Shown: positions 1 to 64,000 of the stretch, in pieces
How positions within the stretch are numbered: the stretch's first letter is position 1
How the letters are laid out: every line of letters begins with the position of its first letter
Source: Alcanivorax sp.
Lineage (GTDB): Bacteria; Pseudomonadota; Gammaproteobacteria; Pseudomonadales; Alcanivoracaceae
Direction: 5' to 3'
Length of the DNA: 64,000 nucleotides
Assembly: GCA_022449455.1 (NCBI GenBank)
Contig: JAKUPL010000010.1
Span: 1-64,000, forward strand
Translations under genes and position numbers: made by a program
Notes under the pieces: generated by a model
Database searches by the model: none
What the model saw: only the letters and a program-made list of their open reading frames with translations
What the model was told of the DNA's origin: nothing

Positions 1-69
1 GCGGGTCGCCCGCGGGGACGCGCCCCGGCCGCGGCGCGGCTCCGGCGTACGGCGCGGCGCCCTAGCCAC
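1..69 (-). CDS. ftsQ: FtsQ, first 23 codons only (runs off the window)
   Basis: Downstream of ddl on the same strand, a GTG codon (69-67) inside the last codons of ddl opens a frame with no stop to the window edge. It encodes a very basic start ([13 protein letters not shown] and on), as expected for the cytoplasmic tail of FtsQ, the bitopic divisome protein that follows ddlB in dcw clusters. An AGGGAG element (minus strand, positions 83-78) precedes the GTG by 8 nt. The overlap with ddl would couple translation. The call rests on gene order plus the basic tail, because the membrane and POTRA parts lie outside the window. Confidence 0.55.
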   Translation of the reverse strand, partial: MARAPRRTPEPRRGRGASPRATR

Positions 70-1033
70 GGCCCTTGCTCCCTTTCTTCGCCTTGCCCGC
101 CGGCACCCGGTCCATGGCTTCCAGCAGAATGCGCGCCACCAGGGTGGCGAAGTCGTCACCGGCGGCCTTGGCGGCCATCGGCACCAGGCTGTGGTCGGTC
201 ATGCCCGGTACCGTGTTCACTTCCAGCAGCTGCCACCGGCCGTGCTCGTCGCGCATCACGTCCACCCGGCCCCAGCCCTGGCAACCGACCACCCGGAAGG
301 CGCGCAGGGACAGCTCGCGCAGGGCCTGCTCGTCGCCGTCATCGAGCCCGGCCGGGCACAGATATTCGGTGCTGGTGGCCTGGTATTTGGCTTCGAAATC
401 GTAAAAGGCATGGGGCGTCTTCAGCCGGATCGCCGGCAGCGCCTGGTCGCCGACCACCGCCACCGTGTACTCCGGCCCGTGCACCCAGGCTTCCACCAGC
501 ACTTCGCTGTCGTAGTGGCGCGCGGCGGCCAGGGCGGCGGCCAGATCCGCCTCACCGTCCACCTTGGCCATGCCAATGGACGAGCCCTCATGGGACGGCT
601 TGACCATGCGCGGGAAGCCCATCGTTGCCGGCACCTCGGAGATACCGTCCACATAGAAATCCGGGGTCGGCAGGCCGGCGCCCTTCCACAGCTGCTTGGT
701 GCGCACCTTGTCCATGCCGATGGCCGAGGCCATCACGCCGGAGCCGGTGTACGGCACGCCCAGGTGCTCAAGCACGCCCTGGATCACGCCGTCCTCGCCG
801 CCGCGACCGTGCAGGGCGATAAAGGCCACGTCGAAGCCCTTCAGGGTGCCCACGCCGCTGTCCGCCGGGTCCACCAGTTCGGCGATCAGCCCCAGCTGGC
901 GCAACGCCTGATGCACGGCGGCGCCGCTTTTCAGCGACACCGACCGCTCGGCGGAGTCGCCCCCGGCCAACACCGCCACCCGGCCGATGCGGGCCAGGCG
1001 TTGCTTCATGGCGCTGTCCAAGCGGTTAACCAC
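62..1033 (-). CDS. ddl: D-alanine--D-alanine ligase (DdlB)
   Basis: Cytoplasmic ATP-grasp ligase that joins two D-Ala to make the dipeptide used by MurF. The 323 residues show the N-terminal [18 protein letters not shown] motif, the [10 protein letters not shown] substrate loop, the [15 protein letters not shown]-grasp segment and the C-terminal [17 protein letters not shown] metal/ATP motif, all typical of Ddl. The chosen start is GTG at 1033, preceded by AAGGAG about 9 nt upstream; it overlaps the murC stop by 8 bp. An ATG at 1009 has no evident ribosome-binding site. Slightly longer than E. coli DdlB, with a short basic Lys/Gly-rich tail. Member of the dcw operon. Confidence 0.95.
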
Positions 1034-2486
1034 GATGTTCGTCTCCTTGCGCCGGGCCGCTGACCTGTTCCGCCAGGTCCCGGGCGATGGTGCCCACGTT
1101 ACCGGCGCCCTGGGTGACCAGCAGATCGCCGTTCTTCAATACCTGCTTGAGCAGCCCGGGCAGCTTGGCCGGGTCGTCCACGTACAGCGGCTCGATGCGC
1201 GCGCGCTGGCGCAGACTGCGCATCAAAGCGCGGCTGTCGGCGCCGGGAATCGGATCCTCGCCGGCCCCATAGACCTCCAGCAGCAACAATTGATCCACCT
1301 CGCCGAGCACCTCCACGAAATCCTCGTAGAGATCGCGGGTGCGGGTGTAGCGGTGCGGCTGGAACAGCATCACCAGACGCCGGCCCGGCCAGCCCTGACG
1401 GATCGCGGCGATGGTGGCGGCCACCTCGCGCGGGTGGTGGCCATAGTCGTCCACCAGGGTGGCGCTGCCGCCGTCGCAGGGGTATTCGCCGAGCACGTCG
1501 AAACGCCGGCCCACGCCGCCGAAGCCGTTCAGCCCACGCACGATGGCTTCGTCGTCGGCGCCCTCGTCGGCGGCCACGGCGATCGCCGCCAGCGCGTTGA
1601 GCACGTTGTGCCGGCCGGGCATGTTCAGAGCGATGTCCAGCGGCGCGCCTTCACTGCGCACCACCCGGAAGCGGGTGCGCATGCCGTCCTGGACCACGTC
1701 CTCGGCGCGCAGGTCCGCGTCCTCGCTGAAGCCGTAGCGGATCACCTGACGGTTGACCCGGGGCAGCAGTTTGCGCACCACCGGATCGTCCACGCACATC
1801 ACCGCCACGCCGTAGAACGGCAGGTTGTGCAGAAACTCGATAAAGGTGTTTTCCAGCCGCGCGAAATCGCCGCCATAGGTGTGCATATGGTCGGCGTCGA
1901 TATTGGTGACGATGGCGCTCATCGGCTGCAGATGCAGGAAGCTGGCGTCGGATTCGTCCGCCTCGGCCACCAGATAGCGGCTCTGGCCCAGGCGCGCGTT
2001 GGTGCCGGCGCTGTTCAGGCGACCGCCGATCACGAAGGTCGGGTCCAGGCCGGCTTCCGCCAGAATGGAAGCCACCATGGAGGTGGTGGTGGTCTTGCCG
2101 TGGGTGCCGGCCACGGCGATGCCGTGGCGGAAGCGCATCAGCTCGGCCAGCATTTCCGCCCGCGGCACCACCGGCACACGGCGCTCGTGGGCGGCGGCCA
2201 CTTCCACATTGTCGGTGTTCACCGCGGTGGAGGTGACCACCACGTCCGCGTCCTCGATGTTTTCGGCCCGATGGCCGATGTCCACACGCACGCCCAGTTC
2301 ACGCAGGCGCGCCACCACCGGCGACTCCTTGATGTCGCTGCCGCTGACCGCGTAGCCCTGATTGGCCAGCACCTCGGCGATGCCGCACATGCCGGCGCCG
2401 CCGATACCGACGAAGTGGATGCCCCGGATGCGGCGCATCTCCGGCACGGTGTGCACGGCTTCCGGTTTCATGTTGCTAGCGGCCAT
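1026..2486 (-). CDS. murC: UDP-N-acetylmuramate--L-alanine ligase (MurC)
   Basis: Adds L-Ala to UDP-MurNAc, the first amino-acid step of the peptidoglycan stem peptide, in the cytoplasm. The N-terminal Rossmann-like [14 protein letters not shown] binds the UDP part, [12 protein letters not shown] (about residue 125) is the Mur-ligase P-loop, and [10 protein letters not shown] follows in the central ATPase domain. The open frame reaches further upstream, but ATG at 2486 has a strong AGGAGGT six nt before it, giving 486 residues (E. coli has 491). The start lies inside the last codons of murG (11-bp overlap), so the two are likely translationally coupled. Confidence 0.96.
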
Positions 2487-3546
2487 GGGCCACCTCCTCG
2501 CACAATTTCGCCACCCGGGCGGCGCTGTCCGGTACCGCCAGCTGGCGGGCACGGCAGGCGATCTGCGCCAGGGCGTCCCGTTCGGTCATGCCGGCCAGGC
2601 TGCGCGCCAGGGTGCCGGCGTTCATGTCGCTCTGCGCCATCATCAGCGCGGCGCCGCGGTCCACCAGCCAGCGCGCGTTGAGCGTCTGGTGGTCGTCCAC
2701 CGCGGTGGGCAGCGGCACGAACAGCGCCGCCACGCCGGCGGCGGCCACTTCCGCCACCGTCAGGGCACCGGCCCGGCACACCACCAGATCCGCCCAGGCG
2801 TAGGCCTCGGCCATGTCGTCGATGAATTCGCTGACCCGGGCATGCAGGCCCAGCGCCTGATAAACCGGCAGCGCCTCGTTCTCACGGCCGGCGCCGCATT
2901 GGTGGCGCACTTCCAGCTGATTGCCAAGCGCCGCCATCAGCAGCTCCGGCAGATCCTGGTTGAGCGCCAGCGCGCCCTGGCTGCCGCCCAGCACCAGCAC
3001 CCGCAGGGCGCCACGGCGGGCCTGATAACGTTCGGTGGGCTCCGCCAGGGCGGCGATCTCGGCGCGCACCGGGTTGCCCACCCAGACACCGCCGGGCATC
3101 GCCCCTTCGAAGCCTTCCAGGGTCTCGGTGGCGAAGCGTGCCAGGGTACGGTTGGTCAGCCCGGGCACCGCGTTCTGCTCATGCACCACCAGCGGCACGC
3201 CGGCCAGCCGCGCGGCCAGCCCGCCGGGGGCGCTGACGAAGCCGCCGAAGCCCACCACCAGCACCGGTTTGACCCGGCGGATCAGGCGGCGCGCCTGCCA
3301 CAGGGCGCGCAGCATCTGCAGCGGGCCGATTAATTTGCGTTTGAGACCGCCGCCACGCAGGCGGCCCACGCCCAGGGTCGCCACTTCAAAACCGTGCTTG
3401 GGCACCAGCCGGGTTTCCATGCCGCCTTCCGCGCCCAGCCACAGGACCCGGAACCCGGCGTCGGTGAGCTCGCGGGCCACCGCCAGCGCCGGGAACACGT
3501 GCCCGCCGGTGCCGCCGGCCATGATCAGAACCGTCCCTTTGCTCAT
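2476..3546 (-). CDS. murG: Lipid II synthase, UDP-GlcNAc transferase (MurG)
   Basis: Membrane-associated GT-B glycosyltransferase that transfers GlcNAc to lipid I, forming lipid II on the inner face of the cytoplasmic membrane. The N-terminal [16 protein letters not shown] glycine loop, [12 protein letters not shown], the [12 protein letters not shown] second glycine loop and [10 protein letters not shown] donor-binding motif are all present. ATG at 3546 overlaps the ftsW stop by 4 bp (ATGA). 356 residues, the usual size. The longer open frame upstream is only an antiphase reading of ftsW. Confidence 0.96.
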
Positions 3547-4694
3547 TGCGCCCTCCCTCTGGCCTGGAGGCGGGACTGCTCGGCGCCGGCACGCAACACC
3601 AGCGCCACCATGGCCGCCGAAATCAGCAGGGAAGAACCGCCGTAACTGACGAACGGCAGGGTCAGCCCCTTGGTGGGCAGCACGCCCATGTTCACGCCCA
3701 CGTTGATGAACGCCTGCGCACAGAACACCAGCGCGCAGCCGTACACCAGGTAGGCGTGGTACAGAAAGCCGCGCTCTTCCAACCCGTGGCCGATGCGGAA
3801 CACCCGCCAGCCGAGCACCGTGAAGCCGGCCAGCATCGCCAGCACGCCCAGCAGACCCCACTCCTCCGCCAGCACCGCGAACACGAAGTCGGTGTGCGCT
3901 TCCGGCAGGTAGAACAGTTTTTGCACGCTGTTGCCCAGGCCCACGCCCATGAAGTGGCCGCGACCAAAGGCGATCAGGCTCTGGGTCAGCTGGTAGCCGG
4001 CGCCGTACTGGTCCGCCCAGGGGTCGGTGAAGCTCATCAGCCGCGCCACGCGGTAGGGTTCCGCCAGCGCCACCACCGCCGCCAGCGCCACCGCCGCCAG
4101 CCCGATCAGCAGGAATCGCAGGGTCGGCACGCCGGCCAGGAACAGCATGCCCATGGCGGTGATGCCCAGTACCACCACGGCGCCGAAGTCCGGCTGCAGC
4201 AGCAGCATGAACGTGAGCGCGCCAAGCACGCCCAGGGGCACCAGAAACGCCTTCCAGCGGGTTTCCAGGGCGGCCTTGTGCTGGGCGATGTAGCCGGCCA
4301 GATAGAGCACGAAGCACAGCTTCACCACCTCGGAGGCCTGAATGGTCAGGCCGGGCAGCGCGATCCAGCGGGTGGAGCCGTTCACTTCCCGGCCCAGGCC
4401 GGGCACGAACACCAGCAGCAGGAACACCACCGCCACCGGCAGCGCCGCGAAGCGCAGTTTTTCCAGCACCGTCAGCGGCACGCAGCAATAGACGAACAGG
4501 CCCACGCCAACGCCGGCCAGCAGGTACAGGCCGTGGCGCATGCCGTAGTAGAACGGGTTGCCGAGTCGCGTTTCGCCGATTTGCAGGGACGCGGAGGTCA
4601 CGATCACCAGCCCCGCCAGGCTCAGCAGCGCCACCGCCCACAGCAGCGGGCGGTCGACCCCGGATTGACGCAGCGACATCAGCGGATTAGCCAC
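3543..4694 (-). CDS. ftsW: Septal peptidoglycan polymerase FtsW (SEDS family)
   Basis: Inner-membrane SEDS glycosyltransferase that polymerises lipid II at the division septum together with FtsI. The 383 residues contain about ten hydrophobic segments, the periplasmic NGSTRWIALPGLTIQASE motif and the C-terminal family signature NVGVNMGVLPTKGLTLPFVSYGG. The start at 4694 overlaps the end of murD by 8 bp, and the stop overlaps the murG start by 4 bp. FtsW rather than RodA is favoured by its place between murD and murG. Confidence 0.96.
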   Translation of the reverse strand: MANPLMSLRQSGVDRPLLWAVALLSLAGLVIVTSASLQIGETRLGNPFYYGMRHGLYLLAGVGVGLFVYCCVPLTVLEKLRFAALPVAVVFLLLVFVPGLGREVNGSTRWIALPGLTIQASEVVKLCFVLYLAGYIAQHKAALETRWKAFLVPLGVLGALTFMLLLQPDFGAVVVLGITAMGMLFLAGVPTLRFLLIGLAAVALAAVVALAEPYRVARLMSFTDPWADQYGAGYQLTQSLIAFGRGHFMGVGLGNSVQKLFYLPEAHTDFVFAVLAEEWGLLGVLAMLAGFTVLGWRVFRIGHGLEERGFLYHAYLVYGCALVFCAQAFINVGVNMGVLPTKGLTLPFVSYGGSSLLISAAMVALVLRAGAEQSRLQARGRAQ

Positions 4695-6012
4695 CGGTCA
4701 CCTCCTTGGCGCGGGCGGTGAAGTCGTCGCCCCGCGCGGTGTAACCGCTGTACATATCGAACGAGGCACAGGCCGGCGACAGCAGCACCGCGTCGCCGGG
4801 CTGCGCCAGTTGCCGGGCCCGCGCCACGGCGGCGGCCATGTCCGCCACCCGCTCGCAGGGCACGCCGGCCAGGCCGTCGGCCACTTTGTCCGCGTCCTGG
4901 CCAAGCAACAGCGCCGCGCGCAGATACTGCCGCGCGGGCTCGCCCATGGGCGAGAATTCCTGGCCCTTGCCCTGACCGCCGGCGATCAGGATCACCTTGC
5001 CGGGGATCGCCTCGCCAATGCCGGTCAACGCCGCCAGGGTGGCGCCCACGTTGGTGGCCTTGGAATCGTTGATCCAGCGCACCTCGCCGGCTTCGGCGAT
5101 CAGCTGGCAGCGGTGCGGCAGGCCCTTGAACACCTTGATGGTGGCCAGGGCGGTGGCGCGGTCAAAGCCCAGGGCGTCGCTCATGGCCAGCACCGCCAGC
5201 ACGTTCATGGCGTTGTGGTGGCCGGTGAGCGCCAGCTCGTCCAGGTGCAGCAGTTCCTCGCCCTGGCAGGTCAGCACCTGCCGCTCCGCGTCCAGGCGGT
5301 AGTGGGCTTCCGGGTGGCTGCCGAAGGTCACTTCCCGGGGCGCCGGGTTCTGCGGCCGGGTGGCCAGGTCGTCCCGGTTCCACACCGCCACCTGGCAGCC
5401 GTCGTAGATGCGCTGCTTGGCGGCCACGTAATCGCTGAACTTGGCGTAACGGTCCAGGTGGTCCTGGGACACGTTGAGAATGCTGGCCACCTGGGCGTTC
5501 AGGCTGTAGGTGGTCTCCAGCTGGAAGCTGGACAGTTCCAGCACGTACAGGCCCGCGTCCTCGCGCAGCAGGTCCAGGGCCGGCACGCCCAGGTTGCCGC
5601 CCACGCCCGGCTTGGCGTCGCAGGCTTTCGCCACTTCGCCCAGCAGGGTGACCACGGTGCTCTTGGCGTTGGAACCGGTGATGCCCACCAGCGGCCGGCT
5701 GGCGGCGCGGGCGAACAGCTCGATGTCGCCGATCACTTCCTTGCCCTCGGCGGCCTGCTCGGCGATGGCCGGGGTGGACACCGCCACGCCGGGGCTGACG
5801 ATCAGCCGGCGGGCGCGCTTCATCCAGCCGCTTTTGAAGCCGCCGGTATGGAGCTTGAGCTTGGGGTATTCGGCACGCAGATCGTCCAGCCCGGCCGGGG
5901 CCTCACGGGTGTCCAGGGCGCGCACGGGCATGCCCTGATCCGCCAGATAGCGGATCACGGAGTGCCCGGTGACCCCGAGACCAATGACCAGATCGAACGC
6001 CTCTTTCGCCAT
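4687..6012 (-). CDS. murD: UDP-MurNAc-L-alanine--D-glutamate ligase (MurD)
   Basis: Cytoplasmic Mur ligase adding D-Glu to UDP-MurNAc-L-Ala. The protein begins MAKEAFDLVIGLGVTGHS (UDP-binding fold), then ITGSNAKSTVVTLLGE as the ATP P-loop (GSNAKST in place of the more common GTNGKST), and ends with LSPACASFDMYSGYTARGDDF, characteristic of MurD. ATG at 6012 gives 441 residues (E. coli 438); the upstream extension of the frame lacks homologous sequence. It sits 17 bp after mraY in the dcw run. Confidence 0.96.
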   Translation of the reverse strand: MAKEAFDLVIGLGVTGHSVIRYLADQGMPVRALDTREAPAGLDDLRAEYPKLKLHTGGFKSGWMKRARRLIVSPGVAVSTPAIAEQAAEGKEVIGDIELFARAASRPLVGITGSNAKSTVVTLLGEVAKACDAKPGVGGNLGVPALDLLREDAGLYVLELSSFQLETTYSLNAQVASILNVSQDHLDRYAKFSDYVAAKQRIYDGCQVAVWNRDDLATRPQNPAPREVTFGSHPEAHYRLDAERQVLTCQGEELLHLDELALTGHHNAMNVLAVLAMSDALGFDRATALATIKVFKGLPHRCQLIAEAGEVRWINDSKATNVGATLAALTGIGEAIPGKVILIAGGQGKGQEFSPMGEPARQYLRAALLLGQDADKVADGLAGVPCERVADMAAAVARARQLAQPGDAVLLSPACASFDMYSGYTARGDDFTARAKEVTGG

Positions 6013-6029
6013 AGAGTTGTTGTCGTCCT

Positions 6030-7112
6030 TCAGCGAATTTTCAGGGTCGCGAGACCCACCAGTACGAGAATCACGGTGATGATCCAGAACCGCACGATGA
6101 TCTTCGGCTCCGGCCACCCTTTCAGTTCAAAGTGGTGATGGATCGGCGCCATGCGGAAAATGCGCCGACCGGTGAGCTTGAACGAGGCCACCTGCAGCAT
6201 CACCGACACGGTTTCCATCACGAACACGCCGCCCATGATGAACAGCACGATTTCCTGGCGGACGATCACCGCCATCACGCCCAGCACCGCGCCCAGGGAC
6301 AGGGCACCCACGTCGCCCATGAACACCTGCGCCGGATAGGCGTTGAACCACAGAAAGCCCAGGCCGGCGCCGCACAGGCCGGCGACGATCACCACCAGCT
6401 CGCCGGCCCCGGCGATATAGGGAATCTGCAGATAGGTGGCGAACTCCGCGTGGCCGCTGGCGTAGGCGAAAATGCCCAGCGCCGCCGCCACCAGCACGGT
6501 GGGCATGATCGCCAGACCGTCCAGGCCGTCGGTGAGGTTGACCGCGTTGGAAGCACCGGTGATCACGAAATAGGTGAGCACCACGTAGAACAGGCCCATG
6601 TTGAGCGCCACGGTCTTGAAAAACGGTACGATCAGTTGGGTTTCCGCCGGGCTCTGGGCGGTGAAATACAGCGCCAGGCCGGCGCCCAGGGCGCCCACCG
6701 ACTGCCAGAAGTATTTCCAGCGGGCCGGCAGGCCGCGCGGGTTCTTTTCCACCACCTTGCGCCAGTCGTCCACCCAGCCCACGGCGCCGAACACGGTCAG
6801 CACCGCCAGGGTGATCCAGACGAAACGGTTGCCCAGATCGGCCCACAACAGGGTGGCGATGGCGATGGACACCAGAATCAGACCACCGCCCATGGTCGGC
6901 GTGCCGGCCTTGCTCAGATGGCTTTTCGGACCGTCGTCGCGGATCGCCTGCCCGACCTGCTTTTCCTGCAGCTTGCGGATCATCACCGGGCCGATCCAGA
7001 ACGCCAGGAACAACGCGGTCAGCACCGCCAGAATGGCGCGCAGCGTAATGTACTGGAACACCGTGAAGCCGTTGTAGAGTCCGCTCAGTTGTTCCGCCAG
7101 CCAAAGCAGCAT
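6030..7112 (-). CDS. mraY: Phospho-MurNAc-pentapeptide translocase (MraY)
   Basis: Integral membrane enzyme that transfers phospho-MurNAc-pentapeptide to undecaprenyl phosphate, making lipid I. Exactly 360 residues like E. coli MraY, with about ten transmembrane segments. Signatures include KAGTPTMGG near residue 70, [10 protein letters not shown] (catalytic Asp region), [10 protein letters not shown] and the [12 protein letters not shown] loop. The start ATG at 7112 shares one base with the murF stop (TGATG), so the pair is tightly coupled. Confidence 0.97.
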
Positions 7113-8458
7113 CAGTGCTGTCCCCCCTCAGTATTGGTGAGCCGTTGCACCACCTGCTCCATGCGGGCGAAACGTGACCCCTTGACCAGCACCGTGCCGC
7201 CGGCGGCGAGAATCTCGCGCGCCAGGCGGGCGGCCTGGTCGTGGTTGTCCACCGGCCGGGCGCCGTCGCCGAAGCCGCGCGCGGCGGATTCGGCGCCGGG
7301 CACCGTGATCAGTGTGTCGAGACCGGCCCGCCGGGCGTCCGCGCCCAGTTCACCAATCAGTTTTTCCGTGTCCGGGCCAAGCTCGCCGATCGGCCCCAGC
7401 ACCAGCGCGCGCGGCGCCGGCCGGTCCGCCAGCCAGGCGATGGCGGCGCGCACCGAGCCCGGGTTGGCGTTGTAGGTATCGTCCACCAGAGTGCCGCCCT
7501 CGACGGCCAGCACATTCATGCGCCCGGGCACCGGCTTGAGCTGTTCCAAACGCGGCGCCACCGTGCCCAGGTCCTCGCCCAGCGCCTGCACGGCGGCCAG
7601 CGCCAGCAACGCGTTGCCGACCTGGTGGGCGCCCACCAGCGGCAGCCGCACGCTCAGGCCCAGGGGTTGCAGCAGGAAGTCGGCGCCCTGCTCGTCCAGC
7701 CGCACCGACTCGGCGTAAAGGTGGCAGCCTTGCGGCTTGTGCACGCCCACCCGCCGCACCCGCAGGCCCTGCTCGCTGGCGCGCTCGGCGAAGAAGTCCG
7801 CGTAGTGGTCATCGTTGTTGACGATGGCGGTGGCGCCCTCGGCGCAACCGCTGAAAATCTCGGCCTTGGCACGGGCGATGCCGTCCATGCTGCCGAAGCC
7901 TTCCAGGTGCGCGCCGGTCACGTTGGTGATCAGCGCCACCCGCGGTTTCACCAGGGAGACGGTCCAGGCGATCTCGCCGGGGGCGTTGGCGCCCAGCTCG
8001 ATCACCGCGCGACGGTGTTCCGGGCCCAGGCGCAGCAGCGTCAGCGGCACGCCGATGTCGTTGTTGAGGTTGCCACGGGTGGCCAGGGTGCCCTCGCCCA
8101 GCAACACGGCGATCATTTCCTTCACCGTGGTCTTGCCGGCGTTGCCGGTCACCGCCACCCGCGGAATCGGGAAGCGCGCGGCCTGGCCGGCGGCGATCCG
8201 CCCCAGGGCCTGGCGGCCATCGGCGACGCGCACCTGCCGGTCGAACAGGGCCTGATCGCGCTCCACCACCACCGCGCGGGCGCCGGCGGCGCGGGCCTGC
8301 TCCAGGAAGTCATGGCCGTCGAAGCGATCGCCGCGCAAGGCCACGAACAGGCTGCCGTCGATCAGGGCACGGGTGTCGGTGCTCACGGCGCTGATCTCCA
8401 TGTCATCGCCCCGCAGCTCACCGCCGGTCCAGTCACGAATTTCGCTGAGACGCATCAT
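7112..8458 (-). CDS. murF: UDP-MurNAc-tripeptide--D-Ala-D-Ala ligase (MurF)
   Basis: Adds the D-Ala-D-Ala dipeptide made by Ddl to the UDP-MurNAc tripeptide. The N-terminal Mur domain ([16 protein letters not shown]), the [13 protein letters not shown]-loop, the [10 protein letters not shown] motif and the C-terminal [16 protein letters not shown] segment identify the family. ATG at 8458 overlaps the murE stop by 4 bp (ATGA); a frame opening seven codons earlier is less likely. 448 residues (E. coli 452). Confidence 0.95.
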
Positions 8459-9933
8459 GACGCCCCTCCCCGGCCCCACAGGGCCAGTGCTTCGCGGGCC
8501 AGCTCGCGGTCATCCATCGGCAGGCGCTCGCCCTGGATTTCCTGGTAGTCCTCGTGCCCCTTGCCGGCCACCAGCACCACGTCGCCGGCCTCGGCACCGG
8601 CCACCGCGCGGCGCACCGCCTCGGCGCGGTCCACGCGAGTGTCCATGGCCGCCGGTGCCCGGGCGCCGGCGAGCATGGCGTCAAGAATCGCCTGCGGGTC
8701 CTCGCTGCGCGGGTTATCGCTGGTCAGGATCACCCGGTCGGCACCGGCCTCGGCCACGGCGGCCATCAACGGACGCTTGCCGGTATCCCGGTCGCCGCCG
8801 CAGCCGACCACGCAATGCAAGCGCCCCTGGAAATGCTCGCGCACCGCCGCCAGGGCCTTTTCCAGGCCATCCGGAGTGTGCGCGTAATCGACGATCACGG
8901 TGGGTTTGCCCGGCTCCACGATGGGCTGCATGCGGCCCGGCACCGGGGTCACCGCGGCCAGGGCGGTCCGCAGGCGCTCCGGGCCGGCTCCGAAGCCGTG
9001 CAGCACCCCGGCCACCGCCATCAGATTGCTACGGTTGAAGGCCCCGAACAGCGGCACCGAGACATCCACCGCCTCACCGCCCACGGTAAAGCGCAGGTCC
9101 ATACCGCGCGGGTGCGGCTGGCAGGCCACGCAGCGCACGGTGGCGCCGGGGCGGGCACCGAAGGTGATGCAGCGCACGCCGTCGTTGAGCCGTGTCAGCA
9201 GCGTCTGCGACGCCGGGTCATCGTCGTTGATCACCGCCTGGCTCAGGTTCGGGCGGGTGAACAGGGCCACCTTGGCCAGCAGGTAGCTGTCCATGTCGCC
9301 GTGATAATCCAGGTGATCGCGGCTCAGGTTGCTGAACACGGCGGCGCGGATCGGGGTATCGCCCAGACGATGCTGATCCAACGCGTGGGAAGAGACTTCC
9401 ATGGCCACCGCGTCGGCGCCGTCCTGGAGCAGATCGCGCAGCCCCTGTTGCAGGCTGATGGGATCCGGCGTGGTGTGGCCGGTACCGCGCTCGTGGCCCT
9501 TCAGGCCCACGCCCAGGGTGCCCATCAGGCCGCAGTGGAAACTCAGGGCATCCAGGGCATCGCGCAGGAACCAGGTGATGCTGGTTTTGCCGTTGGTGCC
9601 GGTGACGCCGATCACCTTGAGGCGCCGGCCGGGCTGGTCGTAGAAACGGGCCGCCAGCTCGCCCACCTGCCGGCGCAGGTCCGGAATCACCAGGTGCGCC
9701 ACCGGCGCGGTGGCGCGCACCGCGAAGGTGTCGCCTTCTTCCAGCACGGTGGCGGCGCCGGCACGAACGGCGGCGTCGATAAAGCGACGGCCGTCGGTCT
9801 GATGGCCGGGCACCGCCAGAAACAGGTCACCGCGCTGCACCGCGCGGCTGTCCAGGCGCAGAGCCGGCACCGACCGGTCGCGCAGGGCCGCCGGCAGCGG
9901 GCAGTCGGGCAGCAGCTGGCTCAGCGTGCTCAT
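8455..9933 (-). CDS. murE: UDP-MurNAc-tripeptide synthetase (MurE)
   Basis: Adds the third stem-peptide residue, meso-diaminopimelate in Gram-negative bacteria. Motifs: [16 protein letters not shown] in the N-terminal domain, [16 protein letters not shown]-loop, [12 protein letters not shown], and near the C-terminus [10 protein letters not shown], where the DNPR box selects meso-DAP. 492 residues (E. coli 495). The start overlaps the end of ftsI by 4 bp. Confidence 0.96.
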
Positions 9934-11663
9934 GAGCGGCCCTCCCCATCCAGATCGCCGGCGATCAGACCGTCGGTCTTGTCCGGCGGCACGTGCAGGG
10001 TACGCAGCACGCCGCCGACGATGGCGGAGAACACCGGCGCCGCCACCAGGCCGCCGTAGTAGGCTTTGCCGCGCGGGTCGTCGATCACCACCACGGCGGC
10101 GATGCGCGGATTGGAGGCCGGCGCGATACCGGCGAACAGGCCGATGTAGCGGTCGTCGGCGTAGCCGTGACGGGTAATCTTGTGCACCGTGCCGGTCTTG
10201 CCCGCCACCTGATAGCCGGGGATGCGCGCGCGGCTGGCGGTGCCTTCCAGACTGACCACGGTTTCCAGCATGCGCACCAGGGAATCGGCGGTGTCCGCCG
10301 CGATCACCGCCTCGCCCTTGGGCGGCGCGTCCACCTTGACCAGGGACAGCGGCACCTTGCGGCCGTGGTTGGCCATGATCGCGTAGGCCTGGGCCAGCTG
10401 CAGCGCGGACACGCTGACGCCGTAGCCGTAGGACAGCGCCGCCCGTTCCACGTCACGCCAGCGGGCGCGCAGCGGCAGCATGCCGTCGCTTTCCCCGGGG
10501 AAGGCGATGCCGGTGGGCTGGCCGAAGCCGAAACGCTCCAGATAGCTGGGCAGCACCTGCGGCTCCATGGACAACGCCAGCTTGCTGGTGCCCACGTTGG
10601 AGCTCTTGGTCAGCACCGTGGTCACGTCGATCACGCCGTAATCGCGGTGGTCACGGATGGTCTTGGGCCCCACGCGCAGATAACCGGGATGGGTGTTGAT
10701 CACCGTGGTCGGCGTCACCAGCCCCTGCTCCAGGGCGGCGGCCACGGTGAACGGTTTCATGGTGGAGCCGGGCTCGAACAGGTCGGTGACCGCCCGGTTA
10801 CGCAGGCTGGCGGTGTCCAGGTTGCCCCGGTTATTGGGGTTGTAGGCCGGCTGGTTGACCATCGCCAGGATCTCGCCGGTTTTCACGTCCAGCACCACCG
10901 CGGAACCGCCGGCGGCCTGAAAGCGGCGGGTGGCGGCCAGCAGCTCCTTGTAGGCCAGGTACTGCAGGCGCAGGTCCAGGCTCAGGGTCACGTCCTGGCC
11001 GGGGGCGGCCGGTTCCAGCACTTCGATGTCCTGAATCACCCGACCCAGCAGATCGCGCACCACCTGTTTGCGGCCGGCTTTGCCGGACAGGCTATCCTCG
11101 AACGCCAGTTCCACGCCTTCCTGGCCGTGCTCGTCGATGTCGGTGAAGCCCACCACATGGCTGGTGACCTCGCCGGCCGGGTAGTAACGGCGGTATTCGG
11201 TGAGCCGGTGGATACCGGGGACGCCTTTATCCAGGACGGTGGCGGCCTGCTCCGGGGCCAGGCCCCGCGCCAGGTAAATGAATTCCTTGCTCTTGTGACG
11301 CTCGATACGCTTGGCGAAGTCGGCCCGGCTGATGATCGGGTTGTTGCCGAGCAGCGCCCACTTCTCGGGGTGCTCCAGGGCCTCGCCGGGGTTGGCCCAC
11401 AGGGTGATCACCGGGGTGCTGACGGCCAGCGGCCGGCCTTCGCGGTCACGAATCACGCCACGGTGGGCGGCCACCGGCTCCACGCGCAGATTGCGGATCT
11501 CGCCCTGGTGGGCGAGAAAGTCGTGCTCGACCACCTGCAGCTGCACCGCCCGCGCCACCAGCACCGAGCCACACAGCGCCCAGAAGCCCAGCACGAAGCG
11601 CCAGCGCAGCGTCCGGTTGGCTTGCCGTTTGGCCTTTTGTGACGTTCGGCGCGCCCCTTTCAT
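9930..11663 (-). CDS. ftsI: Septal transpeptidase PBP3 (FtsI)
   Basis: Class B penicillin-binding protein that cross-links septal peptidoglycan as partner of FtsW. A short basic cytoplasmic tail is followed by one membrane anchor (about residues 23-42), the pedestal domain and the transpeptidase domain. Active-site motifs are visible: STMK near residue 298 (acylated Ser), SSN, and KTG near residue 489. 577 residues (E. coli 588). The start overlaps ftsL by 4 bp and the stop overlaps murE. Confidence 0.97.
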
Positions 11664-11926
11664 GGCCGTATCAACACTCGCTCGTCGGTTTGCGGTAATT
11701 TCATGCCCAGCTCCTCACGGGCCAGGCGCTCCACCCGGGCGTAACTGCCCCAGGTACTGTGTTCCAGCAGCAGCTGGCCCCACCGGGTTTCCAGCTCCGC
11801 CTGCTCGCTGAGCAGTTGCTGGGTGCGGTCGGTGAGCCGGCGCGCCTCGTGGACGCTGTAGGCCACGCCCAGGGCCGAGGCCACCACCAGCAACAACAGC
11901 AACGGCGCCAGCCAGCGGGCGCTCAT
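11660..11926 (-). CDS. ftsL: Cell division protein FtsL
   Basis: Small bitopic divisome protein that forms the FtsQLB complex and helps activate FtsWI. 88 residues: a short N-terminal tail, one hydrophobic segment (LAPLLLLLVVASALGVAYSV), then a heptad-like helix (EARRLTDRTQQLLSEQ) as expected for the FtsB-pairing coiled coil. Sequence conservation is low in this family, so the call rests on size, topology and position between rsmH and ftsI with 4-bp overlaps on both sides. Confidence 0.9.
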   Translation of the reverse strand: MSARWLAPLLLLLVVASALGVAYSVHEARRLTDRTQQLLSEQAELETRWGQLLLEHSTWGSYARVERLAREELGMKLPQTDERVLIRP

Positions 11927-12861
11927 GCCACTTTCTCCGCCACCCGCAACACGGCGCTGCGGCTGCGCGCGTTAACGCGCACTTCCGCCTCGCCGGCGCG
12001 CAGCGCCTTGCCCAGCGGCCGCAGCCGTTCGGGCGGTTCGTCCATCATCGGCAGGCCGCCCCGGCCCTTCGGGGCCAGGCCGGAGTGATCGCGGATAAAC
12101 CGTTTCACCAGCCGGTCTTCCAGGGAATGGAAGCTGATAATGGCGAGACGCCCGCCGATGGCGAGCGTCTCGAGGGCCTGGTCCAGCACGTTGCGTAAGG
12201 CGTCCAGTTCCCCGTTTATATGAATACGCAGGGCCTGGAAGCTGCGCGTGGCCGGGTGCTTGCCCGGCTCCCCGCGTCCCAGGGCCGATTCAATCAGCGC
12301 CGCCAGCTCGCCGGTGGTGCGCAGCGGCTGCTGCTCGCGGCGCTCGCGGATGCGGCGGGCGATGCGGCGCGATTTACGTTCCTCGCCGTACTGGTACAGC
12401 ACGTCGGCGATGGCCTTCTCGTCGGCCCGGGCCAGCCAGTCGGCCACGCTCTCGCCGTGCTCCGGGTCCATGCGCATGTCCAGGGGACCGTCGCGCAGGA
12501 AGCTGAACCCGCGTGAGGCGTCGTCCAACTGCGGCGACGACACGCCCAGATCCAGCAACAGGCCATCGATGGCCCGCCCCTCGGCGGCCACCAGCTCCGG
12601 CAGACAATCAAAACGGGCCCGGTGAATACGGAAACGACCGTCCTCGGCGGCCAGCCGTTCGCCGGTGGCCACCGCCTGCGGATCCCGGTCGACCCCCACC
12701 AGGCGGGCGGCGGCATCGAGGCGGGCCAGCAGCGCGCGACTGTGACCGCCGCGCCCGAAGGTGCCGTCCACGTAAAAACCGTCCGCGCGGGTGGGCCACA
12801 TTTCCAGTACCTCCTCCAGCATTACCGGCTGGTGCTCGTACTGCTTATTGTCGTTGCTCAT
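11923..12861 (-). CDS. rsmH: 16S rRNA m4C1402 methyltransferase (RsmH/MraW)
   Basis: S-adenosylmethionine enzyme that methylates N4 of C1402 in the ribosomal P site, the same nucleotide RsmI (15051-15878) methylates on the ribose. HQPVMLEEVL starts the domain, DGTFGRGGHS is the SAM-binding loop, DLGVSSPQLDDASRGFSF and IISFHSLEDRLVKRF are family signatures. ATG at 12861 gives 312 residues (E. coli 313); a longer frame upstream overlaps the mraZ end and has no matching sequence. Confidence 0.96.
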   Translation of the reverse strand: MSNDNKQYEHQPVMLEEVLEMWPTRADGFYVDGTFGRGGHSRALLARLDAAARLVGVDRDPQAVATGERLAAEDGRFRIHRARFDCLPELVAAEGRAIDGLLLDLGVSSPQLDDASRGFSFLRDGPLDMRMDPEHGESVADWLARADEKAIADVLYQYGEERKSRRIARRIRERREQQPLRTTGELAALIESALGRGEPGKHPATRSFQALRIHINGELDALRNVLDQALETLAIGGRLAIISFHSLEDRLVKRFIRDHSGLAPKGRGGLPMMDEPPERLRPLGKALRAGEAEVRVNARSRSAVLRVAEKVA

Positions 12862-12880
12862 ACCCGCCGCCCTAACGACC

Positions 12881-13324
12881 CTAGAAGGACAGGGCCTGCA
12901 CGCTTTCGGGCATGGCCTCCTGATCCAGGCTCTGTTGTTCCAGTTGGTTCCAGGTGTCCTCGGCCCAGATCTCAAAACGGTGCATCAAGCCCACCAGCAT
13001 GGCGCGCTTCTCCAGACCGACCACATCCCGCAGTTCCGGCGGCACCAGCAGACGGCCGTTACCGTCCATTTCCATTTCCGCGGCCTGACCCAGAAAGCGG
13101 CGCTTGAGGGCGCGCACCTGGGCGTGGGCATCGCTCTGGCTCGCCACCTGACGGGCGATATCCCGCCATTCCGGGGCGGGGTACATCACCAGGCAGGCGT
13201 CATAGGGGTGTTGAGTAAGCACGAGGCGGCCGCCGCAAGCGCTGTTCAGCGACTCACGGTATCGGGTCGGCACGGTCAGCCGACCTTTTGCATCCAGATT
13301 GAGCGCGGTACGCCCGTTGAACAC
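12881..13324 (-). CDS. mraZ: Transcriptional regulator MraZ
   Basis: First gene of the dcw cluster, a ring-forming DNA-binding protein of the AbrB-like double SpoVT fold that represses the cluster promoter. 147 residues with the two family repeats: LNLDAKGRLTVPTRYRE near the start and MDGNGRLLVPPELRD in the second half. The start codon is GTG at 13324 with a GGGGAAGG stretch just upstream. Its likely operator, GTGG boxes repeated every 10 bp, is visible at 13387-13416. Confidence 0.95.
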   Translation of the reverse strand: MFNGRTALNLDAKGRLTVPTRYRESLNSACGGRLVLTQHPYDACLVMYPAPEWRDIARQVASQSDAHAQVRALKRRFLGQAAEMEMDGNGRLLVPPELRDVVGLEKRAMLVGLMHRFEIWAEDTWNQLEQQSLDQEAMPESVQALSF

Positions 13325-13386
13325 TGGCCTTCCCCTCTCTCGGGTTGAGTGCGGATCCTTCCCACTTCATGCCACCGGATGAGTGT

Positions 13387-13416
13387 TTTTCTCCACTTCA
13401 TCCCACTTTTCACCAC
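13387..13416 (-). promoter_or_regulatory. MraZ operator: three GTGG boxes with 10-bp spacing
   Basis: On the minus strand, GTGG(T/G/A) occurs three times at exact 10-bp intervals, directly downstream of the -10 box. This matches the known MraZ target (GTGG-type boxes separated by five bases). A second pair, also 10 bp apart, lies closer to mraZ at 13362-13375. Autoregulation of the dcw cluster is inferred. Confidence 0.75.
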
Positions 13417-13424
13417 ATTGCGAC

Positions 13425-13454
13425 ACTCTAGGTCCACGGGATTCGGCAAGTCAA
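13425..13454 (-). promoter_or_regulatory. Sigma-70 promoter of the dcw cluster
   Basis: Minus strand: TTGACT (13454-13449), an 18-bp spacer, then TAGAGT (13430-13425). Predicted start of transcription is near 13418, immediately before the MraZ boxes, an arrangement that would let MraZ block initiation. It is the best promoter match upstream of mraZ. Confidence 0.65.
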
Positions 13455-13561
13455 GCTCGGCGAGATGGGCGAATGTAAAAGAAAATCTTTGAAAATCAGT
13501 TTGTTAGCTGCGTCACAGAGGGGGCGGGGAGGGTGTTGACGGGGGAGTTCTGAACGGAATC

Positions 13562-13647
13562 AAACGCCTGAGCGGCGTTTCCAAGAAACCACTTTAAGTA
13601 TTAGATTATTTTGTTATATAAAGAATAAAACAAATAACTTTTTATGG
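13562..13647 (-). other. Gene-free stretch: stem-loop and AT-rich run after the ODP gene
   Basis: The 323-bp gap between mraZ and the next gene holds the dcw promoter (see 13425-13454) and, at 13562-13580, a stem AAACGCC / GGCGTTT with a five-base loop, possibly a weak terminator for the ODP-domain gene although no T-run follows. Positions 13595-13640 are strikingly AT-rich (TTATATAA and similar) for this genome. No coding potential is seen. Confidence 0.35.
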
Positions 13648-14451
13648 TTATTCCGGGTAAGCACTGACTCGCGGCGGAAGCCGGTACTGGCGGGGCTCCA
13701 TCAAATCCGGACCGCATTCCAGGTGCTCCAGCCAATCCAGGAAGCGGGATACCGTACCCGGCTGGTCGAAGTAGCCGCCGTGCTGGGGCACGATCATCGC
13801 CGGCGCCAGTTCGCGCACCATGCGGACCCACAACCGGCAAGCCCGGTTGCCGGCCATGTAGCGCCGATGGAAGCCAGCCATGGCGGGAACGTGGTCCTCG
13901 AAGCGGGCCACCGCCCCTTCCTCGCCGTCCAGGGAGGCGCCGATATCACCGGAAAACAGGATACGGCTGATCGGATCAAAGAAGCTGAAGTTGCCCACGG
14001 AATGCAGAAAGTGGGCCGGCAGCGCCCACAGTTCGGTATCACCGAACGGCAGCCGGGCGCCCTCGTCGGGCAACGCCAGAATGCGCGCCTGCCATTGCTC
14101 CCCCACCCGACTGGTCACGAAGGTGGAGGCCAGATGGGGCAGGAACCGGGACCACAGCTTCGACACCGCCACCTTGCAATCCGAATGCAGCATCCAGCGC
14201 GGCAGCGAGGCGATGATGTCCGGGTCCTGGTGGGAGGCGAGAATATAGTCCAGGGACTTGAGGTCCAGGTGACGGCTCAGTTCGATGGTCAGCGGCGTGA
14301 AGGTGAGGTCGCCACCGGGATCGATCAGGGCCCCATGGCGGCCGTGGCGGATGGCGAACTGATTGGCCTGAATGCCCTCGCCTTTCACCAGGTCCGCGTA
14401 GCGCACCACCCGGTGATCGTCGCTCTCGAACAGAATATCCGCTTTGGCCAT
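13648..14451 (-). CDS. MBL-fold protein with oxygen-binding di-iron (ODP) type metal site
   Basis: 267 residues from ATG at 14451 (an upstream in-frame ATG adds an unlikely Pro-rich stretch). The metallo-beta-lactamase fold is recognisable but the usual HxHxDH is replaced by H74-Q-D76-P-D78, followed by a His in PAHFLHS, an Asp in FSGDIGA and a His in VPQHGGYF. This H-x-[DE]-x-D...H...D...H set is that of flavodiiron proteins and ODP oxygen sensors, not of zinc hydrolases. It has no flavodoxin or rubredoxin domain. Probable role: binding O2/NO at a di-iron centre, or reducing it with an unknown partner. Substrate and partner unknown. Confidence 0.75.
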   Translation of the reverse strand: MAKADILFESDDHRVVRYADLVKGEGIQANQFAIRHGRHGALIDPGGDLTFTPLTIELSRHLDLKSLDYILASHQDPDIIASLPRWMLHSDCKVAVSKLWSRFLPHLASTFVTSRVGEQWQARILALPDEGARLPFGDTELWALPAHFLHSVGNFSFFDPISRILFSGDIGASLDGEEGAVARFEDHVPAMAGFHRRYMAGNRACRLWVRMVRELAPAMIVPQHGGYFDQPGTVSRFLDWLEHLECGPDLMEPRQYRLPPRVSAYPE

Positions 14452-14531
14452 GGTTCCCCGATTCCCCCGTTTGGTCTGTGGCGGAGGATAGCCGCCGGCG
14501 GCGGCCGGCGGACTGATCGGGGTCAAGAAGA

Positions 14532-14647
14532 GTGGCCTTTGGCCACGATGCAGGGTAAAGGATTCAGGATGCAGGAAAACATTGGCCCTTTAGCCGCCCC
14601 TGCATCCTGCATCCTGCATCCTGCATCGCCGCGAGCTGGCTCGCGGC
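14532..14647. repeat. Heptad-array inverted element, copy 1
   Basis: Order along the plus strand: stem-loop GTGGCC-TTT-GGCCAC (14532-14546); four heptads, GATGCAG, GGTAAAG, GATTCAG, GATGCAG (14547-14574); a 25-nt spacer; four inverted CTGCATC heptads (14600-14627); stem-loop GCCGCGAG-CTGG-CTCGCGGC (14628-14647). Two further copies with the same architecture lie at 34346-34504 and 63340-63443. This copy starts 12 nt beyond the 3' end of rnpB. No transposase is nearby. Could be a non-autonomous mobile repeat or an RNA structure; function unknown. Confidence 0.8.
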
Positions 14648-14658
14648 CGTGTTTGGGT

Positions 14659-15013
14659 GGACCGGTCGATAAGCCGGGTTCTGTCGTGGGCAGCCATTCA
14701 TCTGGGACCCGCGTCACCGCGGGCCTCAAGCGACCTACCCGGATCCAGCGCGGGCCACGCCATGGGATCCCTATTTGGTCTTGCTCCGGGTGGGGTTTAC
14801 CCTGCCACCGCTGTTGCCAGCGGCGCGGTGCGCTCTTACCGCACCTTTTCACCCTTACCGGTTTCCGAAGAAGCCGGCGGTTTGTTTTCTGCGGCACTTG
14901 CCGTGACCGCGCCGTCGCCAGCGCGGCCCCCAGGCGTTACCTGGCACCCTGCCCTATGGAGCCCGGACTTTCCTCCAGTGGCGCGAAGCCACCAGCGGCT
15001 GCCTGACCGGTCC
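14659..15013 (-). ncRNA. rnpB: RNase P RNA, class A (rnpB)
   Basis: Catalytic RNA that matures tRNA 5' ends. Recognised on the minus strand by the conserved GAGGAAAGTCCGGGC block, followed by TCCATAGGGCAGG and GCCAGGTAACGCC near the 5' end, and by AGAACCCGGCTTATCGACC at the 3' end. The boundaries are set by the terminal helix: GGACCGGTC at the 5' end pairs perfectly with GACCGGTCC at the 3' end. A TATGCT -10 box lies at 15026-15021 (minus), with a weak -35. Length about 355 nt; ends are good to a few nucleotides. Confidence 0.95.
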
Positions 15014-15050
15014 GGCGCGGAGCATAGCACGACAATGCCTCCGGTCGCTC

Positions 15051-15878
15051 CTACAGGTTTTCCAGGTAGGCATAGAGCGCCTGCCGCTTGAGGCCGGTGT
15101 GGGCGGCCAGGATGCGCGCCGCCCGGGACAGGGGCAGTTCCTCCAGCAGCGCCCGGGCCAGGGCCCGGTCGCGCTCGTCCAGCGCCTCGCCCCGCGCCGC
15201 CGGGCCCAGCACCAGCACCAGCTCGCCGCGCCGCTGGTCCTTATCCGCGCTCACCCACTCCAGGATCTCGGCCACCGGCCCGCGGCGCACGGTTTCGAAG
15301 CGTTTGGTCAGTTCCCGGCACAGGGTCAGTTCCCGGTCCGCGGCCACCTTGGGCGCCAGCGCCTCCAGCAGCGACAGCACGCGGTGCGGCGCCTCGTAGA
15401 TCAAGGTGGTAACGTCGCTGCCGGCCAGCCGCTCCAGGGCCCGCTCCCGGGCGGCGCCCTTGGCCGGCAGGAATCCCTCGAACAGAAACCGGTCGCTGGG
15501 CTGGCCGGACACCGCCAGCGCCGCCAGCAGCGCCGAGGCGCCGGGCACCGGCACCACCGTCACGCCGGCGTCCTGGCAGACGCGCACCAGCCGATAACCG
15601 GGATCGCTGACCAGCGGCGTGCCGGCGTCGCTGATCAGGGCACCCTGGTCCCCTTCCGACAGCCGCTTGACCAGTTCCGGCGTGCGCTGCGCCTCATTGT
15701 GGTCGTGGTAGCTGATCAGCCGGGTGCCGACGCCGATATGGTCCATCAGCGCCTGGCTGTGGCGGGTGTCCTCGGCGGCGATCCAGTCCACCTCGCCCAG
15801 CACCGCCAGCGCCCGGCGGGTGATGTCATCGAGGTGACCAATCGGAGTACTGACCACATACAGGGTGCCGCTCATCAA
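15051..15878 (-). CDS. rsmI: 16S rRNA 2'-O-ribose C1402 methyltransferase (RsmI)
   Basis: SAM-dependent methyltransferase of the tetrapyrrole-methylase fold, acting on the ribose of C1402; RsmH in this window modifies the base. GTLYVVSTPIGHLDDITRRAL at the N-terminus, AEDTRHSQALMDHIG, LISDAGTPLVSDPGY and FEGFLPAKGAARERAL are family hallmarks. 275 residues from the first of two consecutive ATG codons (15878 and 15875). It is divergent from lpoA, the usual arrangement in gammaproteobacteria. Confidence 0.96.
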   Translation of the reverse strand: MMSGTLYVVSTPIGHLDDITRRALAVLGEVDWIAAEDTRHSQALMDHIGVGTRLISYHDHNEAQRTPELVKRLSEGDQGALISDAGTPLVSDPGYRLVRVCQDAGVTVVPVPGASALLAALAVSGQPSDRFLFEGFLPAKGAARERALERLAGSDVTTLIYEAPHRVLSLLEALAPKVAADRELTLCRELTKRFETVRRGPVAEILEWVSADKDQRRGELVLVLGPAARGEALDERDRALARALLEELPLSRAARILAAHTGLKRQALYAYLENL

Positions 15879-15940
15879 CAGTTCCAGAAGTTGTGTAAAA
15901 GTTGGCGGCCGTCAGGGTGATTCAGGCGCCGCAAACCGCC

Positions 15941-15946
15941 TACAAT
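15941..15946 (+). promoter_or_regulatory. Candidate -10 box of lpoA
   Basis: TACAAT at 15941-15946, 43 bp before the lpoA start, matches five of six consensus positions. No convincing -35 box is seen at 16-18 bp, so this is tentative. Confidence 0.35.
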
Positions 15947-15988
15947 ACCGGCACCGTTCCCGTAGTCGCAAAGGGTTGCCCCACCGCC

Positions 15989-17830
15989 ATGGATTTTCGA
16001 CCGGCTCGTCTGGCCGCGATGGCACTGATTGTGTTCGTCGCCGGCTGTCAGTTACCCGCCCCCCAGGGCACCACTTCCGACCGGGACCGGGTCGCCCCCG
16101 CCCGGGAAGCCCCGCAACAGGTCGCCGACGCCAACCAGCGGCTGGCGCAACTGGCCGAGCCGGTGCGCACCGACACCGCCCTGGCCTGGGCCCGCTATTA
16201 CCTGATCAACGACCGCGCCGCCGACGCCGGCGCCTTGCTCGACCAGGTGGACGACGGCAACGCCCAGACCCAGGACCAGCGCTACCACTGGCTGCGGCTG
16301 CGCACCCAGGCGCTGCTCGCCGAGCAGCAACCCCAGCGGGCGCTGGATCTGCTCGACCAGCGCCAGGCCACCCTCAACGGTTTCGACGCCGGCCGCCAGG
16401 CGCGCATGAAACTGCTGCGCGCCGACGCCCTGGCCCTGGACGGCCGGCTGCTGGACAGCCTGCGCCAGCGCGTCGCCGTGGACGCGCTGCTCGACAGCGA
16501 CGATCAGCGCTACAACCGCAAGCTCACCTGGGAAGCGCTGATGAGCCTGCCCCTGGAAGAGCTGGAGAGCCGCTCCGGGGAGGCCACCGACGATCTGCGC
16601 GGCTGGATGGAACTGGCGTTGCTGTACCGGGACCCTCAGGCCAATATCGACGCCCAGGTGGAACGCCTGCAAGCGTGGCGCGAAACCTGGCCCAACCATC
16701 CGGCCGCCCGCCAGCTGCCGGAGATGGTCGGCGCCCTGCAACAGGCCGCCCGCGAGCGACCCCAGCGGGTGGCGGTGCTGCTGCCGGAGAGCGGCCCGCT
16801 GGCCCCGGCCGCGGAAGCCATCCGCGACGGCCTGATGACCGCGTTCTACAGTGCCGAGGAAGCCGGCAACCCGACCCCGGACCTGCGCTTCTACGACGTC
16901 AGCGACGCCGATATGGCCAGCGTGCTGCAGCGCGCCGTGGACGACGGCGCCCAGTTCGTGATCGGCCCGCTGGCCAAGGACAAGGTGGCGGCCCTCGCCG
17001 CCCTGGGCACCCCACCGGTCACGGTACTGGCGCTCAACTATCTGGATCAGGACAGCCGCCAGGCGCCGCTGTTCCAGTTCGGTCTGGCGCCGGAAGACGA
17101 GGCCCGGCAGATCGCCGACCAGGCCTGGCGCGAAGGCCATCGGCAGGCCGGCGTATTGTACCCGGACAGCGAATGGGGCCGCCGCGTGGGCGAAGCCTTT
17201 ATCACCGCCTGGCAGGACCGGGGCGGTCAGGTCGCGGTGGAAAGCGCCTTCCACGACGACGAACTGGGTGGCACCGTGAAAAACCTGATGGACAACGCCC
17301 GCCGCTACGACGGCAGCGCCGGCCGGCGCGCGGAGTACCAGCCCCGCCGTGGCGACAACATGAGCTTCCTGTTCATGGTCGCCAACCCCAACCAGGGCCG
17401 CCAGCTCAAGCCGCTGCTCAACTTCCATTACGCGCGCAACCTGCCGGTGTACGCCACCTCCTACATTTACGACGGCACCCCGGCGCCGCGTCGGGACCAG
17501 GACCTGGACGGCGTGCGCTTCGTGGACATGCCGTGGATTCTTTATCAGGATACCCGTCTGCACCAGCTGGCCCGGGAAACCTGGCCGGAGGGCCACGGTC
17601 GCTACAACCGGCTGTTCGCCATGGGCGTGGACGCCTACCGGCTGCAGGCGCGGCTGTACCTGCTGCGCACCGTGGCCGGCAGCGATCTGCCCGGCGTCAC
17701 CGGCAATCTCCATCTGGACGGGGCCCGGCTGGTGCGCGAGTCCGACTGGGCGGAATTCCGCCGCGGCCAGCCGCAACCGCTGCCCCGCTTCGGCGGCGGC
17801 GCCACGCTGGAGAACAAGCGCTTCGATTGA
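15989..17830 (+). CDS. lpoA: Penicillin-binding protein activator lipoprotein (LpoA)
   Basis: Outer-membrane lipoprotein that reaches through the periplasm to activate the class A synthase PBP1A. The start chosen is ATG 15989, which gives a lipoprotein signal MDFRPARLAAMALIVFVAGC with the acylated Cys at residue 20; a longer frame upstream would bury the signal. The N-terminal half is an Ala/Gln/Leu-rich helical repeat (TPR-like) region, the C-terminal half (from about RPQRVAVLLPESGPLAPAAEAIRDG) has the periplasmic-binding fold of the family. 613 residues (E. coli 678). It heads the lpoA-yraN-diaA-dolP operon. Confidence 0.93.
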   Translation: MDFRPARLAAMALIVFVAGCQLPAPQGTTSDRDRVAPAREAPQQVADANQRLAQLAEPVRTDTALAWARYYLINDRAADAGALLDQVDDGNAQTQDQRYHWLRLRTQALLAEQQPQRALDLLDQRQATLNGFDAGRQARMKLLRADALALDGRLLDSLRQRVAVDALLDSDDQRYNRKLTWEALMSLPLEELESRSGEATDDLRGWMELALLYRDPQANIDAQVERLQAWRETWPNHPAARQLPEMVGALQQAARERPQRVAVLLPESGPLAPAAEAIRDGLMTAFYSAEEAGNPTPDLRFYDVSDADMASVLQRAVDDGAQFVIGPLAKDKVAALAALGTPPVTVLALNYLDQDSRQAPLFQFGLAPEDEARQIADQAWREGHRQAGVLYPDSEWGRRVGEAFITAWQDRGGQVAVESAFHDDELGGTVKNLMDNARRYDGSAGRRAEYQPRRGDNMSFLFMVANPNQGRQLKPLLNFHYARNLPVYATSYIYDGTPAPRRDQDLDGVRFVDMPWILYQDTRLHQLARETWPEGHGRYNRLFAMGVDAYRLQARLYLLRTVAGSDLPGVTGNLHLDGARLVRESDWAEFRRGQPQPLPRFGGGATLENKRFD

Positions 17831-17867
17831 GGGACCATCACCATTCTTTCCAGGGGGGAAAGAGGCC

Positions 17868-18254
17868 ATGGAAGGCAACAACAGGGATTGGCGCAGGCAA
17901 CGGGGCCTGCGCGCCGAGCGCCGCGTGCTCGACTGGCTGCGCGAGCGCGGGCTGACACCGCTGGCGGCCAATTACCGCTGCCGGCTGGGGGAAGTGGATC
18001 TGATCATGGAGCACGGCGACACCCTGGTGTTCGTGGAGGTGCGCTGGCGGGCCGGACGCGGCTACGGCGGCGCCCTGGCTTCCGTGGACACCCGCAAGCA
18101 GCGCCGCCTGGTCCGCGCGGCGCGCCATTTTCTCGGACGCCACCCGCTTCAGGCCCGCCGGCCCTGCCGCTTCGACGTGGTGGGCCTGGAACCGGATGAA
18201 CAGGGCGCGGTCCGCTATGATTGGATACAGAACGCTTTTTACGGAGACGGATAA
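17868..18254 (+). CDS. yraN: UPF0102 nuclease-like protein YraN
   Basis: 128 residues of the UPF0102 family, a restriction-endonuclease-like fold with the visible core G-EVDLI (residues about 40-45) and VFVEVR (about 54-59), corresponding to the D-x(n)-E-x-K-type metal site with Arg in the last position. Role is not settled in the literature; a link to Holliday-junction or DNA processing has been suggested for relatives. GGAAAGAGG precedes the start. One base separates its stop from the next ATG, so it is co-transcribed with lpoA and diaA. Confidence 0.9.
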   Translation: MEGNNRDWRRQRGLRAERRVLDWLRERGLTPLAANYRCRLGEVDLIMEHGDTLVFVEVRWRAGRGYGGALASVDTRKQRRLVRAARHFLGRHPLQARRPCRFDVVGLEPDEQGAVRYDWIQNAFYGDG

Positions 18255-18841
<587 letters not shown>

Positions 18842-18842
<1 letters not shown>

Positions 18843-19411
18843 TGCGTCACCTCGGGTTGATGGCCCTGCTGGCCACCCTGCTGCTGTCCGGCTGCGCCGC
18901 CCTGACCAAGAACATGTCCCAGGAACCGGTGGACGCCGACCACGGCTCGCGCACCTTCGGCGCCTTCGTCGAGGACGGCAACATCGAGCGCAAGATCAAG
19001 ATCAACCTGGCCCGCACCAGCGCCGAGCTGGACGAAAGCCACATCGTGGTGGTGAGCTTCAACGGCAATGTGCTGCTGGCCGGCGAAGTGGCCAGCGATG
19101 ACCTGCGCGTGCAGGCCGGCAACATCGCCGACCAGGTGCGCCATGTGCGCCACGTGCACAACGAACTGAAAGTGTCCGGCAAGACCGGCACCCTGGCGCG
19201 CACCAACGACACCTGGCTGACCACCAAGGTGAAAAGCCGGCTGCTCACCCACAGCGAGACGCCGGGCTGGCGCACCAAGGTGGTGACGGTCAACGGCGTG
19301 GTCTATCTGATGGGCCTGCTCAGCCGCGCCGAAGCGGATTCGGTGGTGGCCCAGGTGCAGCAGGTGGGCGGCGTGCAGAAGATCGTCAAAATCATCGAAT
19401 ACATCGACTGA
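18842..19411 (+). CDS. dolP: Outer-membrane BON-domain lipoprotein (DolP)
   Basis: 189 residues from ATG 18842: lipoprotein signal MRHLGLMALLATLLLSGC with acylated Cys18, then two BON domains, the first around DGNIERKIKINLAR...VVSFNGNVLLAGEV and the second around TTKVKSRLLTHSETPGWRTKVVTVNGVVYLMGLL. DolP/YraP binds anionic phospholipid at the inner leaflet of the outer membrane, locates to the division site and supports envelope integrity. Last gene of the lpoA operon, convergent with the next gene; no terminator hairpin is evident in the 21-bp gap. Confidence 0.92.
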
Positions 19412-19432
19412 TCCTGGCTTATACCTCTCGGC

Positions 19433-20560
19433 TTATACCACCCGGTAAGGGTCCAGGGCGGCCAGACCGTCCAGCGGCCCGATGCCGGGTGCGTCTCCCA
19501 GAGCCACCATGCCCTGTTCCACCCGATTGAGCGCGCCGGCCAGTTCCGTGCGCAGCGGATTGGGGTTGGCGTCCACCTCCAGGGCGCCGTCACCGCCCAC
19601 CGCCGCCAGCAGATGGCCGGAGGCCAGCAGGCCGATGCCGCCGCCCAGATAATGGGGAAAATAGCGCAGCCCGGCGTCGTTGATCGCCTTCGCCAGCGGC
19701 AGCCCGCGACTCAGGCCGCCCCACTTGGCCACGTCCGGCTGCAGGATCGAGATCGCGCCGCTGTCGATGGCCTCGCGAAAACGGTCTTCGCCCATCAGGT
19801 TCTCGCCGGCGGACACCGGAATGTCGGTGAGCGCCGCCAGCGTCCGCCAGTCGGACCAGGGCGCGGTGCACAGCAGCGGCTCCTCGATCCACTTCAAACC
19901 CAGCCGGTTCAGCGCCGGCAGTTGCTCCCGGGCCTGCTCCAGGGTCCAGCCCTGATTCACGTCCACCATCAATGATGCCTGCTCGCCCAGGGTGTCGCGC
20001 AGCGCCGCCAGGTTGGCCAGATCGCGCTCCGCGCCGAAGCCGATCTTCAGCTTGAAACGGGTGTAGCCCTCCGCCGCCCGCTGCGCCGCCAGCCGCTCCG
20101 GGCGGGTGGGATTGAGGCCGCTGGCGTACACCCGGATACGGTCCGTGTCGCCGCCCAGATAGCGCCACAGCGGCTGGCCGGCGCGGCGCGCGCACAGGTC
20201 CCACAGCGCCAGATCGATGCCCGACAGACATTGGGCGAACGGTCCGGGCTCGGCGGACTGCAGCGCCAGCACCCGGGTGCCCGCCTCCAGCGCCTGATAA
20301 GCCGCCGCCGGCGATTCGAACTCCCGGTCCACCAACTGCGCGCGGAATACGCTGTCCACCAGCCGCGCCCGATGCTCGGCGCCGACCATGGGAAAGTTGC
20401 ACCAGATCTCGCCCCAGCCCTGGTGGCCGTCCCGGTCGGTGATCCGCACCACCACCATGGGCCGGTCCAGCATGGTGCCGAAGGAGGTCTGTACCGGGGT
20501 TTCCAGGGGGCAGCGGTACACGAAGGTGTCGAGGGCGCGGACGGCGACCGGGTGGTTCAT
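19433..20560 (-). CDS. Mandelate racemase/muconate-lactonizing enzyme family dehydratase
   Basis: 375-residue enolase-superfamily enzyme. The capping domain comes first, then the barrel with catalytic residues in order: KLK (FKLKIGFG), Mg ligands Asp in VDVNQGW, Glu in IEEPLL and Glu in SAGENL, the QPDVAKWGG Asp, and the His in FPHYLGGG expected for the mandelate racemase subgroup. Such enzymes abstract a proton alpha to a carboxylate, most often dehydrating sugar acids. The start at 20560 overlaps the gntR stop (ATGA). It is divergent from the GMC/ALDH/TRAP genes, so it probably handles an acid in the same pathway. The substrate cannot be read from the sequence. Confidence 0.85.
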   Translation of the reverse strand: MNHPVAVRALDTFVYRCPLETPVQTSFGTMLDRPMVVVRITDRDGHQGWGEIWCNFPMVGAEHRARLVDSVFRAQLVDREFESPAAAYQALEAGTRVLALQSAEPGPFAQCLSGIDLALWDLCARRAGQPLWRYLGGDTDRIRVYASGLNPTRPERLAAQRAAEGYTRFKLKIGFGAERDLANLAALRDTLGEQASLMVDVNQGWTLEQAREQLPALNRLGLKWIEEPLLCTAPWSDWRTLAALTDIPVSAGENLMGEDRFREAIDSGAISILQPDVAKWGGLSRGLPLAKAINDAGLRYFPHYLGGGIGLLASGHLLAAVGGDGALEVDANPNPLRTELAGALNRVEQGMVALGDAPGIGPLDGLAALDPYRVV

Positions 20561-21297
20561 GCTTTCAGGTCCATTTCCAGATGAATGTAGTCGCCACGGT
20601 AGGTGGCCTCGGCGACATAGATGATGGTGTTGTCGGCATCCACCAGCACCCGCCGCACGTTGGCGATCGGGTCGCCCAGGGGCATGTCCAGCAGCCGCGC
20701 CACTTCCAGGTCCGCCTTGGCGATGGTGATGCTCTGCTTGGCCTGGGCCACGGTCAGGTCCAGCGACATCAGCACCGGCAGAATGATCTCGTCGCGGAAG
20801 CGCTGCTCCGCCTTCTCGAACACCGCCTTTTCCAGGTAGATGGAGATCACGCAGTACTTCACCCCCTGGCGGGCGTGCACCCGGCGCAGGTGGTGGTAGT
20901 GCGCCGCCGGGATGCCGTCGGCGTCGGCGAGGCGGGGCGGCGTGCTGGAGTCGGAAATATTGGTGACCACCGGCGTGTCGCCGCGATAGGCCTCCACCAG
21001 CGCCTGCAGGGTGGTTTCCACCTTCACCGGATGCTCGCCGGCACCGCCCTTGAGCACCAGGGTGCCGACGCCACGCTGCACTTGGATCAGACCGGAGCGG
21101 GCCAGCAGCTGCAGGGCCTGGCGCACCGTCACCCGGGACACCGAGAACTCCTTCATCAGCACCTCGATGGGCGGCAGCAAGCTGCCCTCCGCCCACACGC
21201 CGCGACCGATCCGATAGCGGATAATGTCCGCCACCTGCACGTACAGCGGTATCGGGCTTGCGTTCAGCAACCCGCGGTCATCGTTGTGATCAGCCAT
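20557..21297 (-). CDS. GntR-family transcriptional regulator (HutC-like)
   Basis: 246 residues from ATG 21297. The N-terminal winged helix is typical GntR: PLYVQVADIIRYRIGRGVWAEGSLLPPIEVLMKEFSVSR followed by VTVRQALQLLARSGLIQVQRGVGTLV. The C-terminal part (about residues 90-246) looks like a UTRA ligand domain as in HutC regulators. It forms an operon with the dehydratase downstream and faces the GMC gene. The palindrome at 21373-21388 is the obvious operator candidate, so it likely controls both arms in response to a pathway metabolite. Confidence 0.88.
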   Translation of the reverse strand: MADHNDDRGLLNASPIPLYVQVADIIRYRIGRGVWAEGSLLPPIEVLMKEFSVSRVTVRQALQLLARSGLIQVQRGVGTLVLKGGAGEHPVKVETTLQALVEAYRGDTPVVTNISDSSTPPRLADADGIPAAHYHHLRRVHARQGVKYCVISIYLEKAVFEKAEQRFRDEIILPVLMSLDLTVAQAKQSITIAKADLEVARLLDMPLGDPIANVRRVLVDADNTIIYVAEATYRGDYIHLEMDLKA

Positions 21298-21338
21298 CCA
21301 TTCCCTTCCCTTCGCTTCCCGGCAAACGCTTGACAGGA

Positions 21339-21367
21339 AACCTAGCATGTGGAAATGTTCGCATCAA
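21339..21367 (-). promoter_or_regulatory. Candidate sigma-70 promoter for gntR-dehydratase operon
   Basis: Minus strand TTGATG (21367-21362), 17-bp spacer, TAGGTT (21344-21339). A plus-strand TTGACA at 21330-21335 may serve the divergent GMC operon, although its -10 box is poor. Confidence 0.45.
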
Positions 21368-21372
21368 CTGAT

Positions 21373-21388
21373 GTCCTAACATTAGGAC
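21373..21388. promoter_or_regulatory. Perfect 16-bp palindrome, probable GntR operator
   Basis: GTCCTAA-CA-TTAGGAC is a perfect inverted repeat 31 bp before the GMC oxidoreductase start and just upstream of the gntR -35 box. Its position between two divergent operons, one encoding a GntR regulator, makes it the likely operator. Confidence 0.65.
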
Positions 21389-21418
21389 TTCATGACTTCT
21401 CACCGCAAGGAGTACACG

Positions 21419-23038
21419 GTGTCCGACAAACAATACGACTACATCGTGGTGGGCGCCGGCTCGGCCGGCTGCATCGTCGCGAACCGGCTGTCCGCGAACC
21501 GCGACAACCGGGTGCTGTTGCTGGAAGCGGGCGGCTGGGACCGCAATTTCTGGCTGCACTTTCCGGTGGGCTATTACCGCTCGATTTACGATACCCGGGT
21601 GGCCCGGCTGTTCGACACCGAACCCTCCGAGGGCAGCGGCGGGCGCAACATCGTCTGGCCCCGGGGCAAGGTGATCGGCGGTTCCAGCTCCATCAACGGG
21701 CTGATCTTCATTCGCGGCCAGCGCGAGGATTTCGACAGCTGGGCGGAACAGGGCGCCACCGGCTGGTCCTACGATGAGGTGCTGCCCTACTTCCGCCGAC
21801 TGGAGCGCTACACCGGCACCGACTGCGGCGACGGCAGTCGCGGTGACCGGGGCGAACTGGAAGTCTCGGACATGCGCACCAACAACCCGGCCTGCCAGGC
21901 CTGGCTGCGCGCCGCCGGCGAGTACGGCCTGCCCTTCAACCCGGACATGAACAGCAGCGACACCCGGGGGGTGGGCCCCTATCAGCTGAGCCTCAAGGGC
22001 CGCTGGCGTTGCAGCTCCGCCAAGGCGTTTCTGACCCCGATCAAGGACCGCCCCAACCTGACCATCGTCACCGAGGCGCCCGCCAATCGGGTGGTGTTCG
22101 AAGGCAACCGGGCGGTGGGCGTGGAATGGCGCCACAACGGCCAGGTGCATCGGGCCGACGCCCGCCGCGAAGTGGTGCTGAGCGCCGGTGCCATCCAAAC
22201 GCCGCAGCTGCTGCAGCTGTCCGGCGTGGGCCCCGCCGAGCTGCTGCGCCGGCACGGCATCGAACCGGTTTACGACGCGCCGGAGGTGGGCGCCAATCTG
22301 CAAGACCACTATCAGGTGCGTGCCATCTACCGGCTGAAGCGCAAGCTGTCCCTGAACACCGATGTGCGCAACCCCTTCAAGCTCGCCAGCATGGGCCTGG
22401 AATGGCTGCTGCGCGCCTCCGGCTCGCTGACCGTGGGCGCCGGCCAGGTGGGCGGCAGCGCCCGCACCTGTTATGCGGACGGCGACCGGCCGGATGTGCA
22501 GTTCAACGTGATGCCGCTGTCGGTGGACAAGCCCGGCACGCCGTTGCACCGCTACCCCGGTTTCACCGCTTCGGTGTGGCAGTGCCATCCCCGCTCCCGG
22601 GGCCAGGTACGCATCACTTCCGCCGACCCCGAAGCGGCACCGCTGATCGAGCCCCGTTACTTCTCCGATCCCCATGACCGCAAGGTGATCGTGGAGGGCA
22701 TGAAAATCCTTCGTGATATCGCCCGCCAGCCCGCGTTCCGCGATCTCTGGGACGTGGAGATGGAACCCGGCGAGCAGATCGACGGCGACGAGGCCCTGTG
22801 GGAGTCCGCCCGCCAGCGCGGCGGCACCGTGTTTCATTGCGTGGGCACCTGCCGCATGGGCAGCGACGACGGCGCCGTGGTGGACCCTCGTCTGCGGGTG
22901 CGCGGCGTGCAAGGCCTGCGCGTGGTGGACGCCTCGGTGATGCCCCAAGTGACCTCCGCCAATACCAATGCGCCCTCGCTGATGATCGGCGAGAAGGGCG
23001 CGGCCCTGATTCTTGAAGACGCCAACCCGGAGTCCTGA
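21419..23038 (+). CDS. GMC-family FAD-dependent alcohol/choline-type dehydrogenase
   Basis: Flavoprotein that oxidises a primary alcohol to an aldehyde. N-terminal YDYIVVGAGSAGCIVANRLS binds FAD; WPRGKVIGGSSSINGLIFIRG and the GAIQTPQLLQLSGVG segment are GMC signatures; the C-terminal HCVGTCRMG and PSLMIGEKGA carry the catalytic His/Asn region. GTG 21419 is preferred over ATG 21392 because AAGGAG stands 6 nt before it and the ATG-derived extension lies over the operator flank; this gives 539 residues. The aldehyde dehydrogenase gene follows after one base, so the two probably oxidise the same alcohol to an acid in sequence. Confidence 0.88.
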   Translation: MSDKQYDYIVVGAGSAGCIVANRLSANRDNRVLLLEAGGWDRNFWLHFPVGYYRSIYDTRVARLFDTEPSEGSGGRNIVWPRGKVIGGSSSINGLIFIRGQREDFDSWAEQGATGWSYDEVLPYFRRLERYTGTDCGDGSRGDRGELEVSDMRTNNPACQAWLRAAGEYGLPFNPDMNSSDTRGVGPYQLSLKGRWRCSSAKAFLTPIKDRPNLTIVTEAPANRVVFEGNRAVGVEWRHNGQVHRADARREVVLSAGAIQTPQLLQLSGVGPAELLRRHGIEPVYDAPEVGANLQDHYQVRAIYRLKRKLSLNTDVRNPFKLASMGLEWLLRASGSLTVGAGQVGGSARTCYADGDRPDVQFNVMPLSVDKPGTPLHRYPGFTASVWQCHPRSRGQVRITSADPEAAPLIEPRYFSDPHDRKVIVEGMKILRDIARQPAFRDLWDVEMEPGEQIDGDEALWESARQRGGTVFHCVGTCRMGSDDGAVVDPRLRVRGVQGLRVVDASVMPQVTSANTNAPSLMIGEKGAALILEDANPES

Positions 23039-23039
23039 C

Positions 23040-24464
23040 ATGAAATTCGATTACCGACATCATCTCGGCGGGGGTACCCCCTTCGAAACCGTCAACCCGG
23101 CGCGCCCCGAACAGGTGGTGGGCGGCTACGCGGAAGTGACCGCCCCGGACGCCGTGGACCGGGTGCTCGACCTGGCCGCCGAGGCCCAGGCCGAATGGGC
23201 CGGGGTACCGCCGGTGGCGCGCGGCGACCGGCTGCTGGCCTTTCTCGACGAGGTGGTGGCGAACGTGGATCGCATCGCCGAGGCCATTACCCTGGAACAG
23301 GGCAAGCCGCTCAACGAGGCGCGCAACGAAATTCTCAAGGGCTGCGCCGAAGGCCGTTTCATGGCCGGCGAGGCCGCCCGCCAGCAACTGCAGACCACCG
23401 CCGCCGCCCGCCCTCGGGTGCGCAATCTGATCCTGCGCCGGCCGCGCGGAACCCTGCTCGCCATCTGTCCCTGGAATTTCCCGGCGATGACGCCGTTGCG
23501 CAAACTGTGCCCGGCCATCGCCTTCGGCAACGCGCTGGTGATCAAACCGTCCCAGTTCACTCCGGCGGCGGCGTTCCTGCTGGCGGAAATCGCCGAGCGG
23601 CACTTTCCCGCCGGTCTGGTGCAGGTGCTGCCTTGCGGCGGCGCCTTCGCCAGCCAGCTCACCGCCGCCGGCCGTTTCGACGGGGTCAGCTTCACCGGTT
23701 CGGTGGCGGTGGGCCGCAAGGTCGGCCTGGCCGCCGCCGAGGGCCTGGTGCCCGCGCAACTGGAACTGGGCGGCAAGAACGGCGTGATCATCAACGACAG
23801 CGCCGACCTGGACGGTTGCCTGGATCAGGTGTTCGGCGCCGCCTTCCAGACCGGCGGCCAACGCTGCACCAGCCTCAGCCGGGTGATCGTGCACCGTGAC
23901 CTGCACGCGGCCGTCGTCCAGGGTCTTGCCGAGCGCGCTCACGGCCTGCGGCTGGGCGATGGCCTGGACGACGGCACCACCCTGGGCCCGCTGTGCAATG
24001 GCGCCCATTTCGACAGCGTCAAAACGCTCACCGCCCGGGCGGTGGACGAAGGTGCCCGCCTGGTGACCGGCGGCGAGCCGGTGACGGTCCCCGGCTGCGA
24101 GGGCGGTTATTTCTTCGCGCCCACCCTGCTGGACCACGCCGGCGCGTCCGACACCGCCAGCCGTCAGGAAATCTTCGGCCCGGTGCTCTCGGTGCTGCCC
24201 TACGAGGACGCCGACCAGGCGCTGTCGATTCTCAACGACACCGAATACGGGCTCACCTCCAGCCTGTTCTCGGACTCCCATGCGCTGATCCAGCGCTTCC
24301 TGGACGAAAGCCGCAACGGAATGCTGCACGTGAACAACGGCACGGTGCCGGACGTGAACATGCCGTTCGGCGGCATGAAACACTCCGGGCTGGGCGCTTA
24401 CTCCGTGGGCGCCTCCGCGTCCGCGTTCTACACCATCGAGCAGGCCGCCTATCTGGCCTGGTAA
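23040..24464 (+). CDS. NAD(P)-dependent aldehyde dehydrogenase
   Basis: 474-residue ALDH-superfamily enzyme. ICPWNFPAMTPLRKLCPAIAFGN is the cofactor-binding start, FTGSVAVGRKV the Rossmann turn, LELGGKN carries the general-base Glu and GGQRCTSLSRV the catalytic Cys; EIFGPVLSV and NMPFGGMKHSG complete the signatures. Resembles the succinate-semialdehyde/aldehyde dehydrogenase branch, but substrate class cannot be fixed. ATG 23040 follows the GMC stop by one base, so the pair is coupled. Confidence 0.9.
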   Translation: MKFDYRHHLGGGTPFETVNPARPEQVVGGYAEVTAPDAVDRVLDLAAEAQAEWAGVPPVARGDRLLAFLDEVVANVDRIAEAITLEQGKPLNEARNEILKGCAEGRFMAGEAARQQLQTTAAARPRVRNLILRRPRGTLLAICPWNFPAMTPLRKLCPAIAFGNALVIKPSQFTPAAAFLLAEIAERHFPAGLVQVLPCGGAFASQLTAAGRFDGVSFTGSVAVGRKVGLAAAEGLVPAQLELGGKNGVIINDSADLDGCLDQVFGAAFQTGGQRCTSLSRVIVHRDLHAAVVQGLAERAHGLRLGDGLDDGTTLGPLCNGAHFDSVKTLTARAVDEGARLVTGGEPVTVPGCEGGYFFAPTLLDHAGASDTASRQEIFGPVLSVLPYEDADQALSILNDTEYGLTSSLFSDSHALIQRFLDESRNGMLHVNNGTVPDVNMPFGGMKHSGLGAYSVGASASAFYTIEQAAYLAW

Positions 24465-24485
24465 AAAAACGACAGGGTGATAATC

Positions 24486-25541
24486 ATGAAAACAATCGCC
24501 AAACAGGCCCTACTCGCCACCGTTTTGTGGACCGCCACGGTGGCCGCCGACACCCCCAATCCGTTCGACTACCGGTCGGTGCCCAAGGAAGGCGACCAGA
24601 TCACCATGCGTCTGGCCCATTCGCTGAACATGGAGTGGAGTTCCCAGACCGTGGCGCTGAAGCGCTTCGCGGAGTTGGTCGCCATCTACACCGACAACCG
24701 CATCCGGCCGGTGATCTTTCCGGGCTCGCAGCTCGGCAGCGAAAAGGAAATGCTGCAACAGGCCCGTCAGGGCGTGATCCAGGTGACGCTGCCTGCCACC
24801 AACAACATGGCCCAGGTGGCGCCCAGCCTGAACGTACTGTTGCTGCCCTACCTGACCCAGAGCACGGAAGAGTCGAACTACCTGCTGGACCACATCACAC
24901 CAGTGCTACAGCCGCGGGTGATCGAGGAAGCGGGGGTGCGCATTATCGGCTGGGAGAACACCGGCTGGCGGCATTTCTTCTACAACGCGCCCGAGCCGAT
25001 CGAAACGCCGGCGGATCTGGCACCGCTGAAAATGCGCGTGCCGCCCAACGCGATCATGCTCGGCACCTACAAATCCTGGAACGCCTCGCCGGCGCCGATC
25101 GCCTGGAACGAGCTCTACAGCGCCCTGCAACAAGGCGTGGTGGAAGGCGGCGACAGCCCGGTGAGCGACATCATCGGCATGAAGTTCGACGAGGTGATCG
25201 GCCGTATTTCGCGGCTGCACTACACCATTCTCACCCACCCCATCGTGGTCTCCGAGCGCTGGTTCCAGGACCTGGACCCGGAGCTGCAGGAGGCGGTACT
25301 GCGTGCCGGCCGGGAAACCACCGAATACGTGCGCTGGTGGCAGCCGCTGGACGAAGCCCGCTGGTGGAAGCTGGCGGAGGAGGCGGGCGTCGAGATCGAC
25401 GAGATCGAGGACGAGACGCCGTGGGCGGAAAAGGCCCGCGCCGCCTGGCCCAACTACTACCATCTGATCGGCGACGACGGCGAAGCCCTCACCGATAAGG
25501 CGCTGGAAATTCTGGAAGCCTATAAAGCCGACGAACAATAA
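24486..25541 (+). CDS. dctP: TRAP transporter substrate-binding protein (DctP family)
   Basis: Periplasmic solute receptor that delivers a carboxylate-type ligand to the DctQM membrane complex. Signal peptide MKTIAKQALLATVLWTATVAA, then the DctP fold with RLAHSLNMEWSSQTVALKRFAELV, FPGSQLGSEKEMLQQARQG, LKMRVPPN (conserved Arg that contacts the ligand carboxylate) and NELYSALQQGVVEGGDSPVSD. The start ATG 24486 is favoured over a GTG three codons upstream because it sits at better distance from the AGGG element. 351 residues. Follows the ALDH gene by 21 bp. Confidence 0.88.
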   Translation: MKTIAKQALLATVLWTATVAADTPNPFDYRSVPKEGDQITMRLAHSLNMEWSSQTVALKRFAELVAIYTDNRIRPVIFPGSQLGSEKEMLQQARQGVIQVTLPATNNMAQVAPSLNVLLLPYLTQSTEESNYLLDHITPVLQPRVIEEAGVRIIGWENTGWRHFFYNAPEPIETPADLAPLKMRVPPNAIMLGTYKSWNASPAPIAWNELYSALQQGVVEGGDSPVSDIIGMKFDEVIGRISRLHYTILTHPIVVSERWFQDLDPELQEAVLRAGRETTEYVRWWQPLDEARWWKLAEEAGVEIDEIEDETPWAEKARAAWPNYYHLIGDDGEALTDKALEILEAYKADEQ

Positions 25542-25558
25542 AACCATCCGCCCGAGGT

Positions 25559-25580
25559 CGGGACGACCCGCGTCGTCCCG
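25559..25580 (+). promoter_or_regulatory. Intercistronic stem-loop between dctP and dctQ
   Basis: Perfect 9-bp stem CGGGACGAC / GTCGTCCCG with loop CCGC, lying between the dctP stop and the dctQ ribosome-binding site. There is no T-run, so it is more likely an mRNA stabiliser or partial attenuator that lets the binding protein be made in excess over the membrane subunits. Confidence 0.5.
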
Positions 25581-25593
25581 ATGGGAGAAAAAC

Positions 25594-26067
25594 ATGTATA
25601 ACCTGCTGAGAAAGTCTCAACTGGCGCTGTGCCATCTGTTGCTGTCGGGCATGGTGCTGGCCCTGCTGCTGCAGATTTTCGGTCGCAGCTTCAATGCCGG
25701 CCTGGAATGGACCGAGGAACTGTCCCGGTTCGCCTTTATCTCCTTCGTCTTCATCAGCGCCAGCTATTCGGCGTTGACCAAATCCGATCTGCGCATCGGC
25801 GTGTTCTCCGACTGGCTGAGCCGGCGTCTGGGCCGGGGCCTGGTGGAAGGCGTCACCACCGCTCTGCTGCTGCTGTTCGATGTGCTGATGATCATCTACT
25901 GCTTCCGCAACGTGATCGACGGTATCAAGTATCCCAGTGTGTCTCCGGTGCTCGGTTTCAATACCAACTACTTGTTCGTGGTGTTGATCCTGGCCTTCGT
26001 GCTGTCCGCTCTGAGTCGCCTGGTCGGGCATAACGCCCGCGGCGAGGCCGGGGAGGGTCTGGCATGA
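25594..26067 (+). CDS. dctQ: TRAP transporter small permease (DctQ family)
   Basis: 157-residue inner-membrane protein with four predicted hydrophobic helices (around residues 10-30, 45-62, 86-106 and 128-148), the topology of DctQ small permeases. The conserved TEELSRFAFI motif after the first helix is typical. GGGAGAAAAAC precedes the ATG. The stop overlaps dctM by 4 bp (ATGA). Works with DctM as a sodium-coupled secondary transporter fed by DctP. Confidence 0.88.
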   Translation: MYNLLRKSQLALCHLLLSGMVLALLLQIFGRSFNAGLEWTEELSRFAFISFVFISASYSALTKSDLRIGVFSDWLSRRLGRGLVEGVTTALLLLFDVLMIIYCFRNVIDGIKYPSVSPVLGFNTNYLFVVLILAFVLSALSRLVGHNARGEAGEGLA

Positions 26068-27365
26068 CCACCGTACAGTGGGTACTGATCATCATGCTGC
26101 CGGCGCTGCTGCTGCTCGGCGTACCGATCTACGCGGCGCTGGGCCTGACCGGCTTCGCCGCCGCCTGGTTTCTGGGCGCCGACCTGGTGTTCGCCGCGCA
26201 GAGCATCTTCAATGGCGTGGACAACTTCGCGCTGCTGGCGATTCCGGCCTTTATTCTGGCCGGCAACATCATGGAGAAAGGCGGGCTGACCCACGACATC
26301 ATCCGCATCTTCCGGCGCATGTTCGGGCACGTTCCCGGCAGCCTGGGGATGGTGACGATTCTGTCGTGCATGTTCTTCGCCGCCATCTCCGGCTCCGGCC
26401 CGGGCACCGTGGCGGCGATCGGCTCGATCATGATTCCGTCCATGGTGCGCTACGGCTACCCGGCGCCCTACGCCGCCTCGGTCACCGCCACCGGCGGCAC
26501 CCTGGGCATTCTGATTCCGCCCAGTAACCCGATGATCATCTACGCCATCATCGCCAACGTTTCCATCGCCGACGTGTTCGCCGCCGGCCTGCTGCCCGGC
26601 CTTTTGATGGGCGTGGTGCTGGTGTTCACCGCCTATGTGCTGGCCAAACGTTCCGGCGCCGTGGTCAACCCGGTGCACGAACAGGAGGACGAGAACGAAA
26701 GCCTGGGGTCGCTGATCTGGCACGCCAAATTCGCCCTGTTCCTACCGGTGCTGATTCTCGGCGGCATCTACTCCGGCCTGTTCACGCCGGTGGAAGCCTC
26801 GGTGGTGGCGGTGTTCTACGCGCTGGTGGTGGCCCGCTTCGTGTACCGGCAACTGGACGCCCGGGCACTCCACGAAGCCTTCGAACAGACCCATCGCATC
26901 TCCGGCGCGCTGATGATCGTGGTGGCCTGCTCGGCGCTGCTGGCCAAGGTGATCACCCTGGAAACCATCCCCCAGCAGATTTCCGCGGCCATGTCCGGCG
27001 TGTCCACCAACCCGCTGGTGATTCTGCTGTGGATCAACGTGTTCCTGATTCTGGTGGGCACCTTCATGGAAACCATGTCGGCGATCATCATTCTGGCGCC
27101 GATCCTGGTGCCGCTGGTCACCGCCTTCGGCATCAACCCGGTGCATTTCGGCATCATCCTGGTGACCAATATCCAGATCGCCTTTCTGACGCCGCCGCTG
27201 GGGGTCAACCTGTTCGTATCCAGTCAGATATCGGGGGTGCCGGTGGAGAAAATCATTCGCAGCATCTGGCCGTTCCTGGTGGCGCTGCTGGGGGTGCTGG
27301 CGCTGGTGACCCTGTTCCCGCAGATCAGCCTGTGGCTGCCCGACCTGCTCAGATCCTTGCGCTGA
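26064..27365 (+). CDS. dctM: TRAP transporter large permease (DctM family)
   Basis: 433-residue polytopic protein, about twelve transmembrane helices, that carries the substrate with sodium. Family motifs are clear: PAFILAGNIMEKGGLTHDIIRI, AISGSGPGTVAAIGSIMIP, GTLGILIPPSNPMIIYA, and ILVTNIQIAFLTPPLGVNLFV in the second half. Overlaps dctQ. Ends the operon, with a strong terminator 10 bp after the stop. Confidence 0.93.
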   Translation: MTTVQWVLIIMLPALLLLGVPIYAALGLTGFAAAWFLGADLVFAAQSIFNGVDNFALLAIPAFILAGNIMEKGGLTHDIIRIFRRMFGHVPGSLGMVTILSCMFFAAISGSGPGTVAAIGSIMIPSMVRYGYPAPYAASVTATGGTLGILIPPSNPMIIYAIIANVSIADVFAAGLLPGLLMGVVLVFTAYVLAKRSGAVVNPVHEQEDENESLGSLIWHAKFALFLPVLILGGIYSGLFTPVEASVVAVFYALVVARFVYRQLDARALHEAFEQTHRISGALMIVVACSALLAKVITLETIPQQISAAMSGVSTNPLVILLWINVFLILVGTFMETMSAIIILAPILVPLVTAFGINPVHFGIILVTNIQIAFLTPPLGVNLFVSSQISGVPVEKIIRSIWPFLVALLGVLALVTLFPQISLWLPDLLRSLR

Positions 27366-27374
27366 GTTCTTTTC

Positions 27375-27402
27375 GACCCGCCTCCCCGGCGGGTCTTTTT
27401 TT
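27375..27402 (+). terminator. Rho-independent terminator after dctM
   Basis: Stem GACCCGCC / GGCGGGTC with a five-base loop followed by seven T residues, directly after the dctM stop on the plus strand. Confidence 0.9.
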
Positions 27403-27422
27403 ATCAGCCCCGATGGAGGGTA

Positions 27423-29432
27423 TCAAGGCTGGTTGTGACGAAGCATATAGCGGGCGGTCTGGTAGAAGCCTTCCAGCATTGCCTTGCGCTGTTCCAGCAA
27501 CTCCGGGCGGGCTTCGTTGACCGGCTCGTTCAGGGCCGGGTTGTCCAGATCGTACAACCGGGGCCGGTCGCCGTCGTACTGCATGCTCATATGGTAATCC
27601 GCCCCGAGCAGCCCGATCAGCGGATTCTGGCTGCGGTTGCCGCCGAAAGTCAGCGCGTAGAACGGCGCGTCGGTGTTGAGCAGATCCCGGCCCAGGGTGC
27701 GGTTCTCGTAGGGCAGCCCGACGATGCCCAGCGCGGTGGGCATGATGTCCACCAGACTGGCCGGATGCTCGATCACGCGCGGCCCGTCCAGCACCCCCGG
27801 ACCGTACAGAATCAACGGCACATGATGCTTGTCGAGCCCCAGGCTCTCGCTGTAGCCCATATGGCTGGACGACTCGGAGCGGTCGTTGTGATCGCCGTAG
27901 AGAATGTACAGGGTGTTGTCGCCGTAGGCTTCGCTGGCGGCCAGCTCATTGATGAAGCGGCCCACATTGTGGTCCAGCAGGCGCACCGCGTTGTACTGGT
28001 CGTTGCCGAGGAAGCTGTGCTTCTGCACCTCTCCTTCCGGCGGCTGTTTGGTCTCGAATTCCGAGCCGTCGTCGGGAATGGTGAACGGCCGATGGTTGCC
28101 GGCGGTCTGGATAAAGGCGATGAACGGCTGATCCGGGTCCAGTTCGCTGAGACGCCGGTGGGCGGCGTCGAACAGGGAGCGATCGGAGATGCCCCAGACG
28201 TCCACGTTGGGCGCGTCGTAGTCACCGGCCTCGTGCAGCTCCAGATCGCGGATATTGTTGGTCAGCAAGCCGCTGATGTTGGCCCAGCCGGCGTTGCCGC
28301 CGATAAAGTAGAGCCGCTGGTAGCCCTTGAAGGCGTTCACCAGGGTGTACTGATTGACGATCTGCGGGTTGCGCGACGCGGTGGAGCCGCCCCAGGTCAC
28401 GTCGGGAATGCCGGTGACCAGACCGAACACGGTGCGCGCGGTGCCGCTGGAGGGCACCATGAAGTTCGGGAAGAAATAGCCCTGGTGGCCAAGCGCGTCC
28501 AGATTGGGCGTCGCTTCCATGGGGTTGCCGTACAGGCCCAGCCGGTTGGCGCCCATGGATTCCAGATGGATCAGAACCACGTTGGGCGGACGGCCGGCGC
28601 GGGCGTGACCGGGGACCTGGCGGGCGAAATCGAACTCGCCGTCTTCCGGATGGCGGGCGTTCTCCGGCACGCCCAGGTAATCGGCCATCCACTGATAGTG
28701 GCGCGCCAGGGCGTCCGGGTCGTGCTTGCGGGTGCCGGTGGTCAGGGTGTCGTAGAAGAACACCGCCGGGTTCAGACCCAGGGCGGCCACCTGCTGATTG
28801 TTGGCGAAATAGGCGTCGCTCCATCGCAACGGCACCTCGCCGAATTGCCCCATGATGCCCAGCGCATAGAGATAGGTGCAGGCCACGCCCACCAGGGTGC
28901 CGGCCAGCCAGCCCCGGCGCGGCGGACCGCCGGCGGTGAACCGGCGCACCCAACGGTGCCCGGCCCAGCCGCACAGCACGGCGGCGGCGACCAGCAGCAA
29001 CGTCAGCGGAATCACCGGGTAGCTTTCCCACACCATCAGCAGCGAGTCCCGGCGGTCCTCGAAGAACCGCAATACGGAACTGTTCAGGCGTTCCGCCAGA
29101 TAACTGTAATGGGCGAAGTCGGCCACGTAGGTCAGCGTCAGCGCGGCGCCGGCCAGGGCCAGCCAGACCACCGCCACGCCGCGGGCAATACGCCCCCGGC
29201 GCAGCCCCAGCACGCCGGGCAGCAGGCTGAGCAGCGCCACCGGCAGGGTCACCAGCAACGCCACCCGCAGGTCGAATCGCAGGCCCACGCCAAAGGCGTG
29301 CCACAGCTCGTCCCGATTCAGGCCCTGATCGGCCAGAAACGTGAAGTAAAACGCCACCCGCAGGGCCACCAGAGCGAGGAACGTGACCAGCACCAATCCC
29401 AGGATCAGCCGCAGCCGCGGCGACAGACGCAT
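27423..29432 (-). CDS. LTA-synthase-like membrane sulfatase / phosphoglycerol transferase
   Basis: 669 residues: five N-terminal transmembrane helices (roughly residues 8-32, 52-76, 84-105, 137-158, 171-192), then a large periplasmic alkaline-phosphatase-fold domain. PNVVLIHLESMGANRLGLYGN holds the metal-binding Glu, the MVPSSGTARTVFGLVTG segment the nucleophilic Thr/Ser region, and LYILYGDHNDRS the C-terminal Asp/His metal ligands. Gram-negative relatives add phosphoglycerol or phosphoethanolamine to membrane glycans or lipids. The acceptor here is unknown. Its start shares one base with the sspB stop, so it can be read from the ssp transcript. Confidence 0.85.
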   Translation of the reverse strand: MRLSPRLRLILGLVLVTFLALVALRVAFYFTFLADQGLNRDELWHAFGVGLRFDLRVALLVTLPVALLSLLPGVLGLRRGRIARGVAVVWLALAGAALTLTYVADFAHYSYLAERLNSSVLRFFEDRRDSLLMVWESYPVIPLTLLLVAAAVLCGWAGHRWVRRFTAGGPPRRGWLAGTLVGVACTYLYALGIMGQFGEVPLRWSDAYFANNQQVAALGLNPAVFFYDTLTTGTRKHDPDALARHYQWMADYLGVPENARHPEDGEFDFARQVPGHARAGRPPNVVLIHLESMGANRLGLYGNPMEATPNLDALGHQGYFFPNFMVPSSGTARTVFGLVTGIPDVTWGGSTASRNPQIVNQYTLVNAFKGYQRLYFIGGNAGWANISGLLTNNIRDLELHEAGDYDAPNVDVWGISDRSLFDAAHRRLSELDPDQPFIAFIQTAGNHRPFTIPDDGSEFETKQPPEGEVQKHSFLGNDQYNAVRLLDHNVGRFINELAASEAYGDNTLYILYGDHNDRSESSSHMGYSESLGLDKHHVPLILYGPGVLDGPRVIEHPASLVDIMPTALGIVGLPYENRTLGRDLLNTDAPFYALTFGGNRSQNPLIGLLGADYHMSMQYDGDRPRLYDLDNPALNEPVNEARPELLEQRKAMLEGFYQTARYMLRHNQP

Positions 29433-29842
29433 TACTTCACGACCTTCAGATGGCTGCCACGGGACGGCTTGTCACCGTCGTCGTCGCTGTCCGGACCCGG
29501 GGCGGGCGGTTCCGGCGGCGGCTCCACCGGCTCGAACGCCATGCCCTGGCCGTTCTCGCGGGCGAATACCGCCATCACCGCGTCCACCGGCACCCGCACC
29601 GTGTGCGGCACGCCGCCGAAGCGGGCGGAAAAGGAAATCTCTTCATTACCGGCCTCGAAGGCGGTTACCGCCCGGGGCGCGATATTGAGCACGATCTGCC
29701 CGTCCTGGACGAACTCCTGCGGCACCTCGGCGCCGGGGTAGCGGGCATCCACCGCCAGATGGGTGGTCAGACCGTTGTCGCAGATCCATTCGTGCATCGC
29801 CCGTATCAGATACGGGCGATTGGGGGTCATCTCGTCATTCAT
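29432..29842 (-). CDS. sspB: ClpXP adaptor SspB
   Basis: Adaptor that brings ssrA-tagged proteins to the ClpXP protease. The 136 residues contain the family core RPYLIRAMHEWICDNGLTTH, NLAPRAV-like segment (LNIAPRAVTAFE), FSARFGG and VPVDAVMAVFARENGQGMAFE, then an acidic/Pro linker and a C-terminal basic tail GSHLKVVK, equivalent to the ClpX-docking tail of E. coli SspB. It follows sspA by 3 bp. An in-frame ATG five codons downstream is also possible. Confidence 0.93.
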   Translation of the reverse strand: MNDEMTPNRPYLIRAMHEWICDNGLTTHLAVDARYPGAEVPQEFVQDGQIVLNIAPRAVTAFEAGNEEISFSARFGGVPHTVRVPVDAVMAVFARENGQGMAFEPVEPPPEPPAPGPDSDDDGDKPSRGSHLKVVK

Positions 29843-29845
29843 GGC

Positions 29846-30484
29846 TTACAGTTGCTGACGCAGTTCGCGCTCGGCTTCGGACAGGCTCACCTGGAACGCA
29901 TCGCGGTCGAACAGACGCTCGGCGTAGTCGATCAGCGGCTTGGCCTGCTTGGCCGGCAGGTCCACGCCCATGGCCGGCAGCCGCCACAGGATCGGGCCGA
30001 TCACGCAGTCCACCAGGGTGAACTCCTCGCTCATGAAGAACGGCAGCTCATTGAAGATCGGCGCGGTGGCGATCAAACCTTCGCGCAGTTCCTTGCGACG
30101 CTTGTTCAGCGACGCCTCTTTCTCTTCGCCGATCAGCAGCGCGTCCACATGGTGGCACCAGTCCCGCTCGATGCGGTGGATCAGCAGCCGGCTCTGGGCG
30201 CGGGCCACCGGGTACACCGGCAGCAGCGGCGGATGCGGAAAGCGCTCGTCCAGATATTCCATGATCACCGTGGACTGATACAGCGTCAGTTCCCGGTCCA
30301 CCAGGGTCGGCACCTCGTTGTAAGGGTTCAGCGAGGCCAGGTCTTCCGGCTTGTCGCCGTTGTCCACGTCGACGATGTCCACGGTGACGCCTTTTTCCGC
30401 CAGAACGATGCGTACCCGATGGCAATAATGATCGTTCGGGGAGGAAAAGAAGGTCATCGAGGAACGTTTGGTCACCACACCCAT
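29846..30484 (-). CDS. sspA: Stringent starvation protein A (SspA)
   Basis: Glutathione-S-transferase-fold protein that binds RNA polymerase holoenzyme and modulates transcription in stationary phase and acid stress. The N-terminal thioredoxin-like half reads [23 protein letters not shown], with [30 protein letters not shown] completing the GST-N core; the all-helical C-terminal half follows. 212 residues, the same as E. coli. Co-directional with petABC upstream and forming an operon with sspB. Confidence 0.95.
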
Positions 30485-30520
30485 GGTCGAGTCATCTCCA
30501 CGCTATATCGCAATAACACA

Positions 30521-30552
30521 AACAGGGTAGCCGCTCACGCGGTTACCCTGTT
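30521..30552 (-). terminator. Terminator-like hairpin between petC and sspA
   Basis: A 13-bp stem (AACAGGGTA... / ...TACCCTGTT with one G-T pair) and a six-base loop lies downstream of petC. On the minus strand it is followed by a moderately T-rich stretch (TTGTGTTATTG), so termination may be partial. Confidence 0.55.
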
Positions 30553-30589
30553 GCTCGCCGGAAGGCGTTCCTGGCGGGGTGAAACCCGC

Positions 30590-31246
30590 TTAGTGAACGT
30601 CCTTCCAGTATTCCTTTTTCAGCAGGTAGGCCGGGATCAGCAGGATCGCCAGGAACACCAGCACGTACACACCGATCCGCTCGCGGGTGGGCGCCATCGG
30701 CTCCGCCGCGTAGGTGAGGAAGTTGGTGATGTCGCCCATATTGGACTCAAACTCTTCCTCGCTCAGATCCTGCTGCATCTTCGCCATCACATGGGGCATG
30801 CCCACGCTCGGGAATACGTGGTTATTGTACCCGTAAGGACGGGACTCGTCCTCGTAGAACCCGATCAGATAGGAGTAGATCCAGTCCGATGAACGATGCC
30901 GGGCGGCCAGGGACAGGTCCGGCGGCGGGTTGCCGAACCAGGTCTTGCCATCCGCGGCGGCCATGCCGTTGCGCATCTGATCACCGATCTTGTCGCTGGT
31001 GAAATTCAGATACTTCAACGTCAGTTCGTCGGACATACCCAGATCATCGGCCATGCGGCCGTAGCGCAGGTACTCCAGGCTGTGACAGCCCATACAATAG
31101 TTCACGAACAGCTTGGCGCCATTTTGCAGGCTGACTTTGTCCTGCAGGTTCACCGGCGCTTTTTCCAGCTCCACATCGTGGCCACCGGCGGCGCCGGCCA
31201 GCACGGGCAGGCAGCTGAACAGCAATGCAACAACCAGCTTCTTCAT
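30590..31246 (-). CDS. petC: Cytochrome c1 of the bc1 complex (PetC)
   Basis: Membrane-anchored c-type cytochrome that takes electrons from the Rieske protein and passes them to soluble cytochrome c. 218 residues from ATG 31246: Sec signal MKKLVVALLFSCLPVLAGAAG, the haem c motif CMGCH near residue 51, a Met-containing region (GMPHVMAKMQQDLS) and one C-terminal anchor helix (VYVLVFLAILLIPAYLL). The start shares one base with the petB stop. Standard length for gammaproteobacteria. Some reading frames extend upstream in antiphase to petB and are not real. Confidence 0.95.
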   Translation of the reverse strand: MKKLVVALLFSCLPVLAGAAGGHDVELEKAPVNLQDKVSLQNGAKLFVNYCMGCHSLEYLRYGRMADDLGMSDELTLKYLNFTSDKIGDQMRNGMAAADGKTWFGNPPPDLSLAARHRSSDWIYSYLIGFYEDESRPYGYNNHVFPSVGMPHVMAKMQQDLSEEEFESNMGDITNFLTYAAEPMAPTRERIGVYVLVFLAILLIPAYLLKKEYWKDVH

Positions 31247-32532
31247 CAGTGACCCCCCGTTACACGTTCCGGAACCGGCTTGGACTTCTCGAATCGGTGC
31301 GCCAGCGGCAGCCCCACGAAGAAGAACAGGAAGTAGTAGACCGTGCCGATCTGCGCCAGGGTCTTGGCCAGGCCGGAGGCCGGCTGGGTGCCCAGGTAAC
31401 CGAGCATCAGGAAGTCCAGCGCGAAAATCAGCAGCAGGGTCTTGCTCAGCCAGCCCTTGTAACGGATGGATTTCACCGGGTGGCGGTCCAGCCAGGGCAG
31501 CAGGAACAGCACCACGATGCCGCCGCCCATGGCGATCAGGCCCCAGGCCTTGGAAGACATGCCGAACCACTCCAGGGTGGTGGCGCGCAGCATGGCGTAG
31601 TAAGGGCCGTAGTACCACACCGGCGCGATGTGATCCGGCGTCTTCAGCGGGTTGGCCGCCACGAAGTTCGGTTTCTCGATCAGATAGCCGCCGCCGGTGG
31701 GGAAGAAGAAGATCACCACCGCGAAGATCATCAGGAACACGATCACACCGGGCAGGTCCTTGACCGTGTAGTACGGGTGGAACGGGATACCGTCGCGCGG
31801 GATGCCGTTCTCGTCCTTGTTCTGCTTGATTTCGACGCCGTCCGGGTTGTTGGAGCCCACTTCGTGCAGCGCCAGGATGTGCAGGAACACCAGGGCCACC
31901 AGCACCAGCGGGATGGCCACCACGTGCAGGGCGAAGAATTTGTTCACCGTGGCGGTGGAAAGCAGATAGTCGCCGCGCACCCAGGTGGTGAGCGCCTCAC
32001 CGATTTCCTTGGCGTCCTTGGCGTCGATGAACGGCAGGATATCGAACGGAATCGCGCCGGCCAGGGAGATGATCACCTGGGCGCCCCAGTACGACATGTT
32101 GCCCCAGGGCAGCACGTAGCCCAGGAAGCCTTCCGCCATCAGCGCCACGTAGATCAGCATGCCGAAGATCCACACCAGCTCGCGGGGCGGCTTGTAGGAG
32201 CCGTACAGCAGGCCGCGGAACATGTGCAGGTAGACCACCGCGAAGAAGGCCGAGGCGCCGACCGCGTGCATGTAGCGGATCAGCCAGCCCCATTGCACGT
32301 CGCGCATGATGTATTCCACCGAGCCGAAACCGTCGGACGGGGAATAGAACATGGTCAACCAGATGCCGGTGAGCAGCTGGTTGATCAGTACCACCATGGA
32401 GAGCACCCCAAAGTAGTACCAGAAATTGAAGTTCTTCGGAGCGTAGTACTCCGACATGTGCTTCTTGTAGGTGTTGACGACGGGGAGACGGGCATCCACC
32501 CAGTCGATCAAGCCATTGACCATTCGCATCAT
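31246..32532 (-). CDS. petB: Cytochrome b of the bc1 complex (PetB)
   Basis: Eight-helix quinol-oxidising subunit of respiratory complex III. 428 residues; the haem-ligating histidines lie in helices around AFFAVVYLHMFRGLLYG and FFALHVVAIPLVLVALVFLHILALHEVG. The Qo-site segments GYVLPWGNMSYWGAQVI and a PEW-like KTPDHIAPVWYYGPYYAMLR region are present (PVW replacing PEW). Start at 32532 overlaps the petA stop by 4 bp; another ATG three codons in could also be used. Confidence 0.96.
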   Translation of the reverse strand: MMRMVNGLIDWVDARLPVVNTYKKHMSEYYAPKNFNFWYYFGVLSMVVLINQLLTGIWLTMFYSPSDGFGSVEYIMRDVQWGWLIRYMHAVGASAFFAVVYLHMFRGLLYGSYKPPRELVWIFGMLIYVALMAEGFLGYVLPWGNMSYWGAQVIISLAGAIPFDILPFIDAKDAKEIGEALTTWVRGDYLLSTATVNKFFALHVVAIPLVLVALVFLHILALHEVGSNNPDGVEIKQNKDENGIPRDGIPFHPYYTVKDLPGVIVFLMIFAVVIFFFPTGGGYLIEKPNFVAANPLKTPDHIAPVWYYGPYYAMLRATTLEWFGMSSKAWGLIAMGGGIVVLFLLPWLDRHPVKSIRYKGWLSKTLLLIFALDFLMLGYLGTQPASGLAKTLAQIGTVYYFLFFFVGLPLAHRFEKSKPVPERVTGGH

Positions 32533-33116
32533 GCCTCAGTCTCCCCTTCTTCAGAACCGATGATGATGACGGCGTCACTGGTATAGGAATGGGGCGGCAC
32601 CACCAGGTTGGTGGGGGCCGGCACACCCTGATAGACCCGGCCGGCCAGGTCGAACTTGGAACCGTGACAGGGGCAGAAGAAACCACCGAACTGCAGCTCC
32701 ACGGTGGGCTCTTCCTCGAACAGAGGCGAGCAACCCAGGTGGGTACAGATACCGATCAGCACCAGATATTCTTTTTTGATGGAGCGCCACTCGTTGGCCG
32801 CGTAGGGCGGCTGCTGATCCACCTCGGATTGCGGATCCTTGAGTTCGCCGTTGAGTTTGTCCAGGTTGGCGATCATGTCGTCGGTGCGACGCACCACCCA
32901 GATCGGCTGGCCGCGCCATTCGGCCACCACGCGCTGCCCCATATCGAGTTTGCTGACGTCCACCTCGACGGGGGCGCCGGCATTCTCTGCCCTCGCGCTG
33001 GGCTGCCAGGATTTGACAAAAGGTACCGCCGCGCCGATGGCACCCGCCGCGCCCACCGCTGAGGTCAGGCCGATCAAAAAGGTGCGGCGGCTGGTATTTA
33101 CGCCGTCATTGCTCAT
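32529..33116 (-). CDS. petA: Rieske iron-sulfur subunit of the bc1 complex (PetA)
   Basis: 2Fe-2S protein that shuttles electrons from quinol at the Qo site to cytochrome c1. 195 residues: twin-arginine signal-anchor SRRTFLIGLTSAVGAAGAIGAAV, then the Rieske domain with CTHLGC and CPCHGS cluster-binding boxes (2 Cys + 2 His ligands, disulfide Cys pair). First gene of petABC. A promoter match is found about 90 bp upstream. Confidence 0.96.
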   Translation of the reverse strand: MSNDGVNTSRRTFLIGLTSAVGAAGAIGAAVPFVKSWQPSARAENAGAPVEVDVSKLDMGQRVVAEWRGQPIWVVRRTDDMIANLDKLNGELKDPQSEVDQQPPYAANEWRSIKKEYLVLIGICTHLGCSPLFEEEPTVELQFGGFFCPCHGSKFDLAGRVYQGVPAPTNLVVPPHSYTSDAVIIIGSEEGETEA

Positions 33117-33206
33117 TGAATTATTCTCCCCTTAGATCCCACGCTCGGGGGGTGATCCGAGACTCGAGGTCGGTGCTCGTGCTCCGGGCGGAGTAAGGCG
33201 GCGGAA

Positions 33207-33235
33207 ATGGTAATGAAAAAGACCACATCTGACAA
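33207..33235 (-). promoter_or_regulatory. Sigma-70 promoter of petABC
   Basis: Minus strand TTGTCA (33235-33230), 17-bp spacer, TACCAT (33212-33207): five of six and four of six consensus matches. Leader of roughly 85 nt before petA. Confidence 0.6.
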
Positions 33236-33282
33236 CCGGTTATTGTTCGCCAGCGCCTCGCTAAACCACTGATTTATGCATA

Positions 33283-33310
33283 AAAAAAGCCCAGCAACGC
33301 CGGGCTTTTT
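33283..33310 (-). terminator. Terminator of the rplM-rpsI operon
   Basis: Minus strand stem AAAAAGCCC / GGGCTTTTT with a short loop and a run of seven T, 28 bp after the rpsI stop. The complementary A/T runs may let it work in both directions. Confidence 0.8.
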
Positions 33311-33337
33311 CGGGGCTCGACAACGCGAAGCGCCGTC

Positions 33338-33733
33338 TTACCGCTTGGAGTACTGCGGACGCTTACGCGCTTTGTGCAGACCCACTTTCTTACGTTCCAC
33401 TTCACGGGCATCACGGGTTACGTAGCCAGCACGACGCAGGGCGCCACGCAGCTCACCGTCGTATTCCATCAGCGCACGGGTGATACCGTGACGGATGGCG
33501 CCGGCCTGACCGTTGTTGCCGCCACCGCTGACGGTCACGTACACGTCGAAGCGCTCGGCGGCGTCGACCAGCTCCAGCGGCTGACGCACCACCATGCGGT
33601 TGGTCTCGCGACCGAAGAACACGTCCAGCGGACGACCGTTGACGGTGATGTTACCGCTGCCCGGGCGCAGGAAGACGCGGGCGGAAGCCGTCTTGCGGCG
33701 GCCGGTTCCGTAATCGGCGTTTGCAGTTGCCAT
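33338..33733 (-). CDS. rpsI: 30S ribosomal protein S9 (RpsI)
   Basis: 131 residues ending in the conserved [17 protein letters not shown] tail that reaches into the ribosomal P site and contacts t[23 protein letters not shown] starts the family core and [20 protein letters not shown] is the signature. Lies 11 bp downstream of rplM in the usual L13-S9 operon. Confidence 0.98.
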
Positions 33734-33744
33734 CGACTGACCTC

Positions 33745-34173
33745 TTAGAGTTCGAGCTGCTGCGGCTGCTGAGCGGTATGCGGATGCTCGGCGCCGGCGT
33801 AGACTTTGAGTTTGCGCAACATGTCGCGACCCAGCGGGTTACGCGGCATCATGCCCTTCACGGCTTTCTCGATCACCATCTGCGGCTTTTCGCTGATCAG
33901 GGTCTCGAAGTTGGCTTCCTTGATACCGCCCGGGTAACCGCTGTGGCGATAGTACATCTTGTTGGAAGCTTTTTTGCCGGTAACGGCCACTTTTTCCGCG
34001 TTGATCACGACGATGTAGTCGCCGGTGTCCACGTGCGGCGTGTATTCCGGCTTATGCTTGCCGCGCAGACGGCTGGCGATTTCCGCGGCCAGCCGGCCCA
34101 GCGTTTTGCCGGAGGCGTCCACCACATACCAGTCGCGCTTTACGCTTTCCGGTTTCGCGCTGAAGGTCTTCAT
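33745..34173 (-). CDS. rplM: 50S ribosomal protein L13 (RplM)
   Basis: 142 residues, the same length as E. coli L13. [47 protein letters not shown] and [26 protein letters not shown] are the diagnostic segments. An early 50S assembly protein. First gene of the L13-S9 operon, with a recognisable promoter and structured leader upstream. Confidence 0.98.
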
Positions 34174-34227
34174 GGGAGTCTTCCCTAAAATTTGTGCCCT
34201 GAATTCAATACGTTACGGGTTCAATCA

Positions 34228-34260
34228 ACCCTCCGGCGAGAGCCCGCCGGGCAAGAGGGT
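34228..34260 (-). promoter_or_regulatory. Stem-loop in the rplM leader
   Basis: Within the transcribed leader, ACCCTC / GAGGGT forms an outer stem around CGGCG / CGCCG, with a small bulge and a six-base loop. Ribosomal-protein leaders often hold autoregulatory structures; whether this binds L13 or S9 is a guess. Confidence 0.35.
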
Positions 34261-34264
34261 GCGA

Positions 34265-34293
34265 ATTGTACTGAACCGCCCCGGCAAAGACAA
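34265..34293 (-). promoter_or_regulatory. Sigma-70 promoter of rplM-rpsI
   Basis: Minus strand TTGTCT (34293-34288), 17-bp spacer, TACAAT (34270-34265). Strong -10 and fair -35, about 90 bp before the rplM start. Confidence 0.65.
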
Positions 34294-34345
34294 GCGGAAA
34301 GACAGCCGTAAATTGAAGGCCTTGGACAGGGTCCCGGGAAGGCGC

Positions 34346-34504
34346 TGGCACATGCCACGATTCAGGATACAGGATGCAGGATGCAGCGCGAATTGGCCTC
34401 GCCGGGCGTGGGGAGACTTTGCTTTCGCGCCGGTACCCGCAGCGCACTTCCGAGCCCCCCTGAATCCTGTATCCTGCATCCTGCATCGGGCGGCGAAGCC
34501 GCCC
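34346..34504. repeat. Heptad-array inverted element, copy 2
   Basis: Plus strand order: short palindrome TGGCA-CA-TGCCA (34346-34357); heptads GATTCAG, GATACAG, GATGCAG, GATGCAG (34359-34386); 73-nt spacer; heptads CTGAATC, CTGTATC, CTGCATC, CTGCATC (34460-34487); stem-loop GGGCGGC-GAA-GCCGCCC (34488-34504). It fills the intergenic space between divergent rplM and the aldo/keto reductase. Largest of the three copies because of the long spacer. Confidence 0.8.
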
Positions 34505-34543
34505 TCCGCCGCTTGTCGGCGCGTTTGAATCGAGGAGAGAACA

Positions 34544-35581
34544 ATGGAATACCGTCCGCTGGGTGGGACCGACCTCAAGGTCAGCAGCCTTTGCCTGGGC
34601 ACCATGACCTGGGGCAACCAGAATACCGCCGAGGAAGGCTTCGCGCAGATGGAGCTGGCCCTGTCGCGGGGCGTCAACTTCTTCGACACCGCGGAAATGT
34701 ACGCGGTACCGGCCAGCCCGGAAACCTCGTTTCGCACCGAGGAGATCATCGGCGAGTGGTTCGCACGCAGCGGCAACCGGGACAAAGTGGTGCTGGCCAC
34801 CAAGGCGGCCGGCCCCGGCGAGTACGTCAAACACATCCGCGGCGGGCCGCGCTTCACCGCCGACAGCCTGCGCGACGCGGTGGAAGGCAGCCTCAAACGG
34901 CTGCGCACCGACGTCATCGATCTCTATCAGCTGCACTGGCCGGAGCGCCCCACCAACTTCTTCGGCCGCCTCAACTACAAGCATAAGGAAGCGCCCGAGG
35001 CAGTGCCGATCGCCGACACCGTGGCCGGCCTCAAGGCGCTGGTGGACGCCGGCAAGATCCGCCACTGGGGCCTGTCCAACGAAACCCCCTGGGGCACCAT
35101 GACCTTTCTGCGCGAAGCGGAGAAGATCGGCCTGGCGCCGCCAGTCTCGATCCAGAACCCCTACTCCCTGCTCAACCGCAGCTTCGAGGTGGGCCTGGCC
35201 GAGGTGTCCCACCGCGAGAACGTGGGCCTGCTGGCGTACTCGCCGCTGGCCTTCGGCATGCTCACCGGTAAGTACCGCCACGGCCAGTGGCCCGCCGACG
35301 CCCGCCTGACCCGCTTCAAGCAATTCGCCCGCTACAACGGTGAACAAGCGGTAGCGGCCACGGAGGCCTACTGCCAGTTGGCCGAGGAGCGTGGTGTCAG
35401 CCCCACCCAATTGGCGTTGCAGTTCGTCACCACCCGGCCATTCGTGACCAGCAACATCATCGGCGCCACCAACCTGAACCAGCTACGCGAGAACCTGGAC
35501 AGCGTTGACCTGCCCTGGGACAAGGACCTGGAAGAGGCCCTGGAAGCGATCCACACCCGCTTCCCGATCCCGGCGCCCTGA
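34544..35581 (+). CDS. NADP(H)-dependent aldo/keto reductase (Tas-like)
   Basis: 345-residue (alpha/beta)8 barrel oxidoreductase. MEYRPLGGTDLKVSSLCLGTMTWG opens the fold; NFFDTAEMYAVP holds the catalytic Asp and Tyr, TKAAGPG the Lys and DLYQLHWPER the His of the AKR tetrad; IIGATNLNQLRENL is the NADPH 2'-phosphate segment. Closest in layout to E. coli Tas. GAGGAGAGA precedes the ATG. The natural substrate is unknown. Transcribed away from rplM, downstream of repeat copy 2. Confidence 0.9.
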   Translation: MEYRPLGGTDLKVSSLCLGTMTWGNQNTAEEGFAQMELALSRGVNFFDTAEMYAVPASPETSFRTEEIIGEWFARSGNRDKVVLATKAAGPGEYVKHIRGGPRFTADSLRDAVEGSLKRLRTDVIDLYQLHWPERPTNFFGRLNYKHKEAPEAVPIADTVAGLKALVDAGKIRHWGLSNETPWGTMTFLREAEKIGLAPPVSIQNPYSLLNRSFEVGLAEVSHRENVGLLAYSPLAFGMLTGKYRHGQWPADARLTRFKQFARYNGEQAVAATEAYCQLAEERGVSPTQLALQFVTTRPFVTSNIIGATNLNQLRENLDSVDLPWDKDLEEALEAIHTRFPIPAP

Positions 35582-35629
35582 CCAAACCGGGCGCCCGACC
35601 GCTTGACGGACCTCGTCGTTCCGGTCAAT

Positions 35630-35644
35630 GTGCACACTGTGTAC
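35630..35644. promoter_or_regulatory. Near-palindrome before the CrtISO-like gene
   Basis: GTGCACA-C-TGTGTAC, a 15-bp inverted repeat with one mismatch, lies 17 bp before the start codon and downstream of a TTGACG hexamer at 35603-35608. Possible operator, not tied to any regulator in the window. Confidence 0.3.
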
Positions 35645-35661
35645 TTTCAGGGAGCGAACCC

Positions 35662-37287
35662 ATGTCCAGCCCTCAACCCAGCAGTCTGCGCGTCGGCCGT
35701 CGCTACCGCGCCAACCGCCTTAACGGCCCCTACGATGCCCTGGTGATCGGCTCCGGCATGGGCGGGCTGGCCACCGCCGCCTGCCTGAGCCGGATGGGCT
35801 GGAAGGTGGCCGTGTTCGAGCAGCACTACACCGCCGGGGGGTTCACCCACAGCTACGAACGCAACGGCTACGAATGGGACGTGGGGGTGCATTACGTTGG
35901 GGATATGGGCCGCGCCGACACCCTGGGCCGGCGACTGTTCGACCACATCAGCGGCGGGCAACTGGAGTGGGCGCCCATGGACGCCTGCTACGACCGCATT
36001 CATCTGGGCGACCGCCACTATGACCTGATGGCCGGCCCGGCCGCCTTCCGCGACGAACTGCGGCGCGCCTTCCCCGGCGAGCACGACGCCATCGACGCCT
36101 ACCTGCGCGCCATCAAGAAGGCCGCCGGCGCGGTCCAGCCACTCACCGTCACCCGTCTGCTGCCGGGCGCGCTGGGCCGCATCGCCCGCAAGGGCCTGGA
36201 CCGCGGCGCCCTGGGCCGCTACAACCGCACCACCCGGGCGGTGCTCGAGGAGCTCACCGACAATCAGGAACTGATCGCCGTGCTCACCGGCCAGTGGGGC
36301 GACAACGGCCTGCCGCCTTCGCGCTCCAGCTTCCTGATCCACGCGCTGATCGCCCGTCACTATCTGCACGGCGGTTACTACCCGGTGGGGGGCGCGGCGC
36401 AGATCGCGCGCACCGTGATCCCGGTGATCCAGCAAAGCGGCGGAGACGTCTTCACCTACGCCGACGTCACCGACATCCTGGTGGAAAACGGCCGCGCCAC
36501 CGGCGTGCGCCTGGCCGACGGCCACGAGGAGCGTGCCCCCTGCGTGATCAGCGACGCCGGCGTGTTCAATACCTTCACCGAGCTGCTGCCGGAACACGCC
36601 CCAGACTACGCGTTCTATCAGCAACGGCTCAGCGGCGTGCAACGTTCCATGGCCAGCGCCTGCCTCTACATCGGCCTGAACGACAGCGCCGAAAACCTGG
36701 GCCTGCCGAAAACCAACTACTGGATTTATCCGGACAACGATTACGAAGCGCGACTGGACCAGGCCCTGGCCGATCCGGACCGGCACGACATTCCGCTCAC
36801 CTACATCTCGTTTCCCAGCGCCAAGGACCCGGACTTCGCCCGCCGCTACCCGGGCCGCGCCACCGTGGAAATCGTCGCCGCCGCGCCCCATGACGGGTAC
36901 CGCCAGTGGGACGGCACCACCTGGGGCCAACGCGGCGAGGACTATGAGGCCCATAAAGAGGCTTTTGCCCGTCGCCTGCTGGAGAAATTGTTCGAGAAAC
37001 ACCCGAACCTGCGCGACCACCTGGACTACTACGAGCTGTCCACGCCCCTGTCCACCGCCTGGTTCTGCCGCTACCCCACCGGCGAAATCTACGGACTCGA
37101 CCACGACCCGCAACGCTTTGATCAGGACTGGCTGCGCCCCAAAACCCGGGTGCCCGGACTCTACCTGACCGGCCAGGATGTCCTCACCTGCGGCGTGGTG
37201 GGCGCCCTGGTGGCCGGCCTGACCACCACCCTGGCGATCACCGGTCGCAAGGGCCTGCCGCTGGCGCGGCGCATGTTCGTGGGCTAA
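35662..37287 (+). CDS. FAD-dependent phytoene desaturase/carotenoid isomerase-like oxidoreductase
   Basis: 541 residues. The N-terminal YDALVIGSGMGGLATAACLSRMGWKVAVFEQHYTAGGFTHSY is the FAD dinucleotide-binding motif of the phytoene desaturase/CrtISO/retinol saturase family; GLYLTGQDVLTCGVVGALVAGL is the C-terminal FAD motif. Length and sequence are closer to CrtISO/RetSat-like proteins than to CrtI. No carotenoid genes lie nearby, and bacterial members often work on other polyunsaturated lipids, so the substrate is open. GGGAG precedes the ATG; the SGNH gene follows after 5 bp. Confidence 0.8.
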   Translation: MSSPQPSSLRVGRRYRANRLNGPYDALVIGSGMGGLATAACLSRMGWKVAVFEQHYTAGGFTHSYERNGYEWDVGVHYVGDMGRADTLGRRLFDHISGGQLEWAPMDACYDRIHLGDRHYDLMAGPAAFRDELRRAFPGEHDAIDAYLRAIKKAAGAVQPLTVTRLLPGALGRIARKGLDRGALGRYNRTTRAVLEELTDNQELIAVLTGQWGDNGLPPSRSSFLIHALIARHYLHGGYYPVGGAAQIARTVIPVIQQSGGDVFTYADVTDILVENGRATGVRLADGHEERAPCVISDAGVFNTFTELLPEHAPDYAFYQQRLSGVQRSMASACLYIGLNDSAENLGLPKTNYWIYPDNDYEARLDQALADPDRHDIPLTYISFPSAKDPDFARRYPGRATVEIVAAAPHDGYRQWDGTTWGQRGEDYEAHKEAFARRLLEKLFEKHPNLRDHLDYYELSTPLSTAWFCRYPTGEIYGLDHDPQRFDQDWLRPKTRVPGLYLTGQDVLTCGVVGALVAGLTTTLAITGRKGLPLARRMFVG

Positions 37288-37292
37288 GGGGG

Positions 37293-38006
37293 ATGCGTTT
37301 CTGGGCGGCCTTCGTGCTGCTGGCCCCGCTGCTGCTCTGGCAAGGGCACCGGGCAAGGCGCGATACCCCGCGCTTGCCGGAAGCCGGCGGCGCCGATCAC
37401 GGCCAGGTGGGCGCCGGCGAGGCGCCGCTGCGGCTGCTGCTGGTGGGCGAATCCACCGCCGTGGGCGTCGGGGTGCGGGACCACCACCAGGGCCTGGGCG
37501 GGCAACTGGCCCGGGCTCTGCACCGGCAACTGGGCCGCCCGGTGACCTGGCGAGTGGACGGCGTCAACGGCATCCGCGCCGCCGCCCTGGCGGCGCGGCT
37601 CGCCGACCGGCCGGCGCCCAACGAGGATCTGGTGGTGGTCAGCCTGGGCGTCAACGACACCACCGGCCTCACCTCACCACGCCGTTACCAGCGGGAACTG
37701 GGCCGCCTGATCGCCACCCTGCGCCGGCAGCGGCCACACCTGCCGGTGGCCCTGCTGGCGGTGCCACCGATGCAGCATTTCACCGCCCTGCCCCGGCCCC
37801 TGCGCGATGTGCTGGGCGCCCGCGCCGGCCAGCTCGACCGGGCCCAGCAGGCCCTGGCCGCCCGCCTCCCCGGCGTCCACCCTCTGGACTACCCGGTGGT
37901 CGCCGACCCGACGCTGCTGGCCGACGACGGCTACCACCCCGGCGCGGCGGGCTACGCCCATATCGCCGACCGGGTCGCCCCGGCCCTGGCCGCCCTGCTG
38001 CCCTAG
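37293..38006 (+). CDS. SGNH/GDSL-type hydrolase with N-terminal membrane anchor
   Basis: 237 residues. A hydrophobic N-terminus (MRFWAAFVLLAPLLLW) serves as signal or anchor. Block I reads LLVGESTAVGVGV, where GES replaces the common GDS; block III is VVSLGVNDTTGL (the Gly/Asn oxyanion hole) and block V is DGYHPGAAGYAHIAD with the catalytic Asp and His. Lipase/esterase or acyl-thioesterase activity in the periplasm is inferred. Overlaps no other gene but follows the CrtISO-like gene by 5 bp, so the two are probably co-transcribed. Confidence 0.82.
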   Translation: MRFWAAFVLLAPLLLWQGHRARRDTPRLPEAGGADHGQVGAGEAPLRLLLVGESTAVGVGVRDHHQGLGGQLARALHRQLGRPVTWRVDGVNGIRAAALAARLADRPAPNEDLVVVSLGVNDTTGLTSPRRYQRELGRLIATLRRQRPHLPVALLAVPPMQHFTALPRPLRDVLGARAGQLDRAQQALAARLPGVHPLDYPVVADPTLLADDGYHPGAAGYAHIADRVAPALAALLP

Positions 38007-38008
38007 AC

Positions 38009-38260
38009 TCAGCCCATTGGCGCGGCCACCGCCACCGGGATGCGCCGACGGGTCCGGACCACCGGCTCCGCCATCGTTTCCGCCGGGCCGGCCCGCTGGT
38101 CGGCGCCAAAGGCGCAACTGACCCGGGTGGTCTTCACATCAAGGACCCCCTGGGGCACCGACTGCCGGTTGTCGGGGTGATTGCACCACACGTCGGGCCC
38201 GTGATGGGTGCGTCTCGAGCGGGCACTGCGGTAGCGGCACTCACTGCAACAGATCAACAT
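38009..38260 (-). CDS. Small Cys-rich protein of unknown function
   Basis: 83 residues from ATG 38260, which has GGGAGG about 8 nt upstream; an ATG ten codons earlier lacks a clear site. The N-terminus MLICCSECRYRSARSRRTHHGPDVWCNHP has four cysteines in a CC-x2-C...C pattern with basic and His residues, which suggests a small zinc-binding module. The C-terminal half is Arg/Pro/Ala-rich and of low information. It converges on the SGNH gene with a 2-bp gap. No family recognised; coding status moderately likely. Confidence 0.45.
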   Translation of the reverse strand: MLICCSECRYRSARSRRTHHGPDVWCNHPDNRQSVPQGVLDVKTTRVSCAFGADQRAGPAETMAEPVVRTRRRIPVAVAAPMG

Positions 38261-38535
38261 CTCCCTGGCCTCCCTTCCGTTTTCAACCAATTCGACCTGG
38301 ATCGCCGGGCCCGCCTGAGCGGGCCGTTCCCGATCAGCTTGTCAGAGCCCGGCGCCGCCCGTAAAGCCGACCGGTTCCGGGAGTAAAAAGACGCAAACCG
38401 GATCCCCGTTCTCTGTCTCACCATGCAGGATCGACAGCGAAGGAGCGGCTGTTCGGTCAAGTGATACAGTTCACACAAGGTGATATTTTGAGCGAATAAT
38501 AAGAACCGGCACGACTCGATTTTTGGGGTTAGAGC

Positions 38536-38847
38536 ATGGACTCGCTTATCGTCAACCTGCGCTCGGACGAGCAGCCCGACGTATCCATCCAATGTGACGC
38601 CATCCGCATGGACGGCGTGATCTGTCTTATCCCCGAATGGATCTATTCCATGGACGGTCGTGACCGATCACCGGCGCGCCTGATCCGCCTGCTCGACCTG
38701 CCAATGGAACGGGTGCCCGGCTACCGGGAAAGCTACGAGCTGCGCAATCCCCTGCCCCGCGCCGTGCTCGCCGGCCAGATACCGGTGGAACTGGACGGCA
38801 AGATCGAGGTGGTGTTCGTACCACTGCGGTTCCGGGTGAATCAGTAG
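38536..38847 (+). CDS. Hypothetical protein, 103 residues
   Basis: No family recognised. ATG 38536 follows a TTGGGGTTAG stretch. The product is mixed acidic/hydrophobic with no signal peptide or membrane helix (IRMDGVICLIPEWIYSMDG, then RDRSPARLIRLLDLP and a beta-rich tail DGKIEVVFVPLRFRVN). Codon use resembles neighbouring real genes and no better frame exists on either strand. An AT-rich stretch at 38470-38500 (TTCACA and AATAAT hexamers with a 19-bp gap) could hold its promoter. Its neighbour downstream is a toxin-antitoxin module in the opposite orientation. Confidence 0.5.
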   Translation: MDSLIVNLRSDEQPDVSIQCDAIRMDGVICLIPEWIYSMDGRDRSPARLIRLLDLPMERVPGYRESYELRNPLPRAVLAGQIPVELDGKIEVVFVPLRFRVNQ

Positions 38848-38866
38848 AAAGCCCGATGTCCGATCC

Positions 38867-39268
38867 TTACCAAACCGTGCGTACGTGTCGGTAAGCACGG
38901 ATCTTTTCATCAGCGGTCACCAGCGTGCTATTAAGGTGGCGGGCCAGGGCCACGATAAGACGGTCCGCCGGATCCTTGTGAAACTCCCCGGGTAGACGAG
39001 TGGATTCCACGCCAACGTCATTGTCCACGGGGACAAACCGAACCGCCGGGATCTGCCCCACGGTCTCCAGCCAGTCATCAATATTCATGGTCAGCGTCAG
39101 CCGGTCACGACTGACCAGCATGGCGATCTCCCAGGCGGAAATGGACGACACCAGAACGAGCCCGTTTTCTTCCGACTGCTCGCGCTCAATCTCAGCCCTG
39201 GCGTGGGCGGACAGCTCCTCACCCCCATTTACCCACCACACCAGCGCATGGGTATCCAAAACGATCAC
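38867..39268 (-). CDS. PIN-domain toxin (VapC family)
   Basis: 133 residues starting at GTG 39268, which overlaps the antitoxin stop as GTGA. The PIN acidic residues are in place: IVLDTHALVWW (first Asp), SAWEIAML (Glu), DPADRLIVALA (Asp) and LVTADEKI (last Asp). PIN toxins are Mg-dependent RNases that cut tRNA or rRNA. A longer frame upstream runs through the antitoxin in another phase and is not real. The partner is a Phd/YefM-type antitoxin, a common pairing for this PIN subgroup. Confidence 0.88.
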   Translation of the reverse strand: MIVLDTHALVWWVNGGEELSAHARAEIEREQSEENGLVLVSSISAWEIAMLVSRDRLTLTMNIDDWLETVGQIPAVRFVPVDNDVGVESTRLPGEFHKDPADRLIVALARHLNSTLVTADEKIRAYRHVRTVW

Positions 39269-39501
39269 CGCAACGCATCCCAGTCGTCTTCGGCAACCGG
39301 ATCGGTAGGGCGATTGAAATCCACCACGCTGCCTTTGAGCCTCTCCAGCGGAGAGCGCTGATCGGACCGGTAACGTCGGATTTCCACGGTCGGCCTTCCA
39401 TGATCGGTGACCACCACGGGCACCCCCGAAGTTTCCACCTTGCGGAAGAATTCCAGGGCCCGGGCTTTGAACCGCGACTTGGTAACTTGCTCCGTCTCCA
39501 T
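39265..39501 (-). CDS. Phd/YefM-family antitoxin
   Basis: 78 residues from ATG 39501, supported by GGAGG five nt upstream. VTKSRFKARALEFFRKVETSGVPVVVTDHGRPTVEIRRY is the Phd/YefM DNA-binding fold; the acidic C-terminal tail (DFNRPTDPVAEDDWDAL) is the expected toxin-neutralising part. The stop overlaps the toxin start (GTGA), so the pair is translated together and presumably autorepressed. A short stretch upstream (39502-39560) must hold the promoter. Confidence 0.88.
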   Translation of the reverse strand: METEQVTKSRFKARALEFFRKVETSGVPVVVTDHGRPTVEIRRYRSDQRSPLERLKGSVVDFNRPTDPVAEDDWDALR

Positions 39502-39635
39502 GCCTGCCTCCAGACCGCCACACGTGATCATTTAACATACAGCTGCAATATGACTATATCAAGTAGTCACACCAACATCAGCGCCCCTGCGGTAGATGTT
39601 CGTACCGTCCCCAACGATGTGGACGTAGGCCCCGT

Positions 39636-39780
39636 CGACTTAGCCGCTTACGCAGTAGCAAACAGGGTCCGAGACACCGAGGTCTATGGCGCTTTTTTTA
39701 CCACCCGTTCGACAGAAAACCCGAAGCCGAGCGGCCTGTGACACGAAGTATCTTTCTCAACTGCCTACGCGGCAGCGAAC
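39636..39780 (-). CRISPR. Possible decayed type I-F CRISPR repeat remnant
   Basis: On the minus strand 39780-39753 is 28 nt long, begins GTTC, has GCTGCC and GGCAG as an imperfect palindrome and ends GAGAAA; by recollection of the Pseudomonas type I-F repeat it matches 24 of 28 positions. Weaker copies, about 16 and 18 of 28, end at 39720 and 39663, spacing 60 and 57 bp, and the segment between the first two is 32 nt, the normal I-F spacer length. No cas gene is in the window. The surrounding gap 39502-40072 holds no convincing gene; only a 63-codon frame from 39550 crosses it, overlapping these repeats. Confidence 0.4.
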
Positions 39781-40020
39781 TAGGACGCCCCGATCATAAC
39801 TCTTTGAAATATATTCCATAAGTCGCCCATCACAGCGAATCACCCTTTCTTGAGACATCCTTCTAACTCATTGATATTAAATGACTTTTTTTGTCTCATA
39901 AAAAAGGGTTCCCAAGAAGAGATCGATGAAGCGGCCTAATCGCACATAACACGGCGAATCGCGACATACCCCTCCCTGGAGTTAGGCGTCACTTCAGCAA
40001 GAAGCTCTTGGCCGGGGACA

Positions 40021-40050
40021 AAAAAAGCGGGCCCGAGGGCCCGCTTTTTT
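40021..40050. terminator. Bidirectional terminator downstream of fadL
   Basis: AAAAAAGCGGGCC / GGCCCGCTTTTTT stem with a four-base CGAG loop, T-runs on both strands. Serves fadL on the minus strand. Confidence 0.9.
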
Positions 40051-40072
40051 ATTTCGCCTTGGCGAACGGCGT

Positions 40073-41392
40073 TCAGAACTGGTAGTTCAGCTGCGCGCCG
40101 ATGACGTTGGCGTCCAGTTCGTAGGTGCCGTCGAGAACGGCGCCACGGCTGGTTTTGTAGACGTCGGCGTCGTCCACCCAGATATGGGCGTAGGCCACGT
40201 CGATGCTGAGGTTGTCGGTGGGCTGGAAGCCCGCGCCGATGGTGGCCCAGACACGATCAGAGTCGGGAGAGATGGCGGAGCGGTTGTCGCTGTCCTGGGT
40301 GGACTCTTCCTTGGCCAGACCGAAGCGCAGCACGGTGTCGCTGGGCAGGGTATGACGCAGGCCGATGGAATAACGGGTGGTGTCGTCCCAGTCGAACTCT
40401 TCGATGGAGGGGTTCGGCAGGGAAGCCAGGCCGCCCAAAGCGGTCTGAGTGCCGTCGTGTTCCACCACCAGACGGTCCAGGCTGCTCCAGTAGGTGTGCT
40501 CCACGCCCAGCAGCAGTTGAGTACGGTCGGTCAGATCACCGGCGTAGGAGAGCTGAAGCACCGCCGGAAGATCCAGGCTGGTTTTCCCGGAATACTTGCC
40601 GGCCAAAGCATTCACCACACCGGGAATGGCGAGGTCAGGTACGCCGGCGCCAGCGGCGGAAGCGGCCACGGCATCCGGCTTGAAGGTAATGTCGCCGTCG
40701 ATGTCGTAGCTGATCTCGGAGCGATAGGCCACGCCGAAGTGGTTCTTGTCGTCCGGGCTGAAGGTAAGGCCCGCGTTCCAGCCGAAGGCGTCATCATCGC
40801 CTTCCAGGCGGGTAGCGGAGTTCTCGATGTCCGCGTCGATGCGCTGGTAGTTCAGGCCCAGGCCGATACGCAGGTTATCGGTCACCTGAATGCCCATCGC
40901 CGGGTTCACGTTGATGGTCTGCACGTCGGAGGTCAGCGCGTAGGGGTCACCGGTGGTCGGGAAGAAGGGGGCGCTGGGACCCGCGTTCACGTTACCCCAA
41001 TTGTCGTCGTACTCGATCTTGGTGCCATAAGGCGCGTTGATGCCCAGGCCGAAGGTGACCCGGTCATTGAACGGCACCGCCAGGAACACGCTGCCCACGA
41101 AGGGTTCCACGTCCTCGAAGTCGCCGGGGCCGGAGGCACCGTTGGCTTTGAAGCTGGTGTCGATCCACACCTGATGGGTGGCCACGGAAAACTGGGCGGA
41201 TGAAAGACCGGCCAGGGTGGCGGGGTTGTACCATTGGTTGGTGGCGTCCTCGCTGAGCACACCGGAACCGGCGTAGGCGGTGCCCATGGCGGACACGGAC
41301 TGGTAGGAAACGCCAAAACCGGAAGCGAGGGCCGTGCCGGAAGCCAGCGACAGCACGGAACCCGCGAGCAACGCGCCTCTTCTTTTCATCAT
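40073..41392 (-). CDS. fadL: Outer-membrane long-chain fatty acid porin (FadL family)
   Basis: 14-stranded beta-barrel that passes hydrophobic molecules across the outer membrane by a hatch and lateral opening. 439 residues from ATG 41392 (GGAG six nt upstream). Signal peptide GALLAGSVLSLASGTALA, mature N-terminus SGFGVSYQSVSAMGTAYAGSG, the conserved NPA of NQWYNPATLAG (hatch region), and a final aromatic strand NVIGAQLNYQF. In hydrocarbon-degrading genera FadL-type proteins import fatty acids and sometimes alkanes. The reading frame stays open upstream but that part overlaps the intergenic region. Confidence 0.93.
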   Translation of the reverse strand: MMKRRGALLAGSVLSLASGTALASGFGVSYQSVSAMGTAYAGSGVLSEDATNQWYNPATLAGLSSAQFSVATHQVWIDTSFKANGASGPGDFEDVEPFVGSVFLAVPFNDRVTFGLGINAPYGTKIEYDDNWGNVNAGPSAPFFPTTGDPYALTSDVQTINVNPAMGIQVTDNLRIGLGLNYQRIDADIENSATRLEGDDDAFGWNAGLTFSPDDKNHFGVAYRSEISYDIDGDITFKPDAVAASAAGAGVPDLAIPGVVNALAGKYSGKTSLDLPAVLQLSYAGDLTDRTQLLLGVEHTYWSSLDRLVVEHDGTQTALGGLASLPNPSIEEFDWDDTTRYSIGLRHTLPSDTVLRFGLAKEESTQDSDNRSAISPDSDRVWATIGAGFQPTDNLSIDVAYAHIWVDDADVYKTSRGAVLDGTYELDANVIGAQLNYQF

Positions 41393-41471
41393 GTTGTTCT
41401 CCATCGTATCGAGCCGAAGGCGCCGGGCCGCTTCATCCACACAGACCCGGGCACCCGGAAAAAGTCGGTAT

Positions 41472-41486
41472 ACACCGACGGTGTAA
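41472..41486. promoter_or_regulatory. Perfect 15-bp palindrome upstream of fadL
   Basis: TACACCG-A-CGGTGTA lies 80 bp before the fadL start, between fadL and the terminator of the acyl-CoA dehydrogenase gene. Size and spacing suit a dimeric (TetR-like) repressor of fatty-acid genes, but no such regulator is encoded in the window. Confidence 0.5.
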
Positions 41487-41547
41487 GAATAAACTTGCAA
41501 GGCGGGGTCGAGAAGCCGGCGAATGTAAAACCGGGCGTTTTTTCGAC

Positions 41548-41575
41548 AAAAAAAGGCGACCGGGCGGTCGCCTTT
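41548..41575 (-). terminator. Terminator of the acyl-CoA dehydrogenase gene
   Basis: Minus strand stem AAAGGCGACC / GGTCGCCTTT, loop GCCC, followed by a T-run, 18 bp after the stop. Confidence 0.85.
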
Positions 41576-41592
41576 CCAGACCCTCCCAGGTC

Positions 41593-42738
41593 TCAGTCCG
41601 CCAGCACCGCCCGGGCCACGATGGTTTTCATGATCTCGTTGGTGCCGCCGTAGATGCGCTGCACCCGGGCGTCCGCGAACATACGGGCGATGGGGTATTC
41701 CCACATGTAGCCGTAGCCGCCATGCAATTGCACGCATTCGTCGATGATCTCGCACTGCAGGTCGGTGACCCAGTACTTGGCGCCGGCGGCGGTGGGGATA
41801 TCCAGCTCCTTCTTGAGGTGCAGCTCCAGGCAGCGGTCCACATAGGCCCGGGCCACATCCAGCTTGGTGCGCATTTCGGCGAGCTTGAACTGGGTGTTCT
41901 GGAAGCCGGCGATGGGCTGGCCGAAGGCCTTGCGTTCCTTGACGTAATCAACGGTGTGCCGGAAGGCACTCTCGGCCATGGCCAGGCCGTTGATGGCAAT
42001 GCCCAGCCGCTCCTGGGGCAGTTCCTGCATCAGATAGACGAAACCCATGCCCTCCTGGCCGATCAGGTTCTCGGCGGGCACTTTCACGTCCTGGAAGAAC
42101 AGCTCGGAGGTGTCCTGGGCCTTCATGCCCACCTTCTTCAGGTTCTTGCCCTTCTCGAAGCCTTCCATGCCCTCCTCGACGATGATCAGGCTGGTGCCCT
42201 TGGCGCCCTTGGCCGGGTCGGTCTTGGCCACCACGATCACGATGTCGGCGTTCTGGCCGTTGGTGATGAAGGTCTTGGAGCCGTTCAGGACGTAGTGGTC
42301 GCCGTCCTTGACCGCGCTGGTCTTGACGCCCTGCAGGTCGGAACCGGCGCCGGGCTCGCTCATGGCGATGGCGCCGATCATTTCGCCGCTGACCATTTTC
42401 GGCAGGTATTTCTGTTTCAGGGCCTCGGAGCCGTAGTGCTCGATGTAGGGCGCCACGATCTCGGTGTGCAGGCCCCAGCCGATGCCGGTGAGGCCGGCCC
42501 GGGAGATCTCCTCGCTGATCACCACGCTGTACAGGAAGTCGGTGCCCAGGCCGCCGTATTCCTCACCGACCATGGGGCACAGAAAGCCCTGTTCACCGGC
42601 CTTGCGCCACAGCGCCTTGGGCACCTGGCCATCCTGCTCCCACTGCTCGTGGTGCGGGACGGCTTCGTTTTCCAGGAACCGGCGAACGGTGTCGCGGAGC
42701 GCTTCGTGGTCGGAACTGAACAGGGTACGCGGGATCAT
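41593..42738 (-). CDS. Acyl-CoA dehydrogenase (long-chain/isovaleryl-type)
   Basis: FAD enzyme of fatty-acid beta-oxidation forming trans-2-enoyl-CoA. 381 residues, with AIAMSEPGAGSDLQGVKTSA and KTFITNGQNADI (FAD contacts), RKAFGQPIAGFQNTQF and QLHGGYGYMWEYPIARMFADARV. The catalytic Glu seems to be E243 in LPQERLGIA, the position used by isovaleryl- and long-chain enzymes, because the medium-chain position reads RIYGGTNEIM with Gly. Shares direction with fadL, separated by a terminator. Preference for long-chain substrates is inferred. Confidence 0.9.
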   Translation of the reverse strand: MIPRTLFSSDHEALRDTVRRFLENEAVPHHEQWEQDGQVPKALWRKAGEQGFLCPMVGEEYGGLGTDFLYSVVISEEISRAGLTGIGWGLHTEIVAPYIEHYGSEALKQKYLPKMVSGEMIGAIAMSEPGAGSDLQGVKTSAVKDGDHYVLNGSKTFITNGQNADIVIVVAKTDPAKGAKGTSLIIVEEGMEGFEKGKNLKKVGMKAQDTSELFFQDVKVPAENLIGQEGMGFVYLMQELPQERLGIAINGLAMAESAFRHTVDYVKERKAFGQPIAGFQNTQFKLAEMRTKLDVARAYVDRCLELHLKKELDIPTAAGAKYWVTDLQCEIIDECVQLHGGYGYMWEYPIARMFADARVQRIYGGTNEIMKTIVARAVLAD

Positions 42739-42813
42739 GGCTGTCTCCGGGTTGTGTCATACGGGAAACAGAGTGTCCCGTTACCGCCACCCGGGGAACA
42801 ATGACCAAAACGC

Positions 42814-43902
42814 TCAGGCCAGATGTTCCCGGGCCAGGTAGTCCTGGGACTGCATCTCCAGCAGCCGCGAGCGGGTGCGCTCGAACTCGAAGCCCAGGCG
42901 GTCGCCGGTGTACAGGTCCTCGATGGGGGTTTCCGCGGTGATCACCAGCTTCACGCCCCGGTCGTAGAACTCGTCCACCAGATTGATGAAGCGGCGGGCG
43001 CGGTCATCGCTGCCGGCGCCCATGCGCTGCACATCGGAGACCAGCACGGTGTGGAATTCCCGGGCGATCTCAATGTAATCGTTCTGGCTGCGCGGGCCGT
43101 CACAGAGCGCGGTGAAATCGAACCAGACCACATCGTCGGTGGATTTCACCGTGGCGATCTTGCGCCCTTCCACCAGGATGTTGCCGTTGGCGCGGTGGCG
43201 GCCGTGCTCCGAGGCCAGGGCAGCGAAGCGCTCCTCCATGAAGCGGTCCGCTTCGGCGCCCAGCGGGCAATGGAACAGTTCCGCCTGCTCCAACACCCGC
43301 AGCCGGTAATCGTGCCCACCGTCCACGTTCATCACCCGGGTATGCTGCTTGAGCAGTTCGATGGCGGGCAGAAAACGGGCGCGCTGCAGGCCATCCTTGT
43401 AGAGACCGTCCGGCTCGATGTTGGAGGTGGCCACCAGGGTCACGCCCTCGTCGAACAGGGTCTGCATCAGGGTGGCCAGAATCATGGCGTCGGTGATGTC
43501 GGTGACGAAGAATTCGTCGAAACACAGCACCCGGTAGCGCTGGGCGAATTCCCGGGCGATGCTGGTCAGCGGGTTCTTCTCGCCCTGCCGCTCGCGCATC
43601 TGCCGGTGCACTTTCTGCATGAAGCGGTGGAAGTGCATGCGCCGCTTTTCCTCGAACGGCAGGCACTGGAAGAACACGTCCATCAGGTAGGTCTTGCCGC
43701 GCCCCACGCCGCCCCACATGTACAGGCCTTTCTCCGGGCGGCGCTTCGATTTGCGCAGCCGCGCCAGCAGACCGGCCGGCGGCCGTGCGTCACACAGCCG
43801 GTGATGAAGATGATCAAGAGCGCGTACCGCCTCTTCCTGGGCGGCATCGTGCACGAACTCGGGGCGGGCCAGGTCGGCCTGGTATTTCTCGAGGGGCGTC
43901 AT
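42814..43902 (-). CDS. zapE: Cell division ATPase ZapE (AFG1 family)
   Basis: AAA-type ATPase that binds FtsZ and helps constrict the ring, especially under heat or low oxygen. 362 residues from ATG 43902 (E. coli 375); an upstream in-frame ATG adds a Ser-rich stretch with no equivalent. GLYMWGGVGRGKTYLMD is the Walker A, LCFDEFFVTDITDAMIL the Walker B, and VTLVATSNIEPDGLYKDGLQR the sensor region. Transcribed as a probable single gene. Confidence 0.93.
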   Translation of the reverse strand: MTPLEKYQADLARPEFVHDAAQEEAVRALDHLHHRLCDARPPAGLLARLRKSKRRPEKGLYMWGGVGRGKTYLMDVFFQCLPFEEKRRMHFHRFMQKVHRQMRERQGEKNPLTSIAREFAQRYRVLCFDEFFVTDITDAMILATLMQTLFDEGVTLVATSNIEPDGLYKDGLQRARFLPAIELLKQHTRVMNVDGGHDYRLRVLEQAELFHCPLGAEADRFMEERFAALASEHGRHRANGNILVEGRKIATVKSTDDVVWFDFTALCDGPRSQNDYIEIAREFHTVLVSDVQRMGAGSDDRARRFINLVDEFYDRGVKLVITAETPIEDLYTGDRLGFEFERTRSRLLEMQSQDYLAREHLA

Positions 43903-44008
43903 GGTGTCCGGTGATGATGAACGGCGACTCAATGTAGCGTCACCGGGAAGCGCTGACAATCATTGCGCAATCGCGGTGGGACCACCGCGCGGGACCACGG
44001 CGGCCGGC

Positions 44009-44641
44009 CTAGGCCGGCAAACGCGAGGCCGCCACCTCCTTGAGATCCACCAGCTTGCCGTGGAAAAAATGGCCGCTGTCCGGGAAACGGATCAGATCCG
44101 GCGTCAGCGGCGTCTGCCCGGCCCAGCGGAACACCTGTTCGGCGGGCACCACCTCGTCGTCCTCGCCCTGCACCACGGTCACCGGGCAGCCGGCGGTCTC
44201 GATGCCTTCGAAATCGAAATGGTGCACCGGCGGCGCCACCAGCATCAGCGCCTTGGGGGCCTGGCCATTGGCGGCCAGCACCTCGGCGCCGCGGGCCGCC
44301 ACGAAGCTGCCGAAGGAAAAGCCCGCCAGCCACAGCGGCCGGTCCGTAAATTCGCGGGTCAGCCAGCGGTGCACCGCGATCAGGTCCTCGGTCTCGCCGA
44401 TGCCGTCGCTGAAGGCGCCCTGGCTGTTGCCGACACCACGGAAATTGAAGCGCAATACGGCGGCGCCGGCGTCCCGGGCGGCCCGCGCCAGGGTGGTGAC
44501 CACCTTGTTGTCCATGGTGCCGCCGAACAGCGGATGCGGGTGGCAGACGATGGCGATCATCGCCGGGTTGTCGGTATCGCCTTCCAGCGCCGCTTCCAGG
44601 GTCCCTTCCGGGCCCTCCAGGGCCAGACGATCACGGCTCAT
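44009..44641 (-). CDS. Alpha/beta hydrolase of the dienelactone-hydrolase-like family
   Basis: 210 residues from ATG 44641, with GGGAGGAA upstream. IVCHPHPLFGGTMDNKVV and LRFNFRGVGNSQG are typical of small bacterial alpha/beta hydrolases of this type; the nucleophile elbow is GFSFGSFVA (Ser), acid around GEDDEVVP and His in PDSGHFFHGK. Substrate not known. Divergent from yhcB with 87 bp between the starts. Distinct from true dienelactone hydrolases, which use Cys. Confidence 0.88.
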   Translation of the reverse strand: MSRDRLALEGPEGTLEAALEGDTDNPAMIAIVCHPHPLFGGTMDNKVVTTLARAARDAGAAVLRFNFRGVGNSQGAFSDGIGETEDLIAVHRWLTREFTDRPLWLAGFSFGSFVAARGAEVLAANGQAPKALMLVAPPVHHFDFEGIETAGCPVTVVQGEDDEVVPAEQVFRWAGQTPLTPDLIRFPDSGHFFHGKLVDLKEVAASRLPA

Positions 44642-44728
44642 GTTTCCTCCCGATACAATTTCGCCCCGGGTTCGCTTGGCGCGGCCACGGGGTCTGTGCT
44701 GCAATGTGATTCCTTGAGGGAGTATGAC

Positions 44729-45247
44729 ATGGATACGCTGACAACCCACCTGCTCACTTTTCTGGCCGGCCTGATCGCGGGCGCCGGCTTGCTGTATTGG
44801 CTGATGCCGGCGCGCCGTCAGGCCAGCCAGGTGATTCGCGAGCGCGACGACGCGCGCAACGCCCTCAACCATTATCGCGATCAGGTCGACCATCATTTTC
44901 TGGAAACCGCCGATCTGGTCAACGAGCTGACCCAGTCCTATCGGGCCGTGCATCAGCATCTGTCCCGCGGCGCTCACGATCTGTGCAGCGAGACCGGCCG
45001 CAAGAAAGCCGCCGCGAAAAGCCTGGACGCCGCCTACGAACCGGAAGCGCCGCTGTCCCAGCCGCTCGATTACGCACCCAAGGCCCAGGGCACTTTGTCC
45101 GAGGATTTCGGCCTGCAGAAGAAAGCGGACGGCCCCTTCAGCCCGGTCAACGTGGACGAGGACAGCAGCCCCTCCACGGTGATGGAGCCGCCCCGCGACT
45201 ACGCCGACGTGCGCGACGACGACGACGAGAGCGACCGCCCGCGCTGA
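44729..45247 (+). CDS. zapG: ZapG/YhcB, DUF1043 inner-membrane protein
   Basis: 172 residues. One N-terminal membrane helix (LLTFLAGLIAGAGLLYWLM), then a coiled-coil-prone segment RRQASQVIRERDDARNALNHYRDQVDHHFLETADLVNELTQSYRAVHQHL that is the DUF1043 core, and a variable acidic tail. YhcB/ZapG links cell division and envelope growth. GAGGGAG precedes the ATG. It ends at a strong bidirectional terminator shared with sat. Confidence 0.9.
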   Translation: MDTLTTHLLTFLAGLIAGAGLLYWLMPARRQASQVIRERDDARNALNHYRDQVDHHFLETADLVNELTQSYRAVHQHLSRGAHDLCSETGRKKAAAKSLDAAYEPEAPLSQPLDYAPKAQGTLSEDFGLQKKADGPFSPVNVDEDSSPSTVMEPPRDYADVRDDDDESDRPR

Positions 45248-45262
45248 GACGAGCGAACCGAC

Positions 45263-45302
45263 GCATAAAAAAACCCGGGCCAAGCCCGGGTTTTTTTATG
45301 CG
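45263..45302. terminator. Bidirectional terminator between zapG and sat
   Basis: Perfect 18-bp stem GCATAAAAAAACCCGGGC / GCCCGGGTTTTTTTATGC with a CAA loop; T-runs on both strands terminate the convergent zapG and sat transcripts. Confidence 0.95.
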
Positions 45303-45314
45303 CGATGGCGCGGA

Positions 45315-46529
45315 TCAGCGTGCCGAGTGGCCCTTGAGTTCCACTTTCACTTTCTCGTGGTCCTGCAGACCTTCGTAATACTCGCGCAGCACCGCCAGCA
45401 CTTCCGGCCGGCTGAAGTTGTCCGGTACATCGCCGCCTTCACTGAGCAGCTTGCGCAGCTTGGTGCCACTGACCAGAACGCGGTCGTCGGCGGTGTGCGG
45501 GCAGGTGCGCATGCTGGCCATGGTGCCGCATTTGTCGCACCAGAAGGTCCAGTCGATCTTCAGCGGCTGGGTGATCAGGGCGTCGTCGGCGATCTCATCG
45601 AAGATGTGATGGGCGTCGAACGGACCGTAGTAGTCGCCCACGCCGGCGTGGTCGCGGCCCACGATCAGATGGGAACAGCCATAGTTCTGACGGAACAGGG
45701 CATGCAGCAGCGCTTCGCGGGGGCCGGCGTAACGCATGTCCAGCGGGTAGCCGGATTGCACCACGGTGTTGTCCACGAAGTAGTTGTCGATCAGGGTTTT
45801 GATCGCGGTCTGGCGCACCTCGGCGGGGATATCACCGGGCTTGAGATTGCCGAGCAGGGAATGCACCAGCACGCCGTCGCAGATTTCGATGGCGATCTTG
45901 GCCAGGTGCTCGTGGGAGCGGTGCATGGGGTTGCGGGTCTGGAACGCCGCCACGGTTTTCCAGCCGCGTTCCTCGAACATGGCACGGGTTTCCGCCGGGG
46001 TCAGATAGATGCCCGCGTACTTCTCCGGAAACTCGCCCTGGCTGAACACCTTCACCGGCCCGGCCAGGTTCACGTCGCCCTGGGCCATCACCATTTTCAC
46101 GCCCGGGTGCTCTTCGTCGGTGGTCTTGAACACCTGCTGGCATTCATGGGCCTTGTCGATAGTGTACTTCTCGTTGACCACCATGGAGCCCATGATCTCG
46201 CCCTCGGCGTCCACCAGGGCCACTTCGGCGCCCTCGGCCAGACCATCGGCGGTGGCGGCGTCGGTGGACAGGGTGATCGGAATCGGCCAGAACACGCCGT
46301 CAGTGAGCGCCATGTTGTCGCACACGCCCTGCCAGTCGGCCTTGCCCATGAAACCGTCCAGAGGGGTGAAGCCGCCGATGCCGAGCATGATCAGGTCGCC
46401 CCGCTCCCGGGAGCTGAGGCGGATTTGCGGCAGGTCCCTGGCGGCGGCCAGAGCCTGTTCCCGTTCGGCGCCGTCCAGCAGCAGCGTTTTCAGCGTCTCA
46501 CTGCCATGGGGTTTCACCAATTGCGACAT
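45315..46529 (-). CDS. sat: Sulfate adenylyltransferase (ATP sulfurylase, Sat)
   Basis: Single-subunit ATP sulfurylase making APS from sulfate and ATP. 404 residues from ATG 46529 (GGGAG five nt upstream; a GTG two codons earlier is less likely). [16 protein letters not shown] and [17 protein letters not shown] are the nucleotide-binding signatures, and [15 protein letters not shown] is the zinc-finger-like Cys box of bacterial Sat. This is the Sat rather than the CysDN type. APS kinase or reductase genes are not adjacent, so it works with unlinked cys genes for assimilation. Confidence 0.95.
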
Positions 46530-46644
46530 GTTCACTCCCTAGAAGGTGGTCGTTGGGGTTGGCGGCGGATTATACCGGCGCCGGCGTGGCCGCCTCCAGC
46601 GCTGCTAAGAACAATCCGTTTGGGCCTTATGCCCGATCCCTGGC

Positions 46645-47508
46645 TCAGGCCCAGGGCACCCGCACCGCCACGGGCTCCGCTTCCAGCTCGATCTCGGCGG
46701 GCAGAAAGCCGGCCGGGTCACCGTCGGTCTGCACCGGCTCCAGGCCCGGCGCGGTCACCGTGACCCGTTCGGCGCTCAACGAGGCGACGCCATCCACGCG
46801 CTCCATGCGGCCAAACAGCAGCGCCGCCAGACAGCGCAGCAGAAACAGCCGGCCGGGCCGCTGAAACAGCAACACCTGGACACTGCGCCGGCTCAGGTTG
46901 GCCTGGCGGCTGAGAATAAAGCTGCCGCCATAATAGCGGCCATTGCTGATCACCGCCGAGAAACAGTCCAAAGGCCGGCCGTCCACGGTGACCCGGTAGC
47001 GCACCTCGCCGTAGCGGAATACCTGGCGCAGCATGCTGACGGCGTAGGCCAGCTTGCCGATGCGGCGTTTGGCGATCAGGTCCACCTGATCGACCACCCA
47101 GGCGTCGTAGCCGACCCCGGCCATCACCAGAAAGCGGCGGCCATTGAGCAGCGCCGGCGTGATGTTCAGGGTGCGCCCTTCCAGCACCACCCGGGCGGCC
47201 TCCTCCGGCTTGCGCGGCAGATTCAGCTCGCGGGCCAGCACATTGGCGGTGCCGATCGGGAACAGCGCCAGCGCCACCCCGGGCTTGAGCCCGTTGATCA
47301 CGTCGTTGGTGGTCCCGTCGCCACCGGCGGCCACCACGCATTCCCCCTGGCTTTCCAGAGCATTCAGATAGCGGGTGGCGTCGCCCGGAGCGCGGGTGTG
47401 GTACAGCCGCACGCGAGCGCCGCCCTGTTCCAGCGCGCGCACGAAATGGCGCAAACGCCGCGCCCTGCCGCCGCCGGCGGTAGGGTTGAAAATCACCGTG
47501 ATGTTCAT
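46645..47508 (-). CDS. Diacylglycerol kinase-family lipid kinase (YegS/BmrU-like)
   Basis: 287 residues. MNITVIFNPTAGGGRARR starts the NAD/DAG-kinase fold; VVAAGGDGTTNDVINGL is the catalytic GGDGT motif; FPIGTANVLARELNLP and YYGGSFILS complete the lipid-kinase features. Such proteins phosphorylate diacylglycerol or other lipids at the inner membrane. No signal or membrane helix. Lies between sat and the Nif3-like gene on the same strand, with about 70 bp between it and the latter. Confidence 0.85.
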   Translation of the reverse strand: MNITVIFNPTAGGGRARRLRHFVRALEQGGARVRLYHTRAPGDATRYLNALESQGECVVAAGGDGTTNDVINGLKPGVALALFPIGTANVLARELNLPRKPEEAARVVLEGRTLNITPALLNGRRFLVMAGVGYDAWVVDQVDLIAKRRIGKLAYAVSMLRQVFRYGEVRYRVTVDGRPLDCFSAVISNGRYYGGSFILSRQANLSRRSVQVLLFQRPGRLFLLRCLAALLFGRMERVDGVASLSAERVTVTAPGLEPVQTDGDPAGFLPAEIELEAEPVAVRVPWA

Positions 47509-47577
47509 GAAATTCCTGAAATCGCGACACCCCGGGGATCCGGCCCGGGCGGCGCGATACTGCTCCGAAAAGGCGGG

Positions 47578-48336
47578 TTACACCGGGTTGTCGATGTCGA
47601 TGAAGACGTGCTCCACCCCGTACTCGTTGGCCAGCCACTCGCCCACCGCCTGCACGCCGTAGCGCTCGGTGGCGTGGTGCCCGCAGGCGAAATAGTGGAT
47701 GCCGGTTTCGCGGGCGAAATGGGTGGTCGGCTCGGAAATCTCGCCGCTCAGGTAAGCGTCCACCCCCATGGCCTGGGCCCGTTCGATAAAACCCTGGGCG
47801 GCGCCGGTGCACCAGGCCAGCGTTTCGATCTCGTCCTGGCTGTCGCCGATGTGCAACGCCTGACGGCCCAGCACCGCCTCCACATGGGCGGCGAAGTCCT
47901 CGGCGCTCATCGGTTCGTCCAGGCGCCCCACATTGCCGATGGACAACGGGTTGTCCGGCTCCAGCCCGCCTTCCACGTGCAGCCCCAGGCGGCGCGCCAG
48001 CTGGGCATTGTTGCCCATCTGCGGATGCGCATCCAGCGGCAGGTGGTAGGCGAACAGGCTGATGTCGTGACGCAGCAGGCTCTGCAAGCGCTGCTTCTTC
48101 ATGCCGCGTACCCGCTGATCCTCGTTTTTCCAGAAATAGCCGTGGTGCACCAGGATGGCGTCCGCCTCCTCGACGATGGCGGCATCGATCAGCGCCTGGC
48201 AGGCGGTCACCCCGGTGACCAGACGGCGCACCTGTTCGCGGCCCTCCACCTGCAGCCCATTGGGACAATAGTCCTGGAAACGGTGGGTTTGCAGCGCCTC
48301 GTCGAGCACCCGCAGCAAGTGGTCGCGCTTCAGCAT
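47578..48336 (-). CDS. Nif3-like dinuclear metal protein (YbgI family)
   Basis: 252 residues from ATG 48336 (GGGGAGAA upstream). Nif3/GTP cyclohydrolase-I type 2 family, with metal-binding HHGYFW near residue 65, the LPLDAHP segment and the C-terminal ACGHHATERYG (two His). E. coli YbgI is the nearest known type; biochemical role is not settled, possibly a hydrolase. Divergent from the DegS-like protease gene, a common arrangement with algW in pseudomonads and relatives. Confidence 0.88.
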   Translation of the reverse strand: MLKRDHLLRVLDEALQTHRFQDYCPNGLQVEGREQVRRLVTGVTACQALIDAAIVEEADAILVHHGYFWKNEDQRVRGMKKQRLQSLLRHDISLFAYHLPLDAHPQMGNNAQLARRLGLHVEGGLEPDNPLSIGNVGRLDEPMSAEDFAAHVEAVLGRQALHIGDSQDEIETLAWCTGAAQGFIERAQAMGVDAYLSGEISEPTTHFARETGIHYFACGHHATERYGVQAVGEWLANEYGVEHVFIDIDNPV

Positions 48337-48396
48337 CGGCGTTCTCCCCTGTGCTAACATTGCGCGCAGTTTACATGATTCGTGGGGGCAAACTCA

Positions 48397-49506
48397 GTGG
48401 TCAAGAAGCTGCTTCGCTTTCTGGCACCGCCGGTGCTGGCCGGCCTGGCCGTGGGCCTGGGCGTGCTGTGGTGGTACCAGCAGGGCCCCGGCGCGCAGCG
48501 CCAGAACGACGGCGGCGCGGCCCCGGCGGTGGAAAGCTACGCTAGCGCCGTGACCCGGGCGGCGCCGGCGGTGGTCAACGTCTACACCACCCAGATCGTC
48601 ACCCGCGGCGACAGCGTCAGCGACAACCCCCTGTTCGATCGCTTCATGGAACGACCGCGCCGGGAACGGGCCCTGGCCAGCCTGGGCTCCGGCGTGATCG
48701 TCTCGCCGGAGGGCTACGTGATGACCAGCTACCACGTGATCCGCGACGCCGACGAGATCCTGGTGGCCCTGCGCGACGGCCGCGACGCGCCGGCGCGAGT
48801 GGTGGGCACCGACCCGGAAACCGACCTGGCGCTGCTGCAGATCGCCCTGGAGAATCTGCCGGTGATCGACCTGAACGGCCCCCAGCCGGTTAACGTGGGC
48901 GACGTGGTGCTGGCCATCGGCAACCCGCTGGGCGTGGGCCAGACCGTCTCCATGGGTATCGTCAGCGCCACCGGCCGCACCCACCTGGGCATCGCCACCT
49001 TCGAGAATTTCATTCAGACCGACGCGGCCATTAACCGGGGCAACTCCGGCGGCGCCCTGGTGGACACCCGCGGCCACCTGATCGGCATCAACACCGCCAT
49101 CCTCTCCCAGGACGGCAACTGGCAGGGCATCGGCTTCGCCACGCCGGCCTCCATCGCCCGCGAGGTGATGAGCGACCTGATCGAACACGGTCGCGTGATC
49201 CGCGGTTACCTGGGCGTCAGCGTCCAGGACATCAACCCGACCCTGGCGGAAACGTTCGGCATGGAGGAAGTGCGCGGCGGCGTGGTCACCGAGGTGGTGT
49301 CCGGCAGCCCGGCCCAACAGGCCGGCCTGCAGGCCGAGGACGTGCTGGTGGGCATCAACGACGAGACCATGGGCGACGGCTACGAAGCCATGAACCGCAT
49401 CGCCGGCACCCAGCCCGGCACCCAGCTCACCCTCAATGTGCTGCGCAATGGCCAGCGCCTGAATCTGGACGTGACCATCGGCACCCGCCCGCCGGCCCGG
49501 CAATAG
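48397..49506 (+). CDS. degS: Periplasmic serine protease DegS/AlgW
   Basis: Membrane-anchored HtrA protease that cuts the anti-sigma factor RseA/MucA when misfolded outer-membrane proteins bind its PDZ domain, freeing sigma-E/AlgU. 369 residues from GTG 48397 (GGGGG upstream). One anchor helix (LLRFLAPPVLAGLAVGLGVLWW), trypsin-like domain with H113 (TSYHV), D143 (TDLAL) and S217 (GNSGG), and a single PDZ domain (from about GYLGVSVQDI). One PDZ rather than two separates it from DegP. Convergent with the giant lipoprotein gene. Confidence 0.92.
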   Translation: MVKKLLRFLAPPVLAGLAVGLGVLWWYQQGPGAQRQNDGGAAPAVESYASAVTRAAPAVVNVYTTQIVTRGDSVSDNPLFDRFMERPRRERALASLGSGVIVSPEGYVMTSYHVIRDADEILVALRDGRDAPARVVGTDPETDLALLQIALENLPVIDLNGPQPVNVGDVVLAIGNPLGVGQTVSMGIVSATGRTHLGIATFENFIQTDAAINRGNSGGALVDTRGHLIGINTAILSQDGNWQGIGFATPASIAREVMSDLIEHGRVIRGYLGVSVQDINPTLAETFGMEEVRGGVVTEVVSGSPAQQAGLQAEDVLVGINDETMGDGYEAMNRIAGTQPGTQLTLNVLRNGQRLNLDVTIGTRPPARQ

Positions 49507-49533
49507 GCCGGACCGGCGGCGGGACGCCGGCCT

Positions 49534-52500
49534 TTACTTCAACCGCACCAGCGCATAGCGGGCGTCCTCGCCGCCCACCGGGGTGGTGTTGAATTCCAGC
49601 ATCACGCTGTCGCCCGCCGCCACCGAGAAGCGCACATACAAGGCGCCGCCGGCCCCCGCCAGGTTCAGGCTTCTGCCCTGACCGCCTGTTAGCGCCTGGG
49701 CATTAAGAGGCTGTCCGCCAAGGCCCATGTAGACCGACTGGAAATTCCAGCTCTCCATTTGATAGGGCCGGCTCGTCGCATAACCGGAAACACTGACTCC
49801 GGCCGGGCCGTCCAGATACACCGCCAGGAGAAAGTCCCGCAGCCAATCGCCGGTGGCGCCGCCGGTGAGGTCCTCCAGGGCCTCCCAAACGCCCTGGCCA
49901 CTGCCCGCCAACTGATAGGCCACCGCGTCCGCCACCGAGACCAGCGGCGGATCGTTGCTGACCACCGCCTGACGGTCGGAGACGTAGCGCAGGAACGCCC
50001 AGGCCAGACCGCGCGACCGGGTATCCCGCTCCGAGGCGCTGACCAGGCCGGCACGCCAGGGGTTCTGCAACCAGCCTCGCCACTCACTGAACATCAGATT
50101 CTGGTAGGTGTTGAACGCCGCCACCCGCCGGGACGCGTTAGGGCCGCTGGTCAGGTCGCCCAGGCCGATACGGTATAGTGGCGCCAGGCCGGAGGACGTC
50201 TGATAGAACAGGCTGCCGCTGGCCAGCGTCGCCAGCCCGTTGTCCAGCCACCCTTCCGGCAGCAGTGAGCCGGCCTGGAGCTGACGGTCGTCGGCGATCA
50301 TCAACGCCATCTCCATGCCCGCCTGTCGGCTGGTACCGCCCATGACGGAGCTGACGGTGCGCACATTGCTGTTCACCGCGCCGGTGGGGTCCGGCACCTG
50401 CATATAGAGCACTTCGCCGTCGTTACTGGTCGGACATTCCGTCGGCGACAGCCGGTCGCGTACCAGGTAGCGGCCCAAGCTGCTTATGGACGAAGCCGGC
50501 GGGTCCAGTTCGTTGACGGCGCGGGTGTAGAACAACACCACCCGCCCGTTGCCGTCCCGGTCCGGCGTGTCACCGAGCAAGGCGGTCACCGCCGGGTACA
50601 CGGTGGCATCGAAGATGGAAGCAATTTCGGTGTAATCGTAGTTGTTCTGACCATTGTCCACGGGGAAACCACCGGCGGGGTTGTCCACGTCCGCCAGAAT
50701 CACCGCATGGGTGCTCACCACCTTCACCTCGGCATTGCGCACAACGGCGGCGTCGCAGGTGTCGGTGAGATTCACGTTCATCTGCCAGATGTCACCCACC
50801 TGCGGTACGCCGGCGGGGATACCGGCGCCGCCGGGCAACGGCGTGCCGGCGCCGACGGTGCCCGAGCGGGCCAGGGCGTCGGCTTTCTGCGCCGCCCGCT
50901 CGTTGATGGCGCCATTCAGGGTGGCATCGCCCAGCGACGTGACGTCCGGTACCGTTTCGCCATCGGTGAGGCTCACGCTGATCGGCAGTGCCTGATCGCT
51001 GCGAGTCAGGTTCATGGGCACCAGCAGATACTCCGCCGCTTCGGTGCCGCTATTCAGAATCATCTTTTCACCGGTGGTGAGCGCCGCGAAGTATTTTTCA
51101 TCGACCGCCAGTTCCAGACCTTCGCGAGCGAACTGGGCGGTGACGCTGAGACTGGCGGTGACGCCGCTATCGGTTCGCGGGTTGTCGGTCACGCCGTCGC
51201 TCCACTGCTCGAAGTGATAGCCGGTGTCCGCCACAGCGGTGACTTCACTGCCGTCCTCGCCGTGGGTCACGGTCTGCGGGGACACCCCGTTTACCGTACC
51301 TCCGGTGGACGCCGCGTAGGTCAGGGTGTACTGGTTAATCGCGAACTGCGCCTGCACCGTCAGGTCGGCGCCAACGGTGGTGTCGGTGCGCGGGTTGGCG
51401 GTGCCGCCATCGCTCCATTGCACGAAGTGGTAGCCGGTGTCGGCCACCGCCAGCACCGCGCTGCCGTCGCTGCCGTGGTCCACGGTCTGGCTGGCGCTGC
51501 CGCTGAGGCTGCCGCCGGTGCCGGCGCTGTAGCTCAACGCGTACTGCAGCACCGCGAACTGAGCCTGTACCGTCAGGTTGGCGATGACATCGCTGTCGGT
51601 GCGCGGGTTGGCGCTGCCGCCGTCGTTCCAGCCGCTGAAGGTGTAGCCGGTATCCGGCACCGCTTCCACCGCCGTGCCGTCGTCGCCGTAAGCCACTGTC
51701 TGAACGGCGGTGCCGTTCAGCGAGCCGCCGATGGCGGCGCTGTAGGTCAGCGTGAATTCGAGCCGCTCGAACTCCGCCTGCGCATTCAGGTCGGCGGTGA
51801 CATTGCTGTCGGTACGCGGATTGGCGGTGACGCCATCGCTCCACTTGACGAACTGGTAGCCGGTATCCGGCACCGCCTGCACCGCACTGCCGGCACCGCC
51901 ATGGTCCACGGTCTGCGCGGTGTCACCGGTCAGGCTGCCACCGGTGCCGGCACCGTAGGTCAAGGCGTACTGGCGGACGGTGAATTGCGCGCTGACGGCC
52001 AGGTCGGCGACCACGTTGGTGTCGGTGCGGGGGTTGGCGGTACCACCATCACTCCACTGCACGAACTCATAGCCGGTGTCCGGCTGGGCCGTTACCGCGC
52101 TGCCATTCCCGCCGTGCTCGACGGTCTGCTCGGTTTGCCCCTGCACGGAGCCATGGCCCTGGCTGCTGTAATTCAGGCTGTACTGCTTGAGGCTGAAGGT
52201 GGCGTGCAGGGTGACCGCGGCGGTGATGCCGGTGTCGGTCCGCGCCGCCAGGCTGTAGCCGTCACTCCAGTAGAGGAACCGATAACCGGCATCGGGTACC
52301 GCCGTCACGGTGCTGGCGTCCGCGCCATGATCCACGGTCTGGGTCGCGTCACCGGAGATGGTCCCGCCGGCGCTGGCGGTGTAGGTCACCGGATACTGGT
52401 TGATGGCGAAAGTGGCGGTGACCGTGAGCGGGCCGGTGACACCGGTGTCCTGGCGCATGGCGGTGGTCACCCCGTCGCTCCATTGCACGAAGTGATAGCC

Positions 52501-54354
52501 GGCGTCCGGTGTGGCCGTGACCGCGCTGCCGTCGGCTCCGTGGTCCACGGTCTGCACCGGGTTGCCGGTGAGGCTGCCGCCGTTGCCTGCGCTGTAGCTC
52601 AGCGCGTACTGCAGAATCGTGAATCGGGCGCTGACCGTCAGATCGGCGGTGACGCCGGTATCGGTGCGGGGGTTGGCGGTGCCGCCGTCGCTCCACTCCA
52701 CGAACTCATAGCCGGTGTCCGGTTGCGCGGTAACGGCGCTACCGTCGCTGCCATGGGATACGGTCTGGCTGGTCTGTCCTTGCAAAGTGCCGTGGCCCTG
52801 GCTGCTGTAGCTCAGGCTGTATTGCTTGAGCTCGAAACGGGCTTGCAGCTGGAAGGCCTCGGTGACGCCGCTATCGGTGCGCGGGTTGTCAGTGCGGCCG
52901 TCACTCCAGTCCACGAACCGGTAGCCTTCATCGGGCACCGCCGTGACCGCCGACGTATTACCGCCATGGGCCACGGTTTGCGTGATGGTGCCGCTCACCG
53001 TGCCGCCGGAGCCGGCGCTGTAGGTCGCTTGATATTCATTGATGGCGAACTGCGCGGTCACGGTGATATCGCCCGTTACCGGGCCGTCGGTGCGGGGGTT
53101 CTCGACACTGTTGTCGGACCAGCGCACGAAGTGATAGCCAGTGTCGGGAATCGCCAGCACCGCGCCGCCGGTCTGGCCGTGATCGAGCTGCTGGCTGGCC
53201 GGGCCGGACAGGCTGCCGTTGGCGCCGGCGCCGTAGCTGAGGTCGTAACGGTTGATGGCGAAGCTGGCGGTGACGGTCAGATCACCGGTCACCGCCAGAT
53301 CTTCCCGGGGGTTGGCGGTGGCGCCGTCGCTCCATTGCACGAAATGGTAGCCGCTGGCCGCCACCGCCGTGACCGGCGTACCGTCGGCGCCATGATCCAC
53401 CCGTTGTGCGGTGGAACCGGATAGGGAGCCATGGTCGCCAGCGCCGTAAGTCAGGTCGTAGCGGTTGATCTCGAAGTCGGCGCTGAGCGCGCAGGCGCCG
53501 GTGATCACGCCGGTGGTGAAGGTTCCGGCGTCGGCGTCGTATTCACCGTCACAGCCGCTGATCACCAGCAGGTGATAGCCCTGCGTCGGCTGCACCTGGA
53601 AGGTAGCCACATCGCCACGCGCCACCACCCGGGTGGCCGGATCCAGACTGCCCCCGGCGCTGACCTGGGGCGTGAGGGTGATGCGGGGCACCCCCGCTGG
53701 CGAGGCGGCCGGGTCGGGGTCCGCCAGCCACTGGCTCATGGCGGTCAGCCATTGGTCCAGGCCCTCCGGCGTGGCCATCAGCGTCAGCACCGCGTCCACG
53801 TCGAAGCGGCCCGACTCGAGCTCGCCGTCACGGTAAAGCACGAAAGGATCCTGGCCCTCTTCCAGATCGAAGGCCGGCGAAGCGTACAGCCAGGCGGCGA
53901 TGTCCGCCGGGCTGTCGCCGCTGTCCTCGGCGGCGCGAGCGATCAGCGACGTCCAGGGGGTGATGTCGCAATGCACGGTGCCACGGCCATCGCACACCGC
54001 CACCAGCGGCACGTCGTTGGCATCGGACGCCGCCTCGATGCGAAACGGGGCCTGGCCCTGCAGGGTGCGCCGGTAACTGCCGTCCGCCGCCGTGGACCAG
54101 CGGCCCAGACGGTTACCGCGCCGATCATAGGCGGTCAGCTGATAGGCGGTGGAGGGCGTGGAGGCGGTGCTGAAGCCGGCGGCCTCGTTCTGCGCCACCA
54201 CCCGGCCTTCCACCCGAGTGCCCTCCCCCTCCGGCACCGGCACATCGCCGCCTCCACAGCCGGCCAGCATCAACGCCAGAACAGCGCCCACCAGCCAGCG
54301 CCACGGACGGGCACGGACAGCCGCGCCGGTCAAACCCGCGTAATCGAACATCAT
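49534..54354 (-). CDS. Giant lipoprotein with InlB-type repeats and an M30-like pseudo-peptidase domain
   Basis: 1606 residues. Lipoprotein signal ending LALMLAGC (Cys33), an N-terminal region to about 294, then eleven tandem units of about 71 residues (about 295-1081), each ending in a GY-x-F-x-x-WSDG-x-x-x-NPRTD motif, which I take for the divergent InlB B-repeat. The C-terminal part (about 1083-1606) resembles M30 hyicolysin-type metallopeptidases (DRDGNGRVVLFYTR), but the HEXXH zinc motif is M1347-E-M-A-L1351 and the WLNEG ligand Glu is N1372 (WLDNG). It should be surface-exposed or periplasmic and catalytically dead; adhesion or binding is a guess. Inserted between degS and hisC. Confidence 0.8.
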   Translation of the reverse strand: MMFDYAGLTGAAVRARPWRWLVGAVLALMLAGCGGGDVPVPEGEGTRVEGRVVAQNEAAGFSTASTPSTAYQLTAYDRRGNRLGRWSTAADGSYRRTLQGQAPFRIEAASDANDVPLVAVCDGRGTVHCDITPWTSLIARAAEDSGDSPADIAAWLYASPAFDLEEGQDPFVLYRDGELESGRFDVDAVLTLMATPEGLDQWLTAMSQWLADPDPAASPAGVPRITLTPQVSAGGSLDPATRVVARGDVATFQVQPTQGYHLLVISGCDGEYDADAGTFTTGVITGACALSADFEINRYDLTYGAGDHGSLSGSTAQRVDHGADGTPVTAVAASGYHFVQWSDGATANPREDLAVTGDLTVTASFAINRYDLSYGAGANGSLSGPASQQLDHGQTGGAVLAIPDTGYHFVRWSDNSVENPRTDGPVTGDITVTAQFAINEYQATYSAGSGGTVSGTITQTVAHGGNTSAVTAVPDEGYRFVDWSDGRTDNPRTDSGVTEAFQLQARFELKQYSLSYSSQGHGTLQGQTSQTVSHGSDGSAVTAQPDTGYEFVEWSDGGTANPRTDTGVTADLTVSARFTILQYALSYSAGNGGSLTGNPVQTVDHGADGSAVTATPDAGYHFVQWSDGVTTAMRQDTGVTGPLTVTATFAINQYPVTYTASAGGTISGDATQTVDHGADASTVTAVPDAGYRFLYWSDGYSLAARTDTGITAAVTLHATFSLKQYSLNYSSQGHGSVQGQTEQTVEHGGNGSAVTAQPDTGYEFVQWSDGGTANPRTDTNVVADLAVSAQFTVRQYALTYGAGTGGSLTGDTAQTVDHGGAGSAVQAVPDTGYQFVKWSDGVTANPRTDSNVTADLNAQAEFERLEFTLTYSAAIGGSLNGTAVQTVAYGDDGTAVEAVPDTGYTFSGWNDGGSANPRTDSDVIANLTVQAQFAVLQYALSYSAGTGGSLSGSASQTVDHGSDGSAVLAVADTGYHFVQWSDGGTANPRTDTTVGADLTVQAQFAINQYTLTYAASTGGTVNGVSPQTVTHGEDGSEVTAVADTGYHFEQWSDGVTDNPRTDSGVTASLSVTAQFAREGLELAVDEKYFAALTTGEKMILNSGTEAAEYLLVPMNLTRSDQALPISVSLTDGETVPDVTSLGDATLNGAINERAAQKADALARSGTVGAGTPLPGGAGIPAGVPQVGDIWQMNVNLTDTCDAAVVRNAEVKVVSTHAVILADVDNPAGGFPVDNGQNNYDYTEIASIFDATVYPAVTALLGDTPDRDGNGRVVLFYTRAVNELDPPASSISSLGRYLVRDRLSPTECPTSNDGEVLYMQVPDPTGAVNSNVRTVSSVMGGTSRQAGMEMALMIADDRQLQAGSLLPEGWLDNGLATLASGSLFYQTSSGLAPLYRIGLGDLTSGPNASRRVAAFNTYQNLMFSEWRGWLQNPWRAGLVSASERDTRSRGLAWAFLRYVSDRQAVVSNDPPLVSVADAVAYQLAGSGQGVWEALEDLTGGATGDWLRDFLLAVYLDGPAGVSVSGYATSRPYQMESWNFQSVYMGLGGQPLNAQALTGGQGRSLNLAGAGGALYVRFSVAAGDSVMLEFNTTPVGGEDARYALVRLK

Positions 54355-54454
54355 GGAATTTTCCCCCGAGAGATCCCTTCACCGACGGCAATGCGCCGTC
54401 GCTCTTTGCCGTCTGGCGCCGCGATGCCGGCGCCGATGTCAGAGCGGCGTTATT

Positions 54455-54483
54455 CTTATCGGGGTAAATATCACATTTGTGAA
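54455..54483 (-). promoter_or_regulatory. Candidate promoter of the giant lipoprotein gene
   Basis: Minus strand TTCACA (54483-54478), 17-bp spacer, GATAAG (54460-54455). The -35 box is part of a perfect inverted repeat TCACA-TT-TGTGA (54471-54482), a possible operator. The flank is notably AT-rich. Confidence 0.5.
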
Positions 54484-54511
54484 AAAGCGCAAAGAAATGT
54501 TTTATTTTGTT

Positions 54512-55573
54512 TTATTTGCAAATGCAATAAAGTGCATCAACCAGGCTCCGGTTTTGATCCGGCCGCCCCACGGTGATGCGCAGATGATCGCGGATGCGTT
54601 CCGGTTTGCCGAAGTGGCGCACGATGATGCCTTGCTCGCGAAGGGCCGCCGCCAGGTCGGCGCCGGCGCGACCGGGGTGGCGGCAGAACAGGAAGTTGGC
54701 CGCCGAGGGCAACACCTGGAAGCCCAGCCCTTCCAGGGCGTGGCGCAGGGTTTCGCGCTCTTCGATGACCAGTTCGCGGCCACGCTGGAACCAGTCGTCG
54801 TCTTCGAAGGCGGCCTTGCCGGCGGCGATGGCCAGGCGGTCAAGGGGGTAGGAATTGAAGCTGTTCTTGATCCGCTCCAGGCCCTCGATCAGCGCCGCGT
54901 CGCCCACCGCGAAGCCGATCCGCACGCCGGCCAGGGCGCGGGATTTAGACAGGGTCTGGGTGACCAGCAGATTGGGGTAGCGGTCCACCAGGGCAATGGC
55001 GGTGTCGCCGCCGAAGTCCACGTAGGCCTCGTCCACCACCACCACCGAATCCGGGTTGGCGGAGAGAACGGTCTCGATGGCATCCAGCGGCAGCAGGCGG
55101 CCGGTGGGCGCGTTCGGGTTGGGGAAGATGATGCCACCGTTGGGGGCTGAATAGTCCGCCGGGTCGATGGCCAGATCGTCGTCCAGGGGCACCGGCCGGT
55201 AGTCGATGTCGTAGAGCCCGCAATAGACCTTGTAGAAGCTGTAGGTGATGTCCGGAAACAGCAGCGGCCGGTCCTGTTTGAACAGGCCGAAGAAGATGTG
55301 CGCCAGCACTTCGTCGGAGCCGTTGCCGACGAACACCTGATCGGTCTTCACCCCGTAATAGCTGGCGATGGCGTCCTTCAGCTCGAGAGCGTCCGGGTCC
55401 GGGTAGAGGCGCAGCCGTTCGTCGGCGGCGGCGCGGATCGCTTCGATCACTTTCGCCGACGGGCCCAGCGGGTGTTCGTTGGTGTTGAGCTTGACCAGCC
55501 GGGCCATTTTCGGCTGTTCGCCGGGCACGTAGGGTTCCAGGTCGCGGACGAACGGGCTCCAGAATTTGCTCAT
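54512..55573 (-). CDS. hisC: Histidinol-phosphate aminotransferase (HisC)
   Basis: PLP-dependent enzyme of histidine synthesis, transaminating imidazole acetol phosphate. 353 residues, class I aminotransferase fold; [12 protein letters not shown] at the start, [37 protein letters not shown], and the Schiff-base Lys in [20 protein letters not shown]. Third gene of the hisG-hisD-hisC group, 6 bp after hisD. Full-length homologues are about 350-370 residues. Confidence 0.95.
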
Positions 55574-55579
55574 AAGGCC

Positions 55580-56881
55580 TCAGTCTTTCCTGATCCTCAG
55601 TTCCGCGCTGCGGGCGTGGGCGGTGAGCCGCTCGCCCCGGGCCAGCACCGAGGCCACCCGCCCCAGGGCGCTGGCGCCTTCCGGGGAGCAGCCGATCAGC
55701 GAGCTGCGCTTCTGGAAATCGTAGACGCCCAGCGGCGAGGAGAAGCGCGCCGTGGCGCTGGTGGGCAGCACGTGGTTGGGGCCGGCGCAGTAATCACCCA
55801 GGGCTTCCGGGGTGTGCCGGCCGAGGAAGATGGCGCCGGCGTGACGTACTTTTTTCGCCCAGCGGCCGGCGTCGTCCATGGACAGTTCCAGGTGCTCCGG
55901 GCTGATCCGGTTGACCACCTCGAAGGCGTCGTCCAGATCGCGGGCCAGGATCAGCGCGCCCCGGTTGGCCATGGAGGTGCGAATAATGGCTTCCCGTTCC
56001 AGGGTCGGCGCCAGCCGCTCCATGGTCTCCAGCACCGTGTCCAGGAAGGCCGCGTCCGGGCTGACCAGAATCGCCTGGGCCTCCTCGTCGTGCTCCGCCT
56101 GGGAGAACAGGTCCATGGCAATCCATTCGGGGTCGGTGTGACCGTCACAGACCACCAGGATTTCCGAGGGGCCGGCGATCATGTCGATGCCCACCTTGCC
56201 GAACACCTGGCGCTTGGCCTCGGCCACGTAGATGTTGCCGGGGCCGACGATCTTGTCCACCGCCGGAATCGATTCGGTGCCGAACGCCAACGCCGCCACC
56301 GCCTGGGCGCCGCCCACGGTGAAGAAGCGCTCCACCCCGGCCACCGCCGCGGCGGCCAGCACCATGTCGTCCAGTTCACCGTCCGGCGCCGGGCTGACCA
56401 TGACGATCTCGCCGACCCCGGCCACATGGGCGGGCAGCGCATTCATCAGCACCGAGCTGGGGTAGGCGGCCTTGCCGCCGGGTACATAGATGCCGGCACG
56501 GTCCAGGGCGGTGACCTGCTGGCCCAGCAGGGTGCCGTCCGCATCCCGGTAGCTCCAGGAATCCTGCTTCTGGCGCTCGTGGTAGTCGCGCACCCGGGCG
56601 GCGGCGGCTTCCAGGGCCTGGCGCTGCTCGGCGGACAACCGCGCCAGGGCCGCTTCCAGCTCGTCCCGTTCCACGGTGAGGTCGGCCAGGGTGGCGGCGT
56701 CGCGGCGGTCGAAGCGGTTGGTGTATTCCACCACCGCGGCGTCGCCGCGCCGGGCCACGTCGCGAAGGATGGCGCGCACCCGCTCGCCAACCTCCTCGTC
56801 ACGCTCCTCGCTCCAGGCGGTCAGGGCGTTCAGGCGTTCGTTGAAATCGCTGTCACGGGTGTCGAGGCGGGTCGTCTTCAT
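55580..56881 (-). CDS. hisD: Histidinol dehydrogenase (HisD)
   Basis: Zn-dependent NAD enzyme making histidine from histidinol in two oxidations. 433 residues (E. coli 434). [20 protein letters not shown] and [28 protein letters not shown] are the family signatures, and the [28 protein letters not shown] segment holds substrate and zinc ligands. The start overlaps the end of hisG by 4 bp (ATGA). Confidence 0.96.
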
Positions 56882-57531
56882 GCCGGGGTCCGTCGTTTTG
56901 CTACCGCTTGTTCCAGTTTATCCAGAATACCCTGAATGTCGGCGTGACGGGTCTTCATGCTGGCCCGGTTGACCACCACCCGGGAGGAAATGTCGTCGGC
57001 GATGATCTCGGTGGGCTCCAGGCCGTTGGCGCGCAGCGTGTTGCCGGTGTCGACGATGTCGACGATGCGGTCCGCCAGCCCCACCAGCGGCGCCAGCTCC
57101 ATGGCACCGTAAAGCTTGATGATCTCGGCCTGCTTGCCCTGGCGCGCGAAGTAAGCCCGCGCCACGTTGACGAATTTGGTGGCCACCCGTACCCGGCCGC
57201 TCACCGGCGGCGCGTCCTTGAGCGCGGCCACCATCAGCTTGCAGCGGGCGATTTCCAGATCCAGGGGTTCGAACAGTCCCTCGGCGCCGTGCTCCATGAG
57301 CACGTCCTTGCCGGCCACGCCCAGATCGGCGCCGCCGTGCTGCACATAGGGCGGCACGTCGGTGGCGCGAATCACGATAATGCGCACGTCCGCCCGGGTG
57401 GTGTCGAAAATCAGCTTGCGCGACGCGGACGGATCCTCCAGCAGCTCGATGCCGGCTTCCTTGAGCAGTGGCAGCGTCTCCTGGAGGATACGGCCCTTGG
57501 ACAGGGCGATGGTCAGCGGTGTCTCGGTCAT
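56878..57531 (-). CDS. hisG: ATP phosphoribosyltransferase, short form (HisG)
   Basis: First step of histidine synthesis. 217 residues from ATG 57531; this is the short HisG, lacking the regulatory C-terminal domain, so it should need HisZ as partner. [29 protein letters not shown] and [16 protein letters not shown] are signatures. No hisZ is in the window, which fits relatives in which hisZ lies near purA. The longer frame upstream is antiphase to murA. Confidence 0.95.
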
Positions 57532-57548
57532 GTCAGGCGCGGTCCCAC

Positions 57549-58835
<1,287 letters not shown>

Positions 58836-59090
58836 TCAGGCGATGCCCATCTTCTGGGCTTTGTCCCACTCGGCGCGGGTAAAGGTTTTGAGGGACACGG
58901 CGTGAATGCTGTTGTCCTTGATGCGATCGTTGATGCAGGCGTAGATCAGCTGCTGACGTTTCACCGGCATCAGCCCTTCGAAGGCATCGGATACCACGCG
59001 GATCAGGAAGCGGTCACCCTCGCCTTCCACCGCCACATCGGCATCGTCGAAACCGGTTTCCACCAGTGCCTTCACGTCGTCGGGATTCAT
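58836..59090 (-). CDS. ibaG: BolA-family protein IbaG
   Basis: 84-residue BolA-fold protein, the IbaG/YrbA branch by size and by its place before murA. FEGLMPVKRQQLIYACINDRI carries the family core; BolA proteins pair with monothiol glutaredoxins to bind 2Fe-2S clusters. A conserved His is seen in SIHAVSLKTF; the usual Cys/His second ligand is unclear. No MlaB (STAS) gene stands between it and mlaC. Confidence 0.92.
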   Translation of the reverse strand: MNPDDVKALVETGFDDADVAVEGEGDRFLIRVVSDAFEGLMPVKRQQLIYACINDRIKDNSIHAVSLKTFTRAEWDKAQKMGIA

Positions 59091-59181
59091 GGTCGCTCCT
59101 TATTGCTGAGGGGCGAATGATACGCGAGGGCCACCGGGGTTGTCATGCCGGGGCCGGCGGGCGCCGGCCCCGGAGGGCGGG

Positions 59182-59838
59182 TTACTGAGCGCTTTGCGGG
59201 GCGCTCTCGATGTCCACCTTTTCTTCCACGTCGGCGTTCTGGGCGGACCAGTTGTCGATGGCCTTATCCAGATCGCCGTATTGCTGCATGGACTGGGCGA
59301 ACTGGGCCTGGTAGACGGCGCGCAGGTCCAGGCCGTTGACGAACACGTTCACCACCTTCCACTGGTCGCCGTCCTGGAACAGGGTGAAATACACCGGGAT
59401 CACCTTGCCGTCGTCGGTGGTGCCCTGCACCCGCACCCGGGCGTAGTTGCCCTTGCGGTCTTCCTCGCGCATCGGCAGCACCTCGATCTTCTGACCCTGG
59501 TAGAGGGTCACGCCGGAGGCGTAGGTGTTGATCAGGCTGTTCTTGAACACGTCCAGGAAGCGGTACTTCTGGTCGCGGCTGGCGTCGTCGAAGTAGTCAC
59601 CCATCACCATGCGGGTGATGCGCTTGAAATCCACCAGCGGCACCAGCTCTTCACGGACCAGTTGGCGTGCGTATTCCGGCTCCTTGTTGAGCCGGTCCCG
59701 GTTCTGGTCGATCAGGGTGGTCATGCGCTCCACCGTGTCCTGTACCAGCTGGCGGGGATCCTGCGCGGCCTGGGCCAGGCCCGCCATGGCCACCAGGATC
59801 AGCGCCATCACCGCCGCGAAAGGTTGCTTGAACGTCAT
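59182..59838 (-). CDS. mlaC: Periplasmic phospholipid carrier MlaC
   Basis: Shuttles phospholipids between the outer-membrane MlaA-porin complex and the inner-membrane MlaFEDB ATPase. 218 residues: signal MTFKQPFAAVMALILVAMAGLAQAA, then the MlaC core (LVQDTVERMTTLIDQNR, ELVPLVDFKRITRMVMGDYF, NTYASGVTLYQGQKIEVLP, WKVVNVFVNGLDL). In most gammaproteobacteria mlaF-mlaE-mlaD-mlaC-mlaB form one operon between kdsD and ibaG. Here mlaF, mlaE and mlaD are missing in front and mlaB behind, so the operon is broken and the ABC part, if present, is elsewhere. Confidence 0.92.
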   Translation of the reverse strand: MTFKQPFAAVMALILVAMAGLAQAAQDPRQLVQDTVERMTTLIDQNRDRLNKEPEYARQLVREELVPLVDFKRITRMVMGDYFDDASRDQKYRFLDVFKNSLINTYASGVTLYQGQKIEVLPMREEDRKGNYARVRVQGTTDDGKVIPVYFTLFQDGDQWKVVNVFVNGLDLRAVYQAQFAQSMQQYGDLDKAIDNWSAQNADVEEKVDIESAPQSAQ

Positions 59839-59999
59839 ACATCACTCCCTGTAATTGCTTGATGCCCGGTTGTACGGCTTTCCCACCAGGGTGTCCAGGC
59901 GTTTGTTATTGGAACACGGGACGGCATCGGGGTTCCGTGAATCACCGGCGCCGGGAACGCCGGCCACCGCCGCGGGGTCTCAGGGCGGGCGCGCCAGTG

Positions 60000-60005
60000 T
60001 ATAAT
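60000..60005 (+). promoter_or_regulatory. Consensus -10 box (TATAAT) before kdsD
   Basis: Perfect TATAAT 29 bp before the kdsD start codon, in the intergenic region divergent from mlaC. The -35 position (GTCTCA at 17 bp) is poor, so an activator may be needed. A GAGGAGA follows as ribosome-binding site at 60016-60022. Confidence 0.55.
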
Positions 60006-60033
60006 CGCCGCCAGCGAGGAGACACGAGAGACC

Positions 60034-61002
60034 ATGAGCAATCACCATATCGCCACCGCCCGCCGCGTTCTCGACGAGGAAGCGCGCGCCGTGGCCGCGC
60101 TGAGCCAGCGTGTCAGCGACGATTTCGTGCGCGCCTGCGAGCGCATTCTCGAATGCCCCGGCCGCGTGATCGTCACCGGCATGGGCAAAAGCGGCCATAT
60201 CGGCAGCAAGGTGGCCGCCACCCTGGCCAGCACCGGCACGCCTTCCTTTTTCGTGCATCCGGGCGAGGCCTCCCACGGCGACCTGGGCATGATCACCGGC
60301 GCCGACGTGGTGCTGGCGCTGTCCAACTCCGGCGAAACCGGCGAGATCCTCACCATCCTGCCGGTGATCAAGCGCAAGGGCGCCGGCCTGATCAGCATGA
60401 CCGGCCGCCCGGAGTCCTCCCTGGCGCGGTTGTCCGACGTGCATCTGGACGTGGCCGTGGAAGAAGAGGCCTGCCCGCACAATCTGGCGCCCACGTCCTC
60501 CACCACCGCCACCCTGGCGATGGGCGACGCCCTGGCCATCGCCCTGCTGGAGGCGCGCGGTTTCACCGCCGAGGATTTCGCCCTCAGTCACCCGGGCGGC
60601 AGCCTGGGCCGGCGCCTGCTGCTGAAGGTGGACGACATCATGCATACCGAGGAGCGCCTGCCGAAGGTGCCCCGCGACGCCAGCCTGCCCGACGCGCTGC
60701 TGGAAATGACCCGCAAGGGCCTCGGCATGACCACGGTGGTGGACGAGGACGGCCGACTGATCGGGCTGTTCACCGACGGCGACCTGCGCCGCACCCTGGA
60801 GAAGGGCCTGGACATCCGCCAGGCCGGCATCGCCGAGGTGATGTCCAGCCACCCGGTGACCATGGCGCCGGGCCTGCTCGCCGCCGAGGCGCTGCAGATC
60901 ATGGAAACGCGCAAGATCAACGGGCTGATCGTCTGTGACGACCAGCGTCGCCCGATCGGTGCGCTCAACACCCAGGACCTGCTGCGCGCCGGAGTGATGT
61001 GA
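60034..61002 (+). CDS. kdsD: D-arabinose 5-phosphate isomerase (KdsD)
   Basis: Converts ribulose 5-phosphate to arabinose 5-phosphate, the first step to Kdo for LPS. 322 residues (E. coli 328). The SIS domain (about residues 40-170) includes VTGMGKSGHIGSKVAATLASTGTPSFFVHPGEASHGDLG and ALSNSGETGE; two CBS domains follow (about 200-320). It begins the kdsD-kdsC-lptC-lptA-lptB run. The stop TGA overlaps the kdsC start as TGATG. Confidence 0.95.
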   Translation: MSNHHIATARRVLDEEARAVAALSQRVSDDFVRACERILECPGRVIVTGMGKSGHIGSKVAATLASTGTPSFFVHPGEASHGDLGMITGADVVLALSNSGETGEILTILPVIKRKGAGLISMTGRPESSLARLSDVHLDVAVEEEACPHNLAPTSSTTATLAMGDALAIALLEARGFTAEDFALSHPGGSLGRRLLLKVDDIMHTEERLPKVPRDASLPDALLEMTRKGLGMTTVVDEDGRLIGLFTDGDLRRTLEKGLDIRQAGIAEVMSSHPVTMAPGLLAAEALQIMETRKINGLIVCDDQRRPIGALNTQDLLRAGVM

Positions 61003-61505
61003 TGGCTTTTTCGATTTCCACCGCCGACGCCCGCGCCCTGCGCCTGATGGCCTTCGACGTGGACGGCGTGATGACCGACGGGCGCCTGCATTACGGCGCC
61101 GACGGCGAAGCGCTCAAGGTATTTCACGTGCACGACGGCCACGGCCTCAAGAAGCTGGCCGCCAGCGGCGTGATCCTGGCCATCATCACCGGCCGCGACA
61201 CGCCGATGGTGGCCCGGCGCGCCCGGGAGCTGGGCATCGAGCATGTTATTCAGGGCCGCGAGGACAAAGCCGTGGCGCTCGCCGACCTGGCCGACCGCCT
61301 CGGCATCGGCGCCCGTGAAACCGGCTATGCCGGCGACGACGAACCGGACGTGGGCGCCCTGCAGTGGGCCCAGATCGCGTTTGCCCCGGCCAACGCCCAC
61401 GCCTGTGCCCGGCAGGCCGCCGATCACGTCACCCGGACCCGCGGCGGCGACGGCGCGGTCCGTGAAATCTGCGATGCCCTGCTGGCATTGCGGGAGGCGC
61501 CGTGA
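61002..61505 (+). CDS. kdsC: 3-deoxy-D-manno-octulosonate 8-phosphate phosphatase (KdsC)
   Basis: HAD-family tetrameric phosphatase removing phosphate from Kdo-8-P. 167 residues from ATG 61002 (GGAG 7 nt upstream; a GTG one codon earlier is possible). Motif I is MAFDVDGVMTDG, with DxD; motif II ITGRDTP; motif III Lys in GREDKAVAL, and motif IV GYAGDDEPDVGAL. The stop overlaps lptC by 4 bp. Confidence 0.94.
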   Translation: MAFSISTADARALRLMAFDVDGVMTDGRLHYGADGEALKVFHVHDGHGLKKLAASGVILAIITGRDTPMVARRARELGIEHVIQGREDKAVALADLADRLGIGARETGYAGDDEPDVGALQWAQIAFAPANAHACARQAADHVTRTRGGDGAVREICDALLALREAP

Positions 61506-62056
61506 GACGGCAGGGTCTGCTCAGCGCCTCCGGCATCCTTCTGCTCGGCCTGATCGTGCTGATGACCCTGCACGAGTGGGACAACCCTTTGGAAGATGAC
61601 CGCGAGGCCTTTCTCAGCGCGCCGCTGATCATCGCCGACACCATCACCGCCAAGGCCTACGATCGCGACACCGGCAAGGCCAGCTACGAGCTCAAGGCCG
61701 ACCACCTGGAACAGTTTCAGCGCGAGGCGCTGACCACGCTCACCGAGCCGGACCTGCGCATGGAAAACGACAACGGCGTCTGGACCATCCGTTCCCGCCG
61801 TGGTGAAGTGCGCGACAACGGCGACCTGATCGTGTTTCTGGACCAGGTCAAGGCGCGCAGCGAGACCAACGGCGTCACGCTCAGCACCGACCAACTGGAA
61901 TACCTGAACGATGCCAGCCAGGTCCGCTCGCCGGGCGCGCTGACCCTGGAGCACCGCGACGGCAACACCCGCGCCGGCAGCATGCAGTCGGACCTGACCA
62001 GCGGCGAAATGACCCTTGGACAAGGAGTGGTAAGTGAATTCACGGGCAGCAATTAA
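61502..62056 (+). CDS. lptC: LPS export protein LptC
   Basis: Bitopic inner-membrane protein receiving LPS from LptB2FG and passing it to LptA. 184 residues: an N-terminal helix (GLLSASGILLLGLIVLMTLHEW) and one OstA-like beta-jellyroll domain (KASYELKADHLEQFQREALTTLTEPDLRM, SETNGVTLSTDQLEYLNDASQVRSP). E. coli LptC has 191. Overlaps kdsC by 4 bp and lptA by 23 bp, so the pair is translationally coupled. Confidence 0.92.
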   Translation: MRRQGLLSASGILLLGLIVLMTLHEWDNPLEDDREAFLSAPLIIADTITAKAYDRDTGKASYELKADHLEQFQREALTTLTEPDLRMENDNGVWTIRSRRGEVRDNGDLIVFLDQVKARSETNGVTLSTDQLEYLNDASQVRSPGALTLEHRDGNTRAGSMQSDLTSGEMTLGQGVVSEFTGSN

Positions 62057-62609
62057 AGGGCTCGGCCTGTTCGGGCTGCTGTTCGCCGGTCTGGCCGGCG
62101 CCGCCGCGCCCCCCGGCGGCCAGCCCGTGGAGGTGAGCGCCGACAGCGCCACCTTCGAGCAAAGCGCCGGCACCGGGGTGTACCGGGGTGACGCGGAATT
62201 GATCCAGGGCAACCGGCGCCTGAACGCCGACGTGATCCGGCTGTTCACCGAGAACAACCAGCTGGTGCGCGTGGAGGCCACCGGCAATCCGGTGCGCATG
62301 CGCGAGGGCGAGGACCTGCAGGCACGGGCCAAAAACCTGGTCTACGACCTGCGCGCCCGGCGGCTGGTGCTCACCGGCGACGCCCATGTGGACCACCAGG
62401 GCAACACCTTCGAAGGGGCCCGCGTGCAGTACAACCTGGATTCACGGCGGGTGGACGCCAGCGGTGAAGGCGACAAGCGCGTGCGGCTGGTGATCCCGGC
62501 CAAGAACGCCGACCAGACCGGCGAAAACAGCGCCGGCGATAGCGACGACAGCAGCAATAACGACACCGGCAATGGCGGCGCCGACGGCGGCAAGGCGGAG
62601 ACCCCCTGA
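62034..62609 (+). CDS. lptA: Periplasmic LPS-binding bridge protein LptA
   Basis: Forms the periplasmic bridge that carries LPS to LptDE. 191 residues starting at GTG 62034, supported by AAGGAG 6 nt upstream. Signal peptide ends GLAGAAA; the OstA domain follows (VEVSADSATFEQSAGTGVYRGDAELIQGNRRLNADVI). The C-terminal 40 residues form an Asp/Ser/Asn/Gly-rich acidic tail not found in E. coli. Overlaps lptC by 23 bp; lptB starts immediately after its stop. Confidence 0.92.
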   Translation: MNSRAAIKGLGLFGLLFAGLAGAAAPPGGQPVEVSADSATFEQSAGTGVYRGDAELIQGNRRLNADVIRLFTENNQLVRVEATGNPVRMREGEDLQARAKNLVYDLRARRLVLTGDAHVDHQGNTFEGARVQYNLDSRRVDASGEGDKRVRLVIPAKNADQTGENSAGDSDDSSNNDTGNGGADGGKAETP

Positions 62610-63335
62610 ATGGCACATCTGAGCGCCCATAATCTGGCCAAGAGCTACAAGAGCACCCGCGTCATCGAGGACGTGTCCCTGGAAGTGGAAGCCGGCCAGA
62701 TCGTCGGCCTGCTGGGCCCCAACGGCGCCGGCAAGACCACCTGCTTCTATATGATCGTGGGCCTGGTGGCGGCCGACGCCGGCCGCATCGAAATCAACGG
62801 CGATGACATCACCCACCTGCCCATGCACGGCCGCGCCCGCCGGGGCATCGGCTATCTGCCTCAGGAAGCCAGCATTTTCCGCCGGCTCACCGTGGAGCAG
62901 AACATCATGGCGATCCTGGAAACGCGCAAGGAAATGACCAAGGCGCAGCGCGAGGAACAGCTGGAGAGTCTGCTCAGCGAGTTTCACATCGACCACATTC
63001 GCGACTCCATGGGCATGAGCCTGTCCGGCGGCGAACGCCGGCGGGCGGAAATCGCCCGCGGGCTGGCCACCAACCCGGACTTCATCCTCCTCGATGAACC
63101 CTTCGCCGGCGTCGACCCGATCTCGGTGAACGACATCAAGGGCATCATCCGCCACCTCAAGGAACGGGGCATCGGCGTGCTGATCACCGACCATAACGTG
63201 CGCGAAACCCTGGACATCTGCGACACGGCCTATATTGTCAGTACCGGCCACATCATCGCCGAGGGCGACGCCACCACCATTCTCGGCAACCAGCAGGTAC
63301 GCGACGTCTATCTGGGGGCCGACTTCCGGCTCTGA
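62610..63335 (+). CDS. lptB: LPS export ABC ATPase LptB
   Basis: Cytoplasmic ATPase of LptB2FG that extracts LPS from the inner membrane. 241 residues, identical in length to E. coli Lpt[20 protein letters not shown] is Walker [20 protein letters not shown] the Q-loop region, [17 protein letters not shown] the signature, and [16 protein letters not shown] Walker B with D-loop; [11 protein letters not shown] holds the switch His. ATG directly follows the lptA stop. Repeat copy 3 begins 4 nt after its stop. Confidence 0.97.
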
Positions 63336-63339
63336 AGCA

Positions 63340-63443
63340 GCGGCCTGCGGCCGCGATACAGGATGCAGGTTGCAGGATACAGAGGCAGGCACCGCGCCCC
63401 TTCACCCTGTATCCTGCATCCTGTATCGGCCGCCGAAGGCGGC
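63340..63443. repeat. Heptad-array inverted element, copy 3
   Basis: Stem-loop GCGGCC-TGC-GGCCGC (63340-63354); heptads GATACAG, GATGCAG, GTTGCAG, GATACAG (63355-63382); a 24-nt spacer; inverted heptads CTGTATC, CTGCATC, CTGTATC (63407-63427); stem-loop GCCGCC-GAA-GGCGGC (63429-63443, the stem closing at 63443). It starts 4 nt after the lptB stop and ends 36 bp before the rpoN sigma-54 promoter, so it separates the lpt and rpoN transcripts. Confidence 0.8.
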
Positions 63444-63478
63444 GCCTCCCTACACCCTCGCCCCGGGAAAAGCAACAC

Positions 63479-63495
63479 TTGGCATGATTATTGCT
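63479..63495 (+). promoter_or_regulatory. Sigma-54 (-24/-12) promoter upstream of rpoN
   Basis: TTGGCATGATTATTGCT fits the YTGGCACGRNNNTTGCW consensus at every position except one (T for C), with the GG and GC doublets in exact register. Predicted start about 63506, 47 bp before rpoN. Confidence 0.7.
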
Positions 63496-63520
63496 TAAAG
63501 CAAATTAATGCTGCTATGCT
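63491..63520 (+). promoter_or_regulatory. Candidate sigma-70 promoter of rpoN overlapping the sigma-54 site
   Basis: TTGCTT (63491-63496), 18-bp spacer, TATGCT (63515-63520). The -35 hexamer shares TTGCT with the -12 box of the sigma-54 promoter, so the two polymerase forms would exclude each other. Confidence 0.45.
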
Positions 63521-63552
63521 GCCCGACTTCGGGAACCAGCGACCCCAGTAGC

Positions 63553-64000
63553 ATGAAACCCACTCTACAACTGCAAATCGGCCAGCAGCTGACCATGACG
63601 CCTCAGTTGCAACAGGCAATCCGCCTGCTGCAACTGTCGACGCTGGACCTGCGCATGGAGATCCAGCAGGCGGTGGAAAACAATCCGCTGCTGGAGCTGG
63701 AAGACGGCGCCGAGGATTTCTCCGCGGACGACCTGGACGGCGACGCCGACGGCGACATGGAACTGGAGCGCGACGACGCCCTGGACGACCTGGTCGAAGG
63801 CACCGTGGAAACCGACAGCGAGTGGGACGACCTCTACGTGGGCCAGAGCAGCGCCGGCGCCGGTGAAGGCGACGACGCGGACGCCTGGCAACAGCGCCAC
63901 GCCAATCCGGACACCCTGCTCGACCACCTGGAATGGCAGCTCAACCTGACCCCGATGAGCGACCGCGACCGGGTGATCGCCCAGATCATCCTGGAAGCCC
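63553..64000 (+). CDS. rpoN: RNA polymerase sigma-54 factor (RpoN), N-terminal part
   Basis: The frame from ATG 63553 stays open to the window edge; 149 codons are visible of an expected roughly 480-500. [48 protein letters not shown] is the Gln/Leu-rich region I that contacts core polymerase and activators; a strongly acidic region II ([27 protein letters not shown]) follows, then the start of the core-binding region ([11 protein letters not shown]). Follows lptB as in most gammaproteobacteria; hpf and ptsN would be expected beyond the window. Its own upstream region carries a sigma-54-type promoter. Confidence 0.95.

Follow-up and report, generated by a model that had tools for sequence, protein, structure and literature searches.

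Inverted heptad arrays with abutting hairpins form a dispersed, insertion-polymorphic intergenic family in an Alcanivorax genome

What kind of element lies beside the RNase P RNA gene (rnpB) of this Alcanivorax sp. genome, and is it one member of a family? The window analyzed here was a whole stretch of 64,000 nucleotides at the start of contig JAKUPL010000010.1. A sequence-only reading of it had proposed that three loci share a common plan, and this was confirmed in copy 1 (14532-14647), copy 2 (arms 34359-34487), and copy 3 (arms 63355-63427), all of which consist of + heptads, a spacer, and then inverted heptads (Table 1). Matches to two heptads with up to two mismatches numbered 23 in the window compared with 4.1 expected, and none of 100 shuffles scored as high. 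An Rfam search of the window at gathering thresholds returned RNase P as the sole match and none for the elements. Copy 1 sits between rnpB on the minus strand and a same-strand open reading frame; the distance to rnpB, previously given as 12 nt, is 6 nt when measured from the Rfam RNase P boundary (14654), a model boundary that need not be the end of the RNA. Copy 1 may be transcribed together with rnpB. The protein of the gene to the left of copy 1 is 92-98% identical to that of four Alloalcanivorax assemblies, which places the window in an Alloalcanivorax genome. Copy 3 follows an ABC-type ATPase gene (62610-63335, + strand) that we take to be lptB.

Table 1. Positions in the window of the parts of the three elements and of rnpB.
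Feature	Position	Strand	Basis or remark
Copy 1 left flanking hairpin, GTGGCC-TTT-GGCCAC	14532-14546		Sequence reading, folded
Copy 1 left arm, four heptads (GATGCAG GGTAAAG GATTCAG GATGCAG)	14547-14574	+	Arm parse
Copy 1 spacer/core, short class	14575-14599		Arm parse
Copy 1 right arm, 4 x GATGCAG	14600-14627	-	Arm parse
Copy 1 right flanking hairpin, GCCGCGAG-CTGG-CTCGCGGC	14628-14647		Resembles the terminator-like hairpin behind A. marinus SY10-13 rnpB
rnpB, RNase P RNA class A, neighbour outside the element	14654-15014	-	Rfam RF00010, 325.5 bits
Copy 2 left short stem, TGGC-ACAT-GCCA	34346-34357		Read from the sequence; below the counted stem length
Copy 2 left arm, four heptads	34359-34386	+	Arm parse
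Copy 2 interior, long class	34387-34459		Arm parse
Copy 2 right arm, four heptads	34460-34487	-	Arm parse
Copy 2 right hairpin, GGGCGGC-GAA-GCCGCCC	34488-34504		Read from the sequence; hairpin scan flags the same end
Copy 3 left hairpin, GCGGCC-TGC-GGCCGC	63340-63354		3' of the stop of the + strand ABC-type ATPase gene (62610-63335)
Copy 3 left arm, four heptads	63355-63382	+	Arm parse
Copy 3 spacer/core, short class	63383-63399		Arm parse
Copy 3 right arm, four heptads, innermost degenerate	63400-63427	-	Arm parse
Copy 3 right hairpin, GCCGCC-GAA-GGCGGC	63429-63443		Sequence reading and hairpin scan

Further copies were sought in the whole genome (4,223,410 bases, 70 contigs), as the sequence-only reading had suggested. 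The 17-mer GATNCAGGATNCAGGAT occurred 98 times (52 + 46), whereas the reversed-pattern control gave 0. Loci were taken from the complete 17-mer list and the listed part of a second pattern list, and the window together with loci L031-L077 supplied 48 sources, in which 49 elements were parsed as a + array followed by a - array; the opposite order was absent in two scans permitting either order. Set against an estimate of well over a hundred copies, this parse gave 49 distinct elements with GATNCAG arms on both sides, a lower bound. Among their 368 heptad units, the commonest were GATACAG (136), GATGCAG (99), GATTCAG (62), and GATGAAG (25). GATNCAG held as a motif, but its N does not stand for any base, since the fourth position was A in 151 units, G in 147, T in 70, and C in 0; the heptad is therefore written GATDCAG. 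Arms had been described as having three or four heptads; four is the usual number (76/98 arms), and 30/49 elements have the 4 + 4 form. Neighbouring units were identical in 0.122 of 270 cases compared with 0.200 in within-arm shuffles (0/2000 as low), indicating that plain slippage was not their source. The fourth base was the same across arms in 61/160 comparisons compared with 0.409 in shuffles, showing no compensatory pairing; this lack of covariation implies that perfect pairing of the heptad stem is not maintained. A reversed-order cross-arm match, prompted by copy 2, was weak (55/123 compared with 0.384; approximately 133 of 2000 shuffles as high) and was rejected. Separately, L033 (C4:81606) and L042 (contig C12) carry an identical element with identical flanks on two contigs, representing a recent or an assembly duplicate, and L049 (C21:5331) is a deletion form that has lost the left arm, so that the left hairpin nearly abuts the heptad array and hairpin of the right side.

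The interiors of the GAT elements are GC-rich; short copies are often GGCACCGTGCC-like, and long copies often contain one or two CGCGGGCACGGCC/GGCCGTGCCCGCG stem-loops. GTTNNAA was found as a second heptad type in the same genome (91 + 74 triplets; control 1 + 1); its arms are likewise inverted and of four units, and many of its elements contain the palindromic core seen in GAT elements. Of the 28 exact matches to the core GCGCGGGCACGGC in the genome, 9 were assigned by eye to GAT elements and 14 to GTT elements, some of which are one-armed; the other 5 seem to lie in coding sequence. With up to one mismatch (GCGGGCACGGC), the core was present in 24/49 GAT interiors, including 17 of the 22 long ones, and missing from the other 25/49. 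It was also present in 10/19 GTT interiors, a count restricted to loci not fetched by the core, since the other GTT set was partly core-fetched. Shuffled interiors gave 0.8 of 65 and 0.25 of 19. The proposed dispersed family with a conserved plan stands, and it extends beyond three GAT copies, as the GTTNNAA elements share the core. Four units were counted in 20/32 GTT arms, and identical neighbours were again rarer than in shuffles, with a weaker effect (0.212 of 85 compared with 0.278). A period-7 inverted-pair scan of 464 kb of this genome found 12 pairs (8 GAT and 4 GTT); these counts are minimum values, because elements already known, such as those at C23:95264 and C23:303125, escaped the scan. 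The same scan of the same 464 kb gave 0 at periods 8, 9, and 10, 14 at period 5, and 21 at period 6, and the printed period-6 pairs resemble GC-rich coding sequence. In three further loci (L201, L203, and L210, on C22, C37, and C57), all truncated by contig ends, one and the same IS-like end (TGGACTGGCCCC...GTAGACAC) interrupts the element within the core or next to it, as would be expected of an insertion sequence with a preference for such elements.

The sequence-only reading had also held that the flanking stems vary in sequence and still pair. We counted a hairpin as abutting when its stem had at least 5 pairs (one mismatch allowed from 7 pairs) and ended no more than 2 nt from the arm, which excluded the left stem of copy 2 (TGGC/GCCA) as too short. 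Hairpins abut 52/98 GAT arm ends, compared with 0-5/98 at shifted boundaries and 212/3000 at random positions. When the distal part of each end was combined with the proximal 8 nt of another end, these chimeras averaged 16 of 98 and never exceeded 22 in 200 trials. After dropping GGCCGC ends, hairpins were found at 38/84 ends compared with a mean of 9.0 in chimeras. True ends thus exceed chimeras, indicating that the stems pair with themselves and vary between ends. Structure without fixed sequence is therefore a feature of about half of the GAT arm ends, and the remaining ends have no counted stem; other GAT ends are A-rich (AAAAGAC and similar). Loops start with T, read toward the element, in 32/52 hairpins. 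At GTT arms, hairpins abutted 4/32 ends compared with 5, 3, and 2 at shifted boundaries, which is not above control, implying that the overall plan does not depend on hairpins.

All 49 elements were predicted to fold more stably than their mononucleotide shuffles (median z -7.5, range -11.7 to -3.4). The predicted fold of copy 1 is a hairpin, a long heptad stem, and a hairpin (-74.3 kcal/mol). By eye, several elements show the order hairpin, element, T-tract (L035, L050, L061, L063, and L070). Perfect hairpins no more than 12 nt past the stop were found at 17/156 long ORFs of one 320-kb contig, 3 of the 17 leading into heptads, compared with 94/780 for the in-gene control on the same contig. 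Post-stop hairpins were no commoner than in-gene ones, so such stems are not general to gene ends here. This counts against the idea that the stems are ordinary host terminators, yet copy 1 and L063 resemble terminator insertions. The idea that the stems are inverted copies of host flanks was rejected; L031 hints at it, but L055 and the second L032 element do not.

We compared syntenic stretches in four relatives (A. marinus NMRL4, A. marinus SY10-13, A. gelatiniphagus, and A. profundimaris). Copy 2 was absent from 4/4 relatives, and A. gelatiniphagus has GCTTGNN heptads in that gap. The copy 1 site measured 12 bp in NMRL4 and 21 bp in A. profundimaris and held a GTT element in A. gelatiniphagus. 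In SY10-13 the site comprised 59 bp, in which rnpB is followed by a hairpin of terminator-like appearance and a T-tract; the site also contains a stretch that aligns by eye with the outer left part of copy 1. The GGTAAAG unit of copy 1, unique among the 368 units, aligned by eye to the SY10-13 T-tract behind the rnpB hairpin, suggesting either that copy 1 entered a terminator or that SY10-13 retains the remains of an old copy.

Another 21 elements of our genome (19 GAT and 2 GTT) were compared in NMRL4, A. gelatiniphagus, and SY10-13. NMRL4, the closest relative, shares 6/19 GAT sites (L034, L037, L039, L052, L061, and L070). Whole or partial GAT elements were shared at three sites with A. gelatiniphagus (L037, L038, and L061; left flank not found for 1/19, L056) and at three with SY10-13 (L036, L039, and L070; left flank not found for 2/19, L056 and L068). 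At the L052 site, A. gelatiniphagus showed no GAT arrays up to the contig end. The GTT element L179 is common to our genome, NMRL4, and A. gelatiniphagus, and L175 is shared with none. GTT arms were present at our GAT sites in A. gelatiniphagus (second L032 element, L058, L068, and L070) and NMRL4 (L068), the L058 and L068 occupants having one arm only. GCTTGNN arms were present at the sites of our elements in A. gelatiniphagus (L036, L039, L076, and L175) and NMRL4 (L036), and some other orthologous sites held GTAGGAGCG-type palindromes or no element. The L048 site in SY10-13 (L244) carries a further inverted heptad-like element, of the GCGTGNN type.

Empty orthologous sites, which the sequence-only reading had named as a check, were found: copy 3 is missing in 4/4 relatives and L055 in 3/3, the aligned L055 flanks being separated by 1 bp in NMRL4, 3 bp in A. 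gelatiniphagus, and 12 bp in SY10-13. Our L055 allele has a hairpin, arms, an interior, and a short end, and the relatives are near-empty, indicating that the hairpin arrived with the element there. By eye, element-less alleles also lacked the hairpin at L031, the second L032 element, L048, and L055 in NMRL4. At L063, A. gelatiniphagus and SY10-13 have a hairpin and a T-tract, and our genome has the hairpin, the element, and the T-tract. A composite of A. gelatiniphagus (L226:7320-7600), with an outer CAAGCTG run and, inside it, a one-sided GTT array and core, has a precise empty site in 4/4 others and a possible 4-bp AGGC duplication; this was the sole candidate for a target-site duplication, none being consistent by eye at the compared sites. 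Close relatives thus carry or lack elements at the same places, and the elements appear to move. Presence and absence could in part result from deletion, as the remnant-like sequence at the copy 1 site of SY10-13 may suggest.

The elements lie between genes, whose directions were called by a codon-usage script and not taken from annotation. In the 46 cases with both flanking genes called, 15 were convergent, 24 tandem, and 7 divergent, and convergent genes flanked 21/107 gaps of 30-400 bp on contig C23. A CsrA-like reading of CAGGAU was dropped because GTT arms have no GGA. GAT and GTT heptads occurred in the same 9/13 genomes of the genus. Among 145 sampled genomes of the order, only 5 of which belong to the same family, GATDCAG triplets were found in 2, both of this genus. 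The 15-mer GATDCAGGATDCAGG was present in 4/4 named Alloalcanivorax genomes and 0/5 others. Period-7 scans of 100 kb from each of four relatives gave 3 (A. gelatiniphagus), 0, 0, and 0, and 64 loci of other genera (757 kb) gave 0. As far as searched, the GAT heptads are restricted to the genus.

MITEs are short, non-autonomous inverted-repeat elements. The GAT elements are likewise short and have terminal inverted repeats at the heptad level, not letter for letter, but neither a parent transposon nor a consistent target duplication was found for them. No autonomous copy was seen with arms paired up to 220 bp beyond the left arm, or in a genome-wide search that covered Y1 genes. The statement that no named element has this plan was half right, as no name was found but convergent heptamer arrays of Xanthomonas are in print. 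According to the available part of Rehm et al. 2015 (PMC4692102), these GGGAATC/GGGANTN arrays, described as G-quadruplex repeats, have mostly four units, are mainly intergenic, and form 70 and 75 convergent +/- pairs per genome. They resemble our elements in having heptads in runs of about four units, variable positions, and intergenic convergent pairs, whereas the heptad is another one, and their description, as far as available, mentions no flanking hairpins, common core, empty sites, or additional heptad type. The GATDCAG and GTTNNAA consensus in tandem have no GGG run, and only degenerate GGT units give one, so the G-tract heptads of the G-quadruplex type are a Xanthomonas feature that the GAT/GTT consensus does not share. 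The TAACTGA heptamers of Beggiatoaceae also form short arrays (2-6 units), but in the available text of PMC4679880 they are direct repeats (169 sets compared with one indirect), show no inverted plan, and mostly sit a short distance 5' of start codons. A literature search whose scope excluded most subscription journals listed no study of these heptads in either Alcanivorax or Alloalcanivorax. By the searches made the family is new, and the Xanthomonas GGGAATC arrays, as far as their description was available, are the closest printed relative found.

The elements are thus dispersed and insertion-polymorphic, with mostly four-unit arms, a core shared across heptad types, and abutting hairpins. 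The most likely reading, which we hold with moderate confidence, is that they are copies of a non-autonomous mobile family of intergenic inverted repeats that is REPIN-like in behaviour. REPINs, which are REP doublets associated with RAYTs, are described in the accessible part of PMC3116915 as small inverted doublets, predicted to fold and dispersed in the genome, that presumably spread via an enzyme in trans. Our elements share the size, the fold prediction, and the dispersal; their ends, however, are heptad arrays and not a single tagged palindrome, and no RAYT is linked to them. A typical copy of this non-autonomous family would have a GC-rich interior between four GATDCAG heptads on one side and four inverted heptads on the other, with a hairpin at about half of the outer ends. 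Copies may spread by insertion via an enzyme that is supplied in trans and recognizes both the arms and the strand in its folded form, a step modelled on REPINs, which are thought to use RAYTs. The arms would serve as recognition addresses, different heptad types answering to different recognition proteins. Copies could survive beside gene ends, where position and predicted fold suggest that the folded transcript may act as a terminator, a terminator stand-in, or a 3'-end stabilizer. As a whole, the sequence-only interpretation is partly supported by these results.

Among the alternatives, evolution in place, in which slippage expands heptads beside pre-existing terminator hairpins with no mobile unit, would account for the differing arm lengths of orthologs (the left arm of the GTT element at 68418 has three units in our genome and seven in A. 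gelatiniphagus) and for the hairpin and T-tract seen in relatives at copy 1 and L063. We consider it improbable, since the arms mostly have four units (76/98), adjacent identical units are avoided, which is the opposite of what slippage predicts, copying is needed to explain how inverted arms and a common core came to lie at numerous unlinked positions, and some element-less alleles, by eye, also lack the hairpin. It is similarly doubtful that the elements are host sequences which selection maintains as bidirectional terminators or for the stability of mRNA 3' ends, with copying only an occasional event. The very stable predicted fold, the 15/46 elements between convergent genes compared with 21/107 gaps on C23, and the hairpin, element, T-tract order (e.g., at L035, L061, L063, and L070) are consistent with such a role, but 24/46 elements lie between tandem and 7/46 between divergent genes, and in any one relative the element is missing from most compared sites, which argues that no individual gene can depend on such a function.

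A REP/REPIN family mobilized by a RAYT of this genome would likewise be many-copy, intergenic, of similar size, and an inverted doublet with a predicted hairpin fold, and the genome has five Y1_Tnp matches. This origin is nevertheless very unlikely. A RAYT linked to the elements had been named as a check, and GAT arrays were found at 0/44 loci, which comprise all 48 Y1 matches of the 13 genus genomes; GTAGGAGCG was present at 8 of these loci, GTT at 1, and GCGTG at 2. At the orthologous sites compared above, GTAGGAGCG-type palindromes form a class of their own. All 13 genomes have Y1 genes, with heptads or without, and after clustering 52 Y1-like ORFs (40 loci), no cluster occurred in all nine heptad-positive genomes and in no others. 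A GTAG or CGTC tag beside the palindrome is a REP/RAYT feature according to the title of PMC3733652; beside the GAT-end hairpins, GTAG occurred no more than 7 nt outside at 3/52 and CGTC at 0/52. Thus, neither of the REP features tested, the tag and the linked RAYT, was found. A telomerase-like reverse transcriptase that writes heptads on an RNA template would produce fixed-period repeats in more than one alphabet in one genome, but we regard it as highly improbable: RVT_1 gave no match in the heptad-positive genomes G003, G005, G006, G008, and G010 and did match in the heptad-free G001, G011, and G012. RVT_1 does not follow the heptads, which largely refutes a writer of that type. There is a small but real chance that the elements represent a class of mobile elements with exchangeable heptad address arms, one palindromic core, and an insertion chemistry that builds or selects hairpins; GATDCAG, GTTNNAA, and perhaps GCTTGNN and GCGTGNN would then be alternative codes for different proteins. 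The (near-)perfect hairpin of its own sequence at about half of the GAT junctions points to such a chemistry.

Heptameric repeats are over-represented in many bacterial genomes and, according to the portion of PMC4692102 available, have been little studied in detail. Here, the heptads are the ends of insertion-polymorphic inverted elements with a core common to heptad types. A statistic on repeats thereby becomes a question that experiments can address: what enzyme mobilizes the elements, and what reads the heptad? The family alters the downstream sequence of genes such as rnpB between close strains. The gap upstream of rnpB (approximately 15015-15050; L083-L086) is also species-variable; our genome has a short remnant there, NMRL4, A. 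gelatiniphagus, and SY10-13 have GTAGGAGCG palindromes, and A. profundimaris has GTGAA-type heptads.
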